In this document: positions 1 to 32,762 of the stretch, piece after piece
Layout: each line of letters begins with the position of its first letter
How positions within the stretch are numbered: the stretch's first letter is position 1
Notes under the pieces: model-generated
Database searches by the model: none
Told to the model about the DNA's origin: nothing
Seen by the model: the letters and a program-made list of their open reading frames with translations, nothing else
Position numbers and translations under genes: made by a program
From: a virus
Direction: 5' to 3' (one strand)
IMG/VR virus record: IMGVR_UViG_3300021373_002013
Coordinates: 1-32,762 of that record
Length of the DNA: 32,762 nucleotides

Positions 1-657
1 TTCTGTTTTAAGATTTATAGTAACACTACCAGCATCACCACCTTCAACGTCGGATAATGTTATTTTTTGGGTCATTGCATCAACATCGTATTTTGTTGAC
101 GTTGAATTGTCTTCAGCTCTCATCCAGTTAAGATGTGTTACATTATTATAATTACTATAATTAGTATTAATTTTATCTTTAATTTTAAAATCAACTTCAA
201 TTAAAGTATTGTTGTATGTTATGCCTACACCATCTTGAATTGTTATTCTTTCAACTGACCAATCGTTATCTGTTGGATATGAATTAGTATCTCCTTGTAC
301 TTGTGATCTGTTAAACCAACCATGTAAATACTGAGCCGAAAGATTATCTTCATCATAAGTACTTAAAACTTTATACTTATAACCATCCCAATGTGTTAAT
401 GAAGTTTGTGCATTCGTATTTGCCGAGTTGTCTGTAACTTTAAATCTGTGTTCAATCTTTTGTAATAATTTGTTATTATACTCATAATCAAATATATACA
501 AATTAGGGGCTACATTTTCCGTAACCTGTATTGTATTAAACTTTATAGTTATAGTGTCCCCAACCTCAAAATCCGGTTCATTTATATAACTGTGATCAAG
601 TTTTAAGTCTTGTGCTAAGCAGAATAATGGCAATAATAAAAACAATAGTTTTTTCAT
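1..657 (-). CDS. Secreted protein of unknown function, 3' end beyond the window
   Basis: An open frame of 219 codons runs from an ATG at 657 to the window edge without a stop, so the carboxyl end is missing. The first 15 or so residues (MKKLLFLLLPLFCLAQD) form a textbook signal peptide: two lysines, a leucine-rich core, then a likely cleavage before Gln-Asp. That Ala-Gln ending is typical of Bacteroidota exported proteins. The mature part is beta-rich, with alternating segments such as FEVGDTITIKFNT near residues 29-41, and suggests an Ig- or cohesin-like fold, but I do not recognise a family. The start overlaps the stop of the upstream gene as ATGA, so the two are probably translated together. 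An exported protein in a phage late operon could act in lysis, in exclusion of other phages, or at the host surface. That role is inference only. Confidence 0.8.
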   Translation of the reverse strand, partial: MKKLLFLLLPLFCLAQDLKLDHSYINEPDFEVGDTITIKFNTIQVTENVAPNLYIFDYEYNNKLLQKIEHRFKVTDNSANTNAQTSLTHWDGYKYKVLSTYDEDNLSAQYLHGWFNRSQVQGDTNSYPTDNDWSVERITIQDGVGITYNNTLIEVDFKIKDKINTNYSNYNNVTHLNWMRAEDNSTSTKYDVDAMTQKITLSDVEGGDAGSVTINLKTE

Positions 658-1130
658 AGTTTTAATTTCTTAATAATGTTTTCAGATAATTTTTTTAATG
701 CAACGCTTACACTGTTTTGTGTAAATTTACCTTGTTCATTTAATAGAATTAAAGAAGTTGTAATATCTTTTGCCGTACCTTTTACTTTTACTTTTTTCTT
801 TTTGTATTTAGCAATAGCAATTATTTCGGTTTGACTTGACGATTTGCTATACAATGCAATATTCGATTGCGTTCTTTTCACGTCAAAATAAATTAGTTCA
901 ACATCTAAAACATTCTCACTTCTATCGTTTAAATTATAATCTTGATCTTGAACCACTTCTTCTAATATATTTTTCAAACCAAACCCAACGTTCCTATTAC
1001 CTACTAAAGGACCAGTTTGAATTGAATTTTTTATATCGTTTATTTTAATATCTTGTGCAGATATTACAATGCAAAATAATAAACTACTTATTATCTTTAT
1101 TCCTTTTATGTATTTCATGCCATCTAGCAA
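654..1130 (-). CDS. Small exported protein of unknown function (158 residues)
   Basis: The protein begins with a signal peptide. The likeliest start is the second methionine (residue 5, ATG at 1118), giving MKYIKGIKIISSLLFCIVISAQD, with cleavage before Gln-Asp. The cysteine in the hydrophobic core is not in a lipobox. The mature part is about 135 residues, mixed alpha/beta, with a lysine-rich KKKKVKVKG stretch and a helical end rich in leucine and lysine. The shape recalls small periplasmic or outer-membrane assembly proteins, but I cannot name a family. Its 5' end overlaps the 54-residue membrane-protein gene by 47 bases (35 from the second Met), and its stop overlaps the next start as ATGA. 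Lying directly after a one-helix membrane protein, it could belong to a lysis or envelope-modifying set. Confidence 0.85.
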   Translation of the reverse strand: MLDGMKYIKGIKIISSLLFCIVISAQDIKINDIKNSIQTGPLVGNRNVGFGLKNILEEVVQDQDYNLNDRSENVLDVELIYFDVKRTQSNIALYSKSSSQTEIIAIAKYKKKKVKVKGTAKDITTSLILLNEQGKFTQNSVSVALKKLSENIIKKLKL

Positions 1131-1248
1131 CTGTAAAACCTATTGAAACCAATAGTAAAACTATTTTGAGTATATCTTCGACCGAAGTCATTGATAGTGT
1201 AAAAGCTGATGTATTCAGCATCAGTACTTTTAAATCCTGAGTATCCAT
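1084..1248 (-). CDS. 54-residue single-pass membrane protein, holin-like candidate
   Basis: This short gene reads from ATG at 1248 to TAG at 1084-1086. The start shares one base with the previous stop (TAATG), as at neighbouring junctions, which supports it being real. Residues about 26-43 (ILKIVLLLVSIGFTVARW) form one membrane helix. The amino end is acidic to neutral and the tail is basic (HEIHKRNKDNK), so the positive-inside rule puts the carboxyl end in the cytoplasm. Size, topology and position late in the operon fit a pinholin or a small accessory lysis protein. Two exported proteins follow it directly. No endolysin is visible in the window, so the lysis role is unproven. The opposite-strand frame over this stretch is a shadow. 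Confidence 0.78.
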   Translation of the reverse strand: MDTQDLKVLMLNTSAFTLSMTSVEDILKIVLLLVSIGFTVARWHEIHKRNKDNK

Positions 1249-1523
1249 TATTTTTTTCTTTTAAGTGATTTGACCCTTCTTGGTTTTCCTGCTGGTTGTC
1301 CTAATCTTTTCTTCTCACGAATCTTTTTAGCTTTCTCGGAAGAAGACATTTCTCCGGATGTTTTTGGTGTTTTACTGGATACTCTTTTGCTTGGTCTACA
1401 ATATGGTACGCCTCTACCGTCGCCTTTTCTACGACCGCAAGGTTTACCTGTTCTTACGTCAACCCATTTTTCTTTGAACCAACGTTTAAGCGATGCTCCC
1501 TTCTTAGTTTTTCTTACTGCCAT
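1248..1523 (-). CDS. Small basic Cys-containing phage protein, DUF5872-like
   Basis: The protein has 91 residues and is extremely basic, with over 30 Lys or Arg. The first half holds the pattern LKRWFKEKWVDVRTGKPCGR followed by a PYCRPSKRVSSKTPKT segment, with cysteines at 29 and 42. The tail is a run of Lys/Arg-rich turns and ends in KRKK. I recall this WFKEKWVD...GKPCG...YCRP layout from small proteins in phages and giant viruses annotated as DUF5872; the match is from memory. High charge and two cysteines suggest nucleic-acid or virion binding, but no function is established here. Both ends use one-base TAATG overlaps, so it is one of four coupled small genes behind the ejection cassette. 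Confidence 0.88.
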   Translation of the reverse strand: MAVRKTKKGASLKRWFKEKWVDVRTGKPCGRRKGDGRGVPYCRPSKRVSSKTPKTSGEMSSSEKAKKIREKKRLGQPAGKPRRVKSLKRKK

Positions 1524-1936
1524 TACATTCTATTCATTTTACGGTTTTGTCTTTTTGCTATTCTGTCTATTTGCTTGTTTTTTCTTGCGGCAACTCTAGA
1601 AGCTTTTTCCCCTTCTAAATATTTTTCATTTTTATTTTTAAAAATAGATGCAGATATTTCACCGGTAGAATCAGTGTTTAAAAAAACTTGTCTATATTTA
1701 CTTTTTCCGTTTTTTTCTATTTGAATTTGCCTATTTACGCTTTTTTCACCGGTATCAATATCCTCTACTAATGATTTAGAATCATACAGCGCTTTGTATT
1801 TTTGCTTATTATTTTTAACGGATTGTGCACTTCGGTTAGTGGATTCAGCCTTTACTCTAAAATTTGTATATCCAGAGGGATCGTCAGCAACTATTATAAC
1901 TTCTGCGTTTGGATCTTTGAATCTTTTTTTACTCAT
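1523..1936 (-). CDS. Hypothetical basic protein (137 residues)
   Basis: I do not recognise this protein. It is hydrophilic, with no signal peptide or membrane segment. The first 60 residues hold a short beta-like stretch (AEVIIVADDPSGYTNFRV) and the last 40 are strongly basic and probably helical (SRVAARKNKQIDRIAKRQNRKMNRM in part). The start at 1936 shares one base with the stop of the 38-residue gene, and its stop shares one base with the start of the 91-residue gene, both as TAATG. It therefore sits between two small Cys-containing proteins of similar character and is likely made with them late in infection. A minor virion or nucleic-acid-binding role would fit the charge but is a guess. 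Confidence 0.82.
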   Translation of the reverse strand: MSKKRFKDPNAEVIIVADDPSGYTNFRVKAESTNRSAQSVKNNKQKYKALYDSKSLVEDIDTGEKSVNRQIQIEKNGKSKYRQVFLNTDSTGEISASIFKNKNEKYLEGEKASRVAARKNKQIDRIAKRQNRKMNRM

Positions 1937-2052
1937 TACCTTTTCTTTTTACCTTTATTTTTTCTACATTTAGCTATAGCTCCACTCGCATATGCGGATG
2001 GGAATACTTTGTATTGTCTTTTTACTTTATAATAACACGCGTCTTTTGGCAT
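1936..2052 (-). CDS. 38-residue Cys/Lys-rich phage protein
   Basis: A short gene runs from ATG at 2052 to TAA at 1936-1938. The product has a distinctive core, KVFPSAYASGAIAKCR (residues 15-30), with cysteines at 6 and 29 and a Lys-rich tail. I recall the pattern CYxKVKxxYKVFPSAYASGAxxKCR from small proteins or domains in many marine phages and giant viruses, which makes it more than a chance frame. Its stop overlaps the next start as TAATG, and only two bases separate its start from the stop of the giant ejection gene. The paired cysteines could bind metal or form a disulfide. Function is unknown. It and the 91-residue gene may be related modules that are fused in other viruses. Confidence 0.83.
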   Translation of the reverse strand: MPKDACYYKVKRQYKVFPSAYASGAIAKCRKNKGKKKR

Positions 2053-2054
2053 AA

Positions 2055-5000
2055 TTAATAAATTTTTATTTTTTTAGTTGACTTTCGTTTTTTCTTTTTA
2101 GGTTGTTTCCATTCTAATTCCCACTTAGCCCAACCTAAAGCATTAGCTATTCTCATCCAATCTTCATTTTCAGAGTCTAAAGCGTCTTTTATATTTGTTA
2201 TTTTTTTGATTCCTCTGTCAAGTGGTATATTTGTACTCGCACTAACTAAATTACCTAAAGCTAAAGCAGCAGGATTATCTATAGCAAAACCCTTTTCTTT
2301 TATTTCTTTTTTATTCCATTGAAAAGTTCTATTTGCTGACACAACTTTTTTAATTTTAGATGAAATTGGAGGAGATAAATTCAATAATTCAATAGCAGTA
2401 TCTTGAGGGCTGCCTTTATCCGCCATTTTTATTATAACATTTTTAAGTGTAGATATTACTGCCCCATGAAAACCAATACCTCTTAATAATGAATCCGCCA
2501 TACCATTTGCAATTCTAGCACTTTTATTTTTTAAAAGCTCATCATCAGGATCATTACCAAACATCATAGCAAATAAAGCTTGTTGTAATGCGTTAAACAT
2601 AATATTTTGTATAACACCATAATACATTATCTTAGATATGTTAGTTTTATCATCTCCACGTCTATTTATAAGATCACTAGCAGCTTTTTGCATTATTCTA
2701 GCATATTGTGATGGTGTGTTTGCAAAAGCTAATATAACGCGCCCTAATTCACTAGCTTGTTGTTGGCTAATTCTATCAGGTCTGCTTGATTGCTGAGACT
2801 CTTCGGATATTTCTCTAAAATCTAAAAAGGCTTTTTGCTCAGCTTCAGTTTTTGACATACCATCTTTGATATATGAATTAATTCTATTTCTATAAAAAGT
2901 AGCCCCACCAGAAGATATTGCAAAACTATCTGCTATTTGTGTTGGTAAAAACCCTAATTTTAATATTTTAGCTACAAAAGCTTTTGCTTTATTACCTGAT
3001 TCTGCTGCTATTTCGGCAATATCAGCTTCATTAACATTTATTTTTAATCCATTACGCCTTGTTACTAGATAATCTGAATTCATTAAAAACATTACATCTT
3101 TCCAATACTGTGGCTGATTAGCAAATGCCGCCGCGGCTTTTAACGGGTTGTTATCATTCCAATTTAAATAATTCACTGCAGATATTGTTTGAAGAACAGC
3201 TGATCTAGAATTAAAAAACATTATTGTTCCTACTGAACCATTTATCCAATCAACAAGTCTATTTGTTAAAGCGTCGCCGCCTTTGGATTTTCTGTTAGTT
3301 CCAGTTTTCATACGCTCAAGCATGTTTTCTAAAGCTAGTCTGTATTTTTTACCATATGCAGCCTCTAGTTTATTTAAATTTGTTTCAGAAAATATTATAT
3401 CAACATTTTGTTGCCATTTTTCCAAAGCTTGTTTTCTTGAGTCTGTGTTTAATCCTTGCAATAAATCTGTATTTATGTTGCCAGCTAGCCAATTTTTATC
3501 TGGCTTTATGTATCCATCTTCATTTATTGTCATTAAATTGTTAGCAAAATTTCTTAAAGAATTATCTTTAGCAACAAATTTATTTAATTCTTTTTTATCA
3601 ATTTGAGATAATCCATCAATTTCAAAACCATTTTGTGTCCATATATAAACTCTAATTGCTTGATCAACAGTAAAAGGTTCTCCAGGAACTTTTTCATTTA
3701 AATCTTTAGGTGATAATTTGGATAATTTTGTAATTTCATTATATTTATCGGCCATTTTTACTCTGGTATTAGATATATCAACCATTGCTTGGGCGTAAAG
3801 ATCTGTTATATTTTTTTCAATCCATTTTATTTGTCTATCTCCTTCTTTTCCTTTTCCAATAAATTTATACATTAACCCCATAAAATCTTGTGCTGATGGA
3901 GGTATGCCTATTATATCAAACCTACCTTTGTCTTTACCAGCAACAGTGGCTTTAGCTCTAGCATATCTTTTTCTTGATTCAATTTTTGTAGAATTTTCTA
4001 AAATATCATTAAACTCAACATTTAAATCTATACTTTCACTAGGTTTTATATTTGTAAACACTTCCGCGGTTTGCGGTCCAGCCTCTATTGTTTTAGGTTT
4101 TACAACAGCATCATTATTGCCAAAAAATAAATAGGCTCTTATGTCAAATTTTGTTTTTGTATTATTTGCACGGCTTTGGGCAGTTAAGCTAGTTTTTATA
4201 ACAGTGTCTAATCCAAAATCGTAAATATCTTGGATTTTTAATTTTAAAGGGTTTACTCCCAATGATACCCATCCTTTGTCTCCGAAGTACATGTATTGAT
4301 CACCCTTATTTTTATACAATTTAACTATCGGCGCTACCGTAGGTAATGTTTTTACAGATGTTCTGCTAATACGCTTTTGTAACCATTTTTCTATTTTTAA
4401 TGGTTTATTATTCGCGTCTTTTTCCGTTGGGTGAAATTTATCTGTAATTACGAACCCCTCTGAATCTAATTCATAAGATATTTTTGCTTTATTAAATTCT
4501 TCAATTATTTTATTAGTTATTTTGTCGGCTTCTGCAAACATTTCATTCGCTATTTCTTCGCCAAATTCTTTTTTTATTTTTACTTTACCATTTGTAGACC
4601 CTATTTTGTCGCTAATAGAATTTTTAATTTCAAACCCGTATTTTTTTCCATTAAGCTCAACGGCTATATCAATACCTGTATCCCCGGTTTTTAATTGTTC
4701 TAATTCCGATAAGTTAAGTATTTTTATATTCGGGACTAAAGCCTCAAGCTCTTTGGCTACAAAATACTCTAGTGCTTGGCCTTTTCTTTTTGATAAATCT
4801 AAGCCTTTGTATTTTTGTTGTCCTGCTAATAAAGCGGCCCAAAATATATTAAAATTTTCTTGTAAAGCAATACCATCTAAAGAATTTATAAGTTCTATTA
4901 TTGTAGCGGAGTCTGAAAATTTAAAATCTGTAGCTCTATCAATTTCTTTTGCAACTTGTGATAAGTAATTGTCATCAAACTGCTCCCCTTGCATTTCAAC

Positions 5001-8000
5001 AATGCTTTGTATTTTATCTTGTATTTCCGGATCTCTTATAACGTCTAACGTAGCGTCAAAAGCAATTTCTTCAGCTAATGCTTCTGCTAATGCTGTTTTT
5101 CTTGTTCCTTGTGTAGACCTACCAACATCTTCACCTAAAAAATAATTTACAAATTCTTTATTTTTTATTTTCTTTTTTCTAAATATAGGATTTCCTTGGG
5201 CGGTTTTTTCTCTTTTTTGTTTTCCATTTTCATCTAAAACAGGCTCTGCAAAAGGTTTAAATCTTTTGTTTAATGTAGATTGAGGTATTATACTATATAA
5301 TAAATCAAAATTAACTTGTAAAAATTGTTTATAATCAACACCTCTTCCTAAAAATTTAGCTATTGTAGGTTTTAATTCTGTTCTAAACGCTTTTTGTAAT
5401 TTTTTTCTAAAATCTTTTGATTTAACAGATGGTAATTTTGTACCAAAAGTTTTAATAACAGAATTTTTAACTTTATTTACAATACTTTCTGTTAACCCTA
5501 AAGATGTTCTAAGGCTTTCTCTTTGATTAAGTATTTCGGGGTCAGTAACATCATTAGTTACACTTTTTGCTTCTGAAACATCTTCTGTAAATTTAGTTTC
5601 AAACATTTGAGACGCTATTGTTTTACTTTTTTGTTTTAATCTAAAAAGTATATGCGAAGCTAAAACAGGATTTCTTGTAACATCATATTTTCTTAAAGAG
5701 CCAAGTATTCCATACACAGGGTCTGAAACAAGAGCCATTTCAAAATCTTCCTTCATTTCTGAAAACTTAGGAACATCTTTATATTTATTTACAATTTTTT
5801 GAATTTCTTGTTTTATATATTTATTATTAGCAATTGACATTATTGCATCTTCTCCTTTATTTTCAAACATTGTTTGTATTGCTTGAGAATCAGAGGCCGC
5901 AATTTTTAATTCTGGTTCAGCTTGAACTTTTTTATCTGCTTCAATAATTAAATCGCTTAGACCAGCTTTTAATTTTATTAAATCGGTTTTATCTAAAGTT
6001 CCGTCTTTTATTCTTTGACCAAAGTTTATAAGTAAATTTATAGCATCGGTTTGACCTTTAAAATTAATTTTAGTACCTGCAACTAAATTCATGCTTTCGG
6101 CAATTGAACCTAAAAATGTTTTATTTTTAATATTGTCGGGTTTAATTTTACCCTCTGCTACTCTTTCTAAAAAGTTAACAACTATTTCTTCAGCATTAGT
6201 AATATCCGCTGACTGAGCGCCTCTTATTCGCTTGCCTTTAAATTCAACACCAAATATTTGGTCATAAACTTTTTTATTGTTTACTTTTAGCCATTTTTCT
6301 ATTTGTTCAGCTATTGGTTTATATTGATCACTTTTTATTCCTAAAGATTCAAACAATGCCCCATGTGAAATTTCATGATACCCTGTACCTGCCCTTTCAT
6401 TTCTAACAGAATTTTCTTTAGATATTAATTCATAAGACTTGCCTTTTAATTTAAATTGAATTCCGTTTGTTATGCCTTTTTTAAATTTGTTTATAGTGTT
6501 TTGATCAATATTTGCTCCAACTTTTGTTACGTAATCTAATAGTTGATCGTTAGTTTGAAATGACTTAAATTCGTTATTCAGCCCTTTTATTTTTCTACTG
6601 GATGCTACCGATTCATCAAACTTATCTTCAAAATACAATTCAGAAGCTTTTTGAAAAACTTTGGTTTCTGACGTATTAGTATTGTAAAATTCAAAAGAAT
6701 CTTTAGCTTTTTGTATGTAACTATTGTATTTTTTATTATCAGAAACTTTTAACAAACTAAATTCATTACCAAAAGATTCTTCGCTTCTAAACAAATCTCT
6801 AACTTCTTGTAAATTATTAAATTCACTTTGCAATATATTTAACGCTAATTTTTTTTGTTTATTAGTTAACTTGTTATCGTTTAGTATTTTCGAAGCCTCA
6901 GATCTTAATGTTTCTTGTTTAGATGTTATATCCATGTAACCCTGAAAAGCTTCTTTAGATATTTTTTCGTTTATTTTATTACTAATATTTGATAATATAT
7001 TTTCGTTTGCTTCTGTTAATGTTTTTACTTGTTGTTCAAAGCTTTTAAAAGTAGACGAATTTTCGTCTAAATTTGCCATACTCTGTTTTATTTCGTTAAT
7101 TTTATTATTATTAGCTCGAAATTCTTTATATTTATCTACATCGCCAAATTTCTGCATGAACATTCCTGCGGTTGCAGGAGCAGAATTCATTAAAACTGAA
7201 AACATAGCACCAGAAAAAGCAGAGTGATCTACGTTTTCAAAAGTGGGCCTTCCTGTTAAAATATTTTGTGTCATAGTGGTTAAAGACTCACCACCAGATT
7301 CAATAAAAACTGGTGCAGCAATTTGTTGACCAAAATAACTCATCATACCATCCTTAGCCACTTTTCTTCCAGATTTTGACAGGGCGTTAAAAGTGTTTCT
7401 TAAAAGCAAATAGCTGGGGGCAACACCAAACAAACCTTCTGCCATACCATAACCGGATGAAATGAGCATTTTTTCTCCAACGCTACGGCTAGACATAGGG
7501 TCTAAAGCATCTTGCTTTGTCATAGTGGCATATTGCTCTCCCGCGCTTGGTAAACTTGCTGCTACTCCTGCAGCTATTGTTTGCCCTGCAGCCCCAGCAC
7601 CTGCAAAACTAGCAAGCCCACCAGATGCCGCCATCGATGCAAATATAGGTAATTGAGTTGATATTTCTTGCCCTAAAAATCTACCGAAGTTGCCATCTTT
7701 AAAAGCATCTTTAAATTTTATATCAGGAGAATATTTATTCATTGTTGCATCTACATAATTACTCCAAACAAGATCTCGTTCATCTAAAGCTTTTAAAGTT
7801 TTTTCTTTCTGCTCTTCATCGTCTTCAAAAAGTATAGTAGAAATTCTTGTCGAGTAATTTAAACCATATACCATGGCACTCCCAAGTCCAGTACCAATTT
7901 TAGCTAAATGTTTATTAAAATGATCATAATCTTTGCTTAATAAATCAGCGCTAATAGCCATTTGTTGAATATCGGCACCTTGTGTTTTTAAATAAGGAAG

Positions 8001-9053
8001 CTTGCTTAATATAGCCTCTTCTTTTAATTTATATTCATCAAAGTTTGATTTATATTGATTAAATTCATTTTTAGAAATTAACCTACCGTCTTCTAATTGT
8101 AATAATTCACTTTCAGGAACTCCTAATGTTTTAAAATTATAATTTGGGTCTTTTACTTTGTCAGTAAAGCTTTGAATTTCATCGCCTAATTTTTTATTTT
8201 GATTATATAAATCTTCAACTTTTTGTGAAAATTTCATATAATTTTCAATATCTTTTTTTACATTAGCTTTTTCAGATTCAAATTTTTCGTAATCTGGCTT
8301 TAAAACTTTACTAGATGGAATATTAATATTACCAGAAATACTAGTAAATCCTCCAACTTTTTCGTATTTTTTATATTCAGGATCTTTGTCTAAAATTTGA
8401 TCAACGTTATATTTAAACTTATCAAGCTTGTATTTGTTTTTTAATTGGTTTAGTAATTCTAAATCTAACTCTTCGCCCTCTAAGCCTTCCTCATTTTTTA
8501 TTTTTAGTCTTCTTTGCTTTAATTCTTTTTCAGAAATATCCAACGATCTTTCATATTCAAAATATTTAGATTGTGTAGATGGAATATTAATATTGCCAGA
8601 AACACTAGTAAATCCCTGTATAATTTCAGTTTTTTCGTTAAAAATATCAAAATTAGGGTTATCATCTGTACCAAATAATCTTTCCATTTCCGTATTTTGA
8701 TCGTCTGTAAGTTTTGCTTTTTCAAGCATAACAGAAGTATCTTTACTTATAGATGGAGCAACAGATATATCCTTTACGGTTGTTGGAGTTGGTGTTGATT
8801 TTTTTATATCTTCAATGGTTAAGCCTTGAAGCTCATTGCCTATTTGAGTTGGCATCGCGGGTGATGCCGAAGAAATATTTCCCGAATTTAAATCCGTATT
8901 GGATGCTTTGTTTTCTTCCACAGCCGCACCCGGTGTTGTGGACGATTGCTTTCCCTCAGAACCATCGTATTTTTCGTATCCTGGAAATAAGCCTAACTGA
9001 GACTCCTCAACTTCGTATATCTCACCCTCCCATTTAATTTTAAATTTATCCAT
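2055..9053 (-). CDS. Giant polyvalent ejection protein with metallopeptidase-like and nuclease-like sites
   Basis: This 2332-residue protein is third in an ejection cassette, the place of T7 gp16, but much longer. Residues 1-130 are acidic and Ser/Thr/Pro-rich. A GFTSxSGNINIPS motif occurs at 147 and again at 235, with coiled-coil segments around it. A Gly/Ala-rich hydrophobic stretch (about 465-500) and more hydrophobic segments up to about 640 could insert in membranes. HEISH at 893-897, followed by AEE at 954-956, fits a gluzincin-type zinc peptidase. An ALEYFVAKELEAL helix, D1462, E1475 and K1477 (E-I-K) match a PD-(D/E)XK nuclease core. The last 370 residues are helical and resemble the shared carboxyl region of large phage polyvalent proteins. 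I infer entry into the host with the DNA. Enzyme activity is not shown, and the boundaries are approximate. Confidence 0.9.
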   Translation of the reverse strand: MDKFKIKWEGEIYEVEESQLGLFPGYEKYDGSEGKQSSTTPGAAVEENKASNTDLNSGNISSASPAMPTQIGNELQGLTIEDIKKSTPTPTTVKDISVAPSISKDTSVMLEKAKLTDDQNTEMERLFGTDDNPNFDIFNEKTEIIQGFTSVSGNINIPSTQSKYFEYERSLDISEKELKQRRLKIKNEEGLEGEELDLELLNQLKNKYKLDKFKYNVDQILDKDPEYKKYEKVGGFTSISGNINIPSSKVLKPDYEKFESEKANVKKDIENYMKFSQKVEDLYNQNKKLGDEIQSFTDKVKDPNYNFKTLGVPESELLQLEDGRLISKNEFNQYKSNFDEYKLKEEAILSKLPYLKTQGADIQQMAISADLLSKDYDHFNKHLAKIGTGLGSAMVYGLNYSTRISTILFEDDEEQKEKTLKALDERDLVWSNYVDATMNKYSPDIKFKDAFKDGNFGRFLGQEISTQLPIFASMAASGGLASFAGAGAAGQTIAAGVAASLPSAGEQYATMTKQDALDPMSSRSVGEKMLISSGYGMAEGLFGVAPSYLLLRNTFNALSKSGRKVAKDGMMSYFGQQIAAPVFIESGGESLTTMTQNILTGRPTFENVDHSAFSGAMFSVLMNSAPATAGMFMQKFGDVDKYKEFRANNNKINEIKQSMANLDENSSTFKSFEQQVKTLTEANENILSNISNKINEKISKEAFQGYMDITSKQETLRSEASKILNDNKLTNKQKKLALNILQSEFNNLQEVRDLFRSEESFGNEFSLLKVSDNKKYNSYIQKAKDSFEFYNTNTSETKVFQKASELYFEDKFDESVASSRKIKGLNNEFKSFQTNDQLLDYVTKVGANIDQNTINKFKKGITNGIQFKLKGKSYELISKENSVRNERAGTGYHEISHGALFESLGIKSDQYKPIAEQIEKWLKVNNKKVYDQIFGVEFKGKRIRGAQSADITNAEEIVVNFLERVAEGKIKPDNIKNKTFLGSIAESMNLVAGTKINFKGQTDAINLLINFGQRIKDGTLDKTDLIKLKAGLSDLIIEADKKVQAEPELKIAASDSQAIQTMFENKGEDAIMSIANNKYIKQEIQKIVNKYKDVPKFSEMKEDFEMALVSDPVYGILGSLRKYDVTRNPVLASHILFRLKQKSKTIASQMFETKFTEDVSEAKSVTNDVTDPEILNQRESLRTSLGLTESIVNKVKNSVIKTFGTKLPSVKSKDFRKKLQKAFRTELKPTIAKFLGRGVDYKQFLQVNFDLLYSIIPQSTLNKRFKPFAEPVLDENGKQKREKTAQGNPIFRKKKIKNKEFVNYFLGEDVGRSTQGTRKTALAEALAEEIAFDATLDVIRDPEIQDKIQSIVEMQGEQFDDNYLSQVAKEIDRATDFKFSDSATIIELINSLDGIALQENFNIFWAALLAGQQKYKGLDLSKRKGQALEYFVAKELEALVPNIKILNLSELEQLKTGDTGIDIAVELNGKKYGFEIKNSISDKIGSTNGKVKIKKEFGEEIANEMFAEADKITNKIIEEFNKAKISYELDSEGFVITDKFHPTEKDANNKPLKIEKWLQKRISRTSVKTLPTVAPIVKLYKNKGDQYMYFGDKGWVSLGVNPLKLKIQDIYDFGLDTVIKTSLTAQSRANNTKTKFDIRAYLFFGNNDAVVKPKTIEAGPQTAEVFTNIKPSESIDLNVEFNDILENSTKIESRKRYARAKATVAGKDKGRFDIIGIPPSAQDFMGLMYKFIGKGKEGDRQIKWIEKNITDLYAQAMVDISNTRVKMADKYNEITKLSKLSPKDLNEKVPGEPFTVDQAIRVYIWTQNGFEIDGLSQIDKKELNKFVAKDNSLRNFANNLMTINEDGYIKPDKNWLAGNINTDLLQGLNTDSRKQALEKWQQNVDIIFSETNLNKLEAAYGKKYRLALENMLERMKTGTNRKSKGGDALTNRLVDWINGSVGTIMFFNSRSAVLQTISAVNYLNWNDNNPLKAAAAFANQPQYWKDVMFLMNSDYLVTRRNGLKINVNEADIAEIAAESGNKAKAFVAKILKLGFLPTQIADSFAISSGGATFYRNRINSYIKDGMSKTEAEQKAFLDFREISEESQQSSRPDRISQQQASELGRVILAFANTPSQYARIMQKAASDLINRRGDDKTNISKIMYYGVIQNIMFNALQQALFAMMFGNDPDDELLKNKSARIANGMADSLLRGIGFHGAVISTLKNVIIKMADKGSPQDTAIELLNLSPPISSKIKKVVSANRTFQWNKKEIKEKGFAIDNPAALALGNLVSASTNIPLDRGIKKITNIKDALDSENEDWMRIANALGWAKWELEWKQPKKKKRKSTKKIKIY
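8312..8351. repeat. 40-base direct repeat in the giant gene, copy 2
   Basis: This stretch matches 8576-8615 at 38 of 40 bases in the same orientation. It encodes the second GFTSxSGNINIPS motif (protein residues 235-247). The copies are 264 bases apart, exactly 88 codons, so the frame is kept. Confidence 0.9.
8576..8615. repeat. 40-base direct repeat in the giant gene, copy 1
   Basis: This is the partner of 8312-8351 with two mismatches. It encodes the first GFTSxSGNINIPS motif (protein residues 147-159). The near-identity at DNA level, in third codon positions too, suggests a recent duplication or gene conversion. Confidence 0.9.
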
Positions 9054-9057
9054 ATAA

Positions 9058-10941
9058 TTATAGTTTTAATGCTTCTCTTTGAAACCACTTCATTGATGCC
9101 AACTGAGGATAGTTTTTTGCTAAAGATTGAATTGCTTGTTTTCTCGATAAACCTTGATTTTGTGCGTATTTATTTATAACATAAGGTCTAAATTTTGCCA
9201 TTCTATTATCAGATAAACTTGAAGGGTTTTGTATATATTTAAAATAAAATTGCTGATCAAAATAAGTTTTATAAGCTTGAGACTTTGTGCTTTCATTTAA
9301 TTCGCTTTCTTTGCCTTGTAATCTTTTGTAAAACTTTTCAAGATCGTAGGGGTCGAACATGTCAAACTTTAAACTTTTCCTTGGCCCTTGTTCCATCACT
9401 GCGTTTGGTAAATTCATCAACGCTTGATTTTTTTCATCTTCACTTTTTGTTGCGTAATCAGGGCTGCTAATTAATTCTTTATATTCTTTACTATTTTTAT
9501 CAATACCAGAAACTAACTTACTTTTTGGTTGAAAAGATAAAGTTAAAATACCTTGAGCATTTATATTAGAGCTTTCTACACTTCTTACTACACCACCGTC
9601 ACTTATTTCATTTATACCCGATAAATTATAATCCATAATAGACCCTTTAAATTCATCACCATCTGTTTTTTCTCTATTTGAGCTAAAATTATTGCCAGGA
9701 TTTGCAACTATGTTTTGTATTTCTGAACTTATATCAAAAGTCCTATTCATCATTTGTTGAGGATATAATTTACTTGCATCATTACCACCACCGCCACCGC
9801 TGCCGGTTCCAGTGTTAGTGCTATCTTGTGGAGCTTTATAAAATTGATCTAATACACCTTCATTTTCAATTTGATTTATAGCATACTGTGCTACTATTTC
9901 TGATTTGCCCCTTTGGGATTGTTTAAAAATATCTTGAGCAGTTTTTTCATCAACACCTAATGTTTGTTGAATTTCTTTAGAGCCAATATTCATAGGCAGG
10001 TCTAAAATTCTTTCAACTTGATCGGTAGTTAATTTACCCCCCAGTGCATTATTCATTATTTCAATCTTTTTTTCTTGAGAAATATCAACATGATTATTAT
10101 ATATATCATTAGCAAGAGATAATTCATTTCTAGTCATGTTTTCCTTATCTAACCCCATAGAATTATATACTGTTCTTTTGACTTCATCCATAGCTATTTG
10201 ATAGCTGGTCTCTTTATTATTTGCTTTATCCGCTGTGACTAAATTTTTTAAATTAGCCATCGATCTATTTTTTGCTGATTTTAAATAATCGTCCTTTTTG
10301 CCGTCAATAATTTCTCTTTGCTCTTTGCCAGATGATGTAAAAATAGTTTGTAAAAGTTCTGGTGAATATTTTTTGCCGTTAACTATCATGTAACTTTCAA
10401 ACTTACCTAATTGTTTATTATAAGTAAAACTAGGTTTTGATGTGCCCATTTTTATAGCATCATAAATAGCCTTTTTTTCTTTATACTTTGCTGCGCCCCG
10501 GTCCTCATCTTCGTTAATATCTAAACCGGAAGTATATACATAGTCCATTACTGTATTTATGGGAGTAACAGCGGATTGAAAACTATTTTGCGCATCTCTC
10601 AACCCTTTTTTATCCAGTCTGTTTTCTTTAGGCATTGAGAATAAACCACCTAAGCCTTTTTTAGTAGGTTGTTCAACTTTTAAAGCTTCAGAATAAAATT
10701 GTTCTAATGCTTGATTTATTTGTTCTTTTGTTTGTGTGCCATTATCTACAGCGGCTTGCAATTCTTTTTCCATTGCTTCTCCTTGCTCATAAATAGAATC
10801 TTCATATTCTTTTCTATCAGCAATCATTTCTTCGCCTTTTTGTATACCAGCTTGTAACCCTTTATTAAAAGTTTCTGTAAAAGCTTTTACGCCTGCAGTA
10901 TAATCTACTGTATATGATTTTGGATTTTCGTATGCTCCCAT
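9058..10941 (-). CDS. Internal virion / ejection protein, T7 gp15-like position
   Basis: The protein has 627 residues, is mostly helical and charged, and has no signal peptide or clear membrane helix. Residues 1-110 look like a coiled coil with repeated Glu/Lys heptads. A flexible Gly-rich linker (GTGSGGGGGND, about 375-387) separates the helical first part from a second part with more beta strands. The tail (about 590-627) is helical, ending in MKWFQREALKL. It lies six bases after the 277-residue Gly-zipper protein and four bases before the giant protein. A mid-sized, mainly helical protein in this middle place matches the layout of T7 gp15, which helps form the channel that carries DNA across the envelope. 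I infer the role from context and composition; no sequence motif proves it. Confidence 0.82.
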   Translation of the reverse strand: MGAYENPKSYTVDYTAGVKAFTETFNKGLQAGIQKGEEMIADRKEYEDSIYEQGEAMEKELQAAVDNGTQTKEQINQALEQFYSEALKVEQPTKKGLGGLFSMPKENRLDKKGLRDAQNSFQSAVTPINTVMDYVYTSGLDINEDEDRGAAKYKEKKAIYDAIKMGTSKPSFTYNKQLGKFESYMIVNGKKYSPELLQTIFTSSGKEQREIIDGKKDDYLKSAKNRSMANLKNLVTADKANNKETSYQIAMDEVKRTVYNSMGLDKENMTRNELSLANDIYNNHVDISQEKKIEIMNNALGGKLTTDQVERILDLPMNIGSKEIQQTLGVDEKTAQDIFKQSQRGKSEIVAQYAINQIENEGVLDQFYKAPQDSTNTGTGSGGGGGNDASKLYPQQMMNRTFDISSEIQNIVANPGNNFSSNREKTDGDEFKGSIMDYNLSGINEISDGGVVRSVESSNINAQGILTLSFQPKSKLVSGIDKNSKEYKELISSPDYATKSEDEKNQALMNLPNAVMEQGPRKSLKFDMFDPYDLEKFYKRLQGKESELNESTKSQAYKTYFDQQFYFKYIQNPSSLSDNRMAKFRPYVINKYAQNQGLSRKQAIQSLAKNYPQLASMKWFQREALKL

Positions 10942-10947
10942 GATTTA

Positions 10948-11781
10948 TTAAAAGTATTTTTTTGGAAATATGTTCGAGCTTGGTATGTTTGCCGTTAACC
11001 CTCCGGTGAACTTATTAGGATCTAAAATATCACTAAAGCCACTTTTTGAGCCCCCTAATGATAATCCATTTCCGCCACCAGACATACCTGGCGCACCACT
11101 TAATGATTTTTTAAACATTCCACCTCCGATTGCGGCACCCGCTAAACTTCCCAACGCTCCAAACGCGGCACTAGACATTTGGCTAGCTTGTTGGCTGTAT
11201 TGAGCGGCTTGCATTGAAGCTTGATCCGCTTTCCCGGCTAATCTATTTAATTTAGCTGTGTCTCTTGTTTCTTGTGCTCCAAATTTAAAAGCTTTACCTT
11301 GTGCTTGCGCGCTTTGAACCCTTGCTGCTTCACTCATTTTCATTTGCTGCATTTTTTGTTCTCCTTGTGCTCTTAATCTTGCATTTTGTGCTTCTTGCTT
11401 TTCTATACCAGCTGCAATACCAGCTTTTGATCTTGCTGCCGCTTGTGCTAAGGCTGTTGCTCCTCCAGCCCCTGCTCCTGTTGCCCTTAATGTATCTAAG
11501 GTACTGGCTAAACTAATATCTGTTTCAGCACCTTGTATTTCTGCTGCTTTTGTAGCTACTTGCAGATTAGCAAAGGGGTTTGTTACCATGCTACTCAAAT
11601 CTTTAACATCTTCATAAGGATTAATAACAGCTTGCCTATTGTTTTCTAAATTTGTAATTTGTTTATTTAGTGCGGCTGCCTGCTCTCTAGCTCTTCTAGC
11701 AGCTCTTCTAGCTTTGCCAGCGCCAAATAAGCTACCTAAAGCTGACACACCTGCCGAAATTCCCATTGCTAAAAAACTCAT
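10948..11781 (-). CDS. Internal virion / ejection protein with glycine-zipper segments, T7 gp14-like
   Basis: This 277-residue protein is rich in Ala, Gly and Gln. Two small-residue hydrophobic segments stand out: residues about 4-22 (LAMGISAGVSALGSLFGAG) and about 203-222 (SAAFGALGSLAGAAIGGGMF). Glycine-zipper stretches like these are common in proteins that phages insert into host membranes at DNA entry, such as T7 gp14 and P22 gp7. Between them is a long Ala/Gln/Arg-rich helix, including a basic ARRAARRAREQ stretch. The last 50 residues are Gly/Ser-rich and probably disordered. It is the first and smallest of three consecutive ejection-type genes, directly after the tail stabilisation genes, which is the usual place. 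Confidence in the role is moderate to high. Confidence 0.85.
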   Translation of the reverse strand: MSFLAMGISAGVSALGSLFGAGKARRAARRAREQAAALNKQITNLENNRQAVINPYEDVKDLSSMVTNPFANLQVATKAAEIQGAETDISLASTLDTLRATGAGAGGATALAQAAARSKAGIAAGIEKQEAQNARLRAQGEQKMQQMKMSEAARVQSAQAQGKAFKFGAQETRDTAKLNRLAGKADQASMQAAQYSQQASQMSSAAFGALGSLAGAAIGGGMFKKSLSGAPGMSGGGNGLSLGGSKSGFSDILDPNKFTGGLTANIPSSNIFPKKYF

Positions 11782-11792
11782 ATATTTTTATT

Positions 11793-13037
11793 TTAATTTG
11801 ATGATAATACCGTTTCAGATGAAACAGCAAATAATTCTTTTTTCGATGTTTCTGCCGTCTGCGTTTCAAAAATAGATGACATATACATTCCTTTTATTCC
11901 TGATATAGCTTCTCCAAATATTACTTCATTTTCGTCAATATCTGAATTATTCTGCAAATATGACATATATTTGTTTTCTTTTTTGTTAAAAGATTGAATG
12001 CCAGGTAAATCATAATCTAAACTACTGTTATAACTGGCTATATCATAAGCTTTATCTGTATACAAACTATCGTCTGTATCTGTTTTTATATTATTAACTT
12101 TCCAACCAGTTGATCCTTCGTAAGATAAATTTTTAAATATTTTAACTGCAGATGGAGTGTTATTTAATATTAAATTTACTTTAGAAGTGTTGCTAACATT
12201 ATAAAAATTATTATAATTTGTAGTTTGATAATGTTTATAAATATTAGGACCGTTGAATGTGTATAATATATTTTTTAATGTAAATCCAGCATTAGGCTTA
12301 TAAGTATAAAAACTTGTCCATCCTTTGGAAGACTCATCGTAGCCTAATGTATAATATGTTGAATCATTTTGTAACGATAATACATACTGATCTTTTACAT
12401 TATCGTATATACCAATTACTTTATCTGCTGTTTTTAAATTATCTTTAAACCAGCTTCGCATACCGTAATATGATATTTCAGTATGTCCATCTCTCGTTAA
12501 TCTTACAACAACTCCTCTTTTTTTATCAGCAAAATATTTCATTCCGCCTTTTATTGCAAAGCTTTCAGGATTTTTGCTAATACCATATCTTCCTAAGAAA
12601 GGTATTACTTGACCAATAACTATATTACTTAAAGATTTTATTGAACTGCCTTCAGCTGTAAAAACAGCATCTTTATCTATTAAAGCCCTGCTTACTTTAT
12701 CTTCTTGAAAAATTAAAAGATTGGTATCTTCAGCATGTAGCTTTTGTATACTACCTTGTGAACTATCAACTGCTTTAGTATTTGATTTACCTATACTAAA
12801 TTCATTTAATTTATTTATACCTGTTTTTGAATTGTAAATGCCAGAATATATTAAAGCGTTTTTTCTTCTTCTTTCGGCATAATTTTCGTCAGTAGCAAAA
12901 GCTCTAGTAGCTAATTCCATAGATTGATTATTAAATCCACCTTTTATTCTGGATTCTTCAATATGAAATTTTCTGCTTGTAACGGCGGGCTTTATAATAA
13001 AGGTGTTAAAATAACCTATTTCTTTTGCTATCCCCAT
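11793..13037 (-). CDS. Tail stabilisation protein, carboxyl part encoded separately
   Basis: The protein has 414 residues. Several short motifs look like the later part of the stabilisation protein of marine and crAss-like podoviruses: FHIEESRIKGGFNN (about 24-37), a RRRKNALIYSGIYNS segment, SIQKLHAEDTNLLIFQEDKV, and GRYGISKNPESFA around residue 150, followed by YYGMRSWFKD. These are beta-propeller-like surroundings by recollection. In those phages I remember them continuing the same polypeptide as the motifs now in the 1073-residue gene upstream. Here a TAG stop and 30 bases separate the two. The protein should sit at the tail hub, closing the channel below the rings. The last 100 residues are divergent. 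The start is well placed and no better upstream start is visible. Confidence 0.82.
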   Translation of the reverse strand: MGIAKEIGYFNTFIIKPAVTSRKFHIEESRIKGGFNNQSMELATRAFATDENYAERRRKNALIYSGIYNSKTGINKLNEFSIGKSNTKAVDSSQGSIQKLHAEDTNLLIFQEDKVSRALIDKDAVFTAEGSSIKSLSNIVIGQVIPFLGRYGISKNPESFAIKGGMKYFADKKRGVVVRLTRDGHTEISYYGMRSWFKDNLKTADKVIGIYDNVKDQYVLSLQNDSTYYTLGYDESSKGWTSFYTYKPNAGFTLKNILYTFNGPNIYKHYQTTNYNNFYNVSNTSKVNLILNNTPSAVKIFKNLSYEGSTGWKVNNIKTDTDDSLYTDKAYDIASYNSSLDYDLPGIQSFNKKENKYMSYLQNNSDIDENEVIFGEAISGIKGMYMSSIFETQTAETSKKELFAVSSETVLSSN

Positions 13038-13067
13038 GTTTTAAATATTACATGTTTTACCACATCT

Positions 13068-16000
13068 CTAAGGTTGACAAGATCTAGAGTTGTTTATCGA
13101 TTGCACAACTCCACCACTATGTCTAACGTTAGCATACAACCCTTGATCAAATTGTCCCCCTATAGGTTGTGTTAGTATAACACCAAAGAATGTAGAGCTT
13201 AAATTAGAATTAGTATATATTGTATCGCCTACTGCTATTGCATCTGGGCCCGCAAGTTGAGGTTTAGTTATGTATAACGTTTGCGTTGATGGTTGACATA
13301 AGCCCGGTGCAGTTGTAGATACTGATTTACTCACTAAAGTTCCTGGCACTATTGTTACATTTACAGTATGTTCATCAAATGAAGGCGCGGAGCCAGTGTG
13401 CCCAGCGTCTGTAACTCTTATTTTTACATTATAAACATTGTTTACGGTACTTGTTGCCATATAAGTATTCAATTGAAGTTGTCCGGGAGTTGGGTTTCCA
13501 GCATCTCCCGTATTTGTTATAGTAAATAAATTACTACTGGTTACGTTTGAACTATTTAATAAAACTTCTTCTATGCTATACACCAGCCCTAAAGTATCTC
13601 TTGTTGTATCTTTGCTTCCATTTTCAGTACCATTAGCTGCATTAAAAAATCCACTATTAATACTGTAATGTAAAGCGTTTGCAGTTGATCCTAATGAATT
13701 TGAAAAAGTTGGGGCTGCGTTTGTAAGTGTTAAAACTAAATTACCCGTTAGTTGTTCTCCATTACTGTCTGTTACTGTTATTGATACGTTATAAGTTTCT
13801 CCACTACTTCCATAATAAAATACAGGATTAGTAACTCTAAGGTTACCCCCATTTATATCAAAATTATTTCTTAAATCTGTATTTAAATCTGATTGAGCAA
13901 AAACATTATTTAAAACAAACGTTAAACTTGACATTGTACCACCGGATGAATTTGTAGCACCTAAAGCACCAATAACTGTATTAGCAACCGCTCCTTCTGA
14001 AAAAGTAGAAGATGTAATAGTTAATGCGGCTGGTCCACCAGTATTTCCTAAAATTTGTGTATTTAAATCTGAAACTAAACCAGATAAGGATGTTTCATAA
14101 TATATATCTAAAGCAGATTGTATTGGCTCGGTCTCAAAAATTGATAAACCAAGCGTGCCTAAAAAATTTAATGGTTGTTGATTTTTTGGGCTACTATTAA
14201 CGTTAATAGATTTACCATAACCATCTGGCAATTCTGCTAATAAAGGATTTTTACTATAATTATGAAATGGTAAATAAGTGTGACCTGTCGCTTGATCGGC
14301 TCCAGTTTGAGTAGTGTCAAATAACTCTAAACCATGATCCATAGCAGTGCCTATGCTTATAACATCTACTTTACTTTGGTCAGAATTGTATATGTAAGGA
14401 TCCGAATTCGTACCAGCTGGAGTTAATGAAGCATCTATTATAACTGGGAATAACGCAGCCTCACTAGCACTTGTTGTTTCATCAACAACGCCGCCTACAC
14501 CTGGTTTTTTTGGCACTTTATTTATGTTATCTCCATGTAACACTAGCCATGTTCTTTTATCTGTATCACTAAAATACAAACTCGAATGAGCAGATTGCAC
14601 ATTTGAATCTGGTATATTGTCTATAGCGTGAGGGGCGTATACATTATAATACTCTTGTTCTGTTTGTTTTACAACAGCTTTCCAAGAATACCAGCCAAAT
14701 TCATTATTTGACGTATATTGATTTGGTATTATATCGTTGAACTCAATTCTTAAAGCATAACCAGGCCAGGCCCCAGGATCACCAGTATGTACTGGTACTC
14801 TTACTGAAGACTTGTTGGTATCAGAAGGCAAAATAACAGGAGATTGTCTACCGTATTTATCGGAAAGAACTAATCCTACTTGATAAGTACGTCTTGATTT
14901 AACAGATTGATATGGGTATTGTATGTTTAATGTCCCGGTAGATAATCTATTAGCGTAGCCAGCTTCAAAATCAATAGATGGTAAATTATAGTTTTCTTCA
15001 AAATTACCATAAACTAATCTACTGCCAACTATTTCTTGAGCTTTTGCTTTTCTAGGAACGTTATCAAAAACTCTAGTTAGCTGATCTTCTGGTAAAGTTT
15101 TAAAAGGTAAAGTTAATCCGTAGTTATAAGTAAATAAACTTCCTACAACGCCGTAAGAAGCATTATTAGTAACATCAGCATCTGTTAAAGATATTTCTGC
15201 AACTGCCTTAATGCCTGGGTTGTCTGCCTCTTTATAAAGTATTTCAATTTTATTTATACCATAATCAGAAGTAACATTTCCTGATGGCAAGCTAACTCTT
15301 AATTGAACTCTACCAACATCATTTATCATGGAATCAATTTCAGTTGTTGAAGCCGCTGAAGATATTTGAGCTGTAGTTAAACCAAGTGAGCCGTTATATG
15401 TTTTAGGTATAAAACATGTTTGTGTAAAAGGAGATATAACTGAATATTCCCCATCTTCAAATTTATATCTATACGCAAATTTTATAAACTCTTCTTCAAT
15501 TCTATCTTCAGAATTTTTAAAATTTAAAGTTGCGCCGTCAGCTACCGTTACAGACTTACTAGTTGTTAAAACTTTAGATGTAGTATTAAAAGATACAACT
15601 GAAGTGTCGTTTGGTACGCCAGTACCCGTTACTATTTGCCCTGGGTATATATCATAATTAGAACTATCAAGGGTAATACTAGTGGCTCCATTAACAGCGC
15701 CATCAACCGTGTCTGTAGTTGTTAATTTTTGCAATCCAGTTTGACTTAATGTAGGGTGTAGAACTTCAGGAGCATTGTATGGGTAATATTTAGCAACGCT
15801 AATTTTTGCTTCTGAATTATAATAAGAAGTATTTCCTAAAGCTTTTGTTATATTTATTTTTCTAGGTTGATTATTATTGTCAGTCCAAAATAATAAATCA
15901 TCAATTATATTAACACCTGTAATTAAATAGCTAGCACTAAAATTTAAAAAATTTGATGCATTATTTATTATTGGTATTGGAGACGAAGTGTCGTTTGTAT

Positions 16001-16289
16001 TATGATAATATATGTTGTCACCAACACCACCACCACTAACAAAATAAAAAACCCTATTGCTACCATTGGATTGTGATTCCGATTCAGCTATATATCCAAT
16101 AACTTCTCCGCTATTTATATTACCAATTTTAGAATTACCTTTTATATTTTGAACAACGCCAATATCAGAACCATCAGATTTGGTTATATGAATATTTTGT
16201 GCGTCTACGTATTCACCATTAGGTATTAAACGTGCATCTAGATCTTTATTCATTTTACCTTTTAAAAAGGTATTTTTGATTTCTGGCAT
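13068..16289 (-). CDS. Tail stabilisation / tubular protein with inserted display domains
   Basis: The protein has 1073 residues. The amino end (NTFLKGKMNKDLDARLIPNG, residues 6-25) and the INIIDDLLFWTDNNNQPRKI region near 125-145 are typical of P22 gp10-like stabilisation proteins in Bacteroidota podoviruses, by recollection. A beta module at about 190-254 (GQIVTGTGVPNDTSVV within it) interrupts this core before it resumes at EEFIKFAYRYKFEDGEYSVI. Residues about 755-980 form two cadherin- or Ig-like repeats with YNVSITVTDSNG and YNVKIRVTDAGH strands. The last 90 residues are a separate beta domain with Cys near the end (SRSCQP). The next gene appears to hold the rest of the stabilisation protein. 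The role is at the tail hub, and the added domains are probably exposed and may bind host surface sugars. Confidence 0.85.
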   Translation of the reverse strand: MPEIKNTFLKGKMNKDLDARLIPNGEYVDAQNIHITKSDGSDIGVVQNIKGNSKIGNINSGEVIGYIAESESQSNGSNRVFYFVSGGGVGDNIYYHNTNDTSSPIPIINNASNFLNFSASYLITGVNIIDDLLFWTDNNNQPRKINITKALGNTSYYNSEAKISVAKYYPYNAPEVLHPTLSQTGLQKLTTTDTVDGAVNGATSITLDSSNYDIYPGQIVTGTGVPNDTSVVSFNTTSKVLTTSKSVTVADGATLNFKNSEDRIEEEFIKFAYRYKFEDGEYSVISPFTQTCFIPKTYNGSLGLTTAQISSAASTTEIDSMINDVGRVQLRVSLPSGNVTSDYGINKIEILYKEADNPGIKAVAEISLTDADVTNNASYGVVGSLFTYNYGLTLPFKTLPEDQLTRVFDNVPRKAKAQEIVGSRLVYGNFEENYNLPSIDFEAGYANRLSTGTLNIQYPYQSVKSRRTYQVGLVLSDKYGRQSPVILPSDTNKSSVRVPVHTGDPGAWPGYALRIEFNDIIPNQYTSNNEFGWYSWKAVVKQTEQEYYNVYAPHAIDNIPDSNVQSAHSSLYFSDTDKRTWLVLHGDNINKVPKKPGVGGVVDETTSASEAALFPVIIDASLTPAGTNSDPYIYNSDQSKVDVISIGTAMDHGLELFDTTQTGADQATGHTYLPFHNYSKNPLLAELPDGYGKSINVNSSPKNQQPLNFLGTLGLSIFETEPIQSALDIYYETSLSGLVSDLNTQILGNTGGPAALTITSSTFSEGAVANTVIGALGATNSSGGTMSSLTFVLNNVFAQSDLNTDLRNNFDINGGNLRVTNPVFYYGSSGETYNVSITVTDSNGEQLTGNLVLTLTNAAPTFSNSLGSTANALHYSINSGFFNAANGTENGSKDTTRDTLGLVYSIEEVLLNSSNVTSSNLFTITNTGDAGNPTPGQLQLNTYMATSTVNNVYNVKIRVTDAGHTGSAPSFDEHTVNVTIVPGTLVSKSVSTTAPGLCQPSTQTLYITKPQLAGPDAIAVGDTIYTNSNLSSTFFGVILTQPIGGQFDQGLYANVRHSGGVVQSINNSRSCQP

Positions 16290-16292
16290 GTA

Positions 16293-17441
16293 TTAGTGTT
16301 TAATAAATTTTGATTTACCTCTCATTACCTGTTCTAATTCAGCAATTTTAAGACTAGATAATCTTAATTTAGCATTTCTTATAGCAGCTCTTTTTTCTTT
16401 TCTAAATCTATTTATAATATATTCTGGAAAATTTGCTCTTGAGCTAGCTATAGCGTAAGTTATATATTTATATATTGCATCTTCTGCAAATTTATGTATT
16501 TTCATTTCATCATCAGTTCCAAGCCCGTCTGAAGTGTATTTTAATGTAACTATTTGCCCTGATAATTCACTTGAAAAACTAATCTTGCCATTTAGCTCAT
16601 CTATTAAAAATATTCCGTTTTCTTGAGTAGTTTCAGGATTTGATCCTTTTCTACCACCGTAAGACGTTATTTTTTGTAAACCAACATTTGTATCGTAAGT
16701 TATATCTTCATCTGCAAAATTACCAGATATTTTTCTATTGTCAAATTCTCTAAACCTGTCGCTTGTTACAGGAGATCCAGTTAGTAATGAACCGTCTGCA
16801 TCATAAAGATACGCATAATCATCATCTTGTAATATTGATTCGGAAGGTTTAGAAGTGTATCTGCCTGGGTAAATAATATGTTCCACCCCAACGTCATCTA
16901 TAAAAGACATTCTAACATAATGTACGTAATCTTGGGGCATTGGTATTGATAAACTTGGTCCAACTTCTATTTCTTGTATTTTTTCAGTTCTAGCTATATC
17001 ATAGCTAAATTCCTGTATACCTCTTTTTGTATGAAATAATACGTCTGATTTTTTAACACTTGGTATTAATTTTCCATCTCCTACAAATGCAACAATATAA
17101 TTATTTATTATATCATTTAAAGAAATATATCTATATCCACCAAATCTTTCTGATTTAGCAGATTCTTTTACTTTAACTATTAATCCATTTTTTGGCGCTC
17201 CTGTAGATTCTAGAACATCCGTATTTAATGAATTGCCGGTAAATGTAATTGTTGGTGAAGAATAACTATAATTAGCTGTGTTTATTTCTTTACCATTTAC
17301 AAATATTTGTATGTTAGCTTTAACTGCTGGTAAAGTTGGGAAATAAGTAGTTGTTAATGTAAAAGCTGTAGTACTCCCATTACCTGTAAAGCCTTGTGAC
17401 TGGCTATAATAAGCCTGTTGTGTTACATTTATTAATCCCAT
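16293..17441 (-). CDS. Head-to-tail connector / tail ring protein
   Basis: The protein has 382 residues. Residues about 16-75 form a beta module that opens with GFTGNGSTTAFTL and contains IFVNGKEI, a pattern seen in many phage fibre and neck proteins. The conserved body starts near residue 105 and includes KRGIQEFSYDIARTEKIQEI, then EVGPSLSIPMPQDYVHYVRM, then IYPGRYTSKPSESILQDDD. Another strong segment is TSDGLGTDDEMKIHKFAEDA near 308-327, followed by a helical, basic tail (RNAKLRLSSLKIAELEQVMR). I recall the same run of motifs in marine Bacteroidota podovirus proteins next to the stabilisation protein. It most likely forms a ring between the portal and the tail hub. It lies three bases before the stabilisation gene and five bases after the other ring protein. 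Confidence 0.82.
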   Translation of the reverse strand: MGLINVTQQAYYSQSQGFTGNGSTTAFTLTTTYFPTLPAVKANIQIFVNGKEINTANYSYSSPTITFTGNSLNTDVLESTGAPKNGLIVKVKESAKSERFGGYRYISLNDIINNYIVAFVGDGKLIPSVKKSDVLFHTKRGIQEFSYDIARTEKIQEIEVGPSLSIPMPQDYVHYVRMSFIDDVGVEHIIYPGRYTSKPSESILQDDDYAYLYDADGSLLTGSPVTSDRFREFDNRKISGNFADEDITYDTNVGLQKITSYGGRKGSNPETTQENGIFLIDELNGKISFSSELSGQIVTLKYTSDGLGTDDEMKIHKFAEDAIYKYITYAIASSRANFPEYIINRFRKEKRAAIRNAKLRLSSLKIAELEQVMRGKSKFIKH

Positions 17442-17446
17442 TTATT

Positions 17447-18445
17447 TTAATTTTCCAGTTGTATTATTTTATTTTCTTCATTACCCGCTACTTGAATAAC
17501 TGTTGGATCTTTTATTATTACTCCAGCAAACCCTAATATTTTAATTATTAAATCAACTTCGTCTGATTCATGTAATTCAAAATCAGTTGAAGAACTAGCG
17601 GAATATTCATAAGAACCATTATTAGAGTTTTTTGAGTATCCCCAATAAGGCTCATTTGGATTTTTTATATAATCCAAAGTAACATTTTCACCAACTAAAC
17701 TTATAGGGCTTATATGTACGCCATTATAGCCTCTGTAATATACAGGGTAAGTTTTAGATGGGGTAGTTAGTTTTGATGAATTAACATAAGTGTATTCGGA
17801 TTTACCAAGTTCATCAAAATTAACAGATCGATTTGATCTAGATATATTTATAACTCTATATAAATCAGATGGTAATAACACATTGCCACCTATTATATCA
17901 GTGCTTTCTATTGGAAAAGTGTAAGGATTGTTAGCGCCAGTCATAGAAGATTGAGGTATTGTAATAACATCCCCAACCGCATATCCCGAACCGTTAGCTA
18001 CAGTGGTAATAGTTGTAAATGAATTTGTAGCAGCAACAACCGTTACTGTTAATCCACTTCCTCCACCTGTAGTTGTTGTGGCTAAATTAGAATATGTGCC
18101 AGCGGTGACTTGAGTTGGTATGCTAACACCTGTTGTAGTTGTACGCACCCTAACATTAACACCTTTTTTTATTGCACCAAGACCTGTTATAGGTAATTCC
18201 GCTTCTTTTGAAAAAATATCAATTTTTTCTTTTATAATTTTAGGAATATCTGCATATTCATTATTTGTTATATTACCTTTTTCTTTATTTAAAGCTTTAT
18301 TATAATCAAAAAATGCTTTTTCTAATAAATCGAGCTGTACTTGTCTTCCGATTCTATTAAATTGATCCGGTGTTAAAAAGCCTCTACCCTCTTTGTTTAT
18401 TATTGAAAGTACGGTTCTGTATACTTTATTTACTGATATTGCCAT
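17447..18445 (-). CDS. Head completion / ring protein with inserted Gly-rich beta module
   Basis: The protein has 332 residues. The first 50 residues are helical (VNKVYRTVLSIINKEGRGFL, then TPDQFNRIGRQVQLDLLEKA) and resemble the start of ring proteins in crAss-like and marine podoviruses. The carboxyl half holds the matching conserved parts: LLPSDLYRVINI, YPVYYRGYNGVHISP and an acidic helix (FELHESDEVDLIIKILGFAG). Between them, residues about 98-175 are a Thr/Gly/Val-rich insert with AGTYSNLATTTTGGGSGLTV and NGSGYAVGDVITIP. That looks like a repeat module found in many phage structural proteins and is likely an extra surface domain. The gene follows a hairpin and the shared AATGATTA element, 16 bases before its start. 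Function is inferred from motifs and position. Confidence 0.8.
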   Translation of the reverse strand: MAISVNKVYRTVLSIINKEGRGFLTPDQFNRIGRQVQLDLLEKAFFDYNKALNKEKGNITNNEYADIPKIIKEKIDIFSKEAELPITGLGAIKKGVNVRVRTTTTGVSIPTQVTAGTYSNLATTTTGGGSGLTVTVVAATNSFTTITTVANGSGYAVGDVITIPQSSMTGANNPYTFPIESTDIIGGNVLLPSDLYRVINISRSNRSVNFDELGKSEYTYVNSSKLTTPSKTYPVYYRGYNGVHISPISLVGENVTLDYIKNPNEPYWGYSKNSNNGSYEYSASSSTDFELHESDEVDLIIKILGFAGVIIKDPTVIQVAGNEENKIIQLEN

Positions 18446-18461
18446 TTATATTTATTTATAT

Positions 18462-18490
18462 AATGATTAAGCCGCTTATTTGCGGCCTAA
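18462..18490 (-). terminator. Hairpin between the 251-residue gene and the ring gene
   Basis: On the minus strand TTAGGCCGC (18490-18482) pairs with GCGGCTTAA (18475-18467) around a six-base loop. That gives nine pairs with one G-U. No run of U follows, so it is either a weak terminator or an RNA processing or stability element. The lower arm overlaps the AATGATTA element (18462-18469). Confidence 0.55.
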
Positions 18491-18504
18491 CCACTATAAG
18501 CATT

Positions 18505-19260
18505 TTATTTTAATTTTTTTTCAACTGTTTGATATACTTCAATACCTTCGTCGGTTTTAAAGTATGCCGCTAAAGCTGAATATGGATTTTCATCGAATGG
18601 AACTGTAATAAGTTTTCTATCATTCGACGCCCATTTAAATGTTCTTTGATCACTTGATAAAGATATAATGCCATTTTCAACAGCTTTTATACCTATATTC
18701 CTAATGTTTATGTTTTCGTCATTTGCTAATTCTAAGAACAATTCTGGATTGCTTCTAGCAAATAATAATAAATCTCTTTTAAGTTCCTTAGAAGTCATCT
18801 TAGATACTTTATTTCCAAGCTCTGTTCTTAATATCGCCTCAGCATGATCAATATCTATATTCTGGGCCATAGTTAATGCTTGTATTTCATATTCAAGAAC
18901 GTCTAGGTCATCTTCTGCTTCTTTAACCGGATTGTATTCGTAGAATTTTTTATTCATGTCCGGGTGAATAGCTAAAAATTTTTGCAATGTTTGTTTTTCT
19001 TTTGGAACAAATAATTTTCCATCTCTAAAAACAATTCTTGATAATCTTTCAGGTCCTTTCATTTCATCGACAAATACTGTTTTTTGATTTTCACAGTATT
19101 TAATTTCTCTTTCGTATCCCTTTTCTTCGTCAAACCACAATATACCTCTTGTTTTTACCATAAAAGCAATTGGTGATTCATTTATTGATAATTGATATAA
19201 TTTATCTTTTATTTCCCATTTGGGCGCAACTTTAGTTGCTTTTTCTTTAGTTTTTGTCAT
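18505..19260 (-). CDS. Conserved-looking protein after the major capsid gene (251 residues)
   Basis: I do not recognise a named family. The protein is hydrophilic with no signal peptide. The first 110 residues look beta-rich, with ESPIAFMVKTRGILWFDEEK, then KTVFVDEMKGPERL, then RIVFRDGKLFVPKEKQTLQK. An acidic helical part follows (AEDDLDVLEYEIQALTMAQN) and a segment KMTSKELKRDLLLFARSNPE, both of which I remember from proteins next to capsid genes in marine phages. The last 60 residues are mixed alpha/beta. The gene is flanked on both sides by hairpins, which no other gene here has, so its expression or mRNA stability may be set apart from the capsid and tail genes. A head decoration, head completion or assembly role is likely from its position only. 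Confidence 0.8.
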   Translation of the reverse strand: MTKTKEKATKVAPKWEIKDKLYQLSINESPIAFMVKTRGILWFDEEKGYEREIKYCENQKTVFVDEMKGPERLSRIVFRDGKLFVPKEKQTLQKFLAIHPDMNKKFYEYNPVKEAEDDLDVLEYEIQALTMAQNIDIDHAEAILRTELGNKVSKMTSKELKRDLLLFARSNPELFLELANDENINIRNIGIKAVENGIISLSSDQRTFKWASNDRKLITVPFDENPYSALAAYFKTDEGIEVYQTVEKKLK

Positions 19261-19287
19261 GATATAATATAATATAATTAATAAGAG

Positions 19288-19320
19288 TAATGATTACCCC
19301 CGTCGTTACAACGAGGGTAA
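19288..19320 (-). terminator. Hairpin after the major capsid gene
   Basis: On the minus strand TTACCCTCGT (19320-19311) pairs with ACGGGGGTAA (19303-19294) around a seven-base loop, ten pairs with one U-G. It starts 15 bases after the capsid stop. No U-run follows, so it may attenuate or protect the capsid mRNA rather than stop transcription fully. It overlaps an AATGATTA element (19289-19296). Confidence 0.62.
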
Positions 19321-19335
19321 AAATTACATTAAAAT

Positions 19336-20763
19336 TTATGAGTCAAATCTCATGAAGTTGTTTGCAGCTTGAACTACTAAACATCTTTCTGATAGATAGT
19401 GAATCTCCATTTTGTCATCACCGATTGTAGATGCTCCACCTACTGAACCAGTAACCCAAGATTTTAATTTTCTATCGTCAGCTTGAGAAGCTCTATATCT
19501 TACGTGTAAGAAAGGTCTTCTAACATTGCTTCCTAAGTTTTGGTCATATACTGAAGATGTTCCAGCAGGAATTAAAAGTCCTTTTAATCCACCGATTGAA
19601 CCTCTTGTTGACTTGTCATTTAAGTATTTCCAGTCAGTTTTATAAAAGTCATAAGAACCTCTTCTGAAACCAGAAAAACCTAAATTTAACGCCATGTCTT
19701 CAGAGTTATTAAATACTCCAAAACCAAGACCTCCAGAAATATTTGGATTTAAACCTGCAAGTAAGTCATCAATTACTAAGTTAGCGTCTCTGTCTAAGAA
19801 AAGCATGTTTTCTTCGATAGCTCCTTGCTTGTCTAATTCTTTTAATACATCATCAAATTCAGATAATACTGCACCTGAATCAAATTGATTTGTAGCTACA
19901 ATTCCTCTTTCGCCAATAGCAGAAAGTAATCCTTGAGAACCATCTGGAATGTCAGAATCAGCAGTTGAATCAGATTTTTCAGATTCAATAGCAATCATTT
20001 CTAAATAGTCGTCAAATCTTGCTTTTGTATCAGCAGAAGATTTTAAGTACCATAAGTATCCAGACTCTCCGCTTTCACCACTTACTTGTACCCACCCAAT
20101 TTGAGCAGTATCAGATCCATTGATTTCGAAGTGATCTTTGATAATCATTGGCTTGTTAGTGAAAGTTTTGAATGTAGGCTCTATTGATTCAGTCATACTA
20201 GCAGTTCCTTTTTTAAATTCAGAACCGTATACGAAAAATTTAATAGCCACAGCTGTATCGCCAGCAACTAAAACATCTAAATCATCAAAATTAGCTCCAC
20301 CGTAAGGTTTTAATGTTAATGTTGAAGTTGACGCCTCAACACCAGCCTTACAATAAGCTTTTACAACTACTGTCCCACCAGATCCAGTAATTTCAGCAAC
20401 AACAGTAGCGCCTTTTCTTACAGCATGAGCCTCAGTAGCACCGCTATCAATTCCAGTTATTGCAGTTACAACACCATCTGTACAGTTAATTGTACCGTTG
20501 TAAGATAAGTGTAGTCTACCTTGCTCAGACCAAATTACTTGATCAGAAGACATTGGCATTTCTGCACTAATTTGTGAAAGGAATCCAGAAATAGTTCTGT
20601 TCCCATATCTCTGTACTTCACTTTCATAAAGCTCAGGTAGATATTGTTTAGCCCATCCATCGTTTTGAATGTCTAAGTAACTTCCTAAGGTTGTCATTTT
20701 TTGAGCCGAAGGAGTCAAAATGCTGCCAGCCAATGGGCCAGCAAATGAATTATTATTCGCCAT
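19336..20763 (-). CDS. Major capsid protein
   Basis: The protein has 475 residues, a normal size for an HK97-fold capsid protein with an added domain. The amino end contains LGSYLDIQNDGWAKQYLPEL and an ISGFLSQISAEMPM segment. Residues about 90-195 are a Gly/Thr/Val-rich beta insert. The carboxyl part is strongly conserved in character: RPFLHVRYRASQADDRKLKS, WVTGSVGGAS, then MEIHYLSERCLVVQAANNFM near the end, which I recall from capsid proteins of marine Bacteroidota and crAss-like podoviruses. The gene follows a scaffold gene and is followed by a hairpin, as expected for a highly expressed capsid gene. Its leader is a run of nine A and TTAAAATG, an A-rich start region with no Shine-Dalgarno sequence, as in Bacteroidota. 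Confidence 0.92.
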   Translation of the reverse strand: MANNNSFAGPLAGSILTPSAQKMTTLGSYLDIQNDGWAKQYLPELYESEVQRYGNRTISGFLSQISAEMPMSSDQVIWSEQGRLHLSYNGTINCTDGVVTAITGIDSGATEAHAVRKGATVVAEITGSGGTVVVKAYCKAGVEASTSTLTLKPYGGANFDDLDVLVAGDTAVAIKFFVYGSEFKKGTASMTESIEPTFKTFTNKPMIIKDHFEINGSDTAQIGWVQVSGESGESGYLWYLKSSADTKARFDDYLEMIAIESEKSDSTADSDIPDGSQGLLSAIGERGIVATNQFDSGAVLSEFDDVLKELDKQGAIEENMLFLDRDANLVIDDLLAGLNPNISGGLGFGVFNNSEDMALNLGFSGFRRGSYDFYKTDWKYLNDKSTRGSIGGLKGLLIPAGTSSVYDQNLGSNVRRPFLHVRYRASQADDRKLKSWVTGSVGGASTIGDDKMEIHYLSERCLVVQAANNFMRFDS

Positions 20764-20782
20764 TTTAATTTTTTTTTGTTAG

Positions 20783-21997
20783 TTAATAATTTTTAAGTTT
20801 AAATTTTAGCTTAGAATTATCGTCACCAGAAATGGCTTTTACTTTTATTCCACCGGCCTCAACATATCCACTAGAAGTTTTTCTAGGGTCCATGTTAATG
20901 TTTTTAGCTTCTGCGCTCATTTGTTTGATTGCATCCGCTTTACCTTGTTCATAAAAATGATTAGCTATTTTGTCAGGATTAGAAGCGGCAAATAAAGCTT
21001 TGTGATAGCCCCCAGCGTCTTGTAACATTTGATTGTCACCAACATATTTATTAAAAACATTTAATAAATCACTTTGAGTTTCTTTTACTTTACTAACATC
21101 TTTTACATTGAAACGGTATTTTTTGTCTCCTACGTTAAAATTAAAACCTTTAAATTCTTCGTTAAAAACTTTACTAGTTTCTTGTTGAAAATGTTGTGTT
21201 TGCTGCTGTAATAATTCTTCAGCTGATTTTTGCTCTTTATTGTATCTGTCAAAAAATTCAATAGCTTTTTGTTGCTCAGGAGCTAATTTAGAACTCAACT
21301 TGACTTCCTTATAGTATTTCTCCTTAGTTTCATTTAAAAACTTATTGGCATTTGCGACTTCCTCTTTAAGAGCAAGTTTTTTTCTTTTAATATCCCTTTC
21401 CTCATCTACTTCTTCATCGTATGAAAATTTATCGTCTAATAAAAACGATACTTCATCGTAACTTAAATGAGGTTTTGTTTGTTTATAATATTCTCTTAAT
21501 AATGTATTTTGATCTACATTTGAATAGTCAGCACCTAATCTGACATAATCTTCAAGAGTTCCACCAGTTTCTTCCATAAACTTAACCAAATCTTGTATAT
21601 TTTCTGGTAAGTTTACTTTTGGCTCTTTTGTTTCTTCAGCCGGCTCAACTTCTGGCTCTAGTTGTTTTTCTTTAGCTACTGGGGCTGGCTCTTCCGAAAC
21701 TTCTTCTTCAATAACTTCTTCAAGTACAGGTTCTTCTATTTTTTCTTGCTGTACTTCTTGCAGTTCCACTTTGGCTTCTTTCCCATCTTTTTCATTCTCG
21801 CTGCTTCCGCGTAACACGCCATCTTCTGTTTTTTGTTCTTGAACGGCATCTGTTTCTTCTTTTGGTTCGTTAATTTTTCCTAAATCCACAGTGTAATCAC
21901 CGTCCTCATTGGTCGGTATTTTTTGTACTTCTGCTTCTTTTTCAGCAATAGACTTTTCTTCAATGTCTAAAGCTTCCGCTTTGATGTTTTCTGACAT
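20783..21997 (-). CDS. Scaffold protein
   Basis: The protein has 404 residues and sits between portal and major capsid genes, the usual place of the scaffold. The first 150 residues are very acidic and low in complexity, with Glu/Pro/Val runs such as EEVIEEEVSEEPAPVAKEKQ. Residues about 190-290 are Lys/Glu/Gln-rich coiled coil. The carboxyl part is basic (DDNSKLKFKLKNY) and may touch the capsid shell, as in other scaffolds. No protease motif is visible, so cleavage of the scaffold would need another protein. It is a confident gene; its function comes from composition and position. There are 23 bases between it and the portal gene, with the start context TTTTATTATG. Confidence 0.85.
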   Translation of the reverse strand: MSENIKAEALDIEEKSIAEKEAEVQKIPTNEDGDYTVDLGKINEPKEETDAVQEQKTEDGVLRGSSENEKDGKEAKVELQEVQQEKIEEPVLEEVIEEEVSEEPAPVAKEKQLEPEVEPAEETKEPKVNLPENIQDLVKFMEETGGTLEDYVRLGADYSNVDQNTLLREYYKQTKPHLSYDEVSFLLDDKFSYDEEVDEERDIKRKKLALKEEVANANKFLNETKEKYYKEVKLSSKLAPEQQKAIEFFDRYNKEQKSAEELLQQQTQHFQQETSKVFNEEFKGFNFNVGDKKYRFNVKDVSKVKETQSDLLNVFNKYVGDNQMLQDAGGYHKALFAASNPDKIANHFYEQGKADAIKQMSAEAKNINMDPRKTSSGYVEAGGIKVKAISGDDNSKLKFKLKNY

Positions 21998-22020
21998 AAT
22001 AAAATATAATTGTTAAAAAT

Positions 22021-24432
22021 TTATCTTGGATCAAATTGTTCTAATCCAAATCCACCTAAGTTATCAAATCCAGCGGATTCAAAACTTTTTGGTGGTTTTC
22101 CAGATTTTCTCTGGTCTATAAGTTCACTTTGTTGTGAAGCTTGTATTTTTGTTCTTTCGTCTTTACGATCTTCTTTATACTTCTCTTTATTGTTAATCAC
22201 CTGGTTCTCCTGCTCTTTAAGCTTCATATTAAGCTGAAACTCGTATTCCATTAACTCTTTTTTGATTTCTGCTTCCCTTTCAAGTTTTGCAATATCGAAT
22301 TGCGATTGTGCTTGTGCAATTTGTACTTTGCTTTCAGCAATCCCTTGCTGTTTTTGTATTTCTGCGGCGGCCCCTGCTTGAGCTGACTGAGCGTTAGCTT
22401 GAGACTGTGCTTGGATATTTTCCATTTGGATTTGTCTATCTCTTTCAAACTTTTGCTTTCTTCTTAATTTTAATAACTGATTGGCTAACTTTAAATTTTT
22501 AATTTCTCTTACATCAATAGCATCTTCTAATTCTATTTGCTTTTGATTCATTGCCATTTGTATATTGTTTTCAAGCAATTGTTTTTCTTCCTCATCAGGC
22601 GACAGCTGCAAAAATATACCAAAGTCGTGTATATGTAACCCTTTTATTTCATCTAAAGTGTTAACATTAAATTTACCTAAAGATTGAATAAATGAATTTT
22701 TAGTGTTTGAATACTCTAAAACATCTGATATTCTTAAGGATATGGCTTCAGCGGTTTTTAAAGTAATATACAAACCGGCTTGTAATATATGTCTTGTCGC
22801 TGTATTACTATTTGCCGCAGCTAATTTTTGTAAACCAACTAAAGCATTTTTATCAGGCGTGCTTCCATCCCTTGCTTCATTCAACCCTGTGACATCTCTC
22901 ATCATTTGCAGATAATAATTATAAGACTGAATTAAGCTTTGTATTTTTTGGCCACCTGCTCCAGCTCTTAATTCTTGTATTGGTACTCTTCCATTATTAA
23001 ATTCTCCATCTTGCGTCATCGATCTACCAATAACTGAACCGGTTTGAAAAAACATGTTCAACGCTTCTTGCGGATTGTAATTAGTTCCGTTACCTAAATC
23101 AACCTCAGCTAATCCGTCAGCATCCAAATACACTCCGTCTGGTACCATACGGGATAATACTTGTTGAAGTTTTAAATGTGTAATTTGAATCATATCAGCA
23201 AATGATGTCATTCTACTAACTAATGATTCAGTTTTTCCTTTATATATTCTAGGCGCTACAATATTATAACTCATCTGAACTTTTGTAATATCAGATTTAG
23301 GTCTTGTCATATTAACAGCCTTTTGCCATTTTAACAACTTGTCGTGCCCTACAATTTTTGCTCCCTCGTATAAACATTCTATAGATCTATTTACTTTTTC
23401 AAATCTAGCTCTAGAATCTTTAGGAGGATTAAATGTATCGTCTTTTTTAATTGCTTTATCCGCTCCGCTATTAGTTTCTTTTATTTTGTATACTTGATTT
23501 TGAAATGTTTTGTATTCAAAATACAAAACGTATACAAAATTTTTATCTGAAGAATTTACACCAATTTGATTATATAATAATGAGCTATTGCCTTTTCCTT
23601 CAATTTCTTCAATATCTTCTATTGTTAATTGTGGAAATTGTTTTTTTAGCTCTATTAAACTCACTCTTCTTACTTCACCTACATAATATAAATCATCAAA
23701 ATATGGAGAATCTGTATAGGAGTATATTAAATCAGAGGGATCAACATATTCTAATTTAATTCCTTCGGCTGTATTAAAACTATTTTTTACAGCACCTATT
23801 CCTAAAACTGCAATATCGTAATCTAATCTTTTCTTTAATAATTCATATTTGTTTAAATCAAAAACATTATTTATAGCTTCTTCTTGAGCAATTTCAACCG
23901 CTTGTTTATAATCAAGCTGCATATGAACAGAAAGTTCTTCTTCACTTTCTGGAATGTTTTCTTTATCGTTTTTAAAAGTATCGATACCAGTTGCTGCAAT
24001 TACCCCCTCTTTAAATTCACGTAAGCGCATATCCTCAACTAAACCCTGAACATATTTTGTTCTAGCGGCAGTGGCTATATTATCTATTGAATATGCTTTT
24101 AAATCGTAAGCTCTTTCAGCAATACCGTTAACAACTATATCCACAAACTTTGGAATAATAGGTACTGGTTTCCAATCTAAATTTAGATAAGACAAATCCC
24201 CATTAATGGATAATTCATCTTTATATTTTTTAATGCTTTGCTCGCCTCTTGCATATAACCTAAGGTTATGGTAGTTGTCTCTATTCGAGAAATAGCGAGA
24301 TCCTCCTGAATCTTTTTTGAACCATTCTGACTCAACAGCTTTAGCAACTTGGAGTCCATAATCTAAACCTCCCTTTTCTGTGTCGCTAACTGCTTGACTC
24401 GGAAAAATACCTTTTGGTGATACTCTTGCCAT
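22021..24432 (-). CDS. Portal protein
   Basis: The protein has 803 residues and follows the terminase directly, its ATG abutting the terminase stop with no spacer (TAGATG). Motifs in the body that fit podovirus portals of the crAss-like kind include YVDPSDLIYSYTDSPYFDDL, the KTESLVSRMTSFADMIQI helix, VPDGVYLDADGLAEVDLGNG, and MMRDVTGLNEARDGSTPDKN, then LVGLQKLAAANSNTATRHIL. The last 180 residues are a Gln/Ala/Lys-rich helical barrel-like or coiled-coil region, ending with SAGFDNLGGFGLEQFDPR. The portal is the twelve-fold ring at one vertex through which DNA enters and leaves. Length and gene order agree with this. No disruption is seen. Confidence 0.92.
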   Translation of the reverse strand: MARVSPKGIFPSQAVSDTEKGGLDYGLQVAKAVESEWFKKDSGGSRYFSNRDNYHNLRLYARGEQSIKKYKDELSINGDLSYLNLDWKPVPIIPKFVDIVVNGIAERAYDLKAYSIDNIATAARTKYVQGLVEDMRLREFKEGVIAATGIDTFKNDKENIPESEEELSVHMQLDYKQAVEIAQEEAINNVFDLNKYELLKKRLDYDIAVLGIGAVKNSFNTAEGIKLEYVDPSDLIYSYTDSPYFDDLYYVGEVRRVSLIELKKQFPQLTIEDIEEIEGKGNSSLLYNQIGVNSSDKNFVYVLYFEYKTFQNQVYKIKETNSGADKAIKKDDTFNPPKDSRARFEKVNRSIECLYEGAKIVGHDKLLKWQKAVNMTRPKSDITKVQMSYNIVAPRIYKGKTESLVSRMTSFADMIQITHLKLQQVLSRMVPDGVYLDADGLAEVDLGNGTNYNPQEALNMFFQTGSVIGRSMTQDGEFNNGRVPIQELRAGAGGQKIQSLIQSYNYYLQMMRDVTGLNEARDGSTPDKNALVGLQKLAAANSNTATRHILQAGLYITLKTAEAISLRISDVLEYSNTKNSFIQSLGKFNVNTLDEIKGLHIHDFGIFLQLSPDEEEKQLLENNIQMAMNQKQIELEDAIDVREIKNLKLANQLLKLRRKQKFERDRQIQMENIQAQSQANAQSAQAGAAAEIQKQQGIAESKVQIAQAQSQFDIAKLEREAEIKKELMEYEFQLNMKLKEQENQVINNKEKYKEDRKDERTKIQASQQSELIDQRKSGKPPKSFESAGFDNLGGFGLEQFDPR

Positions 24433-26643
24433 CTATTGTATTATTTTTGAAAAATTTCCATTATTGTTATATTTAGAAAAACTAAAATTAACTTTACTTT
24501 TTAATTGTCTAACTTGATTTGGTGCGTATCTATGTTTATTACACGCCATAATTGCTAATCCTGAACTGATAGCTGCATCAAATTTTGTTCTTTTATTTAT
24601 ATCAAACTTAGCCCAATCGTTTAATGTATTATTAAAATACATATCCCCATAGTTTCCATTTTCTTGTTCACCCACATAAGTATTAATATAACTTTCTATT
24701 GCGGATGCGTGTGCTTGTCTTATATCTTCACTTGAATTCGGTATACCTCCAATTTCTTTTTCAGTGACCGATAATTTATTCCATATTTTATCAGGTCTAT
24801 TCATTGAATACCCCCTGTATCCTCTTCTTTTTAAATAATATAGTAATCTAGGTTTATTATTTTCTGCAAGTATTGGCATACCATAAAAATGTAATGCCAT
24901 TAATATATCTTCAAAAAACATCTCCGCTGTTTGTGGTCTAGCTATATATTCTAAAAAAAACATATTAGCAGGAATTTCCTCCATGCTAAACTTCGTGAGA
25001 CCGTGTAAAGCGCCTTTAGATCCTTGACCGTCGGTAGTCCCGGATATATCGTAGCTATCGCAGCCAAATGCACCGCTATGTTCGTTCCCAGGGTATTTAA
25101 CTCCATTTTTTATTACTACTTTATTTTGTAAACGTATAGGTGGAACCCAACTGACATTAAATCTTCCGCTTGGATTAGGTATAAATTCTACTTTGGTATC
25201 TTTTACGCCATTTTGCCATTGGAAACTACCCTTAGTGACTAACGCACTATATTTTGCTTCTTCGTTAAAATCTACTTGCTCGTATATTTTTGCTAAATTA
25301 AATATACTATTTTTAGTTTCATCTCTAAACGCGTGCTCTTCTGTCCTTGGAAACTGACGGTAAAACTCATTTAAACCGTCTTGATCCCCCTTTAATCCTT
25401 CAACCTCATTTTCCCAATGTTCGATAACCCCGACGTCGATATAATCTCCCTGGTGGTCTTTAACAGGCTTACTCGGTGTGTTGAAGACAGGTGCTCCATA
25501 AGAATCGATGAATCCTTCGAAATTCCATTCCATAGGTATGAACAAAGAATATAATCCCGAGCGAGTCTGTCCATTTTTATTTCGTTTTGTGACGTCTGAG
25601 TCATTATATAACTTTTTAAAATTTTCACCACCTTTGTCAAGAGCATTGCTCGTTGACCCCATCATACACTTGCCAATTATTCTCGAACCGAGCCTAAGCG
25701 TGGTTTTGGTAACGCGCCAGTTGTTGAGAATGTTTTCTGGTCTTTCCCATTTCCCGGCTTCATCATGGACGAGGAGTGAAAGTTTCTCTCCATCATATGA
25801 ATTGTCCCCGGTATTTTTCCAATCGATCGTAGTGTCGAGTCCCTCCATTTCTTGTGGTTTATCCTTAGACTCGAATCTCTTTCGTGTAAATTTCGAAGCG
25901 GGTACTCTGTACGCGAGTTCTGTCTTGGGGCGATCCATACCGTCCTGTATGGGTCTGAAAAAGAATGGATAATTGATCGATATTGGTACCACTTTATCAG
26001 TGAACATTTTCTTTGCATCGGCCCCAGATTTGGACAATATTCCGTACCGTGAATCGGAAGATATGGTTGCCAAGTTAACGGTCTCTCCGGATGCCATAAA
26101 CGAAAAACCTGAACGTCTATTCTTGAGATAGCACATTCCGTAACACCTTCTATCTGCTTTACACGCTTCCCAATGAATAAAGAATAATCTGTTTGCTTCC
26201 CTAAAGTCTGGTCTCCCAACATCAATCTTGGTCCACTGCAAGTACATATAGTGAGTGCCAGTAATATAAGTAGGAACCCCTTTATTGTTGAACCAATACC
26301 CTTCGTCACGTTTAGTAAATTCTTTATCAATGTATGCATGCCATCTTTGTTTAAATTCATCCGGATAATCTCTCCAATCAAATATACTCTTAACAGATTT
26401 AAGTTCCTTAGGGTATTCCTGAGGCGTCCATTTGTCGTATTTAGTATCTACTTCCTTAGCTTTTGGCAATGCTATTTTTAAATTCTGTATGCTATACACA
26501 TCACCAATCTCGCCAGTCTTGGATATAACTATAACGTCGTGTTCGCTATTATATCCGTATTCCCACTTCTTAGATCTGTTTAATCTACTAATTGTGGTTT
26601 TTTTAATAGGTTCTATAACCTTAAATAAAGTTTGTTCGTACAT
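24433..26643 (-). CDS. terL: Terminase large subunit
   Basis: The protein has 736 residues and packages DNA into the head. The ATPase part includes CYLKNRRSGFSF, a variant Walker A-like loop near residues 171-181, and LSLLVHDEAGKW with D294-E295 as Walker B and catalytic Glu. The nuclease part has an acidic start at GAFGCDSYDIS (D529) and a late Asp in KFDAAISSGLA (D689), the usual three-metal-ligand order for the RNase H-like fold. It starts with a TAATG overlap on the 90-residue gene and abuts the portal. The middle of the gene (about 25740-26500) is much richer in G+C than its flanks. The product still reads through cleanly. Confidence 0.94.
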   Translation of the reverse strand: MYEQTLFKVIEPIKKTTISRLNRSKKWEYGYNSEHDVIVISKTGEIGDVYSIQNLKIALPKAKEVDTKYDKWTPQEYPKELKSVKSIFDWRDYPDEFKQRWHAYIDKEFTKRDEGYWFNNKGVPTYITGTHYMYLQWTKIDVGRPDFREANRLFFIHWEACKADRRCYGMCYLKNRRSGFSFMASGETVNLATISSDSRYGILSKSGADAKKMFTDKVVPISINYPFFFRPIQDGMDRPKTELAYRVPASKFTRKRFESKDKPQEMEGLDTTIDWKNTGDNSYDGEKLSLLVHDEAGKWERPENILNNWRVTKTTLRLGSRIIGKCMMGSTSNALDKGGENFKKLYNDSDVTKRNKNGQTRSGLYSLFIPMEWNFEGFIDSYGAPVFNTPSKPVKDHQGDYIDVGVIEHWENEVEGLKGDQDGLNEFYRQFPRTEEHAFRDETKNSIFNLAKIYEQVDFNEEAKYSALVTKGSFQWQNGVKDTKVEFIPNPSGRFNVSWVPPIRLQNKVVIKNGVKYPGNEHSGAFGCDSYDISGTTDGQGSKGALHGLTKFSMEEIPANMFFLEYIARPQTAEMFFEDILMALHFYGMPILAENNKPRLLYYLKRRGYRGYSMNRPDKIWNKLSVTEKEIGGIPNSSEDIRQAHASAIESYINTYVGEQENGNYGDMYFNNTLNDWAKFDINKRTKFDAAISSGLAIMACNKHRYAPNQVRQLKSKVNFSFSKYNNNGNFSKIIQ

Positions 26644-26915
26644 TACTTAGATCTTCTTTCTGCAAATCCCTTAAACGTATTAACTTTTTCTTCTTTAGGT
26701 TTGTTTTCTAATAAACCTTTTTCTTCTTCTATTCTATTTAAAATCTCAAATGCATCGAATATTGCGAGCTTTTTAGTGGCTGCAGCGTTCTTGAGTCTAT
26801 CGGCTGAAATATCATCATCAGTTTCAACAATCGGTTCTTTTGCAACTTTAACGAGTTCTTTGACTGCTTCATAGCCAGCTTGGATTATATTCTTTTTCGT
26901 TTCCTTGACGTTCAT
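26643..26915 (-). CDS. Small protein before the terminase, possible small terminase subunit
   Basis: The protein has 90 residues and is helical. The amino part (KKNIIQAGYEAVKELVKVAK) could be a DNA-binding helix pair, and DDDISADRLKNAAATKKLAI leads to FDAFEILNRIEEEKGLLEN, which looks like an oligomerisation helix. It ends in KGFAERRSK. I recall the same pattern just before terL in marine phages. Its place directly before terL, with a TAATG overlap, would suit the small terminase subunit that recognises phage DNA, but the length is short for that and no helix-turn-helix is certain. The start overlaps the upstream gene by 47 bases, and no other methionine exists, so this overlap seems real. Confidence 0.75.
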   Translation of the reverse strand: MNVKETKKNIIQAGYEAVKELVKVAKEPIVETDDDISADRLKNAAATKKLAIFDAFEILNRIEEEKGLLENKPKEEKVNTFKGFAERRSK

Positions 26916-27462
26916 ATTTAATAGATATTGAATTAGTTAATACTCTATACATTCTTTCGTTATCAACAATAAATTCGTATTCACTACTTGGTGTAAAGCC
27001 AACTAAATCTTCTTTTTCTATTAAACTGCTAATGTCTTTGTCAACATACTTTATAATACCCCTTAGGGCTTGTTCTTTTTCGTTATTTAATATATGAGTA
27101 GATTCTATTGGTTTAACAAAACAAAAGCCTTTAGGGGCGTTCCATTTGTTATTTCGTTTATATAAATATATTTGATCTGATTTTACAAAATATAAATCTT
27201 CTTTGTAATGACTACGTGTATTCCTTTCGCGGCCATGCTGATCGTACCACCTCCTAAATACGTTATGATGTACTATAATCTCATCACCCACTTGTATTTC
27301 TGTTTCTTCAGATTTTGGTATACCTAAAACTATCCCACTACGACTAACATACCGATGGTCAGAGATTTCAGTATTAACTAAAAGTTCTTGACCATCAATA
27401 TATTTTTTATTATCGTATCTTTTGTTTTTTGGTTTTATAATAAAATCAAATAAACTTTGCAT
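26869..27462 (-). CDS. GroES-like co-chaperonin candidate
   Basis: The protein has 197 residues. Residues about 42-75 read SGIVLGIPKSEETEIQVGDE and then IIVHHNVFRRW, which matches the pattern of the GroES fold: a beta strand, a loop, then V-G-D-x-I/V and a conserved beta strand. Phage co-chaperonins such as T4 gp31 replace or alter the host GroES so that the capsid protein folds. Here the gene lies just before the terminase and head genes, where such a factor would be useful. A mobile loop is not clearly recognisable, and the carboxyl 80 residues have no counterpart in GroES. The protein might instead be a distinct beta-barrel protein. The gene itself is secure; the assignment is moderate. 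Start overlaps its neighbour as TAATG. Confidence 0.6.
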   Translation of the reverse strand: MQSLFDFIIKPKNKRYDNKKYIDGQELLVNTEISDHRYVSRSGIVLGIPKSEETEIQVGDEIIVHHNVFRRWYDQHGRERNTRSHYKEDLYFVKSDQIYLYKRNNKWNAPKGFCFVKPIESTHILNNEKEQALRGIIKYVDKDISSLIEKEDLVGFTPSSEYEFIVDNERMYRVLTNSISIKYERQGNEKEYNPSWL

Positions 27463-27680
27463 TAATATTCTAAATTGTATTCTACGGCTATTGCCATATT
27501 TTTATTAAAATCTTTCCACGGTAATACTTCATTTCCTTTTTTAATAAAGATAGAAAACTTATCAGATTCTTCTACGATGTCACATATAACGTGCCCACCA
27601 TATACTTCTTGACCCACAGAATAATGCATAGCGTCATTCTTATAGTCTCTACCTATACTAATTTTTCTTACCAGTGACAT
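27462..27680 (-). CDS. Hypothetical small protein (72 residues)
   Basis: I do not recognise a family by name. The protein is beta-rich, with RKISIGRDYKNDAMHYSVGQ, then EVYGGHVICDIVEESDKFSI and FIKKGNEVLPWKDFNKNMAI. The pattern of a short barrel with an exposed charged face is familiar from small proteins in marine podoviruses near the packaging genes. It has no signal peptide, membrane helix or metal site; the single Cys is alone. The stop shares one base with the next start (TAATG), so it is coupled to the GroES-like gene. It is separated from the coiled-coil gene before it by three bases. A regulatory or assembly role is only a guess. Confidence 0.82.
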   Translation of the reverse strand: MSLVRKISIGRDYKNDAMHYSVGQEVYGGHVICDIVEESDKFSIFIKKGNEVLPWKDFNKNMAIAVEYNLEY

Positions 27681-27683
27681 GAC

Positions 27684-27944
27684 TTATTTTTCTTCTGCTA
27701 CAACTTCAGCTTCTTCTTCAATTGGCTTATACGTTCCATCTTGAATATTAATTTGTACTTTTCCGTACTTTTCTTCAAGTTTAGCTTGGAATTTGTTTAA
27801 GTCAGATTGAACTTCACTTGCTGCGTGTTGTAGTTGGTGTTTTTGGAGTTCTAGGTTTCCAATTTGCGTTGCCGCGTTGTTTAGTTTTCCTACGTATCCT
27901 TGTAGTTCTTCTAATTGTTCTTGGGTAATTTTGTTTTCACTCAT
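27684..27944 (-). CDS. Small coiled-coil protein (86 residues)
   Basis: Residues about 7-60 form an uninterrupted amphipathic helix rich in Gln, Leu and Glu (QEQLEELQGYVGKLNNAATQ, then IGNLELQKHQLQHAASEVQS), which should dimerise or trimerise. The tail is short and very acidic (EEEAEVVAEEK). There are no cysteines, membrane helices or catalytic patterns. Proteins like this in phage late regions often serve as small assembly factors or spacers, but I cannot assign one. The start at 27944 is preceded by a 60-base gap with the shared AATGATTA element, and therefore may begin a separate transcript. It is three bases upstream of the 72-residue gene. Confidence 0.83.
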   Translation of the reverse strand: MSENKITQEQLEELQGYVGKLNNAATQIGNLELQKHQLQHAASEVQSDLNKFQAKLEEKYGKVQINIQDGTYKPIEEEAEVVAEEK

Positions 27945-28004
27945 GGTTTTAAAAATTAAATGATTAAATTATATTGTTATACTTATTTATTATTATTACT
28001 TATT
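27945..28004 (-). promoter_or_regulatory. 60-base AT-rich gap with shared AATGATTA element
   Basis: This is one of the three largest gaps in the window. It holds AATGATTA (27959-27966 on the plus strand; TAATCATT in the direction of transcription) 14 bases before the coiled-coil start. The same octamer occurs in the other two large gaps. A promoter or RNA processing site is possible, but no consensus is certain. Confidence 0.3.
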
Positions 28005-28190
28005 TTACTGATTTTCTAAAGTTTGCATTCTTTCTCCTTGTGTAGCAATAATTTCTTCTTTATATTCTTCATAATTAGCATCTATTTCGCTTTGGTTTAA
28101 AATAGAGCCACAAGCAAAACATTGTCCATCTTGTAATGTTTCAAGTTTTACATATTCAGTTATAGTCTTATTACAATATTTACAATTCAT
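28005..28190 (-). CDS. Zinc-ribbon protein (61 residues)
   Basis: Two CxxC knuckles at residues 3-6 (CKYC) and 24-27 (CFAC) are separated by 17 residues that should form two beta strands, the typical layout of a zinc ribbon binding one zinc. The remaining 34 residues are an acidic helix (DANYEEYKEEIIATQGERMQ). Zinc ribbons of this size in phages can bind nucleic acid or a protein partner such as RNA polymerase, so a role in late gene expression is conceivable. It lies between the tail fibre gene and the small assembly genes; ten bases separate it from the fibre start-side neighbour. The gene is confident from its cysteines; its function is open. Confidence 0.85.
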   Translation of the reverse strand: MNCKYCNKTITEYVKLETLQDGQCFACGSILNQSEIDANYEEYKEEIIATQGERMQTLENQ

Positions 28191-28200
28191 AATTTAAAAT

Positions 28201-30282
28201 TTAATAATCAAATGTTGCACTTCTAAATGTAATATTTGCCTCAATAGCATAATTATCATAATTAGTTTGTCTATTTGGTGTAAACCCTAGAGAATTTCCA
28301 GAAATTGAGAATGTCCCTGCAGACCTTGAGTTTCCAAGTGTTGTATGGCTAATTGTTGCTTGTGTTAAATTTTGCATTGTACCTCCAGAATCAGAAGTAA
28401 AATCAACAGTACACATTGCTTCTGTCCATTGAGAAGAATTAGCACTAACACCTCTACCAAACATTGTTATCTTAACACTAATTTGTGAGTATGTACCGGC
28501 AGATGTAGCATTACTTATGATAGTTATAAATGGGTTACTAAAAGCTGAATTTCCATAGTACCATCTTATAAAACGATGATTAGAATGCATAAATTTCATT
28601 TCACCATCAGCTGTAATTCTTAATTTTTCACTATCTGTCCCTGCGGTAACAACAACATCTCCAACGCCACTATTTGTTAAAATTCTACTTCCTATCCTTA
28701 ATCCATTGTTTTCCCATTGCATAAATTGAGAAGTACCGTGATAATTTTTAACAGTTAATGCCGAATTTGTTAATGAGCTACCTGGTGTTGTATCAGTGTT
28801 TTCTATATGAACATAACCTAAAGCATCATCAGGATCAAAATCCGCTGACACATGCAGCCTAGTGCTGGGCGAAGCCGTCCCAATTCCTATATCTCCTGAA
28901 TTGTCAATAACCATCCTAGTAGTTCCATTATACCAAAATATACCACCAGGTGAAACTATACTTGCATTTGAACCATTATCACCAACGCCATTTACCCAAT
29001 AACCACCACCAGTTCGACTATTATTCATTTTAATATGTGAACCGTTAGAGTCAGCTTCAGCTAAAGTTATTCTTTGGTTATTAGTATTAGCAATACCCAT
29101 ACCAACATAACCATTACTTCCAATACGCATTCTTTCACTACTACTAATAGCAAACACTAATTCGCTTTGACCTCTAACACACATATTTGTGCTTCCAGCA
29201 TTAGCCAACCCCTGAGCATTACCAATAAAACCTAAAGGTGTAGAACCCTGATAATACTCAGTGTATGGTCCATCAGAATTTGATGATTCAAATTTTGCAA
29301 TACTTTGGTCACTTGTAACTATATGTAATTTAACATCTGGACTTGTTTCTCCAATTCCTACATTTCCTCCATTTTTAACTATTAATTTAGTAGTTCCCCC
29401 TGTTCTTAAAAATAAATCATCTACAGAATTAATAATAATATTTTCATTAGCAGAACTTTGTATTAATAAATTATCATCTGCATCATCACCAATAAAATGC
29501 GAATCCCCAAAAGTAATATTACCTGCAAAAGTTGCACCACCTGCTGAAGAAGTAATATCTCCCGATATATAAATATCTCGCCATTGATTTGTTGTACTAC
29601 CTAAATCATTAGCACCATTAGCATCATTACCGTTTGAGTATGTACCCACAAAAGCTACACTATCTTGTTTGAATCCACGACCACCATCGGTTGTAAAAAA
29701 AGGTGCTTTTACAAAACCTGCAAAAGTTGCGTTTCCTCCTGATGTAATTGAACCGCCTAAATATAAATCTTTAAATCTAATATTAGAAACTCCTAAATCA
29801 ACTGCATTATCGTTATTTGAAGTAGCAGTAGTTGGGCTTATTGCAGAAGCAGCGTCGTTAATCCTTAAACCAATAGCACCTTGAGTTATTGCAATATCCC
29901 CACCAATAGAAGGTTTTATAATTCCTGTGCCTACAGTTACATTTCCTGCAAAAGTTGCATTACCAGTAAATGACGGTGAAGCTAATGGTGCTTTTAAACC
30001 TAAACTAGTTGCAGTTGTAGTCGCAAAGTTTGGATCATCACCTAATGCTGCAGCTAATTCATTTAGCGTATCTAATGTAACCGGTGCTGAATCTGTTATT
30101 GCTGCAACTATATCTGTTTGTGTGGCAAAACCATTTGTTGAAAGGTAAGAACTTACTCTTGAATCTGTATAATACAAATTGCTACCCTCACCTATATCAG
30201 AAGTGGTTATACCATGAGATGCGTCAAGATTAGCAGACGTGATTACACCATCCGCTATAAGTTTTACCTTAGTTAATGCCAT
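28201..30282 (-). CDS. Tail fibre with GIGT-type repeats (second fibre)
   Basis: The protein has 693 residues. The amino end (MALTKVKLIADGVITSANLD) and NLYYTDSRV (residues 35-43) are typical of phage fibre proteins attached to the tail or neck. The shaft is made of Thr/Gly/Asn repeats, including SFTGNATFAGNVTVGTG near 107-123 and the recurring pattern GNVGIGETSPDVKLHI and GDIGIGTASPSTRLHV. The last 130 residues form a different beta domain, probably the receptor-binding tip. I see no peptidase S74 chaperone signature at the end. It shares repeat modules with the fibre upstream. Likely role: trimeric host-recognition fibre. Confidence 0.85.
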   Translation of the reverse strand: MALTKVKLIADGVITSANLDASHGITTSDIGEGSNLYYTDSRVSSYLSTNGFATQTDIVAAITDSAPVTLDTLNELAAALGDDPNFATTTATSLGLKAPLASPSFTGNATFAGNVTVGTGIIKPSIGGDIAITQGAIGLRINDAASAISPTTATSNNDNAVDLGVSNIRFKDLYLGGSITSGGNATFAGFVKAPFFTTDGGRGFKQDSVAFVGTYSNGNDANGANDLGSTTNQWRDIYISGDITSSAGGATFAGNITFGDSHFIGDDADDNLLIQSSANENIIINSVDDLFLRTGGTTKLIVKNGGNVGIGETSPDVKLHIVTSDQSIAKFESSNSDGPYTEYYQGSTPLGFIGNAQGLANAGSTNMCVRGQSELVFAISSSERMRIGSNGYVGMGIANTNNQRITLAEADSNGSHIKMNNSRTGGGYWVNGVGDNGSNASIVSPGGIFWYNGTTRMVIDNSGDIGIGTASPSTRLHVSADFDPDDALGYVHIENTDTTPGSSLTNSALTVKNYHGTSQFMQWENNGLRIGSRILTNSGVGDVVVTAGTDSEKLRITADGEMKFMHSNHRFIRWYYGNSAFSNPFITIISNATSAGTYSQISVKITMFGRGVSANSSQWTEAMCTVDFTSDSGGTMQNLTQATISHTTLGNSRSAGTFSISGNSLGFTPNRQTNYDNYAIEANITFRSATFDY
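28868..28896. repeat. Fibre repeat core in the second fibre gene
   Basis: This is a copy of the same core found six times in 31108-32762, with several substitutions. It encodes GDIGIGTASP. A looser copy lies near 29339. Shared cores in two fibres give a chance for recombination between them. Confidence 0.75.
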
Positions 30283-30292
30283 AATTTATTTT

Positions 30293-30631
30293 TTATTCAA
30301 CAGTCTCAATAAAAGGTGAGTGGAATGTTTTACTCACTGGTGCTTTTGATAATGCAATTTGAGCATCTAAACTAGCTTTCATAGCTTCAACATCTAATGC
30401 TGCTTCAAGCCAACCAACAACGTCTGATTCAGTTAAATCCGTATAGGGTGTGAAATTATCAGCGTCATATTCAAGACTGTGTGTTCCTATTGAGCTCGCT
30501 GAATGAGTATTAGGAGCTTCACCCTCTGAAGCTGAATAGCCCCAGTGAATTGTGTCTACAACGTTTGATTTTCCGTCGTGTGAAATTTTTGCGTCCAACG
30601 CATTAATTGTCCATTTGTAAGTTATTGCCAT
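30293..30631 (-). CDS. Small conserved phage protein, DUF7936-like
   Basis: The protein has 112 residues. It opens with ITYKWTINALDAKISHDGKS and continues VVDTIHWGYSASEGEAPNTH; the later part, LTESDVVGWLEAALDVEAMK then ASLDAQIALSKAP, is helical. I recall this combination as the family called DUF7936 in marine and cyanophage genomes, often near fibres or tail genes; the name is from memory. No enzyme motif, membrane segment or signal peptide is seen. It sits between two fibre genes with gaps of 10 and 19 bases, so it is expressed with them. It may be a minor fibre-associated structural protein or a fibre assembly helper. Confidence 0.85.
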   Translation of the reverse strand: MAITYKWTINALDAKISHDGKSNVVDTIHWGYSASEGEAPNTHSASSIGTHSLEYDADNFTPYTDLTESDVVGWLEAALDVEAMKASLDAQIALSKAPVSKTFHSPFIETVE

Positions 30632-30650
30632 TTTTTAATTATTTATTTAT

Positions 30651-32762
30651 TTATAATAGTTTTCTAAATCTAAAAGATATTGGTGCAGATGATAAAGCGT
30701 TAGCTGTTTTAATTTGTAATTCACACCTGTTTGCATAACTGCTTCCGTCTGCTGTATGTAGTTTTGTTCTTAATTCTAAAGTATTGTTATTTCGCGCGTG
30801 CCCCGCCATATGTAAAGGTATTTCATCTATATCATCATCATTGGTGCTAGTATGAAACCAACTCATTATACCGCTCCAGTACATGCTGTACCAAGCGCCT
30901 CCAGTGCTCCCATGCGCATCACTGTACACTTGAACCGCGAACGTTCCCGAGCCGCCTATATTAGACAAACTAATATCTAAACTAGTCCATGTGTTTGCTG
31001 AAATTGAAACTGTTTTATTTATAGTAACTAGCCCATCCACAAAAGCACCTGCTTTAGGTACTAACCCCTCATGCGTAATTTCTCCCGCAACATCTAATTT
31101 TCTTTGTGGTGAAGTTGTCCCGATTCCTACGTTGCCTGTACTAGATTTTACTACCATTCTATATTGAGCAGCAGTACTATCATAAACAAAAAACCCAGAA
31201 GAATATGTATCTGTCCCAATTTGAAATGTAGGAGTATTTGTAAAGTTTACGTTCTGATGATAACTCGAGGTCATCCTTAATGTTCCATTAACATCTAATT
31301 TATAGCTAGGCGAAGTCGTCCCAATTCCTACGCTTCCTGAACTGTCAATACGCATTCTTTCACTTCCACCTGCAGCAAACTTCATAGCATCTTGGCCGTG
31401 ATTATAAGTCAAATATCCAGAATTTGTTGATATATTATCTCTAAAAATAATACCTGAATCTCCGTAATTTATTGTATCAAAAAAATAATAAGCATTTGTT
31501 GATGTTCCTGCTATTCCTTGTTGAATATACCCATCTGACCTTATACGCATTCTTTCTGTGCCACCTCCTGTGCCAGTTATAAATCTCACACCATTTTGAC
31601 CTCTTAAGAAAGAACCATCTACTGTAGAATCATAACCCACTGCGTGAGTACTATCTGTTGTAGTATTAAATCTTAATGATGCTGATGCTGTAATTCCTAC
31701 GTTTCCTGAAGTGTCTATAAGAAACGGATATGTATTTGCTTCAGTATTATAAACAAATAAAGAACCACTATTAAAAGCATCATTAACTCCTATTCTCCAT
31801 TCTCTTGTTGGAGATTTTAAAAATAATCTTGATGAGCTTGTTCCACTTGATGTTTCAACCTTTAATATTGCGTCTGCTGAATTTGTAACAGAAACGATAC
31901 CAGAACTGTCTATAATCATATTGGTAGTATATGTACCAGTGCTGGAATTATAATGAGCAAAATGTATTGATTCCGTATGGTCAGATGCTATTGTTAAACT
32001 ATCTAAGTCGGACAAATCTTCTCCAATAAAACTATAACCACCTAACTTTATAGTTCCCATTACGTGAAGCTTAGTGGCAGGCGATGTAGTTCCAATTCCT
32101 ACATTACCATTTGATAAAAAAGAAACTTTAGAATTACCCTCTTTATCTCTTAATCTTAATATTTCGCCACTGCTTCCATTCCCCGCATCTATCAACACAC
32201 CATTACCAGCCCCATTATAAGTGTTCCCAAACAGAGCAAGCCAATCATTTGTTATAGATTTAAAAACTGTAAATGTATAACCAGGTGAAGTTGTTCCAAT
32301 TCCTACGTTTCCTCCTGAAAAATGTGTAATTCCATTCGCTTTTAATTGTATTGTGGCTGAACCACCACTAAACATATCAAGTCGTGCATTAGTAGAAGTG
32401 CCATCGTGAAATAATCTAACTATATCTGTACCATCAGATTTTTCTAATAAAATGCCATCATCAGATGCGTCACTTCTAATGTTTAATTTAGTTGCAGGCG
32501 AAGTAGTTCCAATCCCTACATCGCCTCCATAAGGATTTAAAGAAAATGATGTGCCAGCGTTTTCAGCATTATTTATAGATTGTAAATATCCTCTTTCACT
32601 TCCTAATCCACCAAGATACATTGAAGATAAATCGTCGGCTCTATATTGTAATTTAAACTCTGATTTTGTAATTACATCAGATAAAGAATCAGAATTTAAA
32701 CTATTTAAGCTTTTAATATTAAGAGTTGCACTAGGTGAAGTAGTTCCAATTCCAACGTTTCC
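30651..32762 (-). CDS. Tail fibre with GIGTTSP repeats, 5' end beyond the window
   Basis: The frame is open to the right edge; an internal Met at 32621 is not a likely start because the same repeat module (GNVGIGTTSPSATLNI) continues in frame above it to 32762. At least 703 residues are present. The shaft has repeated units of about 67-79 residues, each opening with GxVGIGTTSPxxKLxV, often followed by short beta strands and ERMRIxSxG motifs (for example SGSERMRIDSSGSVG-like). The last 130 residues are a non-repeat beta domain ending FRFRKLL, a likely receptor-binding tip. No S74 chaperone signature is visible. This is probably a host-recognition fibre whose repeats could change in number by recombination. 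Confidence 0.85.
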   Translation of the reverse strand, partial: GNVGIGTTSPSATLNIKSLNSLNSDSLSDVITKSEFKLQYRADDLSSMYLGGLGSERGYLQSINNAENAGTSFSLNPYGGDVGIGTTSPATKLNIRSDASDDGILLEKSDGTDIVRLFHDGTSTNARLDMFSGGSATIQLKANGITHFSGGNVGIGTTSPGYTFTVFKSITNDWLALFGNTYNGAGNGVLIDAGNGSSGEILRLRDKEGNSKVSFLSNGNVGIGTTSPATKLHVMGTIKLGGYSFIGEDLSDLDSLTIASDHTESIHFAHYNSSTGTYTTNMIIDSSGIVSVTNSADAILKVETSSGTSSSRLFLKSPTREWRIGVNDAFNSGSLFVYNTEANTYPFLIDTSGNVGITASASLRFNTTTDSTHAVGYDSTVDGSFLRGQNGVRFITGTGGGTERMRIRSDGYIQQGIAGTSTNAYYFFDTINYGDSGIIFRDNISTNSGYLTYNHGQDAMKFAAGGSERMRIDSSGSVGIGTTSPSYKLDVNGTLRMTSSYHQNVNFTNTPTFQIGTDTYSSGFFVYDSTAAQYRMVVKSSTGNVGIGTTSPQRKLDVAGEITHEGLVPKAGAFVDGLVTINKTVSISANTWTSLDISLSNIGGSGTFAVQVYSDAHGSTGGAWYSMYWSGIMSWFHTSTNDDDIDEIPLHMAGHARNNNTLELRTKLHTADGSSYANRCELQIKTANALSSAPISFRFRKLL
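31108..32762. repeat. Fibre repeat units (about 29-base cores) within the first fibre gene
   Basis: A core of about 29 bases, of the form GGCGAAGTAGTTCCAATTCC on the plus strand, recurs at 31108, 31309, 32080, 32284, 32497 and 32734 with a few substitutions. Spacings are 201, 771, 204, 213 and 237 bases, all multiples of three. It encodes GNVGIGTTSP. A further copy is in the second fibre at 28868. Confidence 0.88.

Follow-up and report, generated by a model that had tools for sequence, protein, structure and literature searches.

A divergent candidate PD-(D/E)XK nuclease domain in an exchange slot of a giant phage protein related to virion proteins

The window, by which we mean the whole stretch of 32,762 nucleotides analysed here (IMG/VR record IMGVR_UViG_3300021373_002013), represents part of the genome of a tailed phage, with its genes on the minus strand. 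The gene order is GroES-like protein, terminase, portal, capsid region, virion proteins and giant protein, and the order of the virion genes is common to the window, Flavobacterium phage elemo (Elemovirus) and Cellulophaga phage phi38:1. The portal found its best matches in elemo (43% identity) and in an environmental podovirus (52%). The window probably derives from a marine podovirus-like phage of flavobacteria, the host being suggested by its relatives. The features of the giant protein gene and of the gene upstream of it are collected in Table 1. Downstream of the giant gene, a 91-aa protein (window 1248-1523) matched DUF5872 strongly (E 3e-15), and window positions 28201-32762 encode tail-fibre-like proteins with many GNVGIGTTSP repeats.

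Table 1. Features of the giant protein gene and its upstream neighbour (window coordinates)
Feature	Position	Strand	Basis or remark
627-aa gene upstream of the giant gene	9058..10941	-	Same position as phi38:1 gp100; context by position only
Giant protein gene, 2332 aa	2055..9053	-	ORF; last in the virion block; order as in Elemovirus and phi38:1
Region homologous to structural proteins, residues 386-753	6795..7898	-	elemo gp18; phi38:1 gp101 over residues 456-715
HExxH zincin-type site HEISH, residues 893-897	6363..6377	-	HExxH in most relatives
Exchange slot, residues about 1380-1671	4041..4916	-	dS contrast with the closest relative; other domains there in other relatives
PD-(D/E)XK nuclease-like domain, residues about 1415-1632	4158..4811	-	Alignment, models, leave-out profiles, profile-profile comparison
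E1429, motif I glutamate, first core helix	4767..4769	-	Invariant; aligns with the GxxYE motif in P-SSM2 and 7bgs
D1462, predicted metal-binding aspartate	4668..4670	-	Invariant
E1475 of ExK	4629..4631	-	Invariant
K1477 of ExK, predicted catalytic lysine	4623..4625	-	Invariant
Conserved C-terminal module, residues 1672-2316	2106..4040	-	About 70-98% identical in close, 43-60% in far relatives

From synteny and from the structural annotation of its homologues we infer that the giant protein is part of the virion. In a small search, residues 386-753 matched elemo gp18 (E 2e-9) and phi38:1 gp101 (E 1e-8), both of which are annotated as structural proteins. By analogy with podovirus ejection proteins (PMC8954989) and polyvalent proteins (PMC5512222), the giant protein would be delivered together with the DNA. 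The HExxH site that the first-pass annotation had placed in the same protein is present as HEISH, and about 80% of the giant-protein relatives keep an HExxH. Relatives of the C-terminal module were found in 466 viral stretches, 80 of which were examined in sequence. In bacterial genomes the module occurred only in 11 metagenome-assembled contigs, none of them with a nuclease of the window type (0/11). These contigs (L126-L136) come from assemblies labelled Flavobacteriaceae, Saprospiraceae, Woesearchaeota, Caldiserica and others, and are probably mis-binned phage contigs.

Proteins of the PD-(D/E)XK fold have an alpha-beta-beta-beta-alpha-beta core and cleave phosphodiesters in a metal-dependent manner; their hallmark is a beta hairpin bearing an Asp followed by (D/E)-x-K, to which the core helix ahead of it usually adds a Glu. 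From residue 1420 onward (window 4796-4605, minus strand) the giant protein reads LSKRKGQALEYFVAKELEALVPNIKILNLSELEQLKTGDTGIDIAVELNGKKYGFEIKNSISDK, and E1429, D1462, E1475 and K1477, which had been singled out beforehand, lie at exactly these positions in the translated minus-strand ORF. The hallmark order is found both in the sequence and in two predicted models: a Glu in a helix, then the Asp and the ExK across a hairpin. IMG/VR scans yielded relatives at increasing distance, namely the near L002, the mid-range L004, L023, L113 and L115, and divergent groups represented by L026, by L068, L069 and L073, and by L103; the relatives from L002 to L103 carry the domain at the same place in the giant protein. 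In a 293-column alignment of eight divergent domains from the slot (identity to the window domain 19-79%), only seven columns were invariant (E1429, D1462, G1469, E1475, K1477, Y1580 and K1583), and the E, D, E, K, Y and K stayed invariant after the addition of L113 and L115 (ten domains). Finding three residues named in advance among 7 of 293 invariant columns has a probability of about 8e-6 if all columns are taken as equal, although D, E, K and G are in reality conserved more often.

Next to this column invariance stand the shuffle controls, and on both grounds a chance motif was set aside. Each subfamily was scored with a profile built without it and compared with the best of 2000 shuffles. 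The window domain reached 37.5 bits (best shuffle 11.6), L026 56.9 bits and L068 38.7 bits, the best shuffles for the three lying at 9.6-13.8 bits. L103 was recovered out of sample (E 9e-18) with its E, D and ExK kept. With a profile lacking the window subfamily, L004 and L023 did not rise above shuffles; both match the window domain directly. The dN/dS ratio in the nuclease domain (0.18, against L002) shows at the sequence level that the domain is under purifying selection.

The domain has homologues in phrog_26930, a cyanophage family whose members are PSSM2_192 of P-SSM2 (YP_214424, 225 aa) and proteins of P-SSM5, P-TIM40, S-8S53 and S-H25. The L026-type domain matched this family with E 6e-14, and in BLASTP L026 matched PSSM2_192 with E 1e-14. 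Profile-profile comparison of the whole domain group with the cyanophage family gave 98.5% (E 4e-15), with the E, D and ExK in register. Two other phage matches were weak, that of L068 to P-SSM2 and that of L113 to S-8S53, the only phage match of L113. A Foldseek search with the domain model retrieved Q58MG2 of P-SSM2 (E 1.6e-5, prob 1.00), which we take to be PSSM2_192 because the two are equal in length (225 aa). The domain can thus be counted as a member of phrog_26930, the homology being significant and extending over the core and the C-terminal strands: the two share a catalytic core, a C-terminal YxxK...YI...G strand pair and the invariant G, E, D, E, K, Y and K. They differ in setting, as the cyanophage homologue is a stand-alone protein of 225-290 aa in a replication gene block, conserved near gp41 helicase-primase and mazG, whereas the window domain lies inside a giant, probably virion-borne protein. 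PSSM2_192 (L117:3617-4294) reads QGFAYE...APD...LEVK, a textbook GxxYE...APD...LEVK form, and looks like a compact PD-(D/E)XK nuclease. PDB 2k5w (BcR103A) is a further match (E 0.003), obtained with the paired C-terminal strands of this nuclease family (A10 profile 168-232).

Against the PDB, the only chain matched by the cyanophage profile was 7bgs, a Holliday-junction resolvase from a phage whose structure is solved (E 0.63, and 0.045 once L026 was added). The alignment was weak, but in register and better than any of 5000 shuffles, and the D-E-K spacing of 13 and then 15, as counted in the alignment, is equal in the window domain and 7bgs. A second Hjc-type resolvase, 4tkk, gave a weak profile match in register (E 1). 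We call Hjc the nearest type for the window's predicted nuclease; the two have E, D and ExK in one order and at equal distances, and share the GxxxE start. The likeness has its limits: the profile match is weak and sub-significant, and the C-terminal half of the domain falls outside it. Hjc-type resolvases are homodimers that cleave four-way junctions, and it is motif order and spacing only that the window domain shares with them.

Two AlphaFold predictions gave a helix, a strand, a strand-turn-strand unit and helices, in the first model with a helix at 46-61 and strands at 85-89 and 92-99, and in the same order in the second; this secondary structure agrees with a PD-(D/E)XK core. One of five models was confident in the first prediction, and the second had a pTM of 0.53. 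The first-pass annotation had proposed structure prediction as a check of its fold assignment, and the models do not refute it: by their positions in the predicted model, D1462 starts one strand and E1475/K1477 end the next, facing it across the same hairpin, but Foldseek with both models retrieved no solved nuclease from the PDB. We therefore base the fold assignment on sequence profiles. With the window domain itself, Pfam gave only a DUF4143 match, in register but below threshold (E 0.025), and Pfam, PHROGs and PADLOC returned nothing above cut-off; searched on its own against PDB sequences, the domain gave no match, and tblastn against phages and plasmids no significant relative. No nuclease domain was found in bacterial genomes searched with the core profile. 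The PD-(D/E)XK core proposed earlier is nevertheless supported by the invariance of E, D and ExK, by the homology to the cyanophage family and by the in-register match to 7bgs, and the domain very probably has a divergent PD-(D/E)XK nuclease fold.

The nuclease-like domain sits in a slot between a helical region and the conserved C-terminal module. The closest relative, L002, is nearly identical to the window giant protein on both sides of the domain. Synonymous divergence (dS) against L002 was 0.20-0.26 in the adjoining modules but rose to 0.49 directly ahead of the nuclease part and to 0.76 within it (about 3-fold), with sharp borders near residues 1380 and 1650. Because it is synonymous divergence that is higher, and with sharp borders, the difference points to exchange of a module by recombination and not just faster protein change; the pattern indicates that the content of the slot has been swapped between related phages.

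We took a census of the slot in 92 giant proteins or fragments, which include a few duplicates. The nuclease profile matched 16, an HAD phosphatase was present in 51 and an (E/Y/F)EHxxP domain in 42. The nuclease and the EHxxP domain never occurred together among the 92 (rough hypergeometric 3e-4, with duplicates removed and uncorrected for descent). Most giant-protein relatives have no nuclease of the window type, so the nuclease is not essential to the machine. The HAD phosphatase (VLDFDDT...ILTARP...FADD; seen in L113 at residues 1428-1590 and in 50 further giant proteins) lies directly ahead of the C-terminal module or of the nuclease, and is identified by its DFDDT motif and by weak matches to DUF2608 and to phage polynucleotide kinase (E 0.006). 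In L113 and L115 the HAD domain, which begins right after a window-like ATDFKFSDS, and the nuclease stand in tandem. The EHxxP domain is unrelated to the nuclease and lies in or beside the slot in L005 (residues 1517-1725), in L042, in L072 and in a further 39 giant proteins. Its signature is similar to the EH/DH-x-x-P with which HNH-type sites begin, and it had no library match.

The layout of the giant protein recalls several known systems. Polyvalent proteins, known from phages and conjugative elements (Iyer et al. 2017; PMC5512222), are likewise giant multidomain phage proteins with an HExxH peptidase-like site and enzyme domains, so that injected phage proteins with several enzymes are already known. 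They are defined by at least two domains of disparate activity, here the predicted activities of the HExxH site and the nuclease-like domain, joined by HAD in relatives. The polyvalent-like arrangement of two enzyme domains suggested for this protein is supported, about 80% of the relatives keeping HExxH. MuF toxins, among which virion-linked nucleases are predicted, have been reported solely from temperate phages (PMC5576092). They resemble it as phage head proteins whose effector domain varies and is in many cases a nuclease; however, they combine a MuF domain with an exchangeable C-terminus, whereas the exchangeable part of the window protein is internal. The giant protein had no Pfam MuF match, and identity with MuF toxins was rejected. 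Podovirus ejection proteins are similar in being large internal virion proteins with mosaic domains, but the review covering them does not mention nuclease domains (PMC8954989).

Could the stretch adopt some other alpha/beta fold, in which the order E...D...ExK is accidental? The failure of the fold search to find a solved nuclease and the purely sub-threshold Pfam matches would agree with this, but the homology to the cyanophage GxxYE...APD...LEVK family, the D-E-K spacing shared with 7bgs and the 0 of 5000 shuffles that aligned as well make it improbable. It is also conceivable, though very hard to credit, that the domain is a remnant that has kept the fold, is catalytically dead and holds or guides DNA. 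A free DNase inside the virion could endanger the packaged genome, and DNA binding is common among ejection proteins (PMC8954989); yet between subfamilies that share about 20% identity, the residues that never vary are the catalytic ones and few others. A pseudo-enzyme was set aside on the same ground, the catalytic residues being the most conserved.

We therefore lean, with some reserve, towards an active, divergent, Hjc-like PD-(D/E)XK nuclease in a giant virion ejection protein that would act on DNA early after entry. The giant protein would be packaged and would enter the cell together with the genome; its HExxH peptidase may release the nuclease domain, as proposed for polyvalent proteins; and the freed, metal-dependent nuclease would cut DNA in the newly infected cell ahead of phage transcription. 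Foreign DNA (the host chromosome, or resident or co-infecting elements) is the likeliest target, a choice we make only tentatively: exchange and non-orthologous replacement favour a role in conflict, against DNA of the host or of rivals. Three things speak instead for processing of the incoming DNA, in which the nuclease would be no weapon but would resolve branches, or trim or heal the ends, of the phage genome: the Hjc likeness, the replication-block context of the cyanophage homologue and the HAD neighbour. The nearest solved relative is a junction resolvase, the cyanophage homologue lies near gp41 helicase-primase and mazG, and in L113 and L115 the domain with weak similarity to polynucleotide kinase directly precedes the nuclease. 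Genome processing nonetheless appears rather unlikely to us, as the nuclease is absent from most relatives and near-identical phages swap the slot, which is more like the behaviour of a conflict effector.

What is new here is a predicted nuclease in an exchange slot just ahead of the C-terminal module. Effectors pre-loaded by phages act before any phage gene is expressed; to our knowledge, few nucleases have been described among them outside temperate phages. The conserved frame with its exchangeable enzyme bay in hundreds of viral contigs poses a concrete question about the function of injected proteins. We also offer the conjecture that very widespread marine phages carry a plug-in bay in a giant injected protein, holding one DNA-acting module each and swapped by recombination between near-identical phages. 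As part of the same conjecture, the module would be either a PD-(D/E)XK nuclease, for which there are three or more subfamilies that differ greatly in sequence, or the unrelated EHxxP domain, optionally with an HAD phosphatase. If true, such a bay would correspond to the tips of polymorphic toxins, but in an internal position, and would come into play during the opening minutes of an infection. The comparison also provides a predicted function, that of a PD-(D/E)XK nuclease, for the cyanophage family phrog_26930 in a conserved block of T4-like cyanophages. In two relatives the giant gene appears as two overlapping frames (L024, 9896-13906 and 13881-16091; L006, 8339-12811 and 12801-17234), through a frameshift or sequencing error or as a real split; in L024 the split falls inside the slot, just ahead of the C-terminal module.
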